From: Colwellia sp. TT2012
Lineage (GTDB): Bacteria > Pseudomonadota > Gammaproteobacteria > Enterobacterales > Alteromonadaceae
DNA: 64,000 bases
Direction: 5' to 3'
NCBI RefSeq assembly: GCF_001440345.1
Contig: NZ_LJYX01000006.1
Coordinates: 868,001-932,000 of the forward strand
Numbering within the stretch: the stretch's first letter is position 1; each line of letters starts with the position of its first letter. Below are positions 1-64,000 of the stretch, piece after piece. Below the pieces are notes generated by a model, which saw nothing but the letters and a program-made list of their open reading frames with translations, was not told where the DNA came from and made no database searches. The position numbers were made by a program, and so were the translations under genes.

Positions 1-459
1 GATGAAGCCGCGTTAATAGCCTGTATGGCTTATGTCGATTTAAATCCCATTAGAGCTAAAATAGCTAAAACCCCAGAAACATCCAAGTACACCAGTATTC
101 AACGACGGATAAAAGCCGCAGTTAAAGGGCAACAAGCCCAACAACTACTGCCCTTTATCGGTAACCCAAGAAAGAACATGCCTACAGGTTTACCGTTTGA
201 ATTAAGTGACTATATCCAATTGCTTGATTTAACCGGCCGTTGTATTAGAGCCGATAAACACGGTTATATAGACAAAGCCCAACCTGAAATATTAACCCGT
301 TTAGGTATAAGTCACGAAAACTGGTTGGTGTTAACTACACAATTTAGACAATGTTTTCATGGCGCTGTGGGTAGAGCGCAAGCTCTCACGGATTTTTGTG
401 AACATCAGCACTTAAAAAAACGAGCAACGGTGTCAATTTGCCAAAAGTTGCTGGCTTAA
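1..459 (+). CDS. Y1-type (REP-associated/IS200-like) transposase, C-terminal part
   Basis: The reading frame is open from base 1, so the gene starts before the window. The visible 152 residues begin DEAALIACMAYVDLNPIRA, which I recognise as the conserved segment that follows the catalytic tyrosine domain in long Y1 transposases of Shewanella, Colwellia and similar marine bacteria. The HUH motif and catalytic Tyr would lie upstream and cannot be checked. The C-terminal extension is basic and ends at a TAA. In these proteins it follows the nuclease domain and has no well-defined role. Nothing in the visible part is broken. Confidence 0.75.
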   Translation, partial: DEAALIACMAYVDLNPIRAKIAKTPETSKYTSIQRRIKAAVKGQQAQQLLPFIGNPRKNMPTGLPFELSDYIQLLDLTGRCIRADKHGYIDKAQPEILTRLGISHENWLVLTTQFRQCFHGAVGRAQALTDFCEHQHLKKRATVSICQKLLA

Positions 460-645
460 TCAACATGCCCCTTCTAAATAAATTACTTATTTAAGGCTAG
501 TTGTGCCTTAAATTGGGTGAAACCTCTGTTTTACTAAATTAATTTGAATACCCTCTTCGTCACTATAATACTCAAAGTTAAACTCTGCCCAATGTAAATC
601 AGTAACGATGATTTACTGATATTATGTATTAATTATTTTGAGTGG
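460..645. other. Intergenic spacer between transposase remnants
   Basis: AT-rich spacer between the Y1 transposase and the IS1634-type fragment. I see no gene, promoter of note or clear terminal inverted repeat here. Confidence 0.4.
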
Positions 646-972
646 GTGTCTGGTGTTGTCCTTAAATATTTAAAAGTAGTTCCCTTATTAGACCAGTACA
701 TACCGCAAGAAGACAAACAAGAAATTATGCCCGGTGAGACAGTTAAGCGCATGATAATGAATGGACTTGGTTTTGCCAACAGCCCTTTGTGCCTCAGTCC
801 GCATTTTTTTGCCAATCTACCGCTTGATCATTTACTTCGAGAAGGCGTAAAAGCCGATAACTGCAATCGGCATAAATTAGGTCGCACTTTTGCTCAGTGT
901 TTTTATTTTGGCTGTGAAAGTCTATTTTCATCGATGGTCATGCAATGTACTTATATAAAATCAAAACAGTAG
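646..972 (+). pseudogene. IS1634-family transposase fragment (N-terminal DUF4277 domain)
   Basis: The 108-aa frame opens at a GTG. It contains the DUF4277-like pattern of IS1634 transposases: a DQYIPQ segment, then MIMNGLGFANSPLCLSPHFF, then a degenerate LLREGVKADNCNRHKLGR where the family usually has a ...NDD.LGR-type sequence. The family is normally about 500 residues with a DDE catalytic core after this domain. Here the frame stops after about 100 residues and no core follows before the TonB receptor gene at 1138. I read it as the decayed 5' end of an insertion sequence. No terminal repeats were found. Confidence 0.65.
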
Positions 973-1137
973 CCTAGGATTCTAATCAATGTCTGTTTGA
1001 TGATCATCAAAAGTAAGCCTGACGCCACTGTGACTAATAGACAATTATTTCGGCTGTAAATCTAAAAGCCTTTAACTAGTCTATAATTTTTTAATAACTC
1101 TAAAAACACCAATAATAAGCGAAGCCTGCGAAAAACA

Positions 1138-4038
1138 ATGAGGGTGAAACAAGTTATGTCATGTTTTAGTATAGTAAATAGAACTCGTATGCCACGCTTA
1201 ACCTTTATACCCGCTTATACAATGTTGGTTAGTTTTACCGCCACAGTAAGTCTATTTTTATTCAGCTCTTTATTTGCTGTTGAAGCTCAAGATGCTAGTA
1301 ATGAAGATGAAACCGATATTGAAGTAATCACCATAACGGGTTCAAGGATCCCTCGGGTCAATGCAATTTCCTCCTCCCCCATTATTAGCCTGAGCAATGA
1401 AGAAATCAAAATGAGCGGGAGCTTATCCTTATTAGAGTCTATTTATGATCTGCCAGTATTTGGTGCCGCACGAGACAATTCTAATACGGCCCGCAGTTCA
1501 CGTAATATGGGTAGCCAACAAATGGATTTACGCGATTTAGGCCCACAACGTACCTTAGTATTAGTTAACGGCAAACGGTTGGCTCCCGCGGGGGTTGATG
1601 GCATAGTAGATACCAGTGCTATCCCTGTGGCTTTGATAGATAGGGTTGAAATAATTACCGGCGGTGCCTCTGCTGTTTATGGCTCAGAAGCCATTGCTGG
1701 GGTAGTTAATATTATCTTAAAAGATAATTTTGACGGCATCGAATTTAATGCCTATTACGGTATTACCCAAGAAGGGGATGGCGAACAATTTCGCCTTAAC
1801 CTAACCACGGGCAGTGACTTTGCTAACGACCAAGGTTATGCCATGGTGCATTTAGATTACTCAGATACCAAAGGCATCATCAATAAAGACAGAGAAATCA
1901 GTAAAACAACAGGCGCTTTAGTCAGTAATCCCAACGATACTGGCCCTAATGACAGACTGCCTGCAAGTATCTGGCAAAGCGATTATGGCCGAAGTACCAC
2001 CATTCCCTCTGGCAGATACAGTATTCCGGGGGTGGGAACCCGAGTCATTGACCCAATTACCGGACAATTAAGAAACTTTTCAACGCCAGCAGACAGATAT
2101 CGTTTTAATGAAGGGCACCTAGCTGTGCCTTTACAAACGTTTAATGCTTACGCAATCGCACATTATGAGGTTGTTGATTATGCCCAAATTTTTTCTGAGA
2201 TGTCTTTTTCCAATACTCAGTCTTTTAGAATTATTGAGGCGGCGGGTGAAACGGTATCGAACATTCCGCTCACTAATGCAAATATTCCTCAAGTTGTCTT
2301 GGATGCTATTACAGAAGGCAGCGAGCCCGATGCAACAGAACTCAGTGTAAGACGTAGATTTACCGAGTTTGGCCCCCGTAGCAGTAATTTTGAACGTAAT
2401 GCAATAAGGGTATTATTAGGCGTAAAAGGGGACATTTCCGAAAATTGGCAGTACGAGACTTATTATCTCTACGGACGTTATACCGCAAGTAATGAAAATT
2501 TTGGTCGTATGCGCTTAGATCATTTAGCCGCAACTTTAGGGCCAGAAAACTGTGATAATTTTAATGCGGTACAAATTCAATCCCAAGCCGCAATGTGCCC
2601 GGGCTCTATCGATTTATTTAGCGAAAATAGCATCACACAAGAATATATTGACTTTATCGCTTATCAAGATATACGTACAGGTTACTCTCAACAACAAGTT
2701 TGGGCAGCCAATGTTAATGGCGATATTTTCGAATTGCCTGCTGGCTATATAAAGCTAGCCCTTGGCATAGAAAACCGTCAAGAAAATAACAACGATATCC
2801 CTTCCTCCATCATTCAGGCGGGACAATCTACCAGTAATTTAGCCCCACAAACCCAAGGTAAGTTTGATGTGAATGAGTTTTATGCTGAAGCCATTATTCC
2901 CCTTGTTGATAGCGATATAACCTTGATGAAAAAACTAGAGCTGACCACATCAGTCCGACTTTCCGACTTTTCGACGGTAGGGAGTTTAACCAGTTGGAAT
3001 ATCGGTATGTTTTGGCAACCTAGCCATGAGTTACGCATTCGTATTATGCAAGCTCAAGCGCATAGGTCCCCTAATATTGACGAATTATTTAGAGGCAGGA
3101 ATGAAAGTTTTAATTCCGCTAGCGACCCCTGTAATAATGGCGGGTCACCAGGCGTTGTCGCCGATAACTGTGCAGCGTTAGGCATAGGCAATGACTTTGT
3201 ACAACCTGAAAATCGAATTAGAAATGTAATAGCAGGAAATACCGATTTAAGTGAAGAGCAGTCTGATACCACCACACTGGGTATTATTTATACCCCACAA
3301 GATAATTTATTGCAGGGTCTTTCTCTTAGTATTGACTGGTTTAACATTGAGATTGAAAACGCCATTACCACCCCTGGGTTACAAACCATTATGGATTTAT
3401 GTTATATGTCGCTTAATTTATCAGATCCTGCTTGTGATCTTATTACTCGAGCAGACGATGGCGAAATAACCGAAGTATTAAGAGGCGCTTTAAATACCGG
3501 TTTTATAACGACCAACGGGCTTGATATTGAAGCCAATTATCAATTTGATTTACCAGATATCGGTATTGGCGGATATGGCACGATATACACCCGCTTAAAC
3601 TATTCTTTTCTTAATGAGTACGATGAAGAGTCGTTTCTTGGCAGTGATGTGATTCATAAAGCAGGCACGTTAGGCTTAGCTAAACATCAATTCGTATTAA
3701 ACTTTAATTACACATTCAATGATTACTTTTTTAACTGGAAAATTAAATACATTGGTGAAGTACAAGTAGACCCAAACCGCACCGATGCTGACAATGGAGA
3801 AGTTATTCCCGGGCGTGGCATAGAAGAAATAGAAGGTTATAAAATATCAGGTAAAACTTATAGCGATGTGGCGTTTAAATATATGCATAATCCCTTTGTT
3901 GAATTTAGTTTTGGCATTACCAACCTCTTTGATCAAAAACTCCCTTTGGTTGTCTTAGGAGGAAGACAAAATACGTTGGCAGGGGTTTATGATTTTCGGG
4001 GGAGAGCGTTTTATTCGGGCATATCTGTTTTGTTTTAA
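1138..4038 (+). CDS. TonB-dependent outer-membrane receptor
   Basis: The 966-aa product is an outer-membrane TonB-gated transporter. An N-terminal hydrophobic stretch (about residues 25-48) ending before AQDASNEDETD looks like a signal peptide. It is followed by a TonB-box-like acidic segment and ITGSRIPR, the usual start of the plug in Xanthomonas/Caulobacter-type receptors. The plug continues through VNGKR and GGASAVYGSEAIAGVVNI (about residues 145-195). The rest is beta-barrel-like, and the chain ends in an aromatic residue (GISVLF), as outer-membrane proteins usually do. The ATG at 1138 has no obvious ribosome-binding site; the ATG at 1156 lies after AGGGTGA and could be the real start. 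The substrate is unknown. The next gene is a solute-binding protein on the same strand. Confidence 0.85.
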   Translation: MRVKQVMSCFSIVNRTRMPRLTFIPAYTMLVSFTATVSLFLFSSLFAVEAQDASNEDETDIEVITITGSRIPRVNAISSSPIISLSNEEIKMSGSLSLLESIYDLPVFGAARDNSNTARSSRNMGSQQMDLRDLGPQRTLVLVNGKRLAPAGVDGIVDTSAIPVALIDRVEIITGGASAVYGSEAIAGVVNIILKDNFDGIEFNAYYGITQEGDGEQFRLNLTTGSDFANDQGYAMVHLDYSDTKGIINKDREISKTTGALVSNPNDTGPNDRLPASIWQSDYGRSTTIPSGRYSIPGVGTRVIDPITGQLRNFSTPADRYRFNEGHLAVPLQTFNAYAIAHYEVVDYAQIFSEMSFSNTQSFRIIEAAGETVSNIPLTNANIPQVVLDAITEGSEPDATELSVRRRFTEFGPRSSNFERNAIRVLLGVKGDISENWQYETYYLYGRYTASNENFGRMRLDHLAATLGPENCDNFNAVQIQSQAAMCPGSIDLFSENSITQEYIDFIAYQDIRTGYSQQQVWAANVNGDIFELPAGYIKLALGIENRQENNNDIPSSIIQAGQSTSNLAPQTQGKFDVNEFYAEAIIPLVDSDITLMKKLELTTSVRLSDFSTVGSLTSWNIGMFWQPSHELRIRIMQAQAHRSPNIDELFRGRNESFNSASDPCNNGGSPGVVADNCAALGIGNDFVQPENRIRNVIAGNTDLSEEQSDTTTLGIIYTPQDNLLQGLSLSIDWFNIEIENAITTPGLQTIMDLCYMSLNLSDPACDLITRADDGEITEVLRGALNTGFITTNGLDIEANYQFDLPDIGIGGYGTIYTRLNYSFLNEYDEESFLGSDVIHKAGTLGLAKHQFVLNFNYTFNDYFFNWKIKYIGEVQVDPNRTDADNGEVIPGRGIEEIEGYKISGKTYSDVAFKYMHNPFVEFSFGITNLFDQKLPLVVLGGRQNTLAGVYDFRGRAFYSGISVLF

Positions 4039-4192
4039 ACTATAATTATCACTAAATATCTCTATATTAGTGGAAAGTTTTTATAGATTTAAGCCAGTCA
4101 TTAACCTTAAATAACTGTAGATGGATAATTAATAGCTAAACCTTGAAGTAAATTATTTTAGTTTTACAAAATGATATTAAGACCTATACATT

Positions 4193-4987
4193 ATGATTAC
4201 TCTGCAGTTTTTTAAATATAATATGATGCTAAAAACCTCTTTATATATACTTTTTATCTTTTTATTTACTGCTAGTCTGGCAGCTCAGGAGAGTGCTAGC
4301 CCAAAAGCATTTAAAATAGCCCTTGGTAACAATAGCGTGCCTTGGAATTGGCAAGAACACAATCAACACAAAGGCATTTTAATCGACATTATCAATGAAG
4401 CACTGGTCAGCCGAATGAAGATTAAGGTTGAACTACTTTTTTACCCTTGGAAACGAGCCCAACAAATGGTGAAGTATAATAAGGCTGACGCGTTAATTAC
4501 TAACTTCACTGAAGAAAGAAAAATTTATTCCAATGCCGGTGAACACTATATTACCAATATAAAACGCATGATATTTGTTAATAAAAATGACCCTCTGATA
4601 AATGACATTGCTAAAGCTCAATCATTAAAAGATCTTAAAATGTTTACTATTGGTAATAATATCGGCAACCCTTGGGCGGCAAGAGTATTTAAAGGTTATA
4701 AAATAGCGTGGGCTTCGAGTGTTAGTAGAGCCTTAAAAATGCTGGAGAAATCTCGTTTTAATATTTTTATTGGCAACTCGGTGGCTACTCGGTATAAGTT
4801 AAAACAACTTAATATTACCAATGTAGTGATGTTACCCAATCAGTTAATCGATATTAAAGCGTCTCGCTATCAGTTATTGATTGGTAAAAAATCAAGTTAT
4901 TTACATCTACTCCCTGAATTTGATCGCACGATTTTAGCTATGAAAGAAGATGGAAGTTTACAAGCCATCTTTGATAAGTATAAATAG
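4193..4987 (+). CDS. Periplasmic solute-binding protein, family 3 (amino-acid type)
   Basis: The 264-aa protein has a hydrophobic N-terminus (MLKTSLYILFIFLFTASLAA) consistent with a signal peptide. A single bacterial extracellular solute-binding family 3 domain follows, recognisable from KGILIDIINEAL, the PWKRAQQMV segment, TNFTEERK and a late MKEDGSLQAIFDKY. Proteins of this size without a linked permease are common in Alteromonadales and may act as sensors or orphan binding proteins. No ABC permease or ATPase gene is nearby, so the ligand and transport role are open. ATGs at 4223 and 4226 are alternative starts that would place the signal peptide at the very N-terminus. Confidence 0.8.
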   Translation: MITLQFFKYNMMLKTSLYILFIFLFTASLAAQESASPKAFKIALGNNSVPWNWQEHNQHKGILIDIINEALVSRMKIKVELLFYPWKRAQQMVKYNKADALITNFTEERKIYSNAGEHYITNIKRMIFVNKNDPLINDIAKAQSLKDLKMFTIGNNIGNPWAARVFKGYKIAWASSVSRALKMLEKSRFNIFIGNSVATRYKLKQLNITNVVMLPNQLIDIKASRYQLLIGKKSSYLHLLPEFDRTILAMKEDGSLQAIFDKYK

Positions 4988-5275
4988 GTTCGCACTATTA
5001 ATTAGACACTTTAAACGTAAGCGTATGGGGAACGGCACCTAGCCGTGCTCAACGTTCCATTGAATTCACCACGCTAAGTGGACAACAATTGAGTACTGTT
5101 TATAATGTTTAATTAGAAAAATGTGCTTGGCATGAAATAACAGTATTTCCTTAAAAAATAAGGAAAAATCTCGTCTTTCAATGGATAATTAAAAAATACA
5201 AATTTATCAAACCTATTGATGATGCGTTAGTAAAAAGGTATTGTTGCCTCTTAACTTTCTAAGGATCATATCGTA
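4988..5275. other. Intergenic region, no supported gene
   Basis: This 288-bp stretch contains a short imperfect inverted repeat around 5030-5060 (GAACG...CGTTC). It also has an unsupported frame that ends at 5112. I see no recognisable RNA or promoter. Confidence 0.3.
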
Positions 5276-5542
5276 ATGGAAGAAAAAATCACCTTGGTAG
5301 TTGATTACCTGCAGACAGTTAAGACTCGCTGCACATACAATGCTGCTGCGAAAGCGTTGGGTGTTACACCGAAGGAGCTAAAGAAACTGTTAGGTAAGCG
5401 CAGGCCGGAAAACTCTTGGTTTGTTAATACGGGAACTGGCAATCCAGTTGGGTACACTGACGAAGAAAAACATCCGGACCTTCATCGTACAAAGCTTATT
5501 ATTAAATCAGCGGAAGTTTTGACACGAAACCTAGATTTATAG
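5276..5542 (+). CDS. Small conserved hypothetical protein with HTH-like N-terminus
   Basis: The 88-aa frame is preceded by AAGGA about 12 bases before the ATG. Residues about 8-42 (YLQTVKTRCTYNAAAKALGV, then TPKELKKLLG) have the helix-turn-helix look of small DNA-binding or adaptor proteins in marine gammaproteobacteria. The rest (NSWFVNTGTGNPVGY) is polar and resembles nothing I can name. It stands alone on the plus strand, before a 51-aa charged protein. The function is not known. Confidence 0.6.
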   Translation: MEEKITLVVDYLQTVKTRCTYNAAAKALGVTPKELKKLLGKRRPENSWFVNTGTGNPVGYTDEEKHPDLHRTKLIIKSAEVLTRNLDL

Positions 5543-5664
5543 AAAAGTTAACACCTTGCTCAAGGGCGACGATTTTAAGCGGGGCCTAGCCCTAAAAATA
5601 CCCCTTAGCAAAGCTAGATGTTAGCAATTAGATACACCCCCTAAATTAATTCAAGAGTATTCAA

Positions 5665-5820
5665 ATGGCGAAAAGCAATTACAATTATGAGAAGCGGCAG
5701 AGGGAACTTGCGAAGAAGAAAAAGAAAGAGGAAAAACGCCTGAAAAAATTAGAAAAGGTTAGTGAAGACCCCTCATCCGATGAGCCACTATTAGCGGATG
5801 ATGAAAATACATCCATATAA
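5665..5820 (+). CDS. 51-residue lysine/glutamate-rich conserved small protein
   Basis: The frame begins MAKSNYNYEKRQRELAKKKK and continues with alternating K/E residues before an acidic tail ending DDENTSI. Small proteins with this MAKSNY.(F/Y)EKRQ(K/R)ELAKKKK pattern are widespread in gammaproteobacteria and have no assigned function. The charged core should form a long single helix. A weak AAGAG precedes the ATG by about 8 bases. The length fits the family I remember, so I consider it a real gene despite its size. Confidence 0.65.
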   Translation: MAKSNYNYEKRQRELAKKKKKEEKRLKKLEKVSEDPSSDEPLLADDENTSI

Positions 5821-6014
5821 TTATGTCGTCTACTGTGCTCGTATAAAGATGCAACTATGCCGACATCTAAGTGGTGATCGGATGTTGAGAGGGTTATGTT
5901 TTTAACCAAAACAATAGAGCGCGTAAGTTACTGGAATCGTGTATCAACTCATTTTTCAGGGGGGATACTACCCATGAATAAATTTAGTAAGTCAGTTAAA
6001 TTAGGAGTATTGTA

Positions 6015-6269
6015 TTGCAAACTGTAGTCAAAAAATGGTTCCGAGATAAAGAATCTGGATTTCTGGATAACGGCAACGGCCCAGATATAATAGTACGTAA
6101 AGCCGATCTTGTTAATTGTGCTTTTTTAAAAGTTGGTGCCACTGTTGAGTTTGAATGCTACTCAGAAAAGCGAGGATTAATAGCCAAAAAGGTTAAACTT
6201 TCGAATCTGAAGCGGTCGCAACAAGGGATTCGAGATAATAAACCCTATCGCCCAGGTGTCATGACTTAA
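6015..6269 (+). CDS. Cold-shock-domain-like protein (TTG start)
   Basis: The 84-aa protein starts at TTG 6015, placed by AGGAG at 6003-6007. The segment VVKKWFRDKESGFLDNGNG resembles the RNP1 region of cold-shock proteins (VKWFN...GFG), and IIVRKADL matches the position of IFVHxSxL. The canonical aromatic residues are only partly kept, so nucleic-acid binding is likely but weaker evidence than for a true CspA. The C-terminal tail (KLSNLKRSQQGIRDNKPYRP) is basic. A 17-codon ORF at 5974-6027 overlaps the start in another frame (see findings). Confidence 0.6.
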   Translation: MQTVVKKWFRDKESGFLDNGNGPDIIVRKADLVNCAFLKVGATVEFECYSEKRGLIAKKVKLSNLKRSQQGIRDNKPYRPGVMT

Positions 6270-6500
6270 GTAATTAAGCGTAGAGCAAGGCGCTGCAATC
6301 TTATACTAAAAACGTCCAGGAAAAAATGGCTGCTAAATTTTTTTGCCGCTGAGCTGTGGCATTATCAATAAAAAATTTAATCTAAATTTGCATTAAGTGC
6401 CATCCACTTAATGACCGCTTTGTGGTATTCGTCAATAGTGCGTAGGAAGCTTAAATCTCATTAGTTGTAGCCATTCTCATTAGTTATTAATTAAACTATC

Positions 6501-6549
6501 AAATTAATGACTGAGTACCCTGCCGGTAAAAGGTACTCAGAGTTAATTT
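6501..6549. repeat. Imperfect inverted repeat around CTGAGTACC/GGTACTCAG
   Basis: The arms CTGAGTACC (6511-6519) and GGTACTCAG (6532-6540) are perfect complements around a 12-base loop. The flanks AAATTAA (6501-6507) and TTAATTT (6543-6549) extend the symmetry. It lacks a T-tract, so it is not a clear terminator. It could be a REP-like or IS-end element, or an mRNA 3' structure for the M24 gene. Confidence 0.5.
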
Positions 6550-6559
6550 AAATGGTTTG

Positions 6560-6580
6560 TCGCGGCGTCGTCACCGCGAC
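6560..6580. terminator. GC-rich hairpin downstream of the M24 peptidase gene
   Basis: GTCGCGG and CCGCGAC form a 7-bp GC-rich stem in otherwise AT-rich DNA, about 30 bases past the M24 stop codon on the minus strand. No strong T-tract follows, so a role as terminator or 3' stabiliser is inference. Confidence 0.35.
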
Positions 6581-6608
6581 GCCAAACAGAGAATAGTTGC
6601 CGTTAAGG

Positions 6609-7841
6609 TTAGTTAGCTTCATAGCCAAAAGGGTCATCAATAGAGTGAGCCGGCTCACTAAACCATTTTGGTCCAGATTCAGTCATGTAGAAGTGATCTT
6701 CTAAACGCACACCAAACTCGCCATAAAGACACAGCATAGGCTCATTAGAAAAACACATGCCAGCAGCTAAGGGGGTTTTATCACCTCTGACTAAATATGG
6801 CCATTCATGAATGTCTAAACCAACGCCATGGCCAGTACGATGTGGCAGTCCTGGTACTTGATAATCTGGGCCATAACCTTGCGTTTCAAGGTAGTTGCGA
6901 GCAGCAATATCGACCGTTTCACAAGGGGACGCTATTTTGGCCGCAGCAAAGCCCTGCGCTTGCGCTGTTTTTTCATGTAACCAAACCGCACGTTGTTTTT
7001 CACTGGCTTCACCAAAAACATAACTGCGGGTTATATCCGAATTATAGCCCTGAACTAAGCAGCCAGTATCGATTAACACCATATCATTAGCATCGAGGGT
7101 TTTAGGCTCTTTTACCCCATGTGGGTAGGCGGTATCTTGGCCAAATAAAACAATACAAAAAGAGGAACCTTTAGGGGCGCCTAATTTTATATGCGCTTTG
7201 TTGATAAAGTCAGTGACTTGTGCGGTAGTGATGCCAAGGGTTAAAATTTTGGCTACGGCGCGATGTACTACCATAGTCATGTCTTTAGCACGTTGCAATA
7301 AGGCAATTTCGCTGGCAGACTTGATCATTCTACAACCGGCGGTAATACTTTTACTGCTGGTGAACGTTAACGTGATGTTTTGATCTTTTGCGGCATTCAT
7401 CATGCCATCAACCGCGAAAAATGCTGTAGATTCATCAATGGCAAGGGTTCCTTGGGCACAGTTGTTTTTCTTCAGTACCTCCATAACAAGTTGATACGGT
7501 GACTCATGTTCATGCCAGCTAGCGACTTGTGCCTCAATCTGCATAAAGCCAGATAGTGTGCTTACTTCGAACCAAGGGGCGATATAAACTAAATTACCTT
7601 CTGCAGGTAATATTGCGCCGACTAAGCGCTCAGATGAGTACCAAGCAGTGCCAGTGAAATAGCTTAAATTAGTGCCAGCATTAATATATAAGGCGCTAAT
7701 GTTTTGTGCACGCATTAGCTGTTGCGCTTTAGCAATACGCTGTTGATATTCACCTAATGAGATAGGCGTGATATCAGTGGTCATATCGGTTAATTTATTT
7801 AATTCTATTTCAGCTGTAGAGCCACCAATACCAATGGACAT
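6609..7841 (-). CDS. M24-family metallopeptidase (Xaa-Pro dipeptidase/creatinase type)
   Basis: The 410-aa product has an N-terminal creatinase-like domain (about residues 25-165, with INAGTNLSYFTGTAWYSSER) and a C-terminal pita-bread peptidase domain. The five metal ligands can be read in order: Asp in LIDTG, Asp in NSDITRSY, His in HRTGHGVGLDIHE, Glu in FSNEPM, Glu in VRLEDH. Family members cleave X-Pro bonds or related substrates such as ectoine or creatine, and the substrate here is not determined. AAGGA before ATG 7841 supports this start. An FAD-dependent amine-oxidase-type gene follows upstream on the same strand, which hints at joint use of a nitrogen compound. A 16-bp palindrome sits about 90 bases upstream. 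Confidence 0.85.
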   Translation of the reverse strand: MSIGIGGSTAEIELNKLTDMTTDITPISLGEYQQRIAKAQQLMRAQNISALYINAGTNLSYFTGTAWYSSERLVGAILPAEGNLVYIAPWFEVSTLSGFMQIEAQVASWHEHESPYQLVMEVLKKNNCAQGTLAIDESTAFFAVDGMMNAAKDQNITLTFTSSKSITAGCRMIKSASEIALLQRAKDMTMVVHRAVAKILTLGITTAQVTDFINKAHIKLGAPKGSSFCIVLFGQDTAYPHGVKEPKTLDANDMVLIDTGCLVQGYNSDITRSYVFGEASEKQRAVWLHEKTAQAQGFAAAKIASPCETVDIAARNYLETQGYGPDYQVPGLPHRTGHGVGLDIHEWPYLVRGDKTPLAAGMCFSNEPMLCLYGEFGVRLEDHFYMTESGPKWFSEPAHSIDDPFGYEAN

Positions 7842-8113
7842 ATTATATTTCCTTCAAAAATAATTAACTTTATGTGAGGTGTGTTTACTCAGCACTTAGC
7901 TGAGCGGCACAGTAATAAATTCATAGGTATATTGTATACAATATTTTCACTGAGACAAGTGTTAATCTAGGCTATTTCTCGGTCGTGCTGACACCGCATG
8001 TTAATATTTCATTTAGAGCAAACGGATTAATTACTTGCTCATTTAGCGAAAATCAACAGACTTACCGGCAGGCTGCGATAACGATTAACCTCGTTTTTAA
8101 AGTAGATAATCGT
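7842..8113. other. Intergenic and promoter region of the M24 gene
   Basis: 272 bp between two minus-strand genes. Apart from the palindrome at 7929-7944 I see no other strong signal. Confidence 0.4.
7929..7944. promoter_or_regulatory. Perfect 16-bp palindrome, GntR-type operator candidate
   Basis: ATATTGTATACAATAT is its own reverse complement. Its core TTGTATACAA fits the TNGT...ACNA pattern bound by FadR/FCD-type GntR regulators. It lies 88 bases upstream of the M24 start codon, where an operator would be expected. No regulator gene of that type is inside the window. Confidence 0.5.
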
Positions 8114-9493
8114 TTAAAACCAGCGATCTTTGACTTTACCGTACTGAAAGTAACCCCATTGACCAACACGTCTGAATGGCGCGAAGGGAAATGTTGTTAA
8201 CGGGGTTTGGTAAATGGGTAAATTGGGTACTGTCACCCCCGCAACTTTTTGCGCCAAACGTTTACCTGCTTGTACAGAGAAAGATACGCCACTGCCACAA
8301 TACCCCATGGCATAAAAAACATTACGCTGTTCATTTTGATAAACATGCGGCATGTCATCTAACGACATACACAACCATCCTGACCAGGCATAATCGTAAC
8401 GCAAGGAGTCGAGAGCGGGAAAACTTGTTTTCAATACCGCAAGTAAGCGTTTGGCGTAGTAGGGGTCGGTAGCATTTTTACCGGTTATTGCCCCACGACC
8501 GCCAAATAAAATACGGTTATCAGGTAACTTGCGATAGTAATATTTCAATGCGCGTGTATCCATGATGACATTGCTGGTTAAAAAATTACAGGCGGCTAAT
8601 TGTGCTGTTGTTAAGGGCTGAGTAACAATTATTTGTGATAAAACGGGTAATGTTTTGCTCTTGATCAAGGGGTGAAAATTCTTGGCTGAATAACCATTCG
8701 TGGCAATAACCACTTTTTTAGCTTTGACAATGCCGTTTGGCGTGTGCAATATTTGCAGGGTTTGGCTTTGTTGACCCGCTTTATGCGACGTTTGCTGCTG
8801 CCAATTTTCCACTGGACTGTCACAATAAATGCTGACACCAGCCTCTCTGGCAAGCTTTTGATAACCCCAAGCAAGTTTTAGTGGATTAAGCCCAAAACCA
8901 TCTTGATAACGTATTGCACCATAAGCATTATGATCTGCCATATAATCCTGGTGTAACTGCTCACGTGTTAATACTTGGATATCATAGCCAAACATCTTTT
9001 TTTGCAAAGCTGCCGTCTCGATTAAACCTTTTAGCATACTTGGCTTGTGGGCTACGCGAATATAGCCACTGTCTTGTGGATCACAATCAATGCCCTCGCT
9101 AATTAAACTTTTGACGGTATCAACACCCGCACACATTTCTTGATAAATGCCACGCATAACCTCTTCCCCCCATTGCGATTGCATGCGGGCGTAGGATTTT
9201 CGGCCAGAGGACTTTAAAATAAAGCCAGCATTACGGCCACTGGCCCCCCAAGCTGTTCGGTTTGCTTCTAATACCGTGGCTTTGATACCGTGCTCACGTG
9301 CTAAGTGCAGCGCCGTTGATAAGCCGGTATAACCGGCACCGATAATGGCAACATCTACATTGATATCTTTATTTAACTGACCATCATCGGCTGGCGCATT
9401 TCCTAAGGTATTAGCCGCTGTGACGTCAGCCCAATAACTATTAGGGTAGGGCGCATTAGCACCAATGGATTCATCAAGAAGAGGATCGTACAT
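8114..9493 (-). CDS. FAD-dependent oxidoreductase (DAO family, gamma-glutamylputrescine oxidase-like)
   Basis: The 459-aa protein has the dinucleotide-binding start VDVAIIGAGYTGLSTALHLA at about residues 47-66, followed by the ASGRNAGFI motif typical of PuuB-like amine oxidases. The C-terminal part has the second FAD contact, FYAMGYCGSGVS. Such enzymes oxidise secondary amines or amino acids to aldehyde or keto acid plus ammonia and hydrogen peroxide. No other polyamine gene is nearby, so the substrate is unknown. It lies 272 bp upstream of the M24 peptidase on the same strand, and co-use is inferred from proximity only. Confidence 0.8.
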   Translation of the reverse strand: MYDPLLDESIGANAPYPNSYWADVTAANTLGNAPADDGQLNKDINVDVAIIGAGYTGLSTALHLAREHGIKATVLEANRTAWGASGRNAGFILKSSGRKSYARMQSQWGEEVMRGIYQEMCAGVDTVKSLISEGIDCDPQDSGYIRVAHKPSMLKGLIETAALQKKMFGYDIQVLTREQLHQDYMADHNAYGAIRYQDGFGLNPLKLAWGYQKLAREAGVSIYCDSPVENWQQQTSHKAGQQSQTLQILHTPNGIVKAKKVVIATNGYSAKNFHPLIKSKTLPVLSQIIVTQPLTTAQLAACNFLTSNVIMDTRALKYYYRKLPDNRILFGGRGAITGKNATDPYYAKRLLAVLKTSFPALDSLRYDYAWSGWLCMSLDDMPHVYQNEQRNVFYAMGYCGSGVSFSVQAGKRLAQKVAGVTVPNLPIYQTPLTTFPFAPFRRVGQWGYFQYGKVKDRWF

Positions 9494-9675
9494 GTTTTAT
9501 CCTAAGTAGACTTTTAAGCGAGAGGATTTTAAACAACTCATTCGCTAAAATCAGTATAAAGTTGTTAAAGTTTATTCTTTTACCGTGATTTTACTGTAAT
9601 TGTCGCCAGTGTTTTGTGAATATAGTGAGCTAACATTCAACACTAATTTTAATACAAAGGAGTGAAAGTCATACC

Positions 9676-10239
9676 ATGGGACAACAATTTTCAGAATTAA
9701 ATGCCAAGCATATTGAGTTTATTGCCAAACAAAAGCTTTATTTTGTCAGTACAGCCGCAGATACGGGCACAGTAAACGTGTCCCCTAAAGGCGGGGATAG
9801 TTTGCGCGTGATAAATGCCTCGACTATTGCCTGGTTAAATCATACCGGTAGTGGCAATGAATCAGCGGCGCATGTATTAATAAACCCACGAATGACGATA
9901 ATGTTTTGTGCGTTTGAAGGTGCGCCTCTTATACTGCGAGCTTATGGCAAGGCCACTGTATTACATCAAGGTGATAGGCAGTGGGCGGAATATATAGCGC
10001 TATTTCCACAAAGCGTGGCCTCCAGACAAATATTCTTATTGGCTATTGACAAAGTTCAGTCATCTTGCGGTATGTCAGTTCCTTATTTTTCCTATGAAGC
10101 CGATCGTAACGCTCTTGCCTTGTGGTCAGATAAGCAAGGTAAAGCCGGTATTGAGCAGTACTGGCAAAAGAAAAATCAGCACAGCATTGATGGTTTTGCC
10201 AAGGATATAGTGAAAAAGTCAGCTCTGTTAGTAGAATAA
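9676..10239 (+). CDS. Pyridoxamine 5'-phosphate oxidase-like flavin-binding protein
   Basis: The 187-aa protein starts after AAAGGAG. The segment LYFVSTAADTGTVNVSPKGG is characteristic of the PNPOx-like split-barrel family that binds FMN or F420, and the INPRMTIMFCAFEGAP segment forms the barrel interface. Members of this branch are short, usually dimeric and mostly uncharacterised; many reduce or sequester small molecules. It is divergent from the FAD oxidoreductase gene and convergent with the lpxR-like gene, with one base between the stop codons. No pathway can be inferred. Confidence 0.75.
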   Translation: MGQQFSELNAKHIEFIAKQKLYFVSTAADTGTVNVSPKGGDSLRVINASTIAWLNHTGSGNESAAHVLINPRMTIMFCAFEGAPLILRAYGKATVLHQGDRQWAEYIALFPQSVASRQIFLLAIDKVQSSCGMSVPYFSYEADRNALALWSDKQGKAGIEQYWQKKNQHSIDGFAKDIVKKSALLVE

Positions 10240-10240
10240 A

Positions 10241-11275
10241 TTACAGGCTAGCACTTAGCGTGAGTGAGCCGTAAGTATGCCAAGGTTTAATATCACTGTG
10301 ATAAGCGCGGGTATAGCCATTCAGGCTCCAAGTGAGGGCAAAATTTTCTTGTGTCCAAGTGAAGCCTAAACTCGCCTTTGCTTGGGGATTTTTAAGTTCA
10401 ACCGATGACTCATAGGGTAAGCTACCTTCAATAGACAAGTCATTAAACCGGTAGCCAAGGCCAAGTCGCGCAAAGGTGGTCAAATTACTGCCATCAAGGG
10501 CTTGCGTTATATTGCCTATATGGCCGAAGTGGTTACTGAGACGACCGAAAGTGTTTGCTAGCATTGTTCCCCAGCGAAATAAAAAACCGAGAGACGCTTG
10601 GGTATTTAGATTCCCTAACGAGATATGACTAAAACCACTGACTTCCCATTGCCAGTCGGTAAAATAAGTGCCTTGATATTTTTGCTTTCTATACCAGAGT
10701 GAGTCTACTTCATAAGCAAACTGAGCTGTGACTTGTTCTTCTACCTGATACTGCCAACCTTGAGGTATGGTTGAGCCGGTTATCTGATGTACTTTTTTTT
10801 GTATTTTTTCAGCCCTTGCTTTAGGGCCAATAACGCCCACAGCTAACCAGTTTTTTTGTGCAAAACTCGGGCTGTAATTTGCGGTGTGACTTTCTAACTC
10901 GACTAAACCAACATAAGGTCTATCATTGCTTTGAGAGTTCATTATGCCAATATCATTTGGTGTCCACATGCGCTGGGATACTTTTACTCCCCAGGCCGTT
11001 TGATTTTTATTTACCGGTAAACGCATACCATGTTGCCATTGAAGCCATATTGGCATGCTTGAGCTGAGGTGTTGGTGATATTGTCGCAGTGCTTTACTTT
11101 CCCAAGCTAAAGAAAAGCCATTGGTATAATTACCATCACTGGCAAATAGACCATCGTTTTCGAACTGAACACTTAATTGGCCAGCTTGTGCGGTAATGAG
11201 AACTACTGATAAAATCGTTAATAAAAAATAGACTGGGCAATAATTTTTTTTGCTGCTTGTGAGCGCTTTAATCAT
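10241..11275 (-). CDS. LpxR-like outer-membrane lipid A deacylase (DUF2219)
   Basis: The 344-aa product has a hydrophobic leader (YFLLTILSVVLITAQA) and then SVQFENDGLFASDGNYTNG, the signature of LpxR-family proteins with the N-D pair and the D.NYTNG turn. A later His in LESHTANYSPS is at the position expected for the catalytic His. LpxR removes the 3'-acyloxyacyl chain of lipid A at the outer membrane in a calcium-dependent way. The remainder alternates hydrophobic and polar residues as expected for a 12-strand barrel. Activity here is assigned by family only, and many DUF2219 members are untested. Confidence 0.75.
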   Translation of the reverse strand: MIKALTSSKKNYCPVYFLLTILSVVLITAQAGQLSVQFENDGLFASDGNYTNGFSLAWESKALRQYHQHLSSSMPIWLQWQHGMRLPVNKNQTAWGVKVSQRMWTPNDIGIMNSQSNDRPYVGLVELESHTANYSPSFAQKNWLAVGVIGPKARAEKIQKKVHQITGSTIPQGWQYQVEEQVTAQFAYEVDSLWYRKQKYQGTYFTDWQWEVSGFSHISLGNLNTQASLGFLFRWGTMLANTFGRLSNHFGHIGNITQALDGSNLTTFARLGLGYRFNDLSIEGSLPYESSVELKNPQAKASLGFTWTQENFALTWSLNGYTRAYHSDIKPWHTYGSLTLSASL

Positions 11276-11606
11276 AGCAAACTCCTATTCTTTCAACACT
11301 ACTGAGTATAGTGCGATAAAATCAATTTGCTGAAAATAACTCAATTGAGGTGAGTGTTTTCCGGCAACTAAAGCGGGGCTTTCTTAATAAAAGTAACGAC
11401 AGCTAAGCAAACAGAGCCGACATTTACCTCCAATGGCTCATTATTATCAGGCTATATTTGCATGTTTTTATTACCAGTAGGCACTGAGATGTACAAAAAA
11501 ATGTACTAAATATAATCGTTCTACTTTATTAAATAATGGATAAAACTTATTAATGAAAGGTCTTGTGTAATAATACAGGAGTGGTAACAATTTTTTGGAG
11601 GCTATT
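11276..11606. other. Intergenic region, no supported gene
   Basis: 331 bp between divergently oriented genes. It must hold the promoters of the lpxR-like gene and of the 53-aa gene, but I see no box that I would assign with confidence. Confidence 0.3.
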
Positions 11607-11768
11607 ATGGCCCATGAGGAAAGACGTAATATGTCAAAAAATACTGATGCTAGTATAGATAATGGGAATAATGAACAAAAATCAACGCTAGAACAATTAG
11701 CCGATGCAAACCATGAAATTGAAGACTTAAAGTTACAAATCGCTTGGCTTGAGCGTTCTTACGAGTAG
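11607..11768 (+). CDS. 53-residue SlyX-like coiled-coil protein
   Basis: The ATG follows TTGGAGG with a 6-base gap. The product has a polar N-terminus and a C-terminal heptad-like helix (LEQLADANHEIEDLKLQIAW then LER). This resembles SlyX (about 70 aa), whose function is unknown, but it is shorter and lacks the usual SlyX C-terminus. An efficient terminator follows at 11853-11887, which supports a separate short transcript. I call it a real small protein with uncertain family. Confidence 0.55.
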   Translation: MAHEERRNMSKNTDASIDNGNNEQKSTLEQLADANHEIEDLKLQIAWLERSYE

Positions 11769-11852
11769 ATTTTTCTAGCATTTATTCGTTTTTTTATTGC
11801 TGTTAAATAATAATTAAGTGAATGAGAATAATCACAAAAACTCAATAGATTG

Positions 11853-11887
11853 AAAAGGCAAATATAGGGTATATATTTGCCTTTTTT
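11853..11887 (+). terminator. Rho-independent terminator after the 53-aa gene
   Basis: The arms AAAAGGCAAATATA and TATATTTGCCTTTT pair almost perfectly and are followed by a T-run. Confidence 0.8.
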
Positions 11888-12064
11888 GTTGTCTGTCTGT
11901 GTTTAACTATGAAAATCACCCTGTTGGTTTTCACTTTATCGTATTTCACCTAAAAATATCATTATTCTATCGATAAGTTATTTGCATATCTATGTGTTCA
12001 TGCTATTTTCCCTGCATTGTGTTTAAAGCAAGATTATTTATAATAAATTAGAGGAAGTCATCTT

Positions 12065-12640
12065 ATGCCAAAGGCAAGTGATATAAAGAAAAATGCTGCG
12101 ATAGAGCATAACGGTAAAGTGTTAATTGTTAGGGGTATTACTCGTTCTGTACCGCAAGGTCGAGCAGGCGGCAGTTTATATAGAATGCGTTTATACGACG
12201 TAGTTACGGGTGCTAAGGTAGACGAAACCTTTAAAGCTGACGATATGTTAAGTTTTGCCGATTTAAGTCGCCGCCCAGCAATGTTTTCATATATTGATGG
12301 TGATGAATATGTCTTTATGGATAATGAAGACTACACGCCATATAACTTAAATAAAGAGTCTATCGCCGATGAGGTTCTTTTTATTAATGAAGAAACGCAA
12401 GGGATCTCTGTCATCATAGTTGACGATTCGCCAGTGGCTATTGATCTTCCTAGCAGTGTCGAGTTAGTCATTACAGAAACAGACCCTTCGATAAAAGGCG
12501 CTTCAGCGAGTGCTCGTACTAAGCCAGCTATTCTCTCTACCGGATTAACGGTGCAAGTGCCTGAACATATCTCTACCGGTGATAAAATTAAAGTTAATAC
12601 CGAAGACCGCAAGTTTATGGGACGTGCTGACTCGAAATAA
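12065..12640 (+). CDS. efpL: Elongation factor P-like protein EfpL (YeiP)
   Basis: The 191-aa protein has the three-domain EF-P fold order. The KOW-like N-terminal domain contains the loop [14 protein letters not shown] with Arg33 at its tip, the position of the modified Lys in EF-P. EfpL homologues use an unmodified arginine there. The OB-type C-terminus is [20 protein letters not shown]. EfpL binds ribosomes stalled at proline-rich or related motifs and aids peptide-bond formation. AGAGGA precedes the start, and a terminator follows at 12677-12707, so it is monocistronic. Confidence 0.9.
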
Positions 12641-12676
12641 AGTCTTGTTGCGGTAACTTAGTGCTTAGTAGCCAAT

Positions 12677-12707
12677 AAAAAATGTCCAAATCTTTGGGCA
12701 TTTTTTT
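12677..12707 (+). terminator. Rho-independent terminator after efpL
   Basis: AAAAAATGTCCAAA pairs with TTTGGGCATTTTTTT (one G-T pair) and ends in seven T. Confidence 0.85.
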
Positions 12708-12781
12708 ATGCGGCTGGCCGGCGTTACTAAATATCAGGTCAACAGTTATTAACATTGCTGTTTGAACAATAAGGTTAAATT

Positions 12782-13690
12782 ATGAGTGATTCAGTTTATT
12801 CTATTGGTACGCAAGGCGAGCCATGGGTGGATAAAGACAAGGCGTTATGGCTTGCTAAGCAAAATATTAAACGCTCTTACCAAGATGAAGTGCTAGCAAA
12901 GCTTGAATTATTAAGTTCTTCATTTGATATGATCCAATATGGCAGCTTGTCTATTGATGAAAGCCGTTATCCTTTATATGTCATGCAAAGTCAACATTGG
13001 CAAACGCATAATAAAACCGTGCTAGTGACGGGCGGTGTACACGGTTATGAGACCAGTGGCGTGCAAGGGGCAATTCGTTTTCTTGAAACTTGTGCTAAGG
13101 GCTTTAGCGAACAGTTTAATATTATTGTCGCGCCTTGTGTTAGCCCGTGGGGTTATGAAACCATTAATCGTTGGAATAATAAAGCGATAGACCCAAACCG
13201 TTCATTTTATGCTAATAGTCCGGCGCAAGAATCGGCGGCACTGATGGCTTTTATTGTGGAACTGGATATTGATATTGCTATGCATATTGATTTACATGAA
13301 ACCACTGATAGCGACAATAGCGAGTTTAGACCGGCACTGGCCGCCCGAGATGCTAAACAGCATGATAACTGGAATATTCCCGATGGTTTCTATTTAGTCG
13401 GGGATGCAACCAAGCCTGCCGCTGATTTCCAACGGGCGATTAACCAAGCTGTAGCAAAGGTTACTCACATTGCCCCCGCTGATAGCAAGGGTAAATTGAT
13501 AGGTGTTGAACTTGAGCAAGTTGGTGTTATAAATTATGCTGCAAGAGCGTTAGGCTTATGTATGGGCTTAACAAACGCGCCCTATGTCACTACCACAGAG
13601 GTTTACCCTGATAGCGCTCGGGTTGATGATGAAAATTGTATTCAAGCACAAGTTGCAGCGATATCGGCAGCAATAACCTTTATCCAATAG
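12782..13690 (+). CDS. M14-family metallocarboxypeptidase
   Basis: The 302-aa protein carries the M14 zinc site: His and Glu in TGGVHGYETSGVQG (HxxE) and the third ligand His in HIDLHETTD. RWNNKAIDPNRSF corresponds to the substrate-carboxylate-binding NPDG/R region. There is no signal peptide, so it is cytoplasmic. This places it with the short M14 or aspartoacylase-like proteins rather than secreted digestive carboxypeptidases. The exact substrate is not predictable. A perfect bidirectional hairpin separates it from flgT. Confidence 0.8.
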   Translation: MSDSVYSIGTQGEPWVDKDKALWLAKQNIKRSYQDEVLAKLELLSSSFDMIQYGSLSIDESRYPLYVMQSQHWQTHNKTVLVTGGVHGYETSGVQGAIRFLETCAKGFSEQFNIIVAPCVSPWGYETINRWNNKAIDPNRSFYANSPAQESAALMAFIVELDIDIAMHIDLHETTDSDNSEFRPALAARDAKQHDNWNIPDGFYLVGDATKPAADFQRAINQAVAKVTHIAPADSKGKLIGVELEQVGVINYAARALGLCMGLTNAPYVTTTEVYPDSARVDDENCIQAQVAAISAAITFIQ

Positions 13691-13723
13691 TTATCTAATA
13701 TTTACTTCAGACTTAACGAATAT

Positions 13724-13761
13724 AAAAACGCCTACTAAATTGATTCTTAGTAGGCGTTTTA
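13724..13761. terminator. Bidirectional terminator between the M14 gene and flgT
   Basis: AAAACGCCTACTAA and TTAGTAGGCGTTTT are perfect complements, with A-rich and T-rich outer ends. The hairpin serves the two convergent genes. Confidence 0.9.
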
Positions 13762-13799
13762 CTTCATAAGTAGGCCTCGCGGTTAGGCTTTATACGTTA

Positions 13800-14987
13800 T
13801 TAATTCTCATAACGTACCGCTAAATCATCGACTTGAATATTACCAAATAACCGGCCATCAGGTGTCGCTGCCGTAGCCGTTTGCCTGGTTAGTTTGGTTA
13901 CCTTTACTTTATAGGGGCTTAAGTTAAATCCAGCATAGGACTTGCCAGAGTTGTTGGTAAAATGAGTCAGGTGTAATAAGCTAAATTCATCACCTATTTT
14001 TAACCCATGATCCCTGCCTAAGTTAATGGTGACTTGGTTACCGTTCACTTGAATGATTTTGCCTCGGCTAGGCTCACACATAATATTTTCATCAATATCT
14101 TGAATAACGCTGTCGATAATATTATTAACCATTAGGCCATATTCACTGTGCCAAAATGCCTGACCATTGACATCCACTTTCATGCGCTTACTAAATGTCC
14201 ATGGCGCAGAATTTTGATAAGAATCTTGCCAAACTAATTCACCATTTAGGCCGTTATATAAATAGAAGCTAATGGCAAAATTTCTAGGGTAAATACCTTG
14301 TTGCCAAAATAACCAGCTATTAGTGGCTTGTTGATCAAAAGAAGTATTGGTGATTTCACTAAACATAATATATTGGCTATCGGTACTTTCACTTAACGAT
14401 TGCGTTAATTGCGCTATTTTATCACTGGCTAAGCTGTTATTAAGGCGAGAAAATTCCGTTTTATTATTTAGTATGCTACTGGTTTTAGTATAAGCACTTT
14501 GTTGATTTAGTTGTTCAGCCAATTTACGCATAACCGCTTTATCAATGAGGTAAATCTTACCAATATTAGCTTGCTCTCTATGTAATAAATGGCTGCGGGT
14601 AATGAGCAAAGATTTTTTAAAGTTTACCGCAAAGCATTTTTTATCTTGAGGAAATATATCTACGCGAATTGTGACAGTGATAAGGTTGTCGCTGTGTATT
14701 TCATCAATTAGTTCAATGGAGTTGACACTACCACTTGCCCTGATGCTGATTTTATCTTGTGTCAGTAAGCCATTGACCACTTGTTGCACACTCGACACAC
14801 TGGCCCCAGAGACAAGCAGCGCTTTCTTAAGTGCATTTTCCATCGCTTTAGTGCGAGCAAACTCGATACTTATATCATTGGTGCGAGCATGTCCCTGTGT
14901 CTCATACCACTGACTGCTAACAGAAAAACTGTACAACAAGCTGAGGAATGTTAATTGTTTGATGAGTTTGTGCATAGTTTTTTTCAT
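13800..14987 (-). CDS. flgT: Flagellar H-ring assembly protein FlgT
   Basis: The 395-aa protein has an N-terminal signal sequence (LIKQLTFLSLLYSFSVSSQ). The FlgT N-terminal domain follows (WYETQGHARTNDISIEFART, then AMENALKKALL), with a middle domain and a C-terminal SH3-like domain (IIQVNGNQVTINLGRDHGLK). In Vibrio, FlgT forms the periplasmic H ring around the LP ring and recruits the sodium-type stator proteins. The gene is divergent from the decayed flgO and flgP, the conserved layout of this locus. AGGAAG is very close to ATG 14987; ATG 14975 is an alternative start. Confidence 0.85.
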   Translation of the reverse strand: MKKTMHKLIKQLTFLSLLYSFSVSSQWYETQGHARTNDISIEFARTKAMENALKKALLVSGASVSSVQQVVNGLLTQDKISIRASGSVNSIELIDEIHSDNLITVTIRVDIFPQDKKCFAVNFKKSLLITRSHLLHREQANIGKIYLIDKAVMRKLAEQLNQQSAYTKTSSILNNKTEFSRLNNSLASDKIAQLTQSLSESTDSQYIMFSEITNTSFDQQATNSWLFWQQGIYPRNFAISFYLYNGLNGELVWQDSYQNSAPWTFSKRMKVDVNGQAFWHSEYGLMVNNIIDSVIQDIDENIMCEPSRGKIIQVNGNQVTINLGRDHGLKIGDEFSLLHLTHFTNNSGKSYAGFNLSPYKVKVTKLTRQTATAATPDGRLFGNIQVDDLAVRYEN

Positions 14988-15202
14988 CTTCCTATTTAGC
15001 TTTAACCTTATTGACTTATACTTTCGGGCAAGCGTTTTTTTATCGACTAATATCGATTATGCATATTTCATGCCTTTCATATATTCGTTAATTTATCTGG
15101 CACTTAATTATTGGCTTAGAATGTGCATTATTTATAAGTATGAAAATGAATACAATTGGGCTAAGTGTGATAATTGTTGGGCTTAGGCTTGAGAGGTACA
15201 CC

Positions 15203-15604
15203 ATGAGATATTGGCTTGGCAATTAGCTAGCGCAAAGCTTTATTCACGAACTGAAACGCCACGGTATCGTGGTGATCGACTTTAACTCTACTGGCCATAT
15301 TCGTGTGACAATAAAAGGTGATTATGTCTTTAGTCGAGGCGGGTAAGAATTACCTGAACGTCAGATAATTGACTATGGGGTTTATGGCACCATGATTGAG
15401 CAAGCAAATGGTCTTTTAGTTCGTGCTCGTATGATTGGCATTCAATCTAAAGTGGTGGTTGCTACGGCGCAATTCTTTATTTCTGTTTGGGTGTTAGGTG
15501 ATGATATGAGTCATAGTGAGAATGTGAAAATGAGAGATGGCATGACTATTTGAGGTCATGCTATGTTGTCTAACGATGAACTTACGGTAATTATACAAAA
15601 TTAA
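15203..15604 (+). pseudogene. flgO: Decayed flgO (outer-membrane flagellar H-ring protein)
   Basis: One frame from ATG 15203 to TAA 15602 reads as the C-terminal two thirds of FlgO. It has WLGN-stop-LAQSFIHELKRHGIVVIDF, then RVTIKGDYVFSRGG-stop-ELPERQ, then VRARMIGIQSKVVVATAQ, then MRDGMTI-stop-GHAMLSNDEL. The three internal stops are TAG 15224, TAA 15344 and TGA 15551. Family patterns suggest Gln, Gln and Arg at these sites, each one C-to-T change away. No frameshift is needed to connect the pieces. The lipoprotein signal and N-terminal third are missing or unrecognisable. FlgO normally forms an outer-membrane ring with FlgP, and its gene directly precedes flgP as here. Confidence 0.8.
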
Positions 15605-15707
15605 CAACTATTTCAGTAGCTTAATTCGCTATCTGAATTTAATGTCTTAATTGAGTAGGATAATGAATAATGCAATTTTATCAGCGACTAACGCTAAAGG
15701 AGTATAT

Positions 15708-16175
15708 ATGAGTAAATCATTAATTCGTGTCATTTTTATGACCAGTGTACTTTGCTTTACTAGTGCTTGCTCCCTTGTTTACGACAAACATGTACAGTGG
15801 CAAACCGTAAAACCAGATAACTTTCCTGTGCTTTATGCGACAGGTTTTGCACCGATAAGCCTGCAAAAATCAACACATAAAACTCAGCGGATGTTAATGG
15901 CCATTAAGGCGTCAAAAATTGCCGCTTATGCAGAGTTAGCGGAGCAAGTTTATGGTCAGCAAGTTACCGGTAAGGTAACCATGGCTGACTTATTAATTGA
16001 AGATCAGCAGTTAATGGCTTCGGTACAAGGTATTATACGCGGTGCTAAAGTAGTGAAAAGTTATCCTGTTGGTGACGTTTATACCACGGAGTTACTGCTA
16101 GATTTTGAAGATGTATATAATATTTATCAAGTAAATCAAAATAGAAAAGAAATTAAAGCGGTAACTCACTTTTAA
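15708..16175 (+). CDS. flgP: Flagellar outer-membrane lipoprotein FlgP (LPP20 family)
   Basis: I start the gene at ATG 15708, after AAAGGAGTATAT, giving 155 aa; an upstream GTG at 15651 would add 19 residues before the signal sequence. The signal peptide ends in a lipobox (FTSACS). The LPP20 domain follows, recognised from MLMAIKASKIAAYAELAEQV and VQGIIRGAKVVKSYPVGD. FlgP builds the basal disk or H ring at the outer membrane in Vibrio and Campylobacter. It is intact while its partner flgO is not. A strong hairpin follows its stop codon. Confidence 0.85.
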   Translation: MSKSLIRVIFMTSVLCFTSACSLVYDKHVQWQTVKPDNFPVLYATGFAPISLQKSTHKTQRMLMAIKASKIAAYAELAEQVYGQQVTGKVTMADLLIEDQQLMASVQGIIRGAKVVKSYPVGDVYTTELLLDFEDVYNIYQVNQNRKEIKAVTHF

Positions 16176-16230
16176 TTCCTGTGGTCTATTAAGGACAAGT
16201 ACTTAATATCATATATTGGCAGACCATTTT

Positions 16231-16265
16231 AAAAGGCGTTAATCATAATGATTAACGCCTTTTTG
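16231..16265. terminator. Bidirectional terminator between flgP and flgN
   Basis: AAAAGGCGTTAATCA and TGATTAACGCCTTTT form a perfect 15-bp stem with a short loop, between convergent flgP and flgN. Confidence 0.9.
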
Positions 16266-16279
16266 TTGCTGGAATAAGC

Positions 16280-16726
16280 TTAGGCTTTTAGCCCGATACT
16301 TGACAGTCCAGCACTTTTTTTACCCTTACTGTTATAAGTAATGGCGTTTTTATTATGGCTTTCTAATAGGCTTGTTTTCATGCGCTCGACAGCAAGTTGT
16401 GACTGTTGGATGATTTGGCCATTGACCAGATTTTTCTGTTGGCAACTCTTTAATAATTCGGTGATTTCTGCGAGTTGTTGCGTTAATTTCCCTGCGGCTT
16501 TATCTTGAGCGAAGCCTTGATGTTGAGATATTTTTTGGTCTAGTTGCTGAATGGCTATTAACTGGGTATTTTTTTCTTGGCTGATAGCAAGCAGCGCTTG
16601 TGGATCGTGTTGCTGTAATATTTGTTTTTCATTCGCAATTATCTGACCCAGAGCGGTTAACTGTTGATGTTGTTGTATTAACAATTCATTTGACGTTAAT
16701 TCTTTGGGATTTGACCCTGATAACAT
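16280..16726 (-). CDS. flgN: Flagellar export chaperone FlgN
   Basis: The 148-aa, Gln/Leu-rich, all-helical protein follows flgM by 48 bp on the same strand and fits the FlgN family in length. Helices such as IQQHQQLTALGQIIANEKQI and a C-terminal LVNGQIIQQSQLAVERMKTS are typical. FlgN binds the hook-filament junction proteins FlgK and FlgL, both encoded downstream on the plus strand, and brings them to the export gate. AAAGGC lies 6 bases before the ATG. The sequence is poorly conserved in this family, so position adds much to the call. Confidence 0.8.
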   Translation of the reverse strand: MLSGSNPKELTSNELLIQQHQQLTALGQIIANEKQILQQHDPQALLAISQEKNTQLIAIQQLDQKISQHQGFAQDKAAGKLTQQLAEITELLKSCQQKNLVNGQIIQQSQLAVERMKTSLLESHNKNAITYNSKGKKSAGLSSIGLKA

Positions 16727-16774
16727 AAGCTTGCCTTTGATTTTTTACTAAACGATATACCTTACAGTCTATCG

Positions 16775-17080
16775 TTAAATAAGATTAAATTCAAAGTTAG
16801 CAATATTGGCTGCTAATTTTTCTGGATTGATTTTATAATCACCAGCACTGATAGCTTTTTTTAATTCATCAATTTTCTTTTGATTTATTACCGGTGCATC
16901 CGCTGCTTGTTTTTGTAATTCATTAAGCTGTTTTGCTTGCGGAGTAATTGACACTGAATCTTGTCCGGCACTTTTTACTTGTGCACTATTCGAGGCCGTT
17001 TGAACCGATTGCTGCTTTACCTGCTGCTGAGTCTGTTTAACTTGATTGTTTGCATTCAAGCTATTGATATTTATAACCAT
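16775..17080 (-). CDS. flgM: Anti-sigma-28 factor FlgM
   Basis: The 101-aa protein has a disordered Gln-rich N-terminus and the FlgM signature: DSVSITPQAKQL followed by KIDELKKAISAGDYKINPEK and a final hydrophobic helix. FlgM holds sigma-28 (FliA) inactive until it is secreted through a finished hook. The gene sits between flgA and flgN. It has its own sigma-28 promoter at 17132-17158, giving the usual autoregulation. fliA itself lies outside the window. Confidence 0.9.
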   Translation of the reverse strand: MVININSLNANNQVKQTQQQVKQQSVQTASNSAQVKSAGQDSVSITPQAKQLNELQKQAADAPVINQKKIDELKKAISAGDYKINPEKLAANIANFEFNLI

Positions 17081-17131
17081 AATTTCATCCTATAACAATG
17101 AAATGATATTTTAAATGAGTCTGTTATCTTG

Positions 17132-17158
17132 TTATCGGCCATCAGCGGAATAACTTTA
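17132..17158 (-). promoter_or_regulatory. Sigma-28 (FliA) promoter of flgM
   Basis: On the minus strand the sequence reads TAAAGTTA, 11 bases, GCCGATAA. This matches the gammaproteobacterial sigma-28 consensus at 15 of 16 positions with exact spacing, about 50 bases upstream of flgM. Confidence 0.85.
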
Positions 17159-17241
17159 GCTAAAAGTACATTAAAACATAAATAACCTCACAGTGAACTT
17201 AGCTGCAAAATTATTTGTTACCTAGAGTTTTTGTACCTAGA

Positions 17242-17934
17242 TTATAGATGAATTATTACTTGGTTAATAGCTTTGACCCGTGGGGTAATGATTTTTTTTG
17301 AACGGGTATTTCTTACTTTGATCTGCTCATTAATATTACCAGAGCTTAATGCCACACCTTGGCTTTTGATAGTGAAGACCTCTGAGGAGACAATAATCGT
17401 TACCACATCACCCTTACAAATTAAGCAGATACTTTTTTTACTAATGGCTTTACCTTTAGCTATACGTCTTTTAGCCTTAGCGCCAAAAACAATGGCGGTA
17501 TCGGTTAATTTATCACCACGTATTTTGTTAATAGCGATGTAAGCTAACTCGACATTACTTTCGTCAAGCTTGTCTCCTTGGTTAATTGTACTTTTTGCAA
17601 TTAAAACCGCTTTAGTTATTTCTATTTTTGCCGATAAATATATTTTCCATGGTGTTGGTTCATCACAACTAATTTTTATATTTACATTTCGTGTACTGTT
17701 TTTATCATGTATATTTGCTGTTAAGGGTATATTACACGGTTTAATGATAATCCTAGGGTCTAAGTGAGCAACCGAAATACGCACTTTTTCTTCGTTAGTT
17801 GAAGGAAATATTTCGATTAAATAGGTGGTCGCGAAGCGTTCGATAAACGCACTGTCTAGTTCGCTTGCCGCACTAGTTGCTGGCTTAATAAGCAGTAAAC
17901 ATAAAGAAAATAAAAAATGTTTGGTATGTCGCAT
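17242..17934 (-). CDS. flgA: P-ring assembly chaperone FlgA
   Basis: The 230-aa protein has a signal peptide (HFLFSLCLLLIKPATSAAS) followed by the FlgA N-terminal region and the SAF domain (AVLIAKSTINQGDKLDESNV, then RRIAKGKAISKKSI). FlgA is a periplasmic chaperone that assists FlgI polymerisation into the P ring. It is the first gene of the leftward flgA-flgM-flgN group. It is divergent from cheV, with both promoters in the 200-bp gap. No clear sigma-54 or sigma-28 box was seen for flgA itself. Confidence 0.9.
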   Translation of the reverse strand: MRHTKHFLFSLCLLLIKPATSAASELDSAFIERFATTYLIEIFPSTNEEKVRISVAHLDPRIIIKPCNIPLTANIHDKNSTRNVNIKISCDEPTPWKIYLSAKIEITKAVLIAKSTINQGDKLDESNVELAYIAINKIRGDKLTDTAIVFGAKAKRRIAKGKAISKKSICLICKGDVVTIIVSSEVFTIKSQGVALSSGNINEQIKVRNTRSKKIITPRVKAINQVIIHL

Positions 17935-18141
17935 ATATTTTGTTATCTATCGTTAAGTAAATGCAGATATTCGTCTATGCTTAACCTAGGTTAGTGCTAT
18001 AAAATGAGGTTAAATCGTGCGTCAATTATCAGGCGCTTAGTGTGAATATCAACTCTATATTTTAAATACAATTCAAGAATTGTGCCTTAAATGTTTATTT
18101 TTTTAAAGACAATAAAGGGTACGGTGTTACATGAGGTTTAT

Positions 18142-19071
18142 ATGGCAGGCATACTCGATTCAGTAAATCAGCGCACGCAACTTGTCGGCGAAAATAGATT
18201 AGAATTACTACTCTTCAAACTTGTCGGTAGGCAAATTTTTGGCATTAATGTTTTTAAAGTGCGTGAAGTGATGCCATGCCCGAGGTTAACGGTATTACCG
18301 AAACAAGACCCTAATATTAAAGGCGTAGCTCATATTCGTGGGCAAACTATTTCTGTTATTGATTTAAGTAAATCAACGGGCGGCTTGGCAATCGAACAAA
18401 CGGCGGATAGCTTTATTATTATTGCTGAATATAACCGAAGCGTGCAGGGCTTTCTCGTTGCTGGCGTTGAGCGAATAGTAACCTTAAGTTGGACTGATGT
18501 TATGCCACCACCCGAAGGGGCAGGTAAATCCAGTTATCTAACGGCAGTCACTGAAATAGATGGTCAAATGGTATCAATTTTAGATGTTGAGAAAATTTTA
18601 AATGAGATTAATCCTGTTTCAACGGAGTTAAGTGAAGATGTCATTGATGCCAGTGTTGGTGAAAGTCTAGGTGATAAGCTGGTTTTGATTGCTGATGATT
18701 CAATGGTGGCACGAAACCAAGTTAAAAGGGCATTAGAGCCATTAGGTATCAATATGATTTTAGCTAAAAATGGTCGTGATGCTCTAGATCAGTTATTGGC
18801 GATTGAGGCAACGTGTGAACATAGTATTACTGAAAAAGTTGCGCTAATGATTTCTGATATTGAAATGCCCGTAATGGATGGCTATACCTTAACGGCAGAA
18901 GTCAAAGGTAATGACCGCATGGCTAAAATGCCTATTATATTACATACCTCGCTAAGTGGGGTATTTAATAATGCCATGGTTAAAAAAGTGGGGGCAGATG
19001 ATTTTATTGCCAAGTTTCACCCCGATGAATTAGCTACCGCTGTAAAAAAATGGCTAAAATTAGAAGATTAA
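18142..19071 (+). CDS. cheV: Chemotaxis coupling protein CheV (CheW-receiver fusion)
   Basis: I start at ATG 18142 (309 aa), because the longer frame from 18091 adds a stretch not seen in CheV. The N-terminal CheW domain (about residues 15-150) contains FGINVFKVREVM and HIRGQTISVIDLS. The C-terminal receiver has the phosphoacceptor Asp239 in LMISDIEMPVMDGY and a TS pair in LHTSLSG. CheV couples chemoreceptors to CheA and adapts through phosphorylation. cheV-cheR preceding flgB is the standard order in Vibrio and Alteromonadales. Confidence 0.9.
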   Translation: MAGILDSVNQRTQLVGENRLELLLFKLVGRQIFGINVFKVREVMPCPRLTVLPKQDPNIKGVAHIRGQTISVIDLSKSTGGLAIEQTADSFIIIAEYNRSVQGFLVAGVERIVTLSWTDVMPPPEGAGKSSYLTAVTEIDGQMVSILDVEKILNEINPVSTELSEDVIDASVGESLGDKLVLIADDSMVARNQVKRALEPLGINMILAKNGRDALDQLLAIEATCEHSITEKVALMISDIEMPVMDGYTLTAEVKGNDRMAKMPIILHTSLSGVFNNAMVKKVGADDFIAKFHPDELATAVKKWLKLED

Positions 19072-19177
19072 CTCTTTATAAAAATTAAAATAAAATTTCA
19101 AAAGCATTTGACGTGAATTTATATATTCCCATTTTAGTAAATTTAAATGAGTACTTCGAAATAAACAGGAAGCTATT

Positions 19178-20008
19178 GTGTCAGCAAGACAACTTGATGA
19201 AAAAAGTTACAACCAATTTAGAACGTTTTTAGAGCAGCAATGTGGCATTGTGCTCGGTGAAAATAAGCAATATTTAGTTAAAAGCCGCCTAGCGCCATTA
19301 ATGGCTAAATTTGAAGTGAATTCATTGGGTGAATTAGTCACTCGGACACTTTCCCCGGTAGAGCGGCAATTACGTGCCGCAGTCATTGATGCTATGACCA
19401 CAAATGAAACCTTATGGTTTCGAGATGATTACCCTTATAAGTTATTGCAAAGTAAATTATTACCTGATTTTGTCAATAGAAAAACCCCCGTTAAAATTTG
19501 GTCCGCAGCAAGTTCTTCTGGGCAAGAGCCCTATTCTATTGCGATGTCAGTACTGGAGTTTCAACAAAAAAATCCCGGAGCATTCCCTCGTGGTGTGCAG
19601 GTCATAGGTACCGATATTTCAACTACTATGCTAGAGCACTGTAAATACGGTCATTATGATAGTTTAGCACTTGCTCGTGGTCTATCAGAGGAGCGTAAAA
19701 AACGCTTTTTTGAAAACGGTGATAACGGTATGTTGAAGATTAAGGATCAAGTCAAGAATATGGTCAATTTTAGGCCGCTTAATTTGCTGAATAGCTATAG
19801 CTTGATGGGTCGTTTCGATATTGTTTTTTGTCGTAATGTACTTATTTATTTCTCACCAGAAATTAAAGCAAAAATCATTAGTCAAATTCATGGCGTATTA
19901 AATCCTCAAGGCTATTTGTTTTTAGGTGCCTCGGAATCTCTATCAGGAATAAATCAAGATTTCACTATGTTACGTTGTAATCCTGGTATTGTTTATCAGA
20001 AAAAATAA
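19178..20008 (+). CDS. cheR: Chemotaxis protein methyltransferase CheR
   Basis: The 276-aa protein uses a GTG start after AGGAAG. The N-terminal CheR helical domain (QFRTFLEQQCGIVLGENKQY) is followed by the SAM-dependent methyltransferase domain. The latter has TTNETLWFRD, the SAM loop WSAASSSGQEPYSIAM, GTDISTTML and FDIVFCRNVLIYFS. It methylates glutamates of chemoreceptors. It follows cheV by about 100 bp and was probably co-transcribed with it. Confidence 0.93.
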   Translation: MSARQLDEKSYNQFRTFLEQQCGIVLGENKQYLVKSRLAPLMAKFEVNSLGELVTRTLSPVERQLRAAVIDAMTTNETLWFRDDYPYKLLQSKLLPDFVNRKTPVKIWSAASSSGQEPYSIAMSVLEFQQKNPGAFPRGVQVIGTDISTTMLEHCKYGHYDSLALARGLSEERKKRFFENGDNGMLKIKDQVKNMVNFRPLNLLNSYSLMGRFDIVFCRNVLIYFSPEIKAKIISQIHGVLNPQGYLFLGASESLSGINQDFTMLRCNPGIVYQKK

Positions 20009-20104
20009 CCCTGTCAAATATCACTCATCGCTAGTGACAATAGCTGCTAGCAAACAGTAAACACCTTCATTTATATTCCTTTAAAACAGCTTTGTTAAAA
20101 CCTT

Positions 20105-20120
20105 TGGCATAAATATTGAA
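20105..20120 (+). promoter_or_regulatory. Possible sigma-54 promoter of flgBCDE
   Basis: TGGCAT, 5 bases, TTGAA has the correct GG-to-G spacing but A instead of C in the -12 element. It lies about 40 bases before the flgB start. One mismatch in a key base lowers confidence. Confidence 0.45.
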
Positions 20121-20158
20121 TGTTATTTAGCTATAACGTGAATCATCGTGAGGCTATT

Positions 20159-20557
20159 ATGGCTATAGGATTTGATCAAGGCTTTCAATTACACTCCCAA
20201 GGCATGCTTATCCGTGCCCAACGTGCAGAAGTTATTGCCAGCAATATTGCCAATGCGGATACCCCAGGTTACAAAGCAAAAGGGCTTGATTTCAAACAAG
20301 CACTTACACAAGCCGCAAATAAGCAGCAAATGGGCATGTCTCGTACCAATGAAAAACACTTTGATGTACGCACAGAACTCAATAATTCAGTAAGTTTTCG
20401 TGTACCAAATCAGCCTGATACTGGGGATGGTAATACGGTAGATGTACAAGTGGAACGAAACTTGTATCTAAAAAACTCATTAGAGTATCAAGCAAGTGTG
20501 CAATTTCTTAATGGCAAAATAAAAGCTATGAAAAAAGTGATTAGCGGAGGTCAATAA
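20159..20557 (+). CDS. flgB: Proximal rod protein FlgB
   Basis: I start at ATG 20159, after GTGAGG, giving 132 aa; an upstream start would add 13 unlike residues. The rod-family N-terminal motif SNIANADTPGYKAKGLDF is present. The C-terminal helix ends in LNGKIKAMKKVI. FlgB forms the base of the rod with FlgC, FlgF and FliE. The flgC start lies two bases after its stop codon. Confidence 0.93.
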   Translation: MAIGFDQGFQLHSQGMLIRAQRAEVIASNIANADTPGYKAKGLDFKQALTQAANKQQMGMSRTNEKHFDVRTELNNSVSFRVPNQPDTGDGNTVDVQVERNLYLKNSLEYQASVQFLNGKIKAMKKVISGGQ

Positions 20558-20559
20558 TT

Positions 20560-20991
20560 ATGAGTCTTTTCAACGTATTTGATATCACGGGTAGTGGTAT
20601 GAGCGCACAATCAATCCGCTTAAATACTACGGCGAGTAATATTGCCAATGCAGAAAGCGTTAGTAGTAGTGCCGATAAAACTTACCGCGCTAGACATCCT
20701 GTTTTTGCCGCTGCCATGCTAGAAGCTGCCGCAGGACAAAGAGCAAGTGACGGTAGTAGCGTAGGGGTTACTGTTTTAGGGATTGTTGAAAGTGATAAAC
20801 CGCTAAATGTTGAATATGCACCTAATCATCCCATGGCCGATAAAGACGGTTATATCTATAAGCCCAACGTTAATGTTATTGAGGAAATGACTAATATGAT
20901 ATCAGCATCGCGTTCCTATCAAACGAACGTGCAGTTAGCTGAGTCGGCGAAAAACATGCTCAATAAAACCTTAATGTTAGGGCAAAGATAA
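20560..20991 (+). CDS. flgC: Proximal rod protein FlgC
   Basis: The 143-aa protein is full length: N-terminal ASNIANAESVS, core EYAPNHPMADKDGYIY, and the conserved C-terminal PNVNVIEEMTNMISASRSYQ helix ending LMLGQR. It builds the proximal rod. The last 90 or so bases of the gene are the template for the 158-bp tandem array that follows. The genuine copy differs from the repeats at a few bases, for example AAACGAACG against AAACTAACG. Confidence 0.95.
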   Translation: MSLFNVFDITGSGMSAQSIRLNTTASNIANAESVSSSADKTYRARHPVFAAAMLEAAAGQRASDGSSVGVTVLGIVESDKPLNVEYAPNHPMADKDGYIYKPNVNVIEEMTNMISASRSYQTNVQLAESAKNMLNKTLMLGQR

Positions 20992-20993
20992 TA

Positions 20994-21149
20994 ATGACTT
21001 ATAAGGCAGTGATTAATTTTGTTGATGAGGAAATGAATGATGTCACTAATACCGTACTATCAGCATCGCGTTCCTATCAAACTAACGTGCAGTTAGCTGA
21101 GTCGGCGAAAAACATGCTCAATAAAACCTTAATGTTAGGGCAAAGATAA
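20994..21149 (+). CDS. Micro-ORF 1: FlgC C-terminal helix, 51 aa
   Basis: The ATG lies in TAATAATG directly after the flgC stop, so reinitiation is possible. The product begins MTYKAVINFVDEEM and ends in SASRSYQTNVQLAESAKNML...LMLGQR, the D0 helix of FlgC. There is no strong ribosome-binding site. Expression is unproven. Confidence 0.35.
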   Translation: MTYKAVINFVDEEMNDVTNTVLSASRSYQTNVQLAESAKNMLNKTLMLGQR

Positions 21150-21151
21150 TA

Positions 21152-21307
21152 ATGACTTATAAGGCAGTGATTAATTTTGTTGATGAGGAAATGAATGATG
21201 TCACTAATACCGTACTATCAGCATCGCGTTCCTATCAAACTAACGTGCAGTTAGCTGAGTCGGCGAAAAACATGCTCAATAAAACCTTAATGTTAGGGCA
21301 AAGATAA
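21152..21307 (+). CDS. Micro-ORF 2: FlgC C-terminal helix, 51 aa
   Basis: Second tandem copy with the same predicted protein as the first and the same TAATAATG junction with the preceding ORF. Expression is unproven. Confidence 0.35.
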   Translation: MTYKAVINFVDEEMNDVTNTVLSASRSYQTNVQLAESAKNMLNKTLMLGQR

Positions 21308-21309
21308 TA

Positions 21310-21465
21310 ATGACTTATAAGGCAGTGATTAATTTTGTTGATGAGGAAATGAATGATGTCACTAATACCGTACTATCAGCATCGCGTTCCTATCAAACTA
21401 ACGTGCAGTTAGCTGAGTCGGCGAAAAACATGCTCAATAAAACCTTAATGTTAGGGCAAAGATAA
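21310..21465 (+). CDS. Micro-ORF 3: FlgC C-terminal helix, 51 aa
   Basis: Third tandem copy with the same predicted protein as copies 1 and 2. Expression is unproven. Confidence 0.35.
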   Translation: MTYKAVINFVDEEMNDVTNTVLSASRSYQTNVQLAESAKNMLNKTLMLGQR

Positions 21466-21467
21466 TA

Positions 21468-21635
21468 ATGACTTATAAGGCAGTGATTAATTTTGTTGAT
21501 GAGGAAATGAATGATGTCACTAATACCGTACTATCAGCATCGCGTTCCTATCAAACTAACGTGCAGTTAGCTGAGTCGGCGAAAAACATGCTAAATAAAA
21601 CCTTAATGTTAGGCAAAGATAATGAAAAATATTGA
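21468..21635 (+). CDS. Micro-ORF 4: FlgC C-terminal helix with altered tail, 55 aa
   Basis: The last copy lost one G in the GGG run. The ending LMLGQR becomes LMLGKDNEKY before a TGA at 21633. It is the unit nearest flgD, whose ATG is 38 bases further on. Expression is unproven. Confidence 0.35.
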   Translation: MTYKAVINFVDEEMNDVTNTVLSASRSYQTNVQLAESAKNMLNKTLMLGKDNEKY

Positions 21636-21673
21636 TAGGTCACTGAGTTTACTGCATAACGTAGGAGTGGGTA

Positions 21674-22366
21674 ATGGAAACAGTTAAAGGCACTAACCCG
21701 TTAGAGGGACTTCGTTGGAAAAAAGAAGAATATAAAGAGGTTGAAAAAGATAACGGCATGCTGACGCAAGCTGATTTCTTTGCGCTGTTAACTCAAGAAC
21801 TAGCGAATCAAGATCCAACCAAACCAGTTGATAATAACGAAATTATTTCTCAAATGACCGCCTTTTCAACTACTGATGGTGTACAAAGGTTGAATGATTC
21901 GTTTGATATCTTTGCCAGTTCTATGACGTCTAGCCAAGCACTGCAAGCTTCCTCGCTGGTTGGTCGAAGTGTTTTAGTTGAAGATAATGTCTTTGGCATG
22001 GAAGAGGGGCAATCGATAAAAGGTAAACTGGTTTCAGACAAACCAGCCAGTAACGTAAAAATTTATGTTGAAAATATTGCCGGTGAAATCATTCAAACTG
22101 TGCAAGTAGGTAAGGTCGATGCCGGCGGAATGAACTTTACTTGGGATGGTCAAACCGCAGAAGGTGAACCTGCTCCCGAAGGTGCTTACCGTTTCCGTAT
22201 TGTTGGTTTGGTTGACGGTCAAGCCTCTGAATTAGAGGCGATGACATACCGTAAAGTAGATAGCGTAACGTTAGCAGGTGCTGGCGGTAATATTATACTG
22301 AATCTTAACGGCGGTAGCTCCATGGTATTAGCCGATGTAGTTGAAATATCGGGTGGTGATAGTTAA
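21674..22366 (+). CDS. flgD: Hook-capping protein FlgD
   Basis: The 230-aa protein starts after TAGGAGTGG. The N-terminal FlgD region is clear (MLTQADFFALLTQELANQDP, then TKPVDNNEIISQMTAFSTTDG). It is followed by the FlgD Ig-like and Tudor domains (NFTWDGQTAEGEPAPEGAYRFRI). FlgD caps the growing hook and is needed in few copies. It is flanked by repeat arrays on both sides, which physically and perhaps translationally separate it from flgC and flgE. Confidence 0.93.
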   Translation: METVKGTNPLEGLRWKKEEYKEVEKDNGMLTQADFFALLTQELANQDPTKPVDNNEIISQMTAFSTTDGVQRLNDSFDIFASSMTSSQALQASSLVGRSVLVEDNVFGMEEGQSIKGKLVSDKPASNVKIYVENIAGEIIQTVQVGKVDAGGMNFTWDGQTAEGEPAPEGAYRFRIVGLVDGQASELEAMTYRKVDSVTLAGAGGNIILNLNGGSSMVLADVVEISGGDS

Positions 22367-22458
22367 GTTTTGAGTAAAATAATTAAATAGAAAGTATAAA
22401 TTTCACCTGACAGAGTAATAACAAGCATTTAACTGCCCAGGTATTTAGCAAAATAACG

Positions 22459-22842
22459 ATTTTTTAAGAGAGTTAGATTATGTCATTTAACTTTATTGGT
22501 GCATTAAGCGGTTTGTAACCGTGAAGTATTTAAGCGGGTTTACAACATCATAATTAGTTTAGTTTGTTGTCGCCGAACGACTTTTTAAGAGAGTTAGATT
22601 ATGTCATTTAACTTTATTGATGCATTAAGCGGTTTGTAACCGTGAAGTATTTAAGCGGGTTTACAACATCATAATTAGTTTAGTTTGTTGTCGCCGAACG
22701 ATTTTTTAAGAGAGTTAGATTATGTCATTTAACTTTATTGGTGCATTAAGCGGTTTGTAACCGTGAAGTATTTAAGCGGGTTTACAACATCATAATTAGT
22801 TTAGTTTGTTGTCGCCGAACGATTTTTTAAGAGGATTAAATT
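22459..22842 (+). repeat. Three 121-bp tandem repeats of the flgE translation start
   Basis: ATGs at 22480, 22601 and 22722 recur with an exact 121-bp period, and the true flgE ATG at 22843 is the fourth in phase. Each unit has TTTTTTAAGAGAGTTAGATT, then ATG and 12 codons (MSFNFIGALSGL, or D for G in the second unit), then TAA. The peptide is FlgE's N-terminus (MSFNIALSGL) with two inserted residues. After the stop, CGGTTTGTAACCG can form a small hairpin. Each unit ends with GTCGCCGAACGA. The units are nearly identical. Confidence 0.97.
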
Positions 22843-24147
22843 ATGTCATTTAATATTGCATTAAGCGGGTTAAACGCCGCACAAAAAGACTTAGATGTTA
22901 CATCAAATAACATTGCCAATGTCAACACGGTTGGCTTTAAAGAGTCCCGAACTGAGTTTGTTGATGTTTATGCTGCATCTTTACTGGCTGGAGGTAAAAC
23001 TAAAGTAGGCGATGGTGTTTTAACGGCGGATGTTGCTCAGCAGTTTTCCCAAGGTAGTATTCAATTTACCAATAACTCCCTTGATTTAGCCATTGCCGGT
23101 AATGGTTTTTTTGTCACCGTACCTGAAATTGACAGTTTAGATACCTCTTACACCCGTGCTGGTCAATTTAAATTAAACGACAGTAACTTTGTCGTTAATT
23201 CATCTGGTGGTTATTTATTAGGTTTTCCAGTTAATGCTGATGGCTCTTCTTCATCGGTAGCGCTAAGTACCGCATCGCCTTTACAAATACCGACAGCTTC
23301 TGGCGCACCATCAAAAACAAATGAGGTCGATGTTAAGATGAATTTACCTGCGGGTGACTCTATACCCGCTTTTGGCTTTGATCATACTGACCCACTAACG
23401 TATAACAACTCGACCTCGGTAACCATTTTTGATTCGTTAGGCGACAGTCATGTGATGACTTATTATTTTGTGAAATCAGCGCCGAATACTTGGGATATGT
23501 ACGCGGCCGTTGATAACCAATTGGTCGATATTACAGGAGGGCCTGTTAATAATGGTGCTGGTATTAACGGCGCACAATTAACCTTTCTTCCTAATGGTGA
23601 TTTCAATACTCAAGTTCCCGCTCTTATCCAAACAGCACCATTAGGTACGACGATATTAAGTAATGGCGCTGATCCTAGTCAGCAGATTATTGTTGATTTT
23701 AATTTAGATGGCACGGGGCCAAATGTTAATGAGCCAACACAATATGCTTCTAGTTTTGAAGTAACCTCATTAGAGCAAGATGGTTTAGCGGTAGGTCGAT
23801 TAACCGGTATCGACATTGATAGCGATGGCCTTGTGCGTGCCACTTATAGTAATGGTACCTCAGAGCCTTTAGCACGTATTGCTTTAGTTAGCTTTGCCAA
23901 TAATCAAGGGCTCACTCAAGTTGGCAATAGTTCATGGAAAGAGAGTATTGTTTCCGGTGAAGCGTTAGCCGGTGAAGCGGGCTCAGGTACTTTTGGTACC
24001 ATTAACTCCTCAGCATTAGAGCAGGCTAATGTTAATTTAACTACCGAACTTATTGATTTGATTTCTGCACAGCGAAACTTTCAAGCCAACTCGCGAGCAC
24101 TGGAAGTTAGTAACCAACTAAACCAAACTATCTTACAAATTAGATAG
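22843..24147 (+). CDS. flgE: Flagellar hook protein FlgE
   Basis: The 434-aa protein starts after AAGAGGA. The N-terminal rod-family motif (SNNIANVNTVGFKESRTEF), the AIAGNGFF segment in the D1 region, and the C-terminal ELIDLISAQRNFQANSRALE are all present. FlgE polymerises into the hook, about 120 copies per flagellum, and so needs far more synthesis than FlgD upstream. The three repeated false starts lie immediately 5'. A strong terminator follows, ending the flgBCDE unit. Confidence 0.95.
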   Translation: MSFNIALSGLNAAQKDLDVTSNNIANVNTVGFKESRTEFVDVYAASLLAGGKTKVGDGVLTADVAQQFSQGSIQFTNNSLDLAIAGNGFFVTVPEIDSLDTSYTRAGQFKLNDSNFVVNSSGGYLLGFPVNADGSSSSVALSTASPLQIPTASGAPSKTNEVDVKMNLPAGDSIPAFGFDHTDPLTYNNSTSVTIFDSLGDSHVMTYYFVKSAPNTWDMYAAVDNQLVDITGGPVNNGAGINGAQLTFLPNGDFNTQVPALIQTAPLGTTILSNGADPSQQIIVDFNLDGTGPNVNEPTQYASSFEVTSLEQDGLAVGRLTGIDIDSDGLVRATYSNGTSEPLARIALVSFANNQGLTQVGNSSWKESIVSGEALAGEAGSGTFGTINSSALEQANVNLTTELIDLISAQRNFQANSRALEVSNQLNQTILQIR

Positions 24148-24201
24148 TTTTCAAAACCTTTAAACTTTTTGGCACAGAGCATACGCCAATAAGTTAATCA
24201 T

Positions 24202-24247
24202 AAAACTGTTAGTGATGAGTTTGTCTAAACTCCCTAGCAGTTTTTTT
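24202..24247 (+). terminator. Rho-independent terminator after flgE
   Basis: AAAACTG pairs with CAGTTTT, with a further inner stem GAGTTT/AAACTC and a run of seven T. It separates flgBCDE from flgF. Confidence 0.8.
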
Positions 24248-24307
24248 ATGCTATTTAATCAATTAGACCATGTCAGTTAGTTGCTTAGTAAACGTCTTTT
24301 AAATAGC

Positions 24308-24323
24308 TGGCACTCTCCTTGCA
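24308..24323 (+). promoter_or_regulatory. Consensus sigma-54 promoter of flgF
   Basis: TGGCACTCTCCTTGCA matches TGGCAC-N5-TTGCA exactly, 38 bases before the flgF ATG. It fits FlrA or FlrC control through sigma-54. Confidence 0.92.
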
Positions 24324-24361
24324 TTTGTTCAGTATAACCTTTTATATTTTGGAAAAACATT

Positions 24362-25105
24362 ATGGATAAGTTGCTTTATATCGCCATGAGTGGCGCTAAA
24401 CAAAACATGCAAGCCTTATCAATAAATGCCCATAACTTAGCGAATGCTACAACTACTGGCTTTAAGGCAGATTTAGCACAAGCGCGTAGTATGCAGGTCT
24501 ATGGCGAAGGGATGCCTTCGCGTGTTTTTTCAATGACAGAGCGTGCTAGCCAAAATTTTGACTCGGGCTCAATCCTTCATACGGGGCGTTCACTAGATGT
24601 TGCCATTGCGGGAGACGGTTTTTTTGCGGTACAAGCCGAGGATGGTCAAGAGGCCTATACTCGCGGTGGTCATTTTCGTTTAACGGAAACAGGCGCCTTA
24701 GAAACTAACGATGGTGAATTAGTCATTGGTGAAAATGGCCCTATTATCTTACCGCTACCAGTAAATAATATTCAAATTTCTCGTGATGGCACCATCATGG
24801 TTCAGCCTGAAGGCGCGCCAAGTAGTGTGCAAGTAGAAGTGGCTCGTATCAAACTAGTTAACCCGGACGTACGTTTAATCGAAAAAGGCAATGATGGTCT
24901 TTTTCGCGCCAAAGATGGTAGGCAATTAATTGCCGATATTAATGTTAACGTCCTTGGCGGATCATTAGAGTCGAGTAATGTTAACCCCATTCATGAAATG
25001 ACCGCCATGATTTCTTTGCAGCGACAGTTTGAAATGCAATTAAAAATGATGAAAACCGCAGAGGAAATTGACGCAAGTGCAGCTTCGTTATTACGTGCTT
25101 TTTAA
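24362..25105 (+). CDS. flgF: Proximal rod protein FlgF
   Basis: The 247-aa protein has the rod-family N-terminus (NAHNLANATTTGFKADLAQA), the middle AIAGDGFFAVQ segment and the C-terminal ESSNVNPIHEMTAMISLQRQ. It is the first gene of the flgFGHIJKL run and directly follows the consensus sigma-54 promoter. FlgF lies between FlgB/FlgC and FlgG in the rod. Confidence 0.95.
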   Translation: MDKLLYIAMSGAKQNMQALSINAHNLANATTTGFKADLAQARSMQVYGEGMPSRVFSMTERASQNFDSGSILHTGRSLDVAIAGDGFFAVQAEDGQEAYTRGGHFRLTETGALETNDGELVIGENGPIILPLPVNNIQISRDGTIMVQPEGAPSSVQVEVARIKLVNPDVRLIEKGNDGLFRAKDGRQLIADINVNVLGGSLESSNVNPIHEMTAMISLQRQFEMQLKMMKTAEEIDASAASLLRAF

Positions 25106-25173
25106 TTATTAGTATCTTTCAGTTAATATTTAGCTGTTTTCAAAAACAGTTACCAGTCAATCAGAGGTGATGT

Positions 25174-25962
25174 ATGAACCCAGCATTATGGATCAGTAAA
25201 ACCGGCTTAGATGCGCAAAATAAAAACATTGCGGTAATCTCTAATAACCTAGCGAACGCGAGTACCGTAGGCTTTAAAAAGAGTCGAGCGGTTTTTGAAG
25301 ACTTACTTTACCAAAATCTTAACCAGCCAGGTGGTCGCACGGCACAAGATACGGAAGCACCGTCAGGTTTAATGATAGGTGCGGGTACCAAAGTGGTCGC
25401 CACTCAAAAAATTCATACTCAAGGTGACATGATTACCACAGATAACGCCCTTGATTTGATGATTCAAGGCGAAGGTTTTTTTGAAATTCTTATGCCAGAT
25501 GGTAGTTCAGCTTATAGTCGCAATGGCCAATTTACCATGGATGATGAAGGTAATCTGGTTACCCCAGGTGCGGGTTACCTTCTGCAACCACAAGTGACCA
25601 TTCCCGAGGATGCGTTAAGTATTATTATTTCTCAAGATGGTGAAGTGTCAGTAACACTGCAAGGGCAGGCTGATCCTGCCGTGGTGGGTCAAATTAACTT
25701 AATTAACTTTGTTAACCCAACGGGTCTTCAGCCAGTGGGGCAAAACTTGTATACCGAAACTGCAGTAAGTGGCGCGCCCCAAGAAGGCGTTCCTGGTCTT
25801 GAAGGTTACGGCATGTTGGTACAAGGCGCGTTAGAAACATCCAATGTAAACACCACTGAAGAGTTGGTTAACTTAATTCAGAGTCAGCGCATCTATGAAA
25901 TGAATTCAAAAGTGATTTCTGCGGTAGATCAGATGCTGAGTTATATCAATCAGCAACTTTAG
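25174..25962 (+). CDS. flgG: Distal rod protein FlgG
   Basis: The 262-aa protein has MNPALWISKTGLDAQNKNIA, the SNNLANASTVGFKKSRAVFE motif and the FlgG-type EDLLYQ, plus the C-terminal ETSNVNTTEELVNLIQSQR. It polymerises into the distal rod that crosses the peptidoglycan. It sits 68 bp after flgF with a clear AGAGGTG site. Confidence 0.96.
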   Translation: MNPALWISKTGLDAQNKNIAVISNNLANASTVGFKKSRAVFEDLLYQNLNQPGGRTAQDTEAPSGLMIGAGTKVVATQKIHTQGDMITTDNALDLMIQGEGFFEILMPDGSSAYSRNGQFTMDDEGNLVTPGAGYLLQPQVTIPEDALSIIISQDGEVSVTLQGQADPAVVGQINLINFVNPTGLQPVGQNLYTETAVSGAPQEGVPGLEGYGMLVQGALETSNVNTTEELVNLIQSQRIYEMNSKVISAVDQMLSYINQQL

Positions 25963-26000
25963 TACAAGTTTTTAATTGAGTGATTGCACAGGAGGCAGTG

Positions 26001-26741
26001 ATGAAAAACACCAAAATATTAAGACAAGTTACTTTACGCAAAGGGTATTTACCCCAAGTGAAGTTACTTTCAGCTTGCTTCTTAATTGCGGTTACTACCG
26101 CTTGTAGTAATACCGTCGAATTAAATAGAGTTCTACCCAATGATCCTGACTTTGCGCCAATAATGCCAGAAGAAGAAGAAGAGCACATTGTGCCAACGGG
26201 TTCTTTATTTAAGCCCCATTACGTTAATAATATTTATTCAGACTCTAAAGCTCACCGTGTTGGCGATATTATTTCAGTGATTTTAAGTGAGAAAACTCAA
26301 GCCAAGAAAAATGCTAAAACTGAGTTAAAAAAAGAAAATAAAAGTTCGTTAGATGCCGTTACTGGCTTCGGGGGGTTCCCCGTTACCATTAATGGCGAGT
26401 CATTACAGTTTGGTGTCAGTCAGAGTTCTCAATTTAAAGGTGACTCAAAAACCGACCAAGGTAACAGCTTAACGGGCCATATATCAGTACATGTGCTCAG
26501 GGTGCTACCCAATGGTAACTTAATGATTCGCGGTGAAAAGTGGTTAACCTTGAATAATGGCGACGAGTATATTCGTTTAACGGGTGTTATTCGCTCTAAA
26601 GATATCAGTTCCAACAATACCATTTTATCAACTAAAGTCGCCAATGCGCGTATTCAATATGCGGGTACCGGTAGTTTTGCGGATACTAATGAGCAAGGTT
26701 GGTTAGTTAAGTTTTTCAACAGTTCTTGGTGGCCCTTTTAG
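26001..26741 (+). CDS. flgH: L-ring lipoprotein FlgH
   Basis: I start at ATG 26001, 7 bases after AGGAGG, giving 246 aa; the GTG at 25980 is unlikely. The signal peptide ends in a lipobox (ITVTTAC-type, here AVTTACSN). Conserved FlgH segments follow: HRVGDIISVILSEKTQAKKN and the C-terminal GVIRSKDISSNNTILSTKVA. FlgH forms the outer-membrane L ring. Confidence 0.95.
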   Translation: MKNTKILRQVTLRKGYLPQVKLLSACFLIAVTTACSNTVELNRVLPNDPDFAPIMPEEEEEHIVPTGSLFKPHYVNNIYSDSKAHRVGDIISVILSEKTQAKKNAKTELKKENKSSLDAVTGFGGFPVTINGESLQFGVSQSSQFKGDSKTDQGNSLTGHISVHVLRVLPNGNLMIRGEKWLTLNNGDEYIRLTGVIRSKDISSNNTILSTKVANARIQYAGTGSFADTNEQGWLVKFFNSSWWPF

Positions 26742-26858
26742 TTTTCTGCAAAGGGACAAAGTAGGCTTTGCTGCTAACGCATAGCCTGAGTCCTGAAATC
26801 TAGTTCAAGGTGTTAGCTTAAAATATTAGTTCAGGTGTTAATTTAAGGTGGAAATCTA

Positions 26859-27950
26859 ATGAAAGTAGTAATAAACACATTTATCCTTCTGGCATTATTG
26901 GCATCCTTGTCAGTAAGTGCCCAGCGTATTAAAGATTTAGCCGATGTTGCTGGGGTGCGATCAAACCAGTTAATTGGCTATGGTCTAGTGGTAGGTTTAC
27001 CGGGTACAGGTGAGCAAAGTCCGTTTACCGAGCAAAGTTTTAAAACCATGTTAAGTAACTTTGGTATTACTATGCCGGCAAACCTAAAACCAAAAATAAA
27101 AAACGTTGCTGCAGTTGCGGTACATGCCGAATTAAGAGCTTTTACCAAATTAGGCCAAACGATAGATATTACTGTCTCTAGTATGGGCAGTGCCAGCAGT
27201 TTACGTGGCGGCACCCTATTGCAAACAATTTTAATGGGCCTCGATGGTAATGCTTATGCAGTCGCGCAAGGCTCTTTAATCGTTAGTGGTTTAGGTGCGC
27301 AAGGCCTAGATGGCTCACAGGTATTAGTCAATATTCCTACGGTTGGGCGTATCGCCAATGGCGCGATTGTTGAGCGAGAAGTGAAATCCCCTTTTTCATC
27401 CGGTGATTATATAACCTTTAATTTACGTCATTCTGATTTTACTACCGCTAAATTATTGTCTGATACTATCAATGATCTTATTGCTGGCTCAGCCAAAGCC
27501 CTTGACGCCACCTCAGTGCGGGTTAGGGCTCCTCGAGATGTTAGTGACCGAGTGAGTTTTTTATCGGTACTGGAAAATCTTGAATTTGAGCCGGCTACAC
27601 CAGCGGCAAGAATTATTGTTAATTCACGTACTGGTACCATAGTGATTGGCTCTGAAGTGAAACTACTGGCGGCAGCGATTACCCATGGCGGTATTACTGT
27701 CACCATTAATGAAGTGTTAGATGTTTCTCAGCCTAATGCCTTTGCCGAAGGCGAAACCGTGGTTACTAATCAATCATCAATCAATGTAAGCAACACCGAC
27801 GCCCGTATGTTTGTCTTTAAACCTGGGGTTACCTTAGAAACCTTGGTACGTGCTATCAATGAAGTTGGCGCTGGCCCTGGCGATGTTATGGCTATTTTAG
27901 AAGCGTTAGATCAAGCGGGTGCAATACAAGGCGAACTCATCATCATTTAA
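26859..27950 (+). CDS. flgI: P-ring protein FlgI
   Basis: The 363-aa protein has a cleavable signal peptide ([13 protein letters not shown]). The mature form begins [20 protein letters not shown], the family hallmark, and continues [14 protein letters not shown]. The end [20 protein letters not shown] is also conserved. FlgI forms the P ring in the periplasm with help from FlgA, encoded at 17.2-17.9 kb. The H-ring proteins FlgT and FlgP would surround it. Confidence 0.96.
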
Positions 27951-28024
27951 TTAATTATTCTCCTTGTTGCTGTATCGCTCAACTTAAGCGTCTTTAAAAA
28001 TGTTACTTACAGGGTACTAAAATT

Positions 28025-29149
28025 ATGGATATCAATTTAAGCCAAAACCACAACTTTGCTCAAGCGCGTAATGCCCTAGATCTAAATGGCTTAAATGCTA
28101 TCCGTCAACAATCGCGCGCAACCGATGATGAATCAAAACAAGCGGCGTTAAAAGAAGCGGCGCAACAGTTTGAAGCTATCTTTATGAGAATGCTACTGTC
28201 AAGTATGCGTAAGGCGCAAGACGTACTGGAATCAGACAGCCCCTTTAATTCTGAATCAAGTAAATTCTATCGCGACATGCATGATCAACAAATGGCGATT
28301 GAATTATCTTCCACGGGGTCTTTAGGGTTAACGGACTTAATTATTCGGCAACTTGGTGGTGATAGTGGCGGTTTCACGCCTAGCTCTGTGTTACGTAATG
28401 ATGGTAATTTACCCTCCTTTCACCAGGTTAACTCGGCCGATGATAAAGTTGCTAATAGCAGTAAAGGCGATAAAGACAAGCAACATAACTCCTTAGTAGA
28501 AAAAATGTTGATGGATAAAAGCCAAATTAAGCCAGATATCGATATTCCATTTGCCGGTAGCTATCAAGCTATTCATAGTGTCAGTCGCCAAGTTATCAGT
28601 GCCGTTAGCCAACTTCCTATCAATGCGGCTAGCCAAGCTCAAAGCGTCAATATTTCAGCGCCTATAGCAGTACACAACTTTAATGAGCCAAAAGACTTTG
28701 TCAGCGCTTTAATTGCACCAGCAAAAAAAGTTCAACAGAAGCTCGGTGTGCCTTTTGAAGTTATTATTGCCCAAGCGGCACTTGAAACAGGTTGGGGGAA
28801 AAAGATAATTAAAGGTCAAGATGGAGCTAGTTCAAATAATCTCTTTAATATAAAAGCTGATTCTCGTTGGTCTGGCGATAAAACAACCAAAGAAACCTTG
28901 GAGTTTGAGCAAGGCACTATGGTTAAAAAATCAGCGCCATTTAGAATGTATCAATCACTCACTGACAGTGTTAATGACTACATAAACTTCCTTTCAACCA
29001 GCGAACGCTACCAAGAGGCATTACAAAAACCTGGCAATGTGGAACACTTCCTGCAAGGTTTACAAAAAGCAGGTTATGCAACTGATCCTCAATATGCCGA
29101 TAAAATACTCGGTACCCTGAAAACAGTTACTAACCTTTTAGCGAAGTAA
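28025..29149 (+). CDS. flgJ: Rod-capping muramidase FlgJ
   Basis: The 374-aa protein has both FlgJ parts. The N-terminal rod-cap domain contains AAQQFEAIFMRMLLSSMRKA. The C-terminal glucosaminidase/muramidase domain has the catalytic Glu in AQAALETGWGKKI and NNLFNIKADSRWSGD. It caps the growing rod and opens the peptidoglycan. The Ser/Gln-rich linker (about residues 120-230) is longer than in enteric FlgJ. Confidence 0.94.
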   Translation: MDINLSQNHNFAQARNALDLNGLNAIRQQSRATDDESKQAALKEAAQQFEAIFMRMLLSSMRKAQDVLESDSPFNSESSKFYRDMHDQQMAIELSSTGSLGLTDLIIRQLGGDSGGFTPSSVLRNDGNLPSFHQVNSADDKVANSSKGDKDKQHNSLVEKMLMDKSQIKPDIDIPFAGSYQAIHSVSRQVISAVSQLPINAASQAQSVNISAPIAVHNFNEPKDFVSALIAPAKKVQQKLGVPFEVIIAQAALETGWGKKIIKGQDGASSNNLFNIKADSRWSGDKTTKETLEFEQGTMVKKSAPFRMYQSLTDSVNDYINFLSTSERYQEALQKPGNVEHFLQGLQKAGYATDPQYADKILGTLKTVTNLLAK

Positions 29150-29296
29150 ATTATCGCCGTAAATAAGCGAAGAGTACGCCAAGGCAAGTAGCCAATTTCT
29201 ATTGCGGCAACCTTCAACAAATTTATTTATAGTAAGACATATAACTGATTCACCAGAGCGTTTATCACAGTATGTATTGTTATAGGAGACGACATT

Positions 29297-31291
29297 ATGA
29301 CAGTGAATTTATACCAAACCGGTGTCAGTGGCTTAATGGCCGCTCAACAGCAGCTGGCAACAACAGGTCATAACATTGCCAACGTAAATACTGAGGGTTA
29401 TACCCGCCAACGAGCCGAGCAAAATTCTGCCTTGGGTATTAATAATGGCAGTAACTACATTGGCTCAGGCACCTATATTCAAGATATAACCCGTCTTTAT
29501 GATCAATTCTCTCATAAAGAGCAACTATTAACGCAAAGTAACCTAAGTAATGCCGATTTACTCCATGCTCGGTTGACACAGCTTGATCAAGTTATGGCGG
29601 CTTCAGGTAATGCGATTGTTGGCTCCTTAGATAACTTCTACCAAGCACTAAATGGTGTTGCCGATAATCCTAACGATTCAGGTTTACGCAGCATAGTGCT
29701 CAATCAAGCTGGTATTTTAAGTAATAATCTCAATGAGCTAACCAATAATTTCGATAGAATGAGCAAGGCAGTTAATGGTGAAATAGAACAAATTGCCAAT
29801 AGAATTTCCGAAATATCACTAGAGATAGCGAAGATAAATGAAACCATTTTATCTTCGCAAAATTTAAGCCAAGGTGGCCAACCTAATGACTTACTTGATA
29901 AACGTGATCAACTGATTGGTCAATTAAGTGAGTTTACCCGAGTTACCACGGTCGAAGATGGCAATGGGGTGCTGACCGTAATGATAGGGCAGGGAACTAC
30001 TTTAGTTGCGGGTATTACGCCGATGACCTTGCGAGTAAAGGCTGGCGACCCTGATACACAAAAAATACAGCTAAGTCTAGTCAGTAATAATAGTAGTGTC
30101 GCTATAAACGGTACAATATTAGGTGGCTCATTGGCCGCTAATTTTGAATTTAGAGATGAAAATCTCAGTCAAATTCGCACTGAAATAGACCGTTTAGCGA
30201 TGGCAATATCGGCAACCTTAAATGATAGCCAGGCCAGTGGTTTAGATTTAAATGGCGTACAAGGTGCTAATATTTTTACCGATATAAACACCACTCAATT
30301 ACAGCAAGGTCGAGTATTAGTCCCCTCAAGAAATACGGGCACAACGCAAGCACAAGTGACTATCAACGATGTCTCGCTATTGCCTACCGATGAATTTGAA
30401 ATTCGTTTTGATGGCGCCAATTTTACCTTATATAACTTAACCTCGGGTGGTAGTGAGAACTTAGGAGCTCCAGGCGCGGGTGTGCCAGCAGGTACACATA
30501 CACCTACATCACCTGATTATGGTTTTTCATTTGTTGAAACTGGTGTACCTGTTGCCGGTGATATTTTTGTCATTATACCAACAAAAAATAGCGCCGCGTT
30601 AATGCAAACCACGTTAACCAATGGCAATGCCATCGCTGCCAGTGCCGCTATTGCGGTAACGCCATCAAGTAACAATGTCAGTGATGGTAAGGTGGAAATC
30701 ACCAATGTGACTAACCCCGTGGCTGCGAGAAGCTATGATGTTACGGTTGATGTTTATGAAAGTGCACCAGGTACCTTTAGTTACCGTGTTTATGATACGG
30801 CAACACCGCCACCAGCACCAACCATTGCCGCGGGTACTTATGCTGCCGGTGCTAGTGTTTTAATTGATATCCCCGCAGGTACGCCTGATTTTCAAATTGA
30901 AATTAGTGGTGACCTTGTGGGCTCAGGGACTAATGCCCGTGAAACCTTTACCTTAGGTGACGCCTTTGGTGTCGGTAATGGTAATAATGCCGTTTCTATG
31001 GCAAAAACCCAAGAACTAGGGGTAACTAATGGCGGTAGAGAAACTTTTAGTAAAAGTTTATCCGTATCAACCTCAGTGGTGGGTGCTAAAGCCAGTAATG
31101 CTAATTTATCTGCCGATACCGCTCAAGCCCTTTATACCCAAGCTTATAATCGTAATCAAGCGTCCTCAGGGGTTAACCTTGATGAGGAAGCCGCCAACCT
31201 GATGAAGTATCAGCAAGCCTATCAAGCAGCATCACAAATTATTTCTACCGCTAATACCCTTTTTGACACTATTCTAGCCGCGGTAAGGTAA
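29297..31291 (+). CDS. flgK: Hook-filament junction protein FlgK (HAP1)
   Basis: The 664-aa protein has the N-terminal GVSGLMAAQQQLATTGHNIA, NVNTEGYTRQRAEQ and the C-terminal SGVNLDEEAANLMKYQQAYQ motif shared with rod and hook proteins. The central region (about residues 330-560) is a long Thr/Ala/Gly-rich insertion and explains the length above the 550 aa of enteric FlgK. It is exported with FlgN help. It sits 147 bp after flgJ without a clear new promoter. Confidence 0.95.
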   Translation: MTVNLYQTGVSGLMAAQQQLATTGHNIANVNTEGYTRQRAEQNSALGINNGSNYIGSGTYIQDITRLYDQFSHKEQLLTQSNLSNADLLHARLTQLDQVMAASGNAIVGSLDNFYQALNGVADNPNDSGLRSIVLNQAGILSNNLNELTNNFDRMSKAVNGEIEQIANRISEISLEIAKINETILSSQNLSQGGQPNDLLDKRDQLIGQLSEFTRVTTVEDGNGVLTVMIGQGTTLVAGITPMTLRVKAGDPDTQKIQLSLVSNNSSVAINGTILGGSLAANFEFRDENLSQIRTEIDRLAMAISATLNDSQASGLDLNGVQGANIFTDINTTQLQQGRVLVPSRNTGTTQAQVTINDVSLLPTDEFEIRFDGANFTLYNLTSGGSENLGAPGAGVPAGTHTPTSPDYGFSFVETGVPVAGDIFVIIPTKNSAALMQTTLTNGNAIAASAAIAVTPSSNNVSDGKVEITNVTNPVAARSYDVTVDVYESAPGTFSYRVYDTATPPPAPTIAAGTYAAGASVLIDIPAGTPDFQIEISGDLVGSGTNARETFTLGDAFGVGNGNNAVSMAKTQELGVTNGGRETFSKSLSVSTSVVGAKASNANLSADTAQALYTQAYNRNQASSGVNLDEEAANLMKYQQAYQAASQIISTANTLFDTILAAVR

Positions 31292-31300
31292 GGAATTTCT

Positions 31301-32518
31301 ATGCGAGTATCTACAGCGCAGTTTTACTTACAAAGTGTTCAACTGATGAATCAAAAGAGCTCCGAAATTAATGAGCAGATGGCCCATTTGTCCAGTGGTA
31401 AACGGGTGTTAACGGCTAAAGATGATGCCGTGGCTTATGGCACTTTGGCTGGCTATAAAAATGACTTGGCAAATATTGAAAAATATAAACGCAATATCAA
31501 CCAGGCCGAAAGTCACAACAGCTTTCAAGAAGTTGCTTTTGCTGGCGCTGAAGATATCCTAAATGATATTCAGCAACGTCTGCTACAGGCTAATAACGGT
31601 GCTATGTCTAATGAAGACTTACAAACGCTAGCTAAGCAAGTTCGTCATAGTTTTAACCAGTTGTTTGATGTTGCCAATAGTCAAAATGAAAATGGCGATT
31701 ATGTTTTTTCTGGCTTTCAAACTGAACAACAACCCTTTAGTCAACAAGTTGACGGTAGTGTTTTTTATGGCGGAGATAGCGGTGTCAGAGAGTTGCAAAT
31801 AGCCAGAAACATAAAAATACCCACCAACCAAACCGGCGATGCTGCTTTTATGAGGGTTGCCAATGCCATTGGTGATTTCAGTGCCAATTATCCCACAACA
31901 CCCTCTAATAGCTCAGGTATTGCCGTTGAAAGTGCCAACGTAACAAACCGCGGTACATATAACACCAGCGCCATACCACATGATTATACCTTTACTTTTG
32001 GCCCCGGTGCGGCAGATTTGAATGTACTAGACAGCGGTGGCGCGAATGTTTTTACCACAGGTGCTTATGTTGTTGGGCAAAAAATTTCCTTTGACGGCAT
32101 TGAGGTTACTTTAATCGGCAATCCTTTGCCGGGTGACAGCTTTACTCTCAGTGAAGAAGAAGATATTAGTGTTTTTTCCACCATCAATAATGCCATAGCT
32201 TGGATGGAACAAGGCTCTGTTGCCACCAATCAAGAACAACATCAAGTAGATTACAACACCATTTTAGAGCAACTGAACTCGTCCATGATTCATATCACTT
32301 CAAGGCGAGTGGATTCCGGTATACGGCTGCAAGTCCTTGATAGTCAAAAGGATAGGCACCTTGATTCAGAGCTAAGTCTAGCGACTGGGCAAGCTAACAT
32401 TGAAGATTTAGATTTTGCCAAAGCTATTTCGGAGTTTGAGCAAGCAAAAATCGCTTTGCAGGTATCACAGCAAACGTTTAGCAAGGTACAAGGTTTAACA
32501 TTATTTAATTATATTTAA
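31301..32518 (+). CDS. flgL: Hook-filament junction protein FlgL (HAP3)
   Basis: The 405-aa protein begins MRVSTAQFYLQSVQLMNQKS and contains the flagellin-like MAHLSSGKRVLTAKDDAVAY segment. Its C-terminus has DLDFAKAISEFEQAKIALQV, then QQTFSKVQGLTLFNY. It follows flgK by 9 bp. A central insertion (about residues 190-290) is rich in Thr, Gly and Asn. FlgL makes the last junction zone before the filament. Confidence 0.95.
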   Translation: MRVSTAQFYLQSVQLMNQKSSEINEQMAHLSSGKRVLTAKDDAVAYGTLAGYKNDLANIEKYKRNINQAESHNSFQEVAFAGAEDILNDIQQRLLQANNGAMSNEDLQTLAKQVRHSFNQLFDVANSQNENGDYVFSGFQTEQQPFSQQVDGSVFYGGDSGVRELQIARNIKIPTNQTGDAAFMRVANAIGDFSANYPTTPSNSSGIAVESANVTNRGTYNTSAIPHDYTFTFGPGAADLNVLDSGGANVFTTGAYVVGQKISFDGIEVTLIGNPLPGDSFTLSEEEDISVFSTINNAIAWMEQGSVATNQEQHQVDYNTILEQLNSSMIHITSRRVDSGIRLQVLDSQKDRHLDSELSLATGQANIEDLDFAKAISEFEQAKIALQVSQQTFSKVQGLTLFNYI

Positions 32519-32551
32519 TTATATTTAATTTTTTAGAATAGTTAATGAAAG

Positions 32552-32567
32552 TGGCATTGTTTATGCT
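32552..32567 (+). promoter_or_regulatory. Sigma-54-type promoter of the first flagellin gene
   Basis: TGGCAT, TGTTT, ATGCT has the GG and GC pairs at correct spacing. It lies about 170 bases before the ATG, implying a long leader. The same ATGCT version of -12 occurs before flrB. Confidence 0.65.
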
Positions 32568-32739
32568 TGCTTAATAAGCAATAGCAAAGCTATTGCAAGG
32601 TAGTAACAAAAATAACAAATAGCTGACGGTAAATATAATAACACCCAGCGGTTTTTATTAATAAAGAAAGAAAAGAGCAGAGGCTTGCCTTAACAAGCTT
32701 CTAATAACACAAAGTAAACGTACACATTAGGAGTTCATT

Positions 32740-33912
32740 ATGGCTTTATCAGTCGTTACTAACGTCGCATCATTGAATGCGCAACGTAACTTAACCAAGT
32801 CAGGTCAAGGGCTTGCCACATCAATGCAACGATTATCATCGGGTATGCGTATTAATAGCGCGAAAGATGATGCCGCTGGTATGCAAATTGCTAACCGCAT
32901 GACTTCGCAAATCAATGGTTTGGCGGTAGCTCAACGAAATGCTAATGATGGTATTTCAATGGCACAAACTGCTGAAGGGGCGATGCAAACTTCAACCGAT
33001 ATTTTACAACGTATGCGCGAACTAGCATTGCAATCGGCTAACGGTTCAAACTCTGCTGGCGATAGAGAGGCTCTACAAAAAGAAGTGACGGCTTTAAAAA
33101 ATGAGCTAACCCGAATTGCGGAAACAACACAATTTGGTGGCACTAATTTACTTGATGGTAGTTTTGGTACTAAAGCATTCCAAGTAGGTACAAATTCAGG
33201 TGAAATGATTACCATTGGCTTAAGAGATATCAGTGCGGATAGCCTTGGTGCTGTTGGTGTTCGTGAAGTTACCGCCGGTGGTGCTGTTACTCTGGCCCAA
33301 GGTGATGTTGCGGGTCTTCAAGATGGTGATGGTACACTAACTGTGGCCGTATCTGGTCAGTCCATTAGTGTTGATATGACTAGTGTTACAGATAACGTAA
33401 GCTTAACTAGCGCAATCAATGCGGCAGGTAATGGCTTAGGTATCACGGCTACCTTAAATACAGCAACCAGTGTTATAACTTTTTCAGGTCAAGTGGCAGG
33501 CTCTGCAACTACAGATACAATGGTTATTGCTGGGACAGATGACACGGGGGGAGCGCTTACGGGTGTAACCAGTGCCATTGCAGTCACTACTGATGTTCAT
33601 ACCGATACCATTGATATCTCTACTGTGGCAGGAACTGCGGATGCGTTAAAAATAATTGACCAAGCATTACTTGATATTAGCGATAGTCGAGCCAACTTAG
33701 GTGCGGTGCAAAATCGCTTTAGTCACACTATTGGTAACCTGGCTAACATTCAGGAGAATGTATCAGCATCGCGTAGTCGAATTCAAGATACTGATTTTGC
33801 AGTTGAAACGGCCATATTGACGAAAAACCAGATATTACAACAAGCAGGTACCTCAATTTTAGCGCAAGCGAATCAAATACCACAGGCAGCCCTTAGTTTA
33901 CTTGGTGGTTAA
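32740..33912 (+). CDS. Flagellin 1 (sigma-54-type promoter)
   Basis: The 390-aa filament protein has the D0/D1 N-terminus ([20 protein letters not shown], then [13 protein letters not shown]) and the C-terminal D0 helix ([20 protein letters not shown], ending LSLLGG). The central D2-like region (about residues 170-300) is Thr/Ser/Gly-rich and offers many possible O-glycosylation sites for the Maf system downstream. It is about 85-90% like flagellin 2 by eye, with long DNA stretches identical. By analogy with Vibrio flaA, the sigma-54-driven copy may be the essential one. Confidence 0.95.
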
Positions 33913-33937
33913 TAACATAGTAGTCATATCGTTATTT

Positions 33938-33967
33938 AAACCATCACTTTTTAGTGATGGTTTTTTT
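33938..33967 (+). terminator. Rho-independent terminator after flagellin 1
   Basis: AAACCATCACT and AGTGATGGTTT form a perfect stem with a very short loop, ending in seven T. It insulates the two flagellin genes. Confidence 0.92.
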
Positions 33968-34201
33968 ATTTTATGTTTTTGGATTATCATCAAACTCCCA
34001 CCATTCAGTTTGTCACTCTTTGGTTATTTCGATTATCATTTAAGCCAGAAATTTGTAATGTTTCACCTAGCTATATTGCTTAACACTTCATAACTGGCAA
34101 GGGTTGTTAAAGGATTATTTATTACAGAGTATTTTTAATACACCATAGCTACTATCTATAAAGTCTATATTCCAACTATTTATCCTTTTACATAAAAACA
34201 T

Positions 34202-34228
34202 TAAAGTTATTTTAAACCCTGCCGTTAA
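34202..34228 (+). promoter_or_regulatory. Sigma-28 promoter of flagellin 2
   Basis: TAAAGTTA, 11 bases, GCCGTTAA matches the sigma-28 consensus with exact spacing, about 90 bases before the start codon. Confidence 0.85.
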
Positions 34229-34315
34229 CTTAATTAGCAAGGGGCTTAATTAGTAAAAAATACAGCTCTGAAGTGAAAATTTAAACACATTATTTTTATA
34301 CTTAGGAGTTTCATC

Positions 34316-35482
34316 ATGGCTTTATCAGTAATTACCAATATATCATCATTAAATGCGCAACGTAATTTATCTAAATCAGGTGGAGCACTGGCCGAATCAA
34401 TGCAACGCTTATCATCAGGTATGCGAATTAATAGCGCGAAAGATGATGCGGCAGGTATGCAAATTGCTAACCGCATGACTTCACAAATAAATGGTTTAGC
34501 GGTAGCTCAACGAAATGCCAATGACGGTATTTCAATGGCACAAACTGCTGAAGGGGCGATGCAAACTTCAACCGATATTTTACAACGTATGCGCGAACTA
34601 GCATTGCAATCGGCTAACGGTTCAAACTCTACGAGTGACAGAGACGCACTACAAAAAGAAGTGACCGCCCTGCAAACCGAATTAACCCGTATTGCGGAAA
34701 CAACCCAATTTGGTGGTACCAATTTACTGGACGGTAGCTTTGGTACTAAGGCGTTCCAAGTAGGCTCTAACTCAGCAGAAACAATCACTATTGGCTTAAA
34801 AGATATCAGCGCGGATACCCTTGGTGCTGTTGGTATGCGTGAAGTCACCGCCGCCGGTGCTGTTGTTTTGGCCCAAGGTGATGTTGCGGATCTTCAAGGT
34901 GGAGACGGTGCACTAACGGTTGCCGTATCTGGTCAAACCATTAGTGTTGATATGACCAGTGTTACAGATAACGCAAGCTTAACTAGCGCAATCAATGCGG
35001 CAGGTAATGGCTTAGGTATCACAGCAACCTTGGATGCAACAGCTAGTACTATAAGTTTTACAGGTCAAGTGGCAGGCTCTGCAGTTGCAGATACAATGGT
35101 TATTGCTGGGACAGATGACGCGGGGGGAGCGCTTACGGGTATAGCAAGTGCCATTGCAGTCACTACTGATGTTCATACCGATACCGTTGATATCTCTACT
35201 GTGGCAGGAACTGCGGATGCGTTAAAAATAATTGACCAAGCATTACTTGAAATTAGTGATAGTCGTGCCAACTTAGGTGCGGTACAAAATCGCTTTAGTC
35301 ATACTCTTGGTAACTTGGCTAACATTCAGGAGAATGTATCAGCATCGCGTAGTCGCATACAAGATACTGATTTTGCAGTTGAAACGGCCATATTGACGAA
35401 AAACCAGATACTACAACAAGCAGGTACCTCAATTTTAGCGCAAGCGAATCAATTACCACAGGCTGCATTAAGCTTACTCTAA
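34316..35482 (+). CDS. Flagellin 2 (sigma-28 promoter)
   Basis: The 388-aa protein is a close paralogue of the preceding flagellin, with the same D0/D1 ends and a slightly diverged centre. It ends LSLL without the two glycines of copy 1. AGGAG precedes the ATG. The perfect sigma-28 promoter means it is made only after FlgM export, late in assembly, whereas copy 1 appears to be sigma-54 driven. No terminator was seen before flaG, so some read-through into flaG-fliD is possible. Confidence 0.95.
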
Positions 35483-35624
35483 TGATGGGGGAATAATTAG
35501 GTAATTACATCGTATTGATTTATATCGAGAAGGAGGAGTGATGACACATCTTCCTTTTCGCGTTTAATTTAGTACTAAATTCACTGGTTACTTTTGAGTA
35601 AAATAAGTCATTAAGGGGGTTATA

Positions 35625-36053
35625 ATGAGTGTAGAATTAACAGGAACGGCTATTGATATTTTGCCAGTTAAACCTCCACAGGTTCAAAACAACGAACATC
35701 AAGCTATAAAAGAATTTACTGATTCAACATTGAGTGTCGAAAATAAATTAATTCGAGCTAATGAAGCCGAAGAGACTCAACGTATTCATAATGTTAGTGA
35801 AGAAACAGCACAACAAGAAAAGGTAATGACTGTCCATCAACTTGAAAATGTGGCTAAACAATTGCAAGAGTTTATTGGGACGATGAACCGAGGTCTAGAA
35901 TTTTCTGTTGATGAAGACTCTGGGCGAGATGTGATTAAAGTGATAGATAAAGAGTCAGGTGATATAATTAAACAGTATCCGTCTGAAGAAGTTTTGTCAC
36001 TGGTTGCTAAGCTTTCTGAAGCAATAGGTAATTTTGTCGACTCTAAAGTTTAG
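35625..36053 (+). CDS. flaG: FlaG family protein
   Basis: The 142-aa protein has a variable N-terminus and the conserved FlaG C-terminus: FIGTMNRGLEFSVDEDSGRD, then VIKVIDKESGDIIKQYPSEE, then VLSLVAKLSEA. FlaG influences filament length in several bacteria, but its mechanism is not settled. It lies between the flagellins and fliD, as in Vibrio. AAGGGGG precedes the start. Confidence 0.93.
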   Translation: MSVELTGTAIDILPVKPPQVQNNEHQAIKEFTDSTLSVENKLIRANEAEETQRIHNVSEETAQQEKVMTVHQLENVAKQLQEFIGTMNRGLEFSVDEDSGRDVIKVIDKESGDIIKQYPSEEVLSLVAKLSEAIGNFVDSKV

Positions 36054-36110
36054 CCATTAATTAAAATGGTACATGGCGTTATTTATTGAAGGGTTTTAGG
36101 GGGTATTGTT

Positions 36111-37502
36111 ATGTCGATTACATTTCAAGGATTAGGTTCAGGTCTACAAATTGGTGAAATAGTTGAAGCTATTGTTGGTGCTGAAAAAGTACCCTATGAA
36201 TCCCGTCTTAACTTTCAAGAAGCTACCACCAGAGCTGATATTTCTGCAGCCGGATCCCTTAAGTCTGCGTTAGAAGATGTACAAAACGCGATTGCAGGTA
36301 TAGCGGATGCTGACAAGTATCAGCTACGTACAGTAAAAGGTGCTGACGACTTTATTTCAATAACTTCTAGCAGTAAAGCCGGTATCGGAACCTATGATAT
36401 TAGAGTAGATGTCCTTGCTTCTGCCCACAAACTCGTCTCCGAGGAAATTGACAGTGATGAAGCGGTAGGCGAGGGAAGTTTATCATTCACTTCTGGCGAA
36501 AACACCTTTACGATTAATGTTTCTGCTACAGAAACGCTTGCAGAAATTCGTGATAAAATAAACGACAGTACAGACAACGAAACGGTTAATGCCACCATTA
36601 TTACCGATGATAATGGTCAACGGCTAGTCTTTAGTAGTAAAGAAACCGGTGTTGCTAATGCTATTACCGTTACCGTAGATGATGTTGGTGATAATAATAA
36701 TACTGATACGCTCGGTTTGTCTCGTTTAGCCTCAGCCAATTTGATCGAAGCAACTCAAGCTATTGATGCCCAAATAACGATTGATAACACTGTTACCATT
36801 AGTAGCTCCACTAATGAATTTATCAACGTCATTGATGGTATTGATATTACCGCAAAAAAAGTACAAAGCGTTGATGATGGCGACAGTCAAGTAAGTATTA
36901 CCGAAGATAATAGTAATATTGAAGAAGGTCTGGAGGCATTTGTTTCTGCATACAATAAACTTGTTGACTTAAATAGTAACTTTGGCCAAGTTGGTAAAGG
37001 GAAAAGCGGGGTCATGATTGGAGACTCATTATTGCGCGGAGTAATGTCAAAAATTAGAAATGAATTTACCGCAAGCTTTGACTTTGGCAGTGATGGAACG
37101 TTGACACTTTCCGAACTCGGTATTAGATCTGACCAGTATGGAAAAATGAGTATCGATAGTGACGTTCTAAATGAATTTATTCATAATAATGTCGATAATG
37201 TTCAGCAACTTTTAGTGGGTACAGAAAGTAAACCCGGCTTTGCCGGAACATTGACAACGCTGCTCGACTTTTATACCAAGTCAGATGGTTTACTTCAGGG
37301 ACGAATTGATAGTAAAGAGCTTAAACTTGACCAAATAGATGATGACCGAGAAGCCTTTACCCGAAAAATGGACTCACTTGAAGCACGCTTATACACTCAA
37401 TATAATGCTATGGATTTGTTGGTTGCCGGTTTAAACGCCACCAGTACTTACTTAATGGCGCAATTAGATAATATGCCTGGAGTTGTTCGTAATAATAATT
37501 AA
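36111..37502 (+). CDS. fliD: Filament cap protein FliD (HAP2)
   Basis: The 463-aa protein has the FliD N-terminus (FQGLGSGLQIGEIVEAIVGA, then EKVPYESRL). The FliD core repeats contain GTYDIRVDVLASAHKLVS, and the C-terminal coiled region is ALEARLYTQYNAMDLLVAGL-like (actual start SLEARLYTQYNAMD). It caps the filament and promotes flagellin folding. Its secretion chaperone FliT-like gene is displaced to the minus strand at 49.4 kb instead of following fliD. Confidence 0.95.
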   Translation: MSITFQGLGSGLQIGEIVEAIVGAEKVPYESRLNFQEATTRADISAAGSLKSALEDVQNAIAGIADADKYQLRTVKGADDFISITSSSKAGIGTYDIRVDVLASAHKLVSEEIDSDEAVGEGSLSFTSGENTFTINVSATETLAEIRDKINDSTDNETVNATIITDDNGQRLVFSSKETGVANAITVTVDDVGDNNNTDTLGLSRLASANLIEATQAIDAQITIDNTVTISSSTNEFINVIDGIDITAKKVQSVDDGDSQVSITEDNSNIEEGLEAFVSAYNKLVDLNSNFGQVGKGKSGVMIGDSLLRGVMSKIRNEFTASFDFGSDGTLTLSELGIRSDQYGKMSIDSDVLNEFIHNNVDNVQQLLVGTESKPGFAGTLTTLLDFYTKSDGLLQGRIDSKELKLDQIDDDREAFTRKMDSLEARLYTQYNAMDLLVAGLNATSTYLMAQLDNMPGVVRNNN

Positions 37503-37680
37503 TGGTTTAAATTATTATTCTCTCAGTCACAAACTTTTATTATACTTATTCTTTATTTGAAAAGTTGAATTACCGTTCTCATACTTCCACTTGGTCATAA
37601 CTTCTTTTTCTCTTCTTTTTTACTTTAATTTCAGTATGTTATTTGTTATTTTATATAAAACATAGTCTTGGAGCAATACT

Positions 37681-39726
37681 TTGGATACCACAACAATAAC
37701 CATAAAAAAAATGTTATTAAACGCGACCTTAAAAGCTAATTTAGATGCGTTAAAGGTTTTTCTCCCAGCAATATATGAAATGTTCAAAAATTATACTCCG
37801 GTAGATGCTGGTGTGGTAATTAATGATGAAGGTAATATCGATCTCTTTAACCAACAGGCATTTGTTTATAGTGGGAGGCCAGAACAATTTGCAAAAGAAC
37901 AAGTAGCGTCGTTTATAAAAACACCACTTTTTTTCGATTTGAAAATGGACGAGATTAGTGGGAGTAAAATACTTTATGATCACCAACGAGTATTAGAAGC
38001 TATTGAAATAAAAAGAAAAGAAGAAGTTACAACTCCTGCAACTTTTAATGAAAAAAGGCTTGATTTCGTGTGTATGGTAGGTGTTGGGCTTGGTTACCAA
38101 ATAGAAGAACTACTAATTCAAAAACAAGTTCAGCATTTGTATTTGTGTGAACCATCTAAAGATATCTTTTATGCAATGCTTCATTGCATCGAATTCCGGC
38201 CGATTTTTGAACATTGTATTGCCAATGGTGGTGGAGTTACCATTAATACCGGCAATGACTATGACAATATGTTAAACGGAATTGATGATGTTTTAAAACG
38301 GATAGGCAGATTTTATTTACCCCGTTTTTATGTTTACAAACACTATGACAGTGCTACCACTGAAAGTTTTATTAGCAAACTCAAAAAGATTGGCTATAGG
38401 TTCGCTTTCGGTTGGGGCTTTATGGAAGATGAGATTATTGGTTTTCGTCATACCTTAGCGAATTTAAAGCTAGGCTACAAGGTTTGTAAAAAACCGTCAG
38501 AGTTCACTAACAAGGACCCTAACCGTGCTGTATTTATCGTTGCTAATGGCCCATCATTAGACTTTTCTTTAAAATTTTTAAAAGAAAATCAAGATGACAT
38601 TATCATTGTCAGTTGTGGTACGACATTACGTGTATTGCTAAAGCATAATATAAAACCGGATATTCATGTTGAAATGGAGCGTCCTGTTGAGATGTTACCT
38701 TTTATAGAGGAAATTGAACAGCAGCAAAAAAACTCAACTATTAAATTAAAAGATATTCAAATAGTAGCGCTTAATACCGTTTATCCTGAGCTATTAAAGA
38801 AATTTAAAACGCCCTTGTTGCTTAATAAACTTAATGATGCCGGTGGTGAGTTTATTGATGCCTTAGATGTTTCGAATGTATACGCTAGACCACCCCACTC
38901 TAATCCAACATGCCCTAATACCGCAGCAACACTTATCGTATCTTTAGGTTTTAAAGAAATATACTTTATTGGTACAGATTTTGGTTATGTCAGTAATGAA
39001 TATCATCATTCAAAAGATAGCATTTATTATGAGAAAGCCTATAGATCAAAAGCGAAAGAAAAAGATGGAAAAGATGTAATAGATGATCTGATGAATCGAA
39101 TAGATGGTTTGATGAATCAGGATTTTCAATGTAAAGGAAACTTTCGTGATTTGGTCTTTAGTAATCAAATTTTTGATGCTTCTAGAAAGCAAATCGAATA
39201 TTTAATTTCTAGTAATACAGACGTCCAGGTTTATAATTGTGCTGATGGTGCTTTAATCAAGCATGCAAAGCCGATGAAAATAGAAAATATTAATTTAATT
39301 AGTAATAATCAATCCAAAGAACTACTTCTAAACAAACTGTTGTCTGATGCTTTTGATAACAACGCTTTTACTAAAAAAACATTGGATAAAAGCATAAAAA
39401 AAACATTTTATGTATTAAAGGTCACTTTGGATCAATTAATGCTAATTATTAAGCAAAAGGTTAACTCAAGAGAAGAGTTAGCTGATTTATTTGTAGCTCA
39501 ACATAAATTACTTAGGCAGCTGTTGTTCCGTAAGGAATATCAGTTTAATTACTGGATGATACAAGGTACTTTTCAGTACTTACAAACGTATATAATGAGT
39601 AATACTTTAATGTATGATGATTTGGTAAAACGGAATGAATTTATGAATCACAGTCTTTTGTTATTTAGAGAACATGTTGATTTATTATATAAAAAATTAA
39701 TTGATCAACATGAATTGTCAAGTTAG
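37681..39726 (+). CDS. maf: Maf-type flagellin glycosyltransferase (DUF115)
   Basis: The 681-aa protein uses TTG 37681, seven bases after GGAG. The central DUF115/MptE-like domain (about residues 270-460) shows RAVFIVANGPSLDFSLKFLK, then IIVSCGTTLRVLLKHNIKPD and HVEMERPVEM, plus LGFKEIYFIGTDFGYV. Maf proteins transfer nonulosonic acids (pseudaminic or legionaminic) to Ser/Thr of flagellin before export. It sits just after the flagellin and cap genes and tail to tail with the sugar island, with a 46-bp gap. Transfer of the product of that island is inferred from this context. Confidence 0.9.
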   Translation: MDTTTITIKKMLLNATLKANLDALKVFLPAIYEMFKNYTPVDAGVVINDEGNIDLFNQQAFVYSGRPEQFAKEQVASFIKTPLFFDLKMDEISGSKILYDHQRVLEAIEIKRKEEVTTPATFNEKRLDFVCMVGVGLGYQIEELLIQKQVQHLYLCEPSKDIFYAMLHCIEFRPIFEHCIANGGGVTINTGNDYDNMLNGIDDVLKRIGRFYLPRFYVYKHYDSATTESFISKLKKIGYRFAFGWGFMEDEIIGFRHTLANLKLGYKVCKKPSEFTNKDPNRAVFIVANGPSLDFSLKFLKENQDDIIIVSCGTTLRVLLKHNIKPDIHVEMERPVEMLPFIEEIEQQQKNSTIKLKDIQIVALNTVYPELLKKFKTPLLLNKLNDAGGEFIDALDVSNVYARPPHSNPTCPNTAATLIVSLGFKEIYFIGTDFGYVSNEYHHSKDSIYYEKAYRSKAKEKDGKDVIDDLMNRIDGLMNQDFQCKGNFRDLVFSNQIFDASRKQIEYLISSNTDVQVYNCADGALIKHAKPMKIENINLISNNQSKELLLNKLLSDAFDNNAFTKKTLDKSIKKTFYVLKVTLDQLMLIIKQKVNSREELADLFVAQHKLLRQLLFRKEYQFNYWMIQGTFQYLQTYIMSNTLMYDDLVKRNEFMNHSLLLFREHVDLLYKKLIDQHELSS

Positions 39727-39772
39727 CCTAGAGTGGTTATTAGTTTAAATAGTTCTATATTACAGAGTAAAG

Positions 39773-40537
39773 CTAAATTGTGAAGCCATCGTCAATAATA
39801 ATATTCTGACAGTTTATGTATTGTGAACTGTCAGACAGTAAAAATGTAATGGCGCCCATCATATCCTTTGCCTCTAGCATACCTTGTCCTAACGTTTGCG
39901 CTTTGTATGCCTGTTGAAAATTATCTGGCTGAGAGTCTAACAATCCACCAGGGCTAATACTATTTATCCTGAAATTAGAGTTTTTCACATAGGCGACTAC
40001 ATACTTATTTAGGTGCTGTAAAGCCGACTTTATTGCTGCGTATTCCACTGGCATAGTCAAGGTGGTATTATCATAAATATCAAATTTAGGCGCAACTACG
40101 CCATAGATTGAAGAAATATTAACCAGTGAAAAAGGTGTATTGTATTTTGAAAAGTATGCGGCACATTGTTGACTAACAAGAAAAGTCGAGCCTAAATTTA
40201 AAGCGACGTTTTCATTAAAACTAGCTAAGGTAACATCATAAAAATGAGCACCGTATGTTTTATTTTTTGGGTAGGCGCAACTAACCACACCATCTATATC
40301 GTCAAGTAAATAAAAAAATTCTTTTACGTTTTTTTCGTTATTAATATCAAGGTGTTGAATAGATAAATTACTGTCATTTAGGCCAACATCCATTTTTTCT
40401 AACCTTGATACTAAGTTATCGGTATCAATATCTGTAGCAATGATTTTTGCTCCAGATTTTAACAGTGATTCTACAACTTTAGACCCCAGAAGGCCTCCAG
40501 CACCAATGATTACTATGTTTTTATTTTCTAAGCGCAA
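39773..40537 (-). CDS. ptmA: SDR oxidoreductase PtmA
   Basis: The 254-aa short-chain dehydrogenase has the Rossmann start IVIIGAGGLLGSKVVESLL and the catalytic YAAIKSAL (YxxxK), with Ser in LVNISSIYG. It closely resembles PtmA of the Campylobacter flagellin-modification locus, which is linked to legionaminic acid formation; its exact reaction there is not firmly settled. It is the last gene of the minus-strand island, two bases after ptmB. Confidence 0.85.
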   Translation of the reverse strand: MRLENKNIVIIGAGGLLGSKVVESLLKSGAKIIATDIDTDNLVSRLEKMDVGLNDSNLSIQHLDINNEKNVKEFFYLLDDIDGVVSCAYPKNKTYGAHFYDVTLASFNENVALNLGSTFLVSQQCAAYFSKYNTPFSLVNISSIYGVVAPKFDIYDNTTLTMPVEYAAIKSALQHLNKYVVAYVKNSNFRINSISPGGLLDSQPDNFQQAYKAQTLGQGMLEAKDMMGAITFLLSDSSQYINCQNIIIDDGFTI

Positions 40538-40539
40538 AG

Positions 40540-41235
40540 CTAATTACCTTTTGTTAAATTTAAAATAACTTCTGCAAGTTTAAAGTCGTAAATATCATCA
40601 ATATCAATAGCGCGTTCTTTAGGTACTTCTATACTCGTGATCTCGCCGTCAAAAATATTTGAATAATTCATTATAAAGTTTGGTGAAGCTGAATATACTA
40701 CTGTTGTCATATCAAATACTGTCGGCGCATCTTGTCGACGTGATATGGTGCAATCAGGTTTATTAACTAACGCCACCCGACCTTTACAATCAATCTTTAC
40801 CATATTAAAAAATGGACTTCGGCTAGCAGGAGTAACCGATATACATATATCGGCTTGGGTAGTTGACCGTTTAGTTATAGCATCTTTGACATCTTTGACA
40901 CTTCGAAGAGGACTTGTTGCAGGAAGGCTGACAAATTCATCAAAGTTACCATATTTTGCGGTTACCCATTCAATAGCATGGCGCCAAGCCAACCATTCAG
41001 GACTTTGATCGCCAGCTAGCTCTTGTGGGCGTTGAATGACTATAGCACCTGCCGCTAGAGCAATATCTGCAATTTCAGCATCATCGGTAGAAACAAATAC
41101 TTTATCTAAAATCTCGACTTTTTTTGCAGTTTCAATTGAGTAACATATTAAGGGTTTACCACTAAGAGGCATAATGTTTTTTCGAGGTAGCCCTTTTGAG
41201 CCTCCTCGGGCAAAAATAAATCCATGAGCGATCAT
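40540..41235 (-). CDS. ptmB: CMP-legionaminate synthetase (acylneuraminate cytidylyltransferase) PtmB/LegF
   Basis: The 231-aa protein begins with the cytidylyltransferase signature GFIFARGGSKGLPRKNIMPL and has the second motif YDNSPLRSV-like segment SLPATSPLRSVKDV. It activates the nonulosonic acid with CTP, giving the CMP-sugar used by Maf. Its start overlaps the ptmF stop by four bases (ATGA). The family cannot distinguish Leg, Neu and Pse by motif; the island content favours Leg. Confidence 0.9.
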   Translation of the reverse strand: MIAHGFIFARGGSKGLPRKNIMPLSGKPLICYSIETAKKVEILDKVFVSTDDAEIADIALAAGAIVIQRPQELAGDQSPEWLAWRHAIEWVTAKYGNFDEFVSLPATSPLRSVKDVKDAITKRSTTQADICISVTPASRSPFFNMVKIDCKGRVALVNKPDCTISRRQDAPTVFDMTTVVYSASPNFIMNYSNIFDGEITSIEVPKERAIDIDDIYDFKLAEVILNLTKGN

Positions 41236-42215
41236 AAAGTGCCTCCAAAAACTGCCTTTTCTTTAATTTTTTCTATTAATGTTATTGTTTTGCATGCTTG
41301 AAATAATGTGGGGCATTGATTTTCTTTATGATTAATTAATGAGTCAAAATCCGCTAGCATGTCTAGGTACATCTTGTTTTTGTCCCACTCAGGTTGACTG
41401 TATAGTGTTTTATCACCTTCTAGGGTATGCAGTGTTATGGTGTTATTAAGTAAATCCCAATCTAATCGTCCTTTGCTACCGATAAAACTACATTTACGTT
41501 GAGGCTGTTTTTGAATGAAATCCAAATGAATATTACAAACACAGCCAGTTTTTGAAACAAGTACTATATCGGCAAGCTCTTCAACGTCAAGTTGTAACTC
41601 AGTTGAATTACGTAGGTGAGCATAGTGAAAATCCATATCGCCTAAAATCCATTGTAAATAATCAAGCTCATGGCTTAACTCAAGTAAAGCGCCGCCCCCT
41701 AAATGAGCATTAGCCGATACTGATTCTCGGTAATCTTTCGTTGGGCGCCAATGGGGAAGGAACTGCCCTATGTTTATTGATGCGTTATAAATATACCCTA
41801 TAGTTTTGTTTTCTATAAGCTGTTTAATAATAGGTGCTGACGATAAGTAGCGTAGACAATAGCCAACAGCTACAGGTGTGTTGTGTAATTTAGCAATATC
41901 TAAAAGGGCTATCGCATCGGCTGACTTTACCGTCACAGGTTTTTCTATTAAAACCGGGATACCGGCTTTTATTAAAGGGATTGCATGACTTGAATGTAGG
42001 GTGGCCGGCGATGCAATGATTGAAAAGTATGGTTTCTCATCAATTAACGCTTCAAGGCTATAGACGATTTTATCGGCATTTTCCACTTTGCTATTTGGTT
42101 GTCGTCCACTTGCCGACATTGCTAGTATTGTGGCATTTGGGTAGGACATTTTTAAGTTTTTTCGATGCCGCTGAGATATATTTCCTAGACCTATTACCCC
42201 AATGCTTAAAGTCAT
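41232..42215 (-). CDS. ptmF: Gfo/Idh/MocA oxidoreductase PtmF
   Basis: The 327-aa protein has the N-terminal Rossmann motif IGVIGLGNISQRHRKNL, the family EKPVTV motif (in PVLIEKPVTVKSADA), and a C-terminal alpha/beta substrate domain with HLGGGALLELSHELDY. PtmF homologues lie beside ptmE, ptmA and ptmB in Campylobacter and are thought to act in precursor supply. Start and ptmE stop overlap by one base. Confidence 0.85.
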   Translation of the reverse strand: MTLSIGVIGLGNISQRHRKNLKMSYPNATILAMSASGRQPNSKVENADKIVYSLEALIDEKPYFSIIASPATLHSSHAIPLIKAGIPVLIEKPVTVKSADAIALLDIAKLHNTPVAVGYCLRYLSSAPIIKQLIENKTIGYIYNASINIGQFLPHWRPTKDYRESVSANAHLGGGALLELSHELDYLQWILGDMDFHYAHLRNSTELQLDVEELADIVLVSKTGCVCNIHLDFIQKQPQRKCSFIGSKGRLDWDLLNNTITLHTLEGDKTLYSQPEWDKNKMYLDMLADFDSLINHKENQCPTLFQACKTITLIEKIKEKAVFGGTL

Positions 42216-43264
42216 TAACTTAAATCCAGTGAGCTAATGTCAGTTTGTGCTTTATTAAAGTCATCTATACGGCCGATATCTAGCCAGTAATCTTGAAAAT
42301 GAAACATCATAACTTTATCGTCAAGGTACTTTTCAAGTAATGTTGGCATATCTATTTTTTCATTTTTTTTGACACTGTTGACGATTTTTCTGCTGATCAC
42401 ATAGATACCTGCATTTACATGAAACTTATGTATCGGTTTTTCTTCCATGCTTATTATTTGCTGTCCTTTACTTTCAATAACGCCGTAAGGCACTTGGTAT
42501 TCATATTCGCGTACGCACATTGTCGCATTGGCTTTAGTTTCATCGTGAAAATTCAGTAATTGTACAAGGTTAACTGTGGTTAATACATCGCCATTCATCA
42601 CTATAATGGGTAAGTCAGGTAAATCTTTAGGTAGAAGCCCTAATGCACCGCCTGTACCTAAGGGGGTTGTCTCATGGATATACTTAATCGAAACTCCCCA
42701 CTTATCACCATTACCAAAATAGTCCTGGATCATTTCAGCAAGGTAGTGAGTGGAAATATAAAAGTTATGGAAGCCTGCTGAAATACAATTAATCAAAACC
42801 GTTTCTAAGATTGGTTTAGAGCCTACTTTTAAAAGTGGTTTGGGGCAGTTTAACGTTAAGGGTCTTAAACGTGTGCCAAGGCCGCCAGCCATAAAAAACA
42901 CAGGGTTATCGTATTGTGTTTTTTGTATAAGTTGATGCAGAGTTTCTAAGCCGACCACTTGACCATCTTTTACTATAGGAATAGAGAGTAATCCCATTTT
43001 ATTCATCAGGGCTAATAATTCAGTTCTGGGTGTATTAATCAGAGCGGTTGTTGGTGTGCTAAACATGATCTCAACGATTGGGGTGACTAATGGTTTACCG
43101 TTGATGAGTGCTCTGCGGATATCGCCATCAGTTACCGTGCCAAGTAATTTATTTTTATCACCTACCACTAAAGCAAGCTTCAAGCTTGCTTTGTCAATTA
43201 CCTTTAAAACTTCTCTAATACTTGAAGAAGGTGCAACTAATATATCTTTCCATTTATTATTCAT
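42215..43264 (-). CDS. ptmE: Sugar-1-phosphate nucleotidyltransferase with CBS pair, PtmE
   Basis: I prefer ATG 43264 (349 aa) over a TTG at 43276. Two CBS domains (about residues 10-115, with LLGTVTDGDIRRALI) precede a nucleotidyltransferase domain starting FFMAGGLGTRLRPLTLNCPK. PtmE of Campylobacter is the GTP-dependent glucosamine-1-phosphate guanylyltransferase that commits GDP-GlcNAc to legionaminic acid. The domain order here is the same. This favours the GDP-sugar branch over the UDP-sugar branch of the pathway. Confidence 0.88.
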   Translation of the reverse strand: MNNKWKDILVAPSSSIREVLKVIDKASLKLALVVGDKNKLLGTVTDGDIRRALINGKPLVTPIVEIMFSTPTTALINTPRTELLALMNKMGLLSIPIVKDGQVVGLETLHQLIQKTQYDNPVFFMAGGLGTRLRPLTLNCPKPLLKVGSKPILETVLINCISAGFHNFYISTHYLAEMIQDYFGNGDKWGVSIKYIHETTPLGTGGALGLLPKDLPDLPIIVMNGDVLTTVNLVQLLNFHDETKANATMCVREYEYQVPYGVIESKGQQIISMEEKPIHKFHVNAGIYVISRKIVNSVKKNEKIDMPTLLEKYLDDKVMMFHFQDYWLDIGRIDDFNKAQTDISSLDLS

Positions 43265-43265
43265 A

Positions 43266-43907
43266 TCACTTAACAACCTTTTTTGTAATACAAGCAGGGA
43301 AACACACTGTATTTTCTTCTACATCTTTAGTGATCGTAGCGCCAGCGCCAACAACAACATTAGCACCAATGTTTATCGATTGAATAATAGATGCCCCTGT
43401 GCCAAAGTGCACATTGCTTTTCGATGTTACTTGACCACTTAGAACTGCTCCAGGAGCAATATGATTATTCTGCCCCAAGCGACAATCATGATCAACAATA
43501 GCACCCGTATTGATAATACTATTGGCACCGATGTTAACCCCTGTCTGAATAATAGCACCGGCCATCACCTGTACACCTTTTCCTAATGTTGCATAGTCTG
43601 AAACGATGGCATTTTTTGAAATGACTGTTTCAAATTCATAACCTAATTCAACAAAATATTGATATAAGTTGGCTCGTAATCGACTGCCGGGTAATGAACC
43701 TACACCATTAATCAAGCTTATTGCCTTTTTATCGAAATTTAAAACGTCATCATCACGGCACAAATGAGCAATACCATTGAATACGTCATTGATAGGTAAC
43801 TCCTTGGGGCTTATAACGGCAATCACTTCCCGTTTGTTTTGGCGTAATATATCAAACAATACTGCTGCATGGCCGCCACTGCCGATCATAACTAGCGGTT
43901 TAGTCAA
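43266..43907 (-). CDS. NeuD/PglD-type sugar acetyltransferase
   Basis: The 213-aa protein has the N-terminal PglD domain (KPLVMIGSGGHAAVLFDILR) and a left-handed beta-helix of hexapeptide repeats (GVQVMAGAIIQTGVNIGANS, ending GAGATITKDVEENTV). HDCRLGQNNHIAPGAVLSG holds the catalytic His of the family. PglD-like enzymes N-acetylate UDP-4-amino sugars and NeuD O-acetylates sialic acid. In this operon it could fill the role of LegH, the 4-N-acyltransferase. It overlaps legI by eight bases. Confidence 0.85.
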   Translation of the reverse strand: MTKPLVMIGSGGHAAVLFDILRQNKREVIAVISPKELPINDVFNGIAHLCRDDDVLNFDKKAISLINGVGSLPGSRLRANLYQYFVELGYEFETVISKNAIVSDYATLGKGVQVMAGAIIQTGVNIGANSIINTGAIVDHDCRLGQNNHIAPGAVLSGQVTSKSNVHFGTGASIIQSINIGANVVVGAGATITKDVEENTVCFPACITKKVVK

Positions 43908-44985
43908 TTAACACATCCCCAGTTTGATAATCTTTACGAGCAACCTGCTCTAATAATGTCCAAAAAAGATACGGACTTAGCCCAATACCGGGACGTTTTA
44001 TCTCAATGTTATCTTTTGTTAGTTTTTCTCCTGCGCGTATTGGCCGAGCAGCGACTAAACTTTTCCGAGATAACGCCTTATTTTTCACCTCGGAAGGTCG
44101 AGGGGCTTTTACACCATCGCCTAATGCTTGCTCCACATTACGAATCGCATTAACCATATCGGTCAATTCCTTGGGTTCCAACGATGCCTTATGGTCTGGA
44201 CCTTCCATAGTGTTGTCCAACGTAAAATGCTTTTCAATTATTACCGCACCGCGCGCTACGGCGGCAACCGGCACGGTTATTCCTGCGCTATGATCGGAAT
44301 AACCCACAGGTAAATTAAATGCCAAAGTCATGGTGTCCATTGCCTTTAGGTTAATATCTACCATGGGCGCAGGATATTCGGAAGTACAATGCAATAAGGT
44401 CACTTTTTCTTGTAATGCTTTTTGGCCTGACTCTGAAAAATAGGCTTTTTGAAAAGCCTCAATACTGGGCGCCGCTTCATTAGATGCAGTATAACCAAAA
44501 GCTATCACACCTAACGTTGCCTCAACTTCAGCCAAAGAAGCCATGCCGGTGGACACTATTAAGTCACAGCCTGTTTGGGCGTGCTCTAACACCAAAGGTG
44601 CGTTGGTGAGCTCTCCAGAAGGGATTTTCAACCTTTTCAGGCCAAGTTCATTTACCAAAAACGCAAGGCTTTCTGAGTCAAAAGCGGTAGATAAGAATTC
44701 AATATTAAGTGCATCGCATTGAGCTAACAGTTTATGATGTGCCTCATAACTCAACTCTAAACGAGAAAGCATCGTTAATTGGCTTTCTTTTTTACCTGTA
44801 TTATTGATCTGGTATTCACATTGTTCAGCAGTTGCCGTAACTAAATTCTTTGCCTTAAATGTTTGGAATTTTACGATGTCAGCACCAGCAGTAGCAGCAA
44901 CATCAATTAATTTCTTAGCTAATTCGATATCGCCGTTATGGTTAACACCAGCTTCTGCAATTATTAACGTTCGAGTATTATTCAT
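43900..44985 (-). CDS. legI: Legionaminic acid synthase (NeuB family) LegI
   Basis: I choose ATG 44985 (361 aa), which begins MNNTRTLIIAEAGVNHNGDI; the longer start at 45033 would add 16 unlike residues inside legG. The TIM-barrel synthase domain has VKFQTFKAKNLVT and the SDHSAGI and KHFTLD motifs with metal and PEP ligands. A C-terminal SAF/antifreeze-like domain (SLVAARPIRAGEKLTKDNIE) completes the family layout. It condenses the 6-carbon sugar with PEP to the nine-carbon acid. Confidence 0.92.
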   Translation of the reverse strand: MNNTRTLIIAEAGVNHNGDIELAKKLIDVAATAGADIVKFQTFKAKNLVTATAEQCEYQINNTGKKESQLTMLSRLELSYEAHHKLLAQCDALNIEFLSTAFDSESLAFLVNELGLKRLKIPSGELTNAPLVLEHAQTGCDLIVSTGMASLAEVEATLGVIAFGYTASNEAAPSIEAFQKAYFSESGQKALQEKVTLLHCTSEYPAPMVDINLKAMDTMTLAFNLPVGYSDHSAGITVPVAAVARGAVIIEKHFTLDNTMEGPDHKASLEPKELTDMVNAIRNVEQALGDGVKAPRPSEVKNKALSRKSLVAARPIRAGEKLTKDNIEIKRPGIGLSPYLFWTLLEQVARKDYQTGDVLID

Positions 44986-46141
44986 CAATTTTATGATCCG
45001 TGAATGTTTTGATATTGAAAGCTGGTAGTTCAAGGTGCGCTAATATATCTACTATCGTTTGAGCTGCACCCCCTTTCCCGTATGGATTGATAGTGTTTTG
45101 TAAGGACTCTTTAAAGCTCACTTCACAGCTTTTATTGATTGCATTTGAGATACTGTCTTTATTCATTTCAACGTCAAGTACGGACGATGCTCTTGGTCGA
45201 CCTTTTTGTCGCGTACCGATATTAATGGTAGGAACATTAAAACTAGGCGCCTCAATGATACCGCTAGAAGAGTTACCGATTACACAATCAACAAATTCCA
45301 TGATGGAAATATAACGCTTAAAGCCCAACGAAGGAATTATCTTTATATTGCTCAGGTTTACGATCGACTGCCATTGTTCGATAATATTATTCCCGCCGTT
45401 ATCAGCATTTGGATAGGTAATAATATATGTTAGCTGGGGGTTTTCAATAATGGCACTGATTAGTGACGATATATCATTTTCAGATGAGTTCGCTGTTTTT
45501 GTTACAGGGTGATAGGTTACTAATGCTATTGGTCCACTCAATACGAAATCAAGACTGCTTTCTAATTCATGCTTTGTCATTCTGGGTGCGTTGATAATAT
45601 TATCAACGCCAGGAGAACCTACGACGAATATGCTGCTTTTTCGTTCTCCTAATTGTTGTATTCGTTTGGCAAACTGCTCAGCAACAGGAAAGTGGATATT
45701 TGCCATTTTTGTAATGGAGTGTCTGATTGAATCGTCAAATGCACCCTCCGTAACCTCTCCTCCATGGATGTGAATCAATGATATATCTAAGAACATAGCA
45801 GCTTGAGCTGCTGCGAACATTTCATAACGATCTCCTAGCACCAGAATTGCGTCTAAATTACTCCAAGTAAAGGCGTCAGCAAAACTCATGGTTGCAATGC
45901 CTACTGATTTAGCGATACCAACTTTTGAAGATGAAGATAGGAGCATTTCAATGGACACGATATTCTTAACGTTGTTATCTCTTAGTTCTGATATGGTATA
46001 TCCGTATTCTGGTGAAAGGTGTGTACCACATGCAAAAATACATGTTTCAAAGCGATCATCGTTTTGTAATAACTCTATTGTTCTTGATAGCAGCCCATAC
46101 TCTGCCCTTGTACCAGTAACTATTCCAATTTTTTTAGACAT
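44978..46141 (-). CDS. legG: Hydrolysing NDP-sugar 2-epimerase (NeuC family) LegG
   Basis: The 387-aa protein begins KKIGIVTGTRAEYGLLSRTI, the NeuC hallmark, and has LVLGDRYEMFAAAQAA, HIHGGEVTEGAFDDSIRHSI and GNSSSGIIEAPSFNVPTINI. It removes the nucleotide and inverts C2 to give the 6-deoxy mannose-type substrate of LegI. It overlaps legC by eight bases. Confidence 0.92.
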   Translation of the reverse strand: MSKKIGIVTGTRAEYGLLSRTIELLQNDDRFETCIFACGTHLSPEYGYTISELRDNNVKNIVSIEMLLSSSSKVGIAKSVGIATMSFADAFTWSNLDAILVLGDRYEMFAAAQAAMFLDISLIHIHGGEVTEGAFDDSIRHSITKMANIHFPVAEQFAKRIQQLGERKSSIFVVGSPGVDNIINAPRMTKHELESSLDFVLSGPIALVTYHPVTKTANSSENDISSLISAIIENPQLTYIITYPNADNGGNNIIEQWQSIVNLSNIKIIPSLGFKRYISIMEFVDCVIGNSSSGIIEAPSFNVPTINIGTRQKGRPRASSVLDVEMNKDSISNAINKSCEVSFKESLQNTINPYGKGGAAQTIVDILAHLELPAFNIKTFTDHKIDE

Positions 46142-47297
46142 GCAGGGGCTCTTTAATATCTGTTGGTGAACTAGGGAGGTTAACTAGTCTTGTTTCAATG
46201 AATTCTGAATTTATAAGCGGACCTCTAAAGGCACTTTTAAACATCGGCAACCTGTGCATCAATTGCCAAATAGGCCTTGTCATCACACCACTGGCATTCG
46301 TTTCTTTAATTAAGGTGTCACGGCTAGCCACGTCAGGGCAAATAATGGCATTTAACCAATAATTTGATTGGCAATGCTTGGGTTCTTTTACAAAGCTAAA
46401 GTCAGAATTTTTGAAAAATGCCTGATAATGATGTGCCAGTAATCGCTTTCGCTTAAGGAAATCCGGTAACGTTTCCATTTGTGCACACCCTAGTGCAGCA
46501 TTGATATTAGGTAAGCGGTAATTAAAGCCAGGTTCGTCGTGGAAAAATTCAAAGGCATGAGGCTGTTTGGCCATTGTGGTTATATGTTTGGTATGCGCCC
46601 CTGCATTTTTACTATGGCAGAGAACCATACCGCCGCCCCCTGTGGTAATTATTTTATTGCCATTAAAGCTGATGGCCGAATAATCACTGAAAGTGCCCGT
46701 ATGTTTACCTTTATAAAACGAGCCTAAGCTCTCAGCTGCATCTTCGATTAAAACCAAGTTGAATTTTTTACATATTTTCAAAAGTCCGTCTAATTCAACC
46801 GGGTGACCAAAAGTATGCATCGGCATAATCGCTTTAATTCGTTGTTGGCTGTGACGATGAATACATTCGCCATCGGCATTTAGCGAAGAATTTTCTTCCA
46901 AATAGGTTTCAGTTGCCTGAGGGCATAGGCCTAGGGTGTTTAGCGATACATCGACAAATATTGGCGCCGCTCCCATATGGTAGAGCGCGTTGCAGGTTGC
47001 TACAAAGGTTAATGCTTGTGTAATGACCAGATCACCATTTTTTATTCCTGCCATATATAAGGCAGTATGTAAGGCTGAAGTACCATTTACGACAGCAACT
47101 GCTTTTTTTGCACCAGTAAACTGTTCTATTTGTTGCTCAAATTTATCGACATATTGACCTACGCTGGATACAAATGTCGACTCAATAGTATCAACTACAT
47201 ATTGTTTTTCATTGCCATTAAAAGTTGGAGCATGGAGCGGAATAAACTCATTGCTTTGATAGGTGTCCCTAATAAATTGGATCAGTGAATTAGTCAT
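46134..47297 (-). CDS. legC: PLP-dependent aminotransferase LegC
   Basis: The 387-aa DegT/DnrJ-type enzyme has EFIPLHAPTFNGNEKQYVVD at the N-terminus, AVAVVNGTSALHTALYMAG, the AMP.H.FGHP segment, EDAAESLGS, and the PLP lysine in AISFNGNKIITTGGGG. LegC adds the amino group at C4 of the 4-keto sugar made by LegB. It starts seven bases after legB. Confidence 0.92.
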   Translation of the reverse strand: MTNSLIQFIRDTYQSNEFIPLHAPTFNGNEKQYVVDTIESTFVSSVGQYVDKFEQQIEQFTGAKKAVAVVNGTSALHTALYMAGIKNGDLVITQALTFVATCNALYHMGAAPIFVDVSLNTLGLCPQATETYLEENSSLNADGECIHRHSQQRIKAIMPMHTFGHPVELDGLLKICKKFNLVLIEDAAESLGSFYKGKHTGTFSDYSAISFNGNKIITTGGGGMVLCHSKNAGAHTKHITTMAKQPHAFEFFHDEPGFNYRLPNINAALGCAQMETLPDFLKRKRLLAHHYQAFFKNSDFSFVKEPKHCQSNYWLNAIICPDVASRDTLIKETNASGVMTRPIWQLMHRLPMFKSAFRGPLINSEFIETRLVNLPSSPTDIKEPLHV

Positions 47298-47304
47298 AGG
47301 AATT

Positions 47305-48495
47305 TTACATCTTACCGTCTAAGTATTTTTTTGTTTCCAGGTGCCTAAAATTAGGGATCATTTGGTGAAAAAGACTGACTATTTGTTCTTTATCCCAGCA
47401 CATCGTTTTACGCATCTCCTTAATTTCACGTTTAAACATCGTGATTTTATCGGCATCATAGATAAGGTCATTTTTAATGATGCCTAAACTTTCAAAACGA
47501 GTCATATCTAGAGTTTCATTATGGGTAAAAAATTCTTCAAAATCTTTTTCACCTGTGGTATCGCTAGCGCTAAATAGACAAGGCCACTTACCTTGCTCTG
47601 GTAACGTTTTTACTAATTTTCTGGCTTCATCTTCACTTTCACACAAATGGGGTTGATAACCTAGTTGTTTCAAATACTTTACGGCAATATCAGCAAAGGA
47701 AACTAGATGTAATGCCTTGCTTAATTTAGGGAAGAAAATATCTCTGTTATCACCGAAAATACACGACATCAGGCATAGTTCCCCCGACTCCTGAGGAGTA
47801 ACAAAATAACGTTTTATATCGTTAGGGGCGGCAATTGGTTGATGTTTTTGAATGCGCTGGTTAAAACCGTGTAACAAAGAGCCATCTGAAAAAGCAACAT
47901 TTGCAAATCGAGCGGTGGAAATAGAGATATTTTCACTATGCTTCATTAGGAACATTTCCATAATACGTTTTGACGCCCCCATCATATTTACAGGGTTAGC
48001 GGCCTTATCAGTAGAAACGCAAAAATATTTTTTAGTGCCATTTTTAATGGATTGTCTTATTGTTTTGTCGGTATTAAATATATTTACATCGATCATGCGC
48101 ATTAAGGTGAAGGGGTCTTTTTCACTGCGCACGTGTTTTAATGCCGACAGATTTAATACGTAGTCATATTTACCATCAGCCTTGATGAAAGCATCATACT
48201 CAATAGATCCTATATCTAAAGCATATGTTTGAAAATCACCGTCAATATAACCAAATGAACTGCGGATATCGCGAACCATTTCTACCATGTTGTTTTCGCT
48301 AATATCGACAACGTGAAGTTTTTTTGGTTTTCGTTTGAATATTTCTTTAGTTACCGCTTGACCAATAGAGCCGGCAGCGCCAAGAACTAAAAAGGATGAG
48401 TTGGCAATAACGTCATTAAGTTTTTTTTCATATAAAATCATGTCGTTGATAAATAATTTTTCTGTACGGCCTATAAGTGGCAACATGGAATTCAC
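47305..48495 (-). CDS. legB: NDP-GlcNAc 4,6-dehydratase LegB
   Basis: The 396-aa protein has an NAD-binding LVLGAAGSIGQAVTKEIFKR motif, NLSALKHVRSEKDP and the active-site segment VNMMGASKRIMEMF, where Met replaces the usual Tyr as in the FlaA1/PglF-type group. It removes water to give the 4-keto-6-deoxy sugar. It is the first gene of the nine-gene minus-strand operon. All gaps down to ptmA are overlaps or under ten bases. Confidence 0.88.
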   Translation of the reverse strand: MNSMLPLIGRTEKLFINDMILYEKKLNDVIANSSFLVLGAAGSIGQAVTKEIFKRKPKKLHVVDISENNMVEMVRDIRSSFGYIDGDFQTYALDIGSIEYDAFIKADGKYDYVLNLSALKHVRSEKDPFTLMRMIDVNIFNTDKTIRQSIKNGTKKYFCVSTDKAANPVNMMGASKRIMEMFLMKHSENISISTARFANVAFSDGSLLHGFNQRIQKHQPIAAPNDIKRYFVTPQESGELCLMSCIFGDNRDIFFPKLSKALHLVSFADIAVKYLKQLGYQPHLCESEDEARKLVKTLPEQGKWPCLFSASDTTGEKDFEEFFTHNETLDMTRFESLGIIKNDLIYDADKITMFKREIKEMRKTMCWDKEQIVSLFHQMIPNFRHLETKKYLDGKM

Positions 48496-48857
48496 CTTTG
48501 ACGTTATACTATTGTGTTGAATATTCTATTTTTTAACAAAACCATAGCTTGAGGCTGGTCACTGCATATATGTATTTATTGCTTGATACGCTTTGCTTAT
48601 TTAACTCTCACGTTTATTCTTAGCAACTTTTTTTTTTATACTTAACTTGAATCGTTGTATAAGCATATATACCTATGATTAAAAACAATTCTATTATATT
48701 ACACAAGAATAAAGCAAGTTATGTGCCTAATACTATTGATAAACAACAAAACATTGTAAAAAAGTTTAGGGAAGTTGATAAATATGAGTTTTGTTGCCAA
48801 AAGACTTGAAGAATAAGGTGTTTTATAAATATTAAACCGTGGGGCATTTTTGTAATG
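48496..48857. other. Intergenic region upstream of legB
   Basis: 362 bp of very AT-rich DNA. It should contain the legB promoter, but I cannot assign a specific box. A 44-codon plus-strand frame at 48675 has no ribosome-binding site and was not called. Confidence 0.4.
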
Positions 48858-49169
48858 CTATAGCAGAGAAGATATTTTATTATAAAGTTCTGTTGCTTGA
48901 TCCTTGGTTAAATTACCAACAGAGCGAGCTCTACCTATGGTTGAGTTGACGCTTATCACTTCATTGGCAATATCTTTGATTTCGCTTACTGCTTTCACTT
49001 GTGCTTCTTTTTGTTGTTTTTCAAGTCCGAGCTTTGATATTTCTACAATGTCTTTTGCATAAATACCTAAATCAGGTTTCAATGGTTTTTCTTTGCTGAC
49101 TTCTTCCGATTTTGGCATGAAAGCTCGCTGTATCACACTACTTGCCGTCAATGGATTTGCAATTGACAT
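48858..49169 (-). CDS. 103-aa conserved hypothetical protein of the flagellar cluster
   Basis: I do not recognise a family. The protein has no signal peptide. It has a polar N-terminus, a central DIVEISKLGLEKQQKEAQVK stretch that resembles the short motifs of late-flagellar secreted regulators, and a helical C-terminus (GNLTKDQATELYNKISSLL). GGAG precedes the ATG by nine bases. It lies 211 bp downstream of the fliT-like gene and before the sugar island. A structural, chaperone or anti-sigma-like role cannot be chosen from sequence. Confidence 0.6.
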   Translation of the reverse strand: MSIANPLTASSVIQRAFMPKSEEVSKEKPLKPDLGIYAKDIVEISKLGLEKQQKEAQVKAVSEIKDIANEVISVNSTIGRARSVGNLTKDQATELYNKISSLL

Positions 49170-49379
49170 AAGTTACTCCAGCATTTCTTAAGAAAGTCAG
49201 TCATTGGAAACTTTCTTCTGTTAATTAGCTAAGTATAGTTTGTATTGTATGAAAATTAAACGATTTGGGTTCTAGTCTTAGTTCTGAGTTTATTTCTAGA
49301 AATAGTGAGTTAAAAATAGAACAAAGTGAAAAAATTGACGGTATATTTTTATATATGCTGTTGGATTTGAGCCAGATGA

Positions 49380-49748
49380 TTAATATTTTTGATAAGATTT
49401 AGATACTTTTTTGCTTTTTTTAATTCTAATGATTTGTTCAGCTAATATTTTCTTGCAAGCTTGAGATATACTTGATATTTCATTATCAAGTGAAACCATT
49501 TCATTTAATAAGGTAAGCTCTTGTGCTACATCGCTAGTTGTTTTTTGATCGAATAAACAATGGATTAAACTGTCTCTTTTAGACATTAACTCTGTTAGCT
49601 CATTATCTGTTATTGATCTACCTGTCTTAGATTCATTGGTAATGGTTGTGTTTTCTTGGGTTTTTTTTTGCACAATGAGTATTCGCGACAACAGTTGTCG
49701 CGACACTTCATTTATTTGCTTAAGGGCTTTTTTAGTGTTATTTACCAC
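49380..49748 (-). CDS. FliT/FlaI-like flagellar chaperone
   Basis: I place the start at GTG 49748, which shares one base with the fliS stop (TAGTG) and follows AGGTGAG, giving 122 aa; an ATG at 49793 inside fliS has no such signal. The protein is all-helical and Lys/Gln-rich with no conserved signature, as is usual for FliT and Vibrio FlaI, genes found next to fliS. FliT chaperones FliD and in enterics also binds FlhDC. The call depends on position, size and helix content. Confidence 0.6.
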   Translation of the reverse strand: MVNNTKKALKQINEVSRQLLSRILIVQKKTQENTTITNESKTGRSITDNELTELMSKRDSLIHCLFDQKTTSDVAQELTLLNEMVSLDNEISSISQACKKILAEQIIRIKKSKKVSKSYQKY

Positions 49749-50158
49749 TAAAAGCTCACCTGATTTTGGTTTTCTAGTGGGATAGAGTCCCAACCGGCTT
49801 TAATCGGCAGAAGTATTTGAATGATCTCTTCGAGCTTTTCAATATTATTATCAGCACTCGCGACAAGTAATTGTTCTGAACAAAAGGTGTAAAGTGATGC
49901 TAAATTATTCGATATTTCTCCACCTTTTTCAAAATCTAACGACCCTTCTAAAACGCCAATAATAGCAATAGCATTCGATAGCTCAGTACCTTTTTTATCA
50001 AAATCATTTTGTGAGATAGCGCCTTTGGCAGTAGCTATATTACCTAATAATTGTTGAAATAACATAGCTACTAATTGATAAGGTGAAGCTTGTTGAGCAG
50101 TGCTCTTGTTTGTTTGTTGGTACTTTTTAAGTGATGCATGTGTCATAGACACCTCCAA
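49748..50158 (-). CDS. fliS: Flagellin export chaperone FliS
   Basis: The 136-aa protein has the FliS core: YQLVAMLFQQLLGNIATAKG and a later LYTFCSEQLLVASADNN, with GWDSIP near the end. FliS binds the flagellin C-terminus and prevents early polymerisation. Unusually it is on the strand opposite to flaG-fliD. It sits 80 bp downstream of the 94-aa gene. Confidence 0.9.
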   Translation of the reverse strand: MEVSMTHASLKKYQQTNKSTAQQASPYQLVAMLFQQLLGNIATAKGAISQNDFDKKGTELSNAIAIIGVLEGSLDFEKGGEISNNLASLYTFCSEQLLVASADNNIEKLEEIIQILLPIKAGWDSIPLENQNQVSF

Positions 50159-50238
50159 TAGCTATATAACTTTAAGTATAGAAAACTAATAAAATTGAAA
50201 CCATAGATTTAGTTATAACTTAACGGATAAAATTATGA

Positions 50239-50523
50239 CTAAGTTAAGGGTTGATTATTAACGGTTACCGCAAAGCCTTCTTTTTTAGCTTTCTCAAAAG
50301 CTTGTTGTAGTACATTATGTGTGATCTCTTCAGCACTATTCACTACGCCATTGTTTAGTACTTCAATATTATCCCAACCGCAAGTGACTAGATATTCTTC
50401 TATTTGTGTGAGTTGCTGCTCAAAAGGCATCTCCCTTGAGAACATAGTAAACTCATGTCGAGTACCTTTGGTGAACTCTTGATTATCATGCATTAATTCA
50501 GCAGTGCCATTTATGATCAACAT
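50239..50523 (-). CDS. 94-aa hypothetical protein at the head of the fliS module
   Basis: No family is recognised. The sequence has no signal or membrane segment. It contains EFTMFSREMPFEQQLTQIEE and AEEITHNVLQQAFEKAKKEG, and looks like a small alpha/beta protein. TAGGATAATG gives a possible site close to the start. A sigma-54-type promoter lies directly upstream at 50577-50592 and a sigma-28-type box further up, so it is expected to be co-expressed with flagellar genes. Confidence 0.6.
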   Translation of the reverse strand: MLIINGTAELMHDNQEFTKGTRHEFTMFSREMPFEQQLTQIEEYLVTCGWDNIEVLNNGVVNSAEEITHNVLQQAFEKAKKEGFAVTVNNQPLT

Positions 50524-50576
50524 TTCATTATCCTACTTTCACTAAAATATGGTTATAAGCTTACTCTTACCTGTTA

Positions 50577-50592
50577 TGCTTTTTTTATGCCA
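50577..50592 (-). promoter_or_regulatory. Sigma-54-type promoter of the 94-aa gene and fliS
   Basis: Read on the minus strand: TGGCAT, AAAAA, AAGCA, with the GG and GC pairs at the right distance, about 55 bases before the start codon. Confidence 0.6.
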
Positions 50593-50879
50593 ATTGTTTT
50601 TTTTAATATTAAGTATACTTTATCTTTTTGATTTTACGTGTTTTAAATTTTATTTTGTTAGCATTTTTTTATTGAGTAGGCGTTAATCAATTAGTTATTT
50701 AAATTACCTTAACTATATATATCAAATTTTTGACATATATATCTGTGTAACGGTTTTAGTTATGGAGAACCTGATTTTATGCACACCATCTAAGGCACTT
50801 TACCTTATCTTACTTAATATCAATGTTGCTTGATGTCTAGAATATTCACAGAAAATATGTTCTGTATTTTAATATCACT

Positions 50880-50906
50880 TTATCGGCAAAAGACTAAATA
50901 TCTTTA
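50880..50906 (-). promoter_or_regulatory. Sigma-28-type promoter upstream of the fliS module
   Basis: Minus strand: TAAAGATA, 11 bases, GCCGATAA. It matches the consensus closely but lies about 350 bases from the next gene, so the transcript would have a long leader. Confidence 0.6.
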
Positions 50907-51082
50907 CTTTATTTTTATTAAACCAATAGGTAGGGTCGGGGTAAATTATGGTATATGACAAATAAATGACGATTAGGCGTCAATTTTTTGTTGCTTATAT
51001 TTAATTAACGGCTAAAATTGCCACTGTCGCTATAAAACGACATTAAAAATAATACCTTAGCATTAATAATAAAGAATCAGTT

Positions 51083-52591
51083 ATGAATGAAACGGCAACA
51101 TTAGTAGGCCACAAACAAATTTTAGTGGTAGATAATGACGCAGGCAGAAGTGAGCAGCTTAGTACTGTGCTGGCCTTTGTCGGTGAGCACTTTAGCCATT
51201 GCTCACAAGAGCAAGCGGTTGAAAAACTGGCAGATACTAGCCATATTCTTACGGTAATATTAACCGGAAATGTCAGTAGTGATTGCGCTAACTTAATTAA
51301 AGCTAAGCCCAGTGTGCCCTTTATTCTTCATGATGTATTGGATGCTAATGAACTAGCGAGTAATGTTAATGTTATCGGTACGCTGTTTGCTCCCCTTAAC
51401 TACGCTCAGCTGACCGAGCTTATTCATCACTGTCATCAATACCATAATAAATTACCGCGCAAGGCGATGAAATTAGGTAATAGCGCTTTGTTTCGCTCAC
51501 TTATTGGCAGCAGTGAGCTTATGGCTCAGGTACGTTTTTTAATTGAACAAGTCGCAAAAACACCGGCCAGCGTTTTAGTACTCGGTGAATCAGGCACGGG
51601 TAAAGAGGTGATCGCGCGTAATATCCATAACTTATCGGAACGCGCAAAAGGGCCTTTTGTACCACTAAACTGTGGTGCCATTCCTGCGGAGCTATTAGAA
51701 AGTGAGTTATTTGGTCATGAAAAGGGTGCTTTTACCGGCGCGATTTCTACCCGTAAAGGTCGTTTTGAATTAGCGGAAGGCGGCACACTATTTTTAGATG
51801 AAATTGGTGATATGCCTCAACCTATGCAAGTAAAACTGCTCAGAGTATTACAAGAGCGCACTTTTGAGCGTGTCGGTGGTAGTAAAAGTATCAAAGCCAA
51901 TGTCCGTATTATTGCGGCTACTCATCAAAATTTAGAAGCAATGATTAAAGCGGGCACTTTTAGAGAAGATTTATTTTATCGCTTGAATGTCTTTCCTATA
52001 GAGACACCGGCATTGCGTGAGCGAAAAGAAGATATTCCGCTGTTATTAAAAGAACTTCTGACACGCTTTGAACATGAACAAGGGCGAACGGTGCGTTTTA
52101 CTGAAAAAGCCATCGAGTCGCTAATGGAGCACCCGTGGGCAGGTAACGTCCGTGAATTATCAAATTTAATTGAACGTATGTTGATCATGTATGGTGAGCA
52201 AATCGTCGATGTTGCTGAGCTGCCCTTTAAATATCAGCATATTGATGTCCAAGCTTATAACCCTGAATACCCTGAAGAGTTACAAGAGCAAGATGTTATC
52301 AATGCGCTTTTCTCTGGTTGTGATGATGACGAAGATGATGAAATTAGTGATGAAACTCAACTAGCGGCGCCAGCGATAAATGCACAGCAAAATGCTGCTG
52401 ATACGGCCATGTTACCCTCAGACGGTTTAAATTTAAAAGAGCATCTTGCTGATTTAGAAGTTTCTTTAATTAAACAATCGTTAATTAAACATGACTATGT
52501 CGTTGCCCGAGCGGCGGAAACTCTCGGTATGCGGAGAACCACCTTAGTTGAAAAAATGCGTAAATATGACTTGCAAAAAGCCAGTGACTAA
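51083..52591 (+). CDS. flrA: Flagellar master regulator FlrA (FleQ family)
   Basis: The 502-aa protein has a degenerate receiver (residues about 10-130). The residues VILTG stand where a phosphoacceptor Asp would be, as in FleQ. The AAA+ domain has the Walker A GESGTGKE at about 168, the sigma-54 contact motif GAFTGA at 215-220 and [13 protein letters not shown] Fis-type HTH ends the chain ([20 protein letters not shown]). FlrA starts the flagellar cascade with sigma-54 and turns on flrBC and early operons. Confidence 0.95.
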
Positions 52592-52691
52592 TTGGTCTTA
52601 GCGCGTACCTAAGGTCAATAGATTGACGGCTGTTTTTAGCTTGTCTTTGTTTGTTGTTTGTTTATCTGTTTGAAATTTATAATGAAAATTA

Positions 52692-52707
52692 TGGCATAGT
52701 AAATGCT
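52692..52707 (+). promoter_or_regulatory. Sigma-54-type promoter of flrBC
   Basis: TGGCAT, AGTAA, ATGCT with correct spacing, 38 bases before the flrB ATG. It fits FlrA-dependent activation. Confidence 0.7.
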
Positions 52708-52744
52708 TGGTAGGTATTAGATAGTTTTACTAGAGTACCTAGTT

Positions 52745-54043
52745 ATGGCACAAGTTATGGCACAAGCAATCCCTTCAGCAACCACTCCTATGATAGAGTC
52801 AGGCGCCATTACCGCGTTTAATGCTATTAAGGTCGTTGAGACGAGTAAAGCTGTTTTACTCGAGCAAGAAGCGTTCCCTGGTGAATTAGCGGCTTTGAGA
52901 GCACAAGTCACTCAACCTAAAGAGTCTGGTTTTTCTGTCAATACCATTGCTAGCACTAACCATGCTCATAGTTCAAGCCCAGAAAAGCAGCACCCTAGTG
53001 ATAGCTTATTAGCAGATCAGCTAATAGAGCTTATGCCAACCGGCTTAGTTATGCTTGACGGTAATGGCATTGTGATCAAGATAAACCAAGTGGCGATAGA
53101 CTTACTCGATGAGCCCATCCTTGGTCAGCCTTGGTTTAATGTTATAGCCCGTTCATTCAATCCACGTGAAGGTGATTGGCATGAAATATCACTTAAAGAT
53201 GGTCGCCGTGTTAAATTAGAAATCACCAGTTTAGGCGCTCAGCCGGGGCAGTTAATTCTGATTACCGACCTTACCGAGACCCGCCTTTTACAAGATAAAA
53301 TAGCGCAGATGCAGCGTCTTTCTTCATTAGGTAAAATGGTTTCAACCCTAGCTCATCAAATTCGCACGCCATTATCTGCGGCAATTTTATATGGTGAAAA
53401 CTTAATCAGTAATAAATTAGCAGAATCGGCACGTGTTGATTTTCAAAAGAAATTAAACGCCCGCTTACATGATTTAGAGCAGCAAGTGAATGATATGCTG
53501 CTGTTTTCTAAAAGTGGTAAAGAACAGGTTGTTGCTCCTCTAGCCGTTAACGCCTTGATTGATGATGCGGTGCATTCTATGGATGCTTTAATAAGTAAAG
53601 CGGGTGCACAAGTCAAAGTACAGTACTGTGAACATGAGCTTTATATCCTAGGCAATAAAAGTGCCTTAACAGGCGCGATGCAAAACTTATTGCATAACGC
53701 CTTAAATGCCATGACCGTCTTACCGGCAAGTAGTGCCGCTAAAATAGTTGCCCCCTTGATAAATATTCAAGTGTATAGCCAAGACAATCATTTATATTTA
53801 AGTGTTAAGGACAATGGCCCAGGTATAGATGCTGAAATTCGTGATAAAATTTTTCAGCCTTTTTATACCTCAAGCAGTAAAGGCACAGGGCTTGGTTTAG
53901 CGGTGGTTAAATCTGTGGTTAACGCTCATCAAGGTGAGGTAACTTTACTTAACGAAGCTAATGCAGGTGCACATTTTGTGATTAAATTACCGCTGCTAGA
54001 GCAGGGTAGTGTGATGAAAAACAATCCAGAGGGAGAGTGCTAA
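52745..54043 (+). CDS. flrB: Flagellar sensor histidine kinase FlrB
   Basis: The 432-aa protein lacks membrane segments and is cytoplasmic. A PAS domain (about residues 95-175, MPTGLVMLDGNGIVIKINQV) precedes the kinase core with His204 in STLAHQIRTPLSAA, the N box LLHNALNAM, DNGPGI and GTGLGLAVV. FlrB phosphorylates FlrC. A second in-frame ATG at 52757 is possible. The stop overlaps the flrC ATG by one base (TAATG). Confidence 0.93.
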   Translation: MAQVMAQAIPSATTPMIESGAITAFNAIKVVETSKAVLLEQEAFPGELAALRAQVTQPKESGFSVNTIASTNHAHSSSPEKQHPSDSLLADQLIELMPTGLVMLDGNGIVIKINQVAIDLLDEPILGQPWFNVIARSFNPREGDWHEISLKDGRRVKLEITSLGAQPGQLILITDLTETRLLQDKIAQMQRLSSLGKMVSTLAHQIRTPLSAAILYGENLISNKLAESARVDFQKKLNARLHDLEQQVNDMLLFSKSGKEQVVAPLAVNALIDDAVHSMDALISKAGAQVKVQYCEHELYILGNKSALTGAMQNLLHNALNAMTVLPASSAAKIVAPLINIQVYSQDNHLYLSVKDNGPGIDAEIRDKIFQPFYTSSSKGTGLGLAVVKSVVNAHQGEVTLLNEANAGAHFVIKLPLLEQGSVMKNNPEGEC

Positions 54044-55383
54044 TGGCTGAACATAAAGTTCTTGTGGTGGAAGATGATGCCGGTTTGCGTGAAGCCTTGG
54101 TTGATACCTTATCATTAGCAGGTTATCGCTGTGTAGAGGCCGATTCTGGTGAAGCTGCTTTATTGCTGTTGAAAAAACAGCAGGTTGATATTGTTGTCAG
54201 TGATGTACAAATGGGAGGCATGTCTGGTTTATCTTTACTTAAAAGTATTAAAAGTAAACAGGTGAATTTACCGGTGTTACTGATGACGGCCTATGGCACC
54301 ATTGATGATGCGGTACAAGCGATGAAAGATGGCGCTTGTAACTATATTGCCAAGCCCTTTGCGCCGCAAGTGTTACTCAATATGGTCAGTCAATATATTC
54401 CGCCCAAAAAGGTGAATAAAAATGAGCCCATCGTGGCCGATAAACGCTCATTAGAATTACTGGTTTTGGCTAAAAAAGTTGCCAGTACCGATGCGTCTGT
54501 AATGATCCTTGGTCCCAGTGGCTCAGGTAAAGAAGTGTTAGCCCAGTATGTGCATCATCATTCTAAACGCAGTGCTCAACCTTTTATCGCCATTAACTGC
54601 GCGGCCATTCCTGAAAATATGCTTGAAGCCACCTTGTTTGGTTATGAGAAAGGTGCTTTTACCGGCGCCATCCAAGCCTGTCCAGGAAAGTTCGAACAAG
54701 CGCAGGGCGGCACTATTTTACTTGATGAAATAACCGAAATGGATACAGGGCTACAAGCTAAAATTTTACGGGTATTGCAAGAACGCGAAGTAGAACGCTT
54801 AGGTGGCAGAAAAATCATAAGTCTAGATGTACGTGTTATTGCTACCACTAATAGAGACTTACAAGCCGCAGTAAAGGATGGTCTCTTTCGAGAAGACCTT
54901 TATTATCGTCTTAACGTTTTCCCACTCACTTGGCTACCCTTAGCTGAGCGAGTTGATGATATCTTTGTGTTGGCGCAACACTTAATCTCCCGTCATTGTC
55001 AAAAAAATGGCGACCCCATACCTGAGTTTTCGAGGGCTGCGCGTAGTAAACTTAATGCTTATCATTGGCCAGGTAATGTCAGAGAGTTGGATAATGTTAT
55101 CCAACGGGCACTTATTTTACATACCGACAAGCTTATTGATGCGGACGATTTGATGATTGAAAACTTTGATACCGCATTAGTGATAGAGCCAGAGCGAGTG
55201 ACGAATACTGACGATAAGCTTGGTAGTGAATTGAAATTGCAAGAGCATCAAATTATTCTTGATACCTTACAAGCCTGCCATGGTAGTCGCAAAGCGGTGG
55301 CCGATCGCTTAGGCATTAGCCCACGTACCTTGCGCTATAAAATTGCAAAAATGCGTGACTCAGGTATTGAAATTCCCGCATAA
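54043..55383 (+). CDS. flrC: Flagellar response regulator FlrC
   Basis: I start at ATG 54043 (446 aa). The receiver has phosphoacceptor Asp54 in VVSDVQMGGMSG, the AAA+ domain has GPSGSGKE and GAFTGA at about 204-209, and the Fis-type HTH ends in ADRLGISPRTLRYKIAKM. Phosphorylated FlrC activates sigma-54 promoters of the class III genes. Candidates inside this window are flgF, fliE and the first flagellin. Confidence 0.95.
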   Translation: MAEHKVLVVEDDAGLREALVDTLSLAGYRCVEADSGEAALLLLKKQQVDIVVSDVQMGGMSGLSLLKSIKSKQVNLPVLLMTAYGTIDDAVQAMKDGACNYIAKPFAPQVLLNMVSQYIPPKKVNKNEPIVADKRSLELLVLAKKVASTDASVMILGPSGSGKEVLAQYVHHHSKRSAQPFIAINCAAIPENMLEATLFGYEKGAFTGAIQACPGKFEQAQGGTILLDEITEMDTGLQAKILRVLQEREVERLGGRKIISLDVRVIATTNRDLQAAVKDGLFREDLYYRLNVFPLTWLPLAERVDDIFVLAQHLISRHCQKNGDPIPEFSRAARSKLNAYHWPGNVRELDNVIQRALILHTDKLIDADDLMIENFDTALVIEPERVTNTDDKLGSELKLQEHQIILDTLQACHGSRKAVADRLGISPRTLRYKIAKMRDSGIEIPA

Positions 55384-55547
55384 ATTATTCAGTAAAACTA
55401 GCTATTATCACTAACTGCTAGTTATAGCCAAATTACTGTTCTCCCCCCGCTCTGACAAAATCAAAAGCTATTATTGTATCCCTTAGTAAAGTAGCTTTTG
55501 ATTATTACCTGCTAATCCCCCCCCTTTACAAAACTAAATAATGCTTT

Positions 55548-55563
55548 TGGCACTATGCTTGCA
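55548..55563 (+). promoter_or_regulatory. Consensus sigma-54 promoter of the fliE operon
   Basis: TGGCACTATGCTTGCA matches TGGCAC-N5-TTGCA exactly, about 55 bases before fliE. Confidence 0.92.
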
Positions 55564-55618
55564 GTCTCATTGTCATACCTAAGTTTAACGTAAAAAAATT
55601 GACAAAAGTGAGCGCACT

Positions 55619-55981
55619 ATGGATATCAAAAGTAACTCTCTCTATAGCCAAATGCAAAGTATGTCGCTACAAGCTATGGGTAACAAATTACCCTCGGTTG
55701 ATGCCATGGGTGTTAATGGTCTTACTGATAGCAGCGTGGGGAAAATCAACGATTCAAGTAGTAATTTTGGTAACATGCTAACAGATGCCTTAAAAAGCGT
55801 TAATGAATTACAACAAGAATCAGGACAACTGAAAAGATCTTTTGAAATGGGCGACTCTAATGTCACGCTGGCAGAGGTGATGATTGCTTCCTCTAAATCA
55901 GGTATCGCTTTAGATGCCACGGTGCAAATACGCAATAAATTTGTTGAAGCTTATAAAGAAATTATGAGTATGCCAGTATAA
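55619..55981 (+). CDS. fliE: MS ring-rod junction protein FliE
   Basis: The 120-aa protein has the FliE C-terminus: EMGDSNVTLAEVMIASSKSG, then IALDATVQIRNKFVEAYKEI, MSMPV. FliE links the MS ring with FlgB of the rod. It opens the fliEFGHIJK run, driven by the consensus sigma-54 promoter just upstream. Confidence 0.94.
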   Translation: MDIKSNSLYSQMQSMSLQAMGNKLPSVDAMGVNGLTDSSVGKINDSSSNFGNMLTDALKSVNELQQESGQLKRSFEMGDSNVTLAEVMIASSKSGIALDATVQIRNKFVEAYKEIMSMPV

Positions 55982-56081
55982 TTTAACTGGCTTAAATTAG
56001 TTAAATCTGAGTATCTGAATTAAGTTACCCTAAGTTATTAAATAAATTTTGTCGTAAAAAACAGTACAGCGGAGAAGTGAC

Positions 56082-57818
56082 GTGGCAGATACAAACGCAA
56101 TGGTAGCAGCTGATAGCAGTGGTGATATGCTCGTCAGTGAAGCTGATAGTGCGGGAATGGAAGAGCAAAAATCAGGCTTTGCTGCTTTATTAGGTAATGT
56201 CGATATTTTAAGACAAATTACCATTGTGGTTGCCTTGGCTATTTGTTTAGCTATTGCGGTATTTGTTATTATGCTGGCTAATGAGCCTGAATACCGATTT
56301 TTGACGAAATTACCCACGCAGCAGCTTATTAAAACCATGGACTACCTTGATGCCAATCAAGTGGAATACCGTCAAGAAAATAACACTATTTCAGTACCTA
56401 CCGATGAATATCAACATGTTAAGTTATTACTTGCTCGTGAAGGTTTAACCGATGAGGCTTCACAAGGTGTGAATATTTTAATGCAAGATATGGGCTTTGG
56501 CGTTAGTCAACGCCTTGAGCGAGAACGCTTAAAATATGGCAGAGAGCAACAATTGGCTAACACGGTAGAACAACTAAATAGTATTAGCCGTGCTAGAGTT
56601 TTATTAGCTATCCCACGTGAGAATGTCTTTGCTCGGCGCGAAAAAACCCCATCTGCTACTGTGGTGTTAACTATGCGACGCGGCAAGATTTTATCCGATG
56701 AAGAAGTTGATGCTGTGGTTGATATTATTGCTTCGGCCGTGCAAGGTTTAAGGCCAAACCGGGTCACGGTTACCGATCAAAACGGTCGTTTACTTAATTC
56801 AGGCTCACAAAATTCGATTTCATCACGCTCTCGTAAAGAGTTTGAGATTGAACAAAAGCGTGAGCATGAGTACCTAAACAAGATTGATAGCATTCTTATC
56901 CCCATTGTTGGTTTAGGAAATTATACCGCACAAGTTGATGTCTCCATGGATTTTACCAATGTTGAAGAAACATCGCGCCGTTATAACGCTGACTTACCCG
57001 CATTGCGTAGTGAGATGAGTATTGAAAGCACTAATATAGGTGGCTTTTTAGGTGGCATCCCAGGCGCGTTAACCAACCAACCTCCTCTTGAATCTGCTAT
57101 ACCTGAAAATGCCATTGGTGGACAAAAGAAAAGTATGCCGAGTAGAAGACATTCAGAGTTGACTAAAAATTATGAGCTTGATGAATCGATTAGTTATACT
57201 AAGTCACAAACCGGTATTATTAGGCGTGTCAGTGTTTCTGTAGCACTTGATTATGTTGCCAGCACTGCCACAGCAGCCACTGAATCTGGTGTCGATGCTC
57301 CAGTCACTAGCTTAGTACCTCGTTCCACTGCTGAAGTCGCTAGTATTCGACGATTATTACAGGGTAGTATTGGTTTTGATTTGCAACGTGGCGATGTTTT
57401 AGAAGTGCTAACCATTCCTTTTAATCGTCCCGATTTTGGCGTTGTCGCCGAGGTTCCTATCTGGCAACAACCTTGGTTTGTTAAAGTGCTAAAATTAGTA
57501 TTAGGCGCCTTGGTTATAATCGTTTTAATATTGGCGGTTGTTCGTCCTATGCTGAAACGTTTAATCTACCCAGAACGAGCACCAGAAGATTATGGTGATA
57601 AATCACTGGATAGCCATATTGATTTAGGTGATGAAACTATGGATATGCTGACCTCAGATTTTGATGCGGGTGCGGTAGGTTTTGCGCCAGATGGCAGTCT
57701 ACAGTTACCTGATCTTCACCGAGACGAAGATGTACTTAAAGCGGTTCGTGCGCTAGTAGCAAATGAGCCAGAATTATCATCGCAAGTAGTGAAAAGTTGG
57801 TTGAACGAAGATGAGTGA
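56082..57818 (+). CDS. fliF: MS-ring protein FliF
   Basis: The 578-aa protein uses GTG 56082 after GGAGAA. It has two membrane segments (about residues 44-64, TIVVALAICLAIAVFVIML, and about 460-480, LKLVLGALVIIVLILAVVRP). Between them is the YscJ/FliF domain with FLTKLPTQQLIKTMDYLDAN and RVLLAIPRENVFARREKTPS. The acidic C-terminus binds FliG, whose gene overlaps by eight bases. Confidence 0.95.
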   Translation: MADTNAMVAADSSGDMLVSEADSAGMEEQKSGFAALLGNVDILRQITIVVALAICLAIAVFVIMLANEPEYRFLTKLPTQQLIKTMDYLDANQVEYRQENNTISVPTDEYQHVKLLLAREGLTDEASQGVNILMQDMGFGVSQRLERERLKYGREQQLANTVEQLNSISRARVLLAIPRENVFARREKTPSATVVLTMRRGKILSDEEVDAVVDIIASAVQGLRPNRVTVTDQNGRLLNSGSQNSISSRSRKEFEIEQKREHEYLNKIDSILIPIVGLGNYTAQVDVSMDFTNVEETSRRYNADLPALRSEMSIESTNIGGFLGGIPGALTNQPPLESAIPENAIGGQKKSMPSRRHSELTKNYELDESISYTKSQTGIIRRVSVSVALDYVASTATAATESGVDAPVTSLVPRSTAEVASIRRLLQGSIGFDLQRGDVLEVLTIPFNRPDFGVVAEVPIWQQPWFVKVLKLVLGALVIIVLILAVVRPMLKRLIYPERAPEDYGDKSLDSHIDLGDETMDMLTSDFDAGAVGFAPDGSLQLPDLHRDEDVLKAVRALVANEPELSSQVVKSWLNEDE

Positions 57819-58866
57819 TGAACAAGAAGTCGGTGAATTAGCCGCAGCCCCGGCAGGCTTTGATGTAGAAAAATTAGAAGGCGCAGAAAAAGCGGCCATA
57901 CTATTGCTTAGCTTATCTGAAGAAGATGCTGCACAAATATTAAAGCATCTTGAGCCAAAACAAGTACAGCAAGTGGGTACTGTTATGGCGGCAATGCAAG
58001 ATTTTACCCAAGAAAAAATCACCGCGGTACATAAACTCTTTATTCATGAAATACAAAATTTCTCTACCATTGGTTTTAAAAGTGAAGAGTTTGTTCGAAA
58101 AGCGTTAACCGCGGCACTTGGTGAAGACAAAGCCGGTAATTTAATTGATCAAATTGTCATGGGTGGTGCTGCTAAAGGCCTTGATTCATTGAAATGGATG
58201 GATTCTAAACAAGTAGCCAACATCATTCGTAATGAACATCCTCAAATTCAAACCATTGTTTTATCATACCTTGAGCCAGAGCAATCTGCTGAGATCATGA
58301 GTCAATTCACCGATAAAGTCCGTTTAGACTTAATGATGCGTATTGCCAATTTAGAAGAAGTGCAACCAGCAGCCTTGCAAGAATTAAATGAGATTATGGA
58401 GAAACAATTCGCGGGTCAAGCCGGCGCACAAGCAGCGAAAATGGGCGGATTAAAAGCCGCCGCAGATATCATGAACTACCTAGAGACGAACGTTGAAGGT
58501 ATGTTAATGGACTCAATCCGTGAAAATGATGAAGAAATGAGTCAGCAAATTCAAGACTTAATGTTTGTCTTTGAAAACCTTGCCGATGTTGATGATCGTG
58601 GCATGCAAGCTATCTTACGTGAAGTACAGCAAGAGGCCTTAATGAAAGCGATTAAAGGCACTGATGAAGCGTTAAAAGATAAGATAATGAGTAATATGTC
58701 TAAACGTGCCGCGGAAATGATGATCGATGATTTAGAAGCTATGGGCCCTGTACGTATAAGCGAAGTGGAAGCAGCGCAAAAAGAAATTCTGGCGGTTGCA
58801 CGACGATTATCCGACGCAGGCGAGATTATGCTGGGCGGCGGTGGCGGCGGCGATGAGTTTTTATAA
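57811..58866 (+). CDS. fliG: Rotor switch protein FliG
   Basis: The 351-aa protein contains the FliG N-terminal LEGAEKAAILLLSLSEEDAA, the middle-domain EHPQ motif (IIRNEHPQIQTIVLSYL) and the C-terminal torque helix (DVDDRGMQAILREV) with alternating charges. It binds FliF and interacts with stator MotA/PomA. It overlaps fliF, giving coupled translation. Confidence 0.96.
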   Translation: MSDEQEVGELAAAPAGFDVEKLEGAEKAAILLLSLSEEDAAQILKHLEPKQVQQVGTVMAAMQDFTQEKITAVHKLFIHEIQNFSTIGFKSEEFVRKALTAALGEDKAGNLIDQIVMGGAAKGLDSLKWMDSKQVANIIRNEHPQIQTIVLSYLEPEQSAEIMSQFTDKVRLDLMMRIANLEEVQPAALQELNEIMEKQFAGQAGAQAAKMGGLKAAADIMNYLETNVEGMLMDSIRENDEEMSQQIQDLMFVFENLADVDDRGMQAILREVQQEALMKAIKGTDEALKDKIMSNMSKRAAEMMIDDLEAMGPVRISEVEAAQKEILAVARRLSDAGEIMLGGGGGGDEFL

Positions 58867-58907
58867 GATAAAACTAGCTTAGCTCAGTGGAGTATAAGGG
58901 TACACTA

Positions 58908-59699
58908 ATGTCAAAATCACCAGTTCGTATTATAAAAGCATCACAAGAGACTGCCATGGACGTTTGGCCTTTGCCAAATATCCAAGGACAAGTTAGCTCA
59001 GCAGATAAAAATAAAACCAATGCTTTTGGTAAAAAAAGTCACTGGGTTTATGAATCACCAGAGTCTGAAGAAGCTGAGCCACAACCACTGACAGCGCAAG
59101 AAATTGACGATATTCGCATAGCTGCCAGTGAAGAAGGCTTTAATCAAGGTAAGGAAGAGGGCTTTACTAAAGGTTTTGAAGAGGGTAAAGCTAAAGGGTT
59201 AGCAGAGGGAACAAAACAAGGTATTGTAGAAGGTACTGAGCAAGGTTTAGCCCAAGGCAAGGAGCAAATTGAACAACAAAGTGATCGTTGGCAAAAATTA
59301 ATTGAACAATTACACCTACCATTAGCGAATGTGGAAAAAAATGTCGAAGAACAGCTTCTTAATTTGGTTTTACAGCTAACAGAAGCGGTGGTTTTACATG
59401 AAGCTAAAACTAACCCTGACATTTTAATGACGGCCATAACTACTGGCATCAAAAGTTTACCTAGTAGTGATGCTCAAACACAAATATGTTTAAACCCAAA
59501 CGATATTAGCCTAGTCGAAGCTCAATTTGGCGCTGAGCACATTGCCGAGCAAGGTTGGCGTTTACTGCCAGCACCCCAACTGCCTCAAGGTAGCTGTCAA
59601 ATAGAAAACAGTACCTCAAATATCGACTTGCAAATGAAAGCAAGGCTAAAGCAAGTGCTGGAACCTTTCTTTCAAGATGCTTTACATCAAAGCTCTTGA
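58908..59699 (+). CDS. fliH: Export ATPase regulator FliH
   Basis: I start at ATG 58908, after AAGGG (263 aa); GTG 58887 adds only seven residues. The N-terminal half has the glycine repeats of FliH (EGFNQGKEEGFTKGFEEGKA, continuing with G every fourth residue to about 125). The C-terminal globular domain binds FliI (LLNLVLQLTEAVVLHEAKTN). FliH inhibits FliI until docking at the export gate. Confidence 0.92.
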   Translation: MSKSPVRIIKASQETAMDVWPLPNIQGQVSSADKNKTNAFGKKSHWVYESPESEEAEPQPLTAQEIDDIRIAASEEGFNQGKEEGFTKGFEEGKAKGLAEGTKQGIVEGTEQGLAQGKEQIEQQSDRWQKLIEQLHLPLANVEKNVEEQLLNLVLQLTEAVVLHEAKTNPDILMTAITTGIKSLPSSDAQTQICLNPNDISLVEAQFGAEHIAEQGWRLLPAPQLPQGSCQIENSTSNIDLQMKARLKQVLEPFFQDALHQSS

Positions 59700-59759
59700 T
59701 TTTTTGTCGCGCTTGATTCTTTTTCGTTTTAATTTTTTATCTTAAGGTAAATAAACACT

Positions 59760-61121
59760 ATGGTTGATAGCTTACGTCTAACCGAGCGACTTAAAAACAG
59801 TCAACAATTTATTCATGACTTTAAAGCGCCCGTTGCTGGTAGGTTAGTGCGTGTTGTCGGTTTAACCCTAGAAGCCGTAGGCGTGAAAGCACATGTTGGT
59901 AGTCAATGTCTTGTTGAAACAGCACACGGTGATTTACTTGCTGAGGTTGTTGGTTTTGCTCAAGACATTACCTACTTAATGCCAGAAGAAAGCCTTCGTG
60001 GTGTTATGCCTGGCGCACGAGTGTTACCTATTTCCAGTAAATTTAAAGTACCTTTATCCATGGACCTACTCGGCCGGGTAATCAACGGTGTCGGCAAACC
60101 CATTGATGGTAAAGGGCCGATAAAATCAGATGATGATTATCATCATGATAGTAAACCCATGAACCCACTATCTCGACGAGCAATCACCGAAGTACTTGAT
60201 GTAGGTGTACGTTCTATCAATAGCTTTATCACCATTGGTAAAGGCCAGCGCATGGGGTTGTTTGCTGGCTCAGGTGTTGGTAAAAGTGTGCTTATGGGGA
60301 TGATGACACGGGGAACCTCGGCCGATGTTGTTGTCGTTGGCTTAGTGGGTGAGCGTGGCCGAGAAGTAAAAGAATTTATTGAAGAAATTTTAGGTGAAGA
60401 AGGGCTTAAGCGCGCGGTTGTTGTTGCCGCTCCGGCAGATAATTCCCCTTTAATGCGCCTTAAAGGTTGTGAAACGGCCGTACAAATAAGCGAGTATTTT
60501 CGCGATCAAGGTTTAGATGTCTTGTTACTGCTTGATTCATTAACACGTTACGCACAGGCACAACGTGAAATTGCCTTAGCGGTAGGTGAACCTCCCGCAA
60601 CAAAAGGCTATCCGCCGTCAGTTTTTTCTAAATTACCGCAATTAGTTGAACGTGCCGGTAATGGCGGCGAAGGGCAGGGCTCTATAACGGCATTTTATAC
60701 GGTATTAACCGAAGGTGATGACTTACTAGACCCTATTGCTGATGCTGCGCGCGCTATTTTAGATGGTCATGTGGTCTTGTCCCGAGAGTTAGCCGATGCA
60801 GGACATTACCCCGCGGTCAATATTGAAGGCTCTATATCACGGGTTATGCCTATGGTCACTGATGATGAACATCAAGATTTGGCCAAGCAGTTAAAGCAAA
60901 TGTATTCCCTTTATCAGCAAAATAAAGACCTCATTGCCATAGGTGCTTACACCAAAGGCAATGATCCACGCATTGATCAGGCGATAAACGTGCTACCAGT
61001 GATCAACTTTTTTTTACAGCAAAAAATTAATGAGATTATTCCTTATGATCAAAGTATTGCCCAGTTGAAAGAAATTATTGCTGCGGCACATGCGCAAAAT
61101 AAACAGCAAGCACAGAGCTAG
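59760..61121 (+). CDS. fliI: Flagellar export ATPase FliI
   Basis: The 453-aa protein is an F1-beta-like ATPase. The P-loop FAGSGVGKSVLMGMM lies at about 168-182, and the VVGLVGERGREVKEFIEEIL segment and LLLLDSLTRYAQAQREIALA (Walker B) follow. The C-terminal EGDDLLDPIADAARAILDGH is also conserved. It powers unfolding and entry of export substrates. Confidence 0.96.
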   Translation: MVDSLRLTERLKNSQQFIHDFKAPVAGRLVRVVGLTLEAVGVKAHVGSQCLVETAHGDLLAEVVGFAQDITYLMPEESLRGVMPGARVLPISSKFKVPLSMDLLGRVINGVGKPIDGKGPIKSDDDYHHDSKPMNPLSRRAITEVLDVGVRSINSFITIGKGQRMGLFAGSGVGKSVLMGMMTRGTSADVVVVGLVGERGREVKEFIEEILGEEGLKRAVVVAAPADNSPLMRLKGCETAVQISEYFRDQGLDVLLLLDSLTRYAQAQREIALAVGEPPATKGYPPSVFSKLPQLVERAGNGGEGQGSITAFYTVLTEGDDLLDPIADAARAILDGHVVLSRELADAGHYPAVNIEGSISRVMPMVTDDEHQDLAKQLKQMYSLYQQNKDLIAIGAYTKGNDPRIDQAINVLPVINFFLQQKINEIIPYDQSIAQLKEIIAAAHAQNKQQAQS

Positions 61122-61173
61122 TTGTTGATATAAGCATATTGATGCAAAAGTATTGACTTAAAGGGTACAGCAA

Positions 61174-61617
61174 ATGGCAATGAAGCAACTTGATACCATA
61201 TTAAAGTTTGAAAAAGACAACGAACAACGTTGCGCCGATCAATTGAAATTAGCTGAAAATGAGTATCAACAAAATATTACCCGTTTACAAGGCGTGGCAG
61301 ACTACCGCTTAGAATACATGAAACGATTAAGTCAACGAGCAGAGCAGGGCTTAGACAGTGCCACTTATAGACATTATCATGCTTTTATTGCCAAACTTGA
61401 TACCGCTGCCAAGCAGGTAGAAATTGCTATGCGACAAGCAAAATCCTTGGTTGAGCAAAGTAAAAGTATTTGGCTTAAACAACGGCAAAAGGTGAAAGCA
61501 GTTGAGCTATTACGTGATAAACGTTTGCAAAAAATGGCGATAGCAGAACAAAGAGCTGAACAAAAAATGTTTGATGAAATAGCCACTCAACAATTTGTTC
61601 GACGCGCTTTACGTTAG
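61174..61617 (+). CDS. fliJ: Export chaperone and coiled-coil protein FliJ
   Basis: The 147-aa protein is an almost continuous two-helix coiled coil, rich in Gln, Lys and Glu (ILKFEKDNEQRCADQLKLAE; WLKQRQKVKAVELLRDKRLQ). This is the FliJ pattern, analogous to the F1 gamma subunit, and it sits between FliI and the export gate. Gene position after fliI supports the name. Confidence 0.92.
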   Translation: MAMKQLDTILKFEKDNEQRCADQLKLAENEYQQNITRLQGVADYRLEYMKRLSQRAEQGLDSATYRHYHAFIAKLDTAAKQVEIAMRQAKSLVEQSKSIWLKQRQKVKAVELLRDKRLQKMAIAEQRAEQKMFDEIATQQFVRRALR

Positions 61618-61801
61618 TTATTTTGGCTATAACATCCGTTATAAATTTAATAACTGGAATGATTATTGCTTACTTATCTAGAGACCAGCTAGTAAAGCGC
61701 TAGTACAGGGTTTATATCGCGCACAGATGAAAGTGACCGGTGACAATAGTCAGTAATACACAGTGCGATTTTTATTATTTTAGCTAATATCAACGATTGG
61801 A

Positions 61802-63859
61802 ATGACTATGCAATCAGCAAGTGTTTTACCTGTTTTTGTATCACAAGATACTGATTTAAAGAATAAAAGTAATTCTGTGTCTTCTGGTGAACAAGATGGT
61901 GAGGCCGACTTTTCTCGTTTAGTTGCCCAACATGTCAGCGATGACAGTAACGTGACCAGTGATAAAGAGTCGCAACAAAAAATTGTATCAGCTTCGGCAA
62001 CGCATGGTAATGTTATTGCCGCCAACGGCAAAAATGACACAGATGAAGTCAAAAATGGCCAAGAAAGTGACTCTTCAGGGCAAGCTGGTGTTGATAATGC
62101 CAATCAAGACAATAGCGAACACTCGCCCGCAAATAATGTTTTGGCGACAGCGGATGATAAAACCACAGCAAAATCACCTAACAATAACGCCTTAGCTGAG
62201 TCTGAGCAGTTTATTGCTCTGCTTTATAATAGCGATCAAACGTTAACTAGCATGACCGAAAAATCAACAAAGAGTGAGCCCGTTAATAGTAAAGTCGACA
62301 TTGCGGAGGCTAAACAGGATAAAAGCGCAACAGAAGCTAATGAAACGGGTAAATTAAATGAGCGAAATACAGTTGAACTTAACGTTGAACATAAGCTCAA
62401 GGCGTTTTCAAAAGAGGAGTTACTCGCTCAAAGCCAGCTGAAAAATGTTGGTTTTGCACAGCAACCTAGCGAGCAACTACTAAAAAATTACCAACAATCA
62501 CTGCAAAGCATCAGCAACAATCAAAGTATAACTGGCGAGCAGTTAACGAATGCCCAGTTAACTGCAGCTCAACTGAATAATAAAGCTACCGATTTAGCGA
62601 ACAGTGTTTCAGCAACCAATAAAAGCCAACTTACCGAGCAAGTAGAGTCGGGTTTATACCCATTGCCCGTTGGTAATGATAAGCTAACCGCCGCAGAGGT
62701 ACAGCTTCTTGCTAAAGAACTAATAGCTAAAGAGTCATTAGCTAAAACTAAAGCGCCCCTAAGTGAAAAAAATGTCACTTTATCAGCTAAACCCCCAGGT
62801 ACAAATAGTGCTGAATTACCAGTTTCCGCATCGGATGCAACTGAAAAACAGCTACCTTCTGTCACTAAAGTAGCGAACCATACACTCGAGGCCATGCAAA
62901 ATAAAGCCAGCAATAATGAACAACAATTCGTTGCCAAAGCCGAGTTCGAAACTAACTCGGTTAATTCAATATTAAGCAATGTTAGCGCAGATAAACCCAT
63001 AGCAGAACGAACTACACCCTCGATAATACCGCATGAATTTACCGCTAAAGAACAGCCCGTTGCGGTTCAAGCAAAACAAGTCAACTTGAGCAATGCTCAA
63101 GTTCAAGGGCTGCAACAGGCTCAGCAGCAACCAGCAATACCACTAGTCAGTAGTGAGCAACAAGCTATTGATGATGCTGAGTATGCTGAAACTCTGCTGT
63201 TGTCACAAGAGCAACCGGTCGAGCAAGGCATGAAAACAACCAGCAAGGTTAGTGACAATATGGCCACACGTTCTTTCTCTGAGTCACAAGCATTAGCCAT
63301 ACAAGCAACCCAAGCTAAACAAAGCACTGATGCCTATATTGAGCATCAAGCAGTTGAAGTACTAAGTCATAATGTTGCCAGTGATATCGCACAAATCCAG
63401 ACAAACAAGGTGCAACTTCACCAAGAAAGCCTTGCTATTTATAGAAAAGATTTTGCCGATGCGGTAAAAGATAAAGTCATGATTATGATCAGCCAGAAGT
63501 TACAACAATTTGATATCACCTTGGACCCACCTGAGTTTGGTAATATGCAGGTGCGCGTTAATTTACAAGGTGAGCAAGCTACGGTTAATTTTATCGTGCA
63601 AAACCAGCAAGCAAAAGAAGCATTAGAGCAGAATATGCAGAAATTAAGGGATATGTTGGCGGAGCAGGGTGTCGATGTCGGCGACGCTACTGTTGAGCAA
63701 CAAAGTCAGCGGAAAAATAATGATAAAAATAATTTAAATCAAAGTAATGACCGGGCAGCATTGTTAACCAATTTAGATGAAGACGAGCATAGGGTAGAAC
63801 ACGCCTTATCCGCTAAGTTGTTCGATTCTTCGACAACGGGCGTAGATTACTACGCTTAA
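61802..63859 (+). CDS. fliK: Hook-length control protein FliK
   Basis: The 685-aa protein has a long, low-complexity Asn/Gln/Ser/Glu-rich N-terminal ruler region (residues 1 to about 550) and the conserved C-terminal domain (KVMIMISQKLQQFDITLDPP, then EFGNMQVRVNLQGEQATVNF). The length is well above enteric FliK (about 400 aa); the ruler is expected to set hook length. The gap of 184 bp after fliJ has no recognised promoter. Confidence 0.92.
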   Translation: MTMQSASVLPVFVSQDTDLKNKSNSVSSGEQDGEADFSRLVAQHVSDDSNVTSDKESQQKIVSASATHGNVIAANGKNDTDEVKNGQESDSSGQAGVDNANQDNSEHSPANNVLATADDKTTAKSPNNNALAESEQFIALLYNSDQTLTSMTEKSTKSEPVNSKVDIAEAKQDKSATEANETGKLNERNTVELNVEHKLKAFSKEELLAQSQLKNVGFAQQPSEQLLKNYQQSLQSISNNQSITGEQLTNAQLTAAQLNNKATDLANSVSATNKSQLTEQVESGLYPLPVGNDKLTAAEVQLLAKELIAKESLAKTKAPLSEKNVTLSAKPPGTNSAELPVSASDATEKQLPSVTKVANHTLEAMQNKASNNEQQFVAKAEFETNSVNSILSNVSADKPIAERTTPSIIPHEFTAKEQPVAVQAKQVNLSNAQVQGLQQAQQQPAIPLVSSEQQAIDDAEYAETLLLSQEQPVEQGMKTTSKVSDNMATRSFSESQALAIQATQAKQSTDAYIEHQAVEVLSHNVASDIAQIQTNKVQLHQESLAIYRKDFADAVKDKVMIMISQKLQQFDITLDPPEFGNMQVRVNLQGEQATVNFIVQNQQAKEALEQNMQKLRDMLAEQGVDVGDATVEQQSQRKNNDKNNLNQSNDRAALLTNLDEDEHRVEHALSAKLFDSSTTGVDYYA

Positions 63860-63997
63860 TTGACTAAAATGAAGTTAAGTTGGTGAAAACACATTGGCTC
63901 AAAGACTATTCAAGGATATAGTCTATCAATTAATACTATGTCATTCATTAGTCACTATTATTTTGACTATTAATGGCGGTAAATTTAAAGGATTCTC

Positions 63998-64000
63998 ATG
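63998..64000 (+). CDS. Start codon of the next gene, probably fliL
   Basis: The window ends on ATG, preceded by TAAAGGA at seven bases. In related clusters fliL follows fliK. Only the start codon is visible. Confidence 0.45.

Follow-up and report, generated by a model that had tools for sequence, protein, structure and literature searches.

Background

Variable-number tandem repeats occur in bacterial leaders. Another described element is mgtQ, an intergenic regulatory small ORF located between mgtC and mgtB of Salmonella, which the available text of PMC8092293 presents as translation-aborting and dependent on acidic residues. Further described systems concern the export of flagellar subunits. 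According to the accessible part of PMC10936197, early flagellar subunits of Salmonella carry a C-terminal export signal; FlgC residues 91-134 are deleted in the FlgC-delta-Ct construct, and in the corresponding part of FlgE the residues I376, R380 and Y382 are important. The accessible part of PMC8983047 describes an N-terminal hydrophobic signal of Salmonella subunits (FlgD residues 2-5) that acts with a separate gate recognition motif, by which the subunits dock first; FlgE residues 1-8 are retained in its FlgEshort construct.

The locus described here lies in a window of 64,000 nucleotides from Colwellia sp. TT2012 (contig NZ_LJYX01000006.1), a genome near C. marinimaniae (97% identity of the flgD protein). 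Two arrays of gene-edge copies are found in its flagellar operon, one of short FlgE-like ORFs ahead of flgE and one of longer FlgC-like ORFs, called mini-FlgC in the following, between flgC and flgD. Head-to-tail units and copy-number change are common to the flgE array and to variable-number leader repeats; unlike in those, the repeated unit of the flgE array is a gene edge that includes a ribosome site, an ATG and a stop, a part conserved above the rest. The likeness to mgtQ, as far as the available text of PMC8092293 goes, would lie in a very short operon ORF that is placed 5' of a gene (the one whose translation mgtQ affects) and overlaps stem-loops. However, mgtQ is a single ORF, whereas the flgE array comprises three copies that stem from the start of the very gene they precede, without known signal. 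Mini-FlgC spans the stretch removed in Salmonella FlgC-delta-Ct; in the accessible part of PMC10936197 this signal is part of a whole subunit, whereas mini-FlgC is a separate small ORF without N-terminal signals. The FlgE-like 12-mer covers the region of the N-terminal hydrophobic signal but is without the gate recognition motif of the subunits in the accessible part of PMC8983047. By title and beginning of abstract, no such gene-edge copies within a flagellar operon appear among the literature matches listed.

Structure of the flgE-like array

The relevant part of the operon, all on the plus strand, comprises flgC (20560-20991; rod protein, 143 aa; Pfam Flg_bbr_C and Flg_bb_rod, with matches to solved FlgC chains), flgD (21674-22366; 230 aa) and flgE (22843-24147; hook protein, 434 aa; Pfam FlgE_D2, Flg_bbr_C, Flg_bb_rod and LlgE_F_G_D1). 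flgD owes its name to the place between flgC and flgE; it separates both arrays and served as the anchor for finding relatives. Elsewhere in the window, a tandem gene pair (32727-33932 and 34302-35513, with ORFs at 32740-33912 and 34316-35482) is 88.5% identical in DNA and, judged from position, probably encodes flagellins, and a 153-base stretch (39296-39448) matches its own reverse complement at 67.5%.

Three head-to-tail 121-bp units occupy 22459-22821 of the flgD-flgE gap, ahead of flgE (22843): unit 1 at 22459-22579, unit 2 at 22580-22700 and unit 3 at 22701-22821, all on the plus strand. Tandem Repeats Finder gives 22455-22853 with a period of 121, 3.3 copies and 97% match. Each unit consists of the tract TTTAAGAGAGTTAGATT, an ATG, 12 codons, a TAA and about 65 bases to the next unit; a short ORF with its ribosome site is thereby placed directly 5' of the operon gene flgE. 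The first-pass annotation had reported ATGs at 121-bp spacing, and this is exact for 22480, 22601, 22722 and 22843, the fourth being the true flgE start. It had rightly called the units almost identical, as units 1 and 3 agree over all 121 bases and unit 2 carries two differences, one of them giving G7D. The 12 FlgE-like codons and TAA that it had read are present in all three units, but the mini-ORF of unit 2 (22601-22639) reads MSFNFIDALSGL before its stop, not the MSFNFIGALSGL of units 1 (22480-22518) and 3 (22722-22760). The claim of one A/G-rich tract before every start holds for the units, which share AAGAGAGTTAGATT, but not for the real flgE, whose leader and ribosome site (22822-22842, plus strand; predicted less folded than unit 1) read AAGAGGATTAAATT.

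Against unit peptides of the form MSFNFI(G/D)ALSGL, the real flgE start reads MSFNIALSGL. Since the real FlgE begins MSFNIALSGLNAA and is shorter by two codons there, the units are related to the present flgE start but have diverged from it and are not exact copies. By eye, the spacer contains an 11-base echo of flgE, TTAAGCGGGTT, which makes the unit a composite rather than a simple copy. A dispersed or mobile element was rejected, since at E 0.001 the unit matches its own genome at this locus only.

Distribution and conservation of the flgE-like units

Full units were found in five of the 39 Colwellia genomes searched. The window has three, C. marinimaniae (G006) at least three (one on L005 and two on L020, contigs that end inside the array), G022 and G023 two each and G029, on a cut contig, at least one; the other 34 genomes have none. 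The survey of unit number in related genomes, proposed in the first-pass annotation as a check, thus revealed a copy number that varies among relatives. Occurrence of the unit in four further Colwellia genomes shows that the array is no peculiarity of a single assembly. As in variable-number tandem repeats, the units are tandem and differ in number between relatives. Their identity is 100% in C. marinimaniae for two full units and 99% for one cut unit, and 92-94% in DT_17, DT_22 and G029. The five genomes yielded 11 unit ORFs, every one of them with ATG, 12-codon length and TAA intact. Three further genomes contain decayed remnants: in G024 (DT_18) the ATG has become ATT with the 12-codon frame and TAA retained, in G011 (GAB14E) the start is deleted, and in G009 the remnant is weak. 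From 44 loci with a full flgD-flgE gap, 33 were compared with shuffled sequences (11 gaps shorter than 45 bases were left out), and at six of these the unit match was better than in all 200 shuffles: the window, L007, L008, L009, L016 and, weakest, L028.

The 5' part of the unit, i.e. the section of ribosome site and mini-ORF, is preserved better than the spacer. Compared with each DT_17 or DT_22 unit, window unit 1 has a single difference over 64 positions of the 5' part and 7-11 over the 57-58 of the spacer (Fisher p 0.001 to 0.026); for window unit 2 the 5' part shows 2 of 64 (p 0.007 to 0.08). These pairwise tests are not independent of one another. Among the six distinct units, variable columns number 4 of 62 in the 5' part and 13 of 60 in the spacer (p=0.019; neither the DT_18 unit nor the cut L005 one enters this count). 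Fourfold sites differ between the window and DT_22 at 42 of 96 in flgD and 51 of 187 in flgE, pooled 93 of 283, and comparison of 1/64 with this pool yields p=5e-9. Measured by the fourfold pool, neutral drift would have separated the 5' parts much further. Fewer differences than at fourfold sites are seen in the spacer as well (p=0.001 to 0.04), so that a recent exchange of whole units between lineages is possible.

Coding changes among the six distinct units are S2L, I6M and G7D. All three are nonsynonymous, and there is no sign of selection on the 12-mer in this set; the constraint, if real, therefore cannot be assigned to the peptide. Between window unit 1 and the DT_18 unit, 20 of 66 positions disagree in the 5' part and 29 of 64 in the spacer, and both synonymous and nonsynonymous changes are visible by eye. 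The apparent constraint on the start region comes from about two lineages.

Over 45 bases, the real flgE ribosome site folds at -2.7 versus -6.7 kcal/mol for unit 1; the unit site is predicted more folded than the real one at 37 C, and the picture is mixed at 10 C. Of stem-loops affecting the downstream site, the mgtQ-like trait, we found weak folds and an access to the site without clear dependence on unit number. The fold z-scores of the units are just -1.3 to -1.8, on which ground RNA structure was rejected as the cause of their conservation, and a leader whose units uncover the real flgE ribosome site was given up for want of a clear trend in predicted access by unit number. The first-pass annotation had regarded the units as ribosome-loading upstream ORFs or leader modules. 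Conservation of the start region and mini-ORF above spacer and fourfold sites agrees with such a role, but since the units' site is more folded and unit number has no consistent effect on access, a simple booster is not favoured.

Mini-FlgC, a candidate small gene

A second, larger array, absent from the first-pass annotation, lies in the flgC-flgD gap (20900-21623; 158 bp x 4.6 by Tandem Repeats Finder). Each 158-bp unit is an ORF with an ATG two bases past the previous TAA, 51 codons and a FlgC-like end SASRSYQTNVQLAESAKNMLNKTLMLGQR; flgC is the parent of the copies. On the plus strand, copies 1 (20994-21149, corresponding to the FlgC C-terminal helix), 2 (21152-21307) and 3 (21310-21465) are 51 aa long, and copy 4 (21468-21635) has 55 aa, its last residues being altered by a one-base deletion near the end. 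AlphaFold predicts a single helix (mean pLDDT 92.7). Flg_bbr_C (PF06429) scores 17 bits on mini-FlgC of the window, below the gathering cut-off of 23, and 53.9 on parent FlgC; mini-FlgC of L028 and L043 gave no match to this family at E 0.01.

An intact mini-FlgC ORF of 44-55 codons is present in 11 of the 37 Colwellia genomes whose flgC-flgD gap is readable (G029 is cut and G034 has no flgD match, out of 39): the window, L005, L008, L009, L049, L010, L053, L043, L016, L037 and L028. Its start, taken as the first ATG, GTG or TTG, overlaps the flgC stop or sits three bases after it, and is GTG in L009, L010, L053 and L043; the flgC end of L010 contains a run of N. By eye, mini-FlgC is decayed in L048 and L026. 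DT_17 (L007) is without it and the sister DT_22 has it. On the flgC-flgD tree the distribution is patchy, with at least 7 changes, 4 of them forced by supported branches, and the tree does not establish a single origin. By our own reading, the equivalents of FlgE I376 (I or L), R380 and Y382, the residues named in the accessible part of PMC10936197, are kept in 10 of 11 mini-FlgC species, G009 (L028) having C for R. Beyond Colwellia, 25 flgC loci of other genera (L064-L088, from 25 of 135 family genomes with a flgC match) have no mini-FlgC; 23 of the gaps measure 13-39 bases, and those of L064 and L065 (146 and 125 bases) hold no mini-FlgC-like frame. In ten genomes of other genera, every stretch hit by the mini-FlgC query lay within a flgC-like frame of 135-177 aa, and in G029, the eleventh genome searched, it found no match at all, flgC included.

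Since selection on the tail may partly reflect copying from flgC, the segment that differs in length was tested apart. By our own reading, 8 of 11 mini-FlgC share here a segment four codons longer than in flgC (EEMNDVTNTVIS versus EEMTNMIS); MAFFT sets a five-column gap at this place, and L010, L053 and L043 differ more. Using the first copy of each genome and simple counting over few related sequences, we obtained pS 0.553, pN 0.163 and a ratio of 0.29 for the 12-codon segment (codon bootstrap 0.13-0.60; 8 genomes, without the divergent L010, L053 and L043), and pS 0.669, pN 0.036 and a ratio of 0.05 for the shared tail (7 genomes, L028 being omitted for its insertion). All 11 genomes pooled give pS 0.60 and pN 0.29 for the segment. 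Compared with its own flgC over the last 27 codons, the copy shows synonymous/nonsynonymous differences of 1/0 in the window, 0/0 in L005, 5/0 in L008, 13/2 in L009, 7/0 in L049, 8/1 in L016, 3/0 in L037, about 10-18/12 in L010, L053 and L043, and 6/15 in L028, the last count being inflated by the insertion that shifts the comparison. In C. marinimaniae and the window, copy and parent are identical or nearly so. As in a protein-coding gene, the frame is kept open and synonymous changes are in excess. Mini-FlgC thus shows a pattern of purifying selection, one that conversion by flgC and exchange between species can imitate. From its sequence it looks like a genuine small protein gene, a candidate as such, and it is a stronger finding than the flgE units.

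Several observations concern the surroundings of mini-FlgC. Of the 7 genomes that have flgE units or remnants, 6 carry it, versus 5 of the 30 without (Fisher p=0.0012); tree-aware pairing left two supported independent pairs only, which do not decide for a linkage of the two features. In the interval between mini-FlgC and flgD of L016, L010, L043 and L053, an Ala/Thr-rich N-terminal extension of flgD seems, by eye, to start immediately behind mini-FlgC. In 8 of the 37 genomes, all without mini-FlgC, the flgC-flgD gap measures exactly 51 bases (L006, L007, L025, L034, L035, L044, L050 and L051). Most of the 51-base gaps read begin, by eye, with a small ORF overlapping the flgC stop as TAATG or TAGTG, an arrangement that suggests translational coupling.

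Gene-edge duplications elsewhere in the genome

Twenty 20-kb stretches of the same contig (400 kb) were used as controls. They contain four arrays with a period of at least 100, one of 48 and one of 33. L104 is the repeated 3' end of an ORF (5943-6358; four copies of 115 bp) and L110 the repeated 5' end of a minus-strand ORF (12252-12548; doubled, start codon included); L113 and L118 lie outside ORFs of at least 100 codons, and L105 within an ORF. In C. marinimaniae G006, L104 has eight matches at 84-99% identity (five of them 89-91%), of which seven are clustered on a single contig and the eighth is on a different one; G029 matches at 80% over 98 bases, and DT_17 and DT_22 match the 43-base gene end alone (88-91%). 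For L110, the matches are 88% and 92% in C. marinimaniae, 73-79% for a single copy in DT_17, DT_22 and G029, and 69% in GAB14E. Pooled, the control arrays have ten matches to C. marinimaniae at 84-99%, seven of them at 88-92%, compared with 99-100% for the flgE unit; in DT_17, DT_22 and G029 the flgE unit reaches 92-94% where L110 has 73-79%, a comparison that favours its being kept. Gene-edge duplication is a habit of this genome, and because such tandem duplications recur in it, the origin of the flgE array is ordinary.

Origin and possible function

The flgD-flgE gap holds an array whose copy number changes between species, which has decayed elsewhere and which is conserved unevenly, its start region being kept while its spacer drifts. 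We consider it quite possible, if short of probable, that the flgE array is an old, diverged tandem duplicate of the flgE translation-start region, kept in one clade for an action in cis, and that mini-FlgC is a real small gene. The array would have been born from the kind of tandem gene-edge duplication that recurs in this genome. One clade would then have kept the start region and the 12-codon ORF, as these short intergenic ORFs might take up ribosomes in the flgD-flgE gap, let them go again and in this way tune flgE translation in cis. In the flgC-flgD gap, the same kind of event may have produced copies that became, or stayed, the small gene mini-FlgC, which begins at the flgC stop, probably through translational coupling. 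Several findings speak against this account of the flgE units: 34 of the 39 Colwellia genomes searched lack full units, DT_18, GAB14E and, weakly, G009 have decayed ones, the constraint comes from about two lineages, the spacer too has diverged less than fourfold sites, the coding changes are all nonsynonymous, the fold z-scores are weak, and predicted access to the real ribosome site shows no clear trend with unit number.

As to the flgE units themselves, a cis-acting array of intergenic mini-ORFs appears to be the likeliest function, with a neutral repeat as a close rival. In the latter case the flgE 5' edge was duplicated, multiplied and homogenised by unequal crossing-over without any role, and the mini-ORFs exist only because a start codon was copied along with it. 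This is a serious explanation, though on balance a somewhat doubtful one. The four other arrays of period at least 100 bp in 400 kb, one at a gene 3' end and one at a 5' end, are what it would lead us to expect, as are the change of copy number and the decay in relatives and the three of three nonsynonymous coding changes; the lower coding density of piezophilic Colwellia, reported in the available text of PMC7542103, fits as well. Such a repeat should not, however, preserve its start region so much better than its spacer and the fourfold sites, nor keep 11 of 11 unit ORFs intact in five genomes. That the whole array might be an assembly artefact deserves hardly any credence: contigs of C. marinimaniae do end in the array, as those of short-read assemblies do at repeats, but the units of DT_17 and DT_22 are diverged, non-identical and located inside contigs of 20 kb and 661 kb.

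The 12-mers could also act in trans, competing at the export gate by means of the FlgE N-terminal hydrophobic export signal without the gate recognition motif. The Salmonella hydrophobic signal acts with a separate gate motif in the accessible part of PMC8983047, and the 12-mer covers the first part only; since docking there starts by the gate recognition motif, which the 12-mer is missing, and since selection on the peptide is not seen among the six distinct units and the start codon is lost in DT_18 and GAB14E, this action is distinctly improbable. A broader idea embraces both arrays. The FlgC C-terminal helix carries a published export signal, and mini-FlgC can accordingly be read as a decoy or regulator of export. 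Mini-FlgC in four copies and the FlgE 12-mer in three might be isolated export signals made into genes, i.e. non-exportable decoys or timers of the rate of rod and hook export that are produced beside their source subunits; we regard this as unlikely.

Implications

On the reading we prefer, with the flgE units acting in cis and mini-FlgC being a real gene, the flgE array would serve the operon as an element that could vary in strength with the number of its units. If neither array works, the locus would neatly illustrate how short ORFs that resemble regulators come about by tandem duplication of gene edges. If mini-FlgC is made, it would be a small protein that consists of the export-targeting helix of a subunit alone, and thus a natural test of the signal that was defined by deletion in Salmonella.
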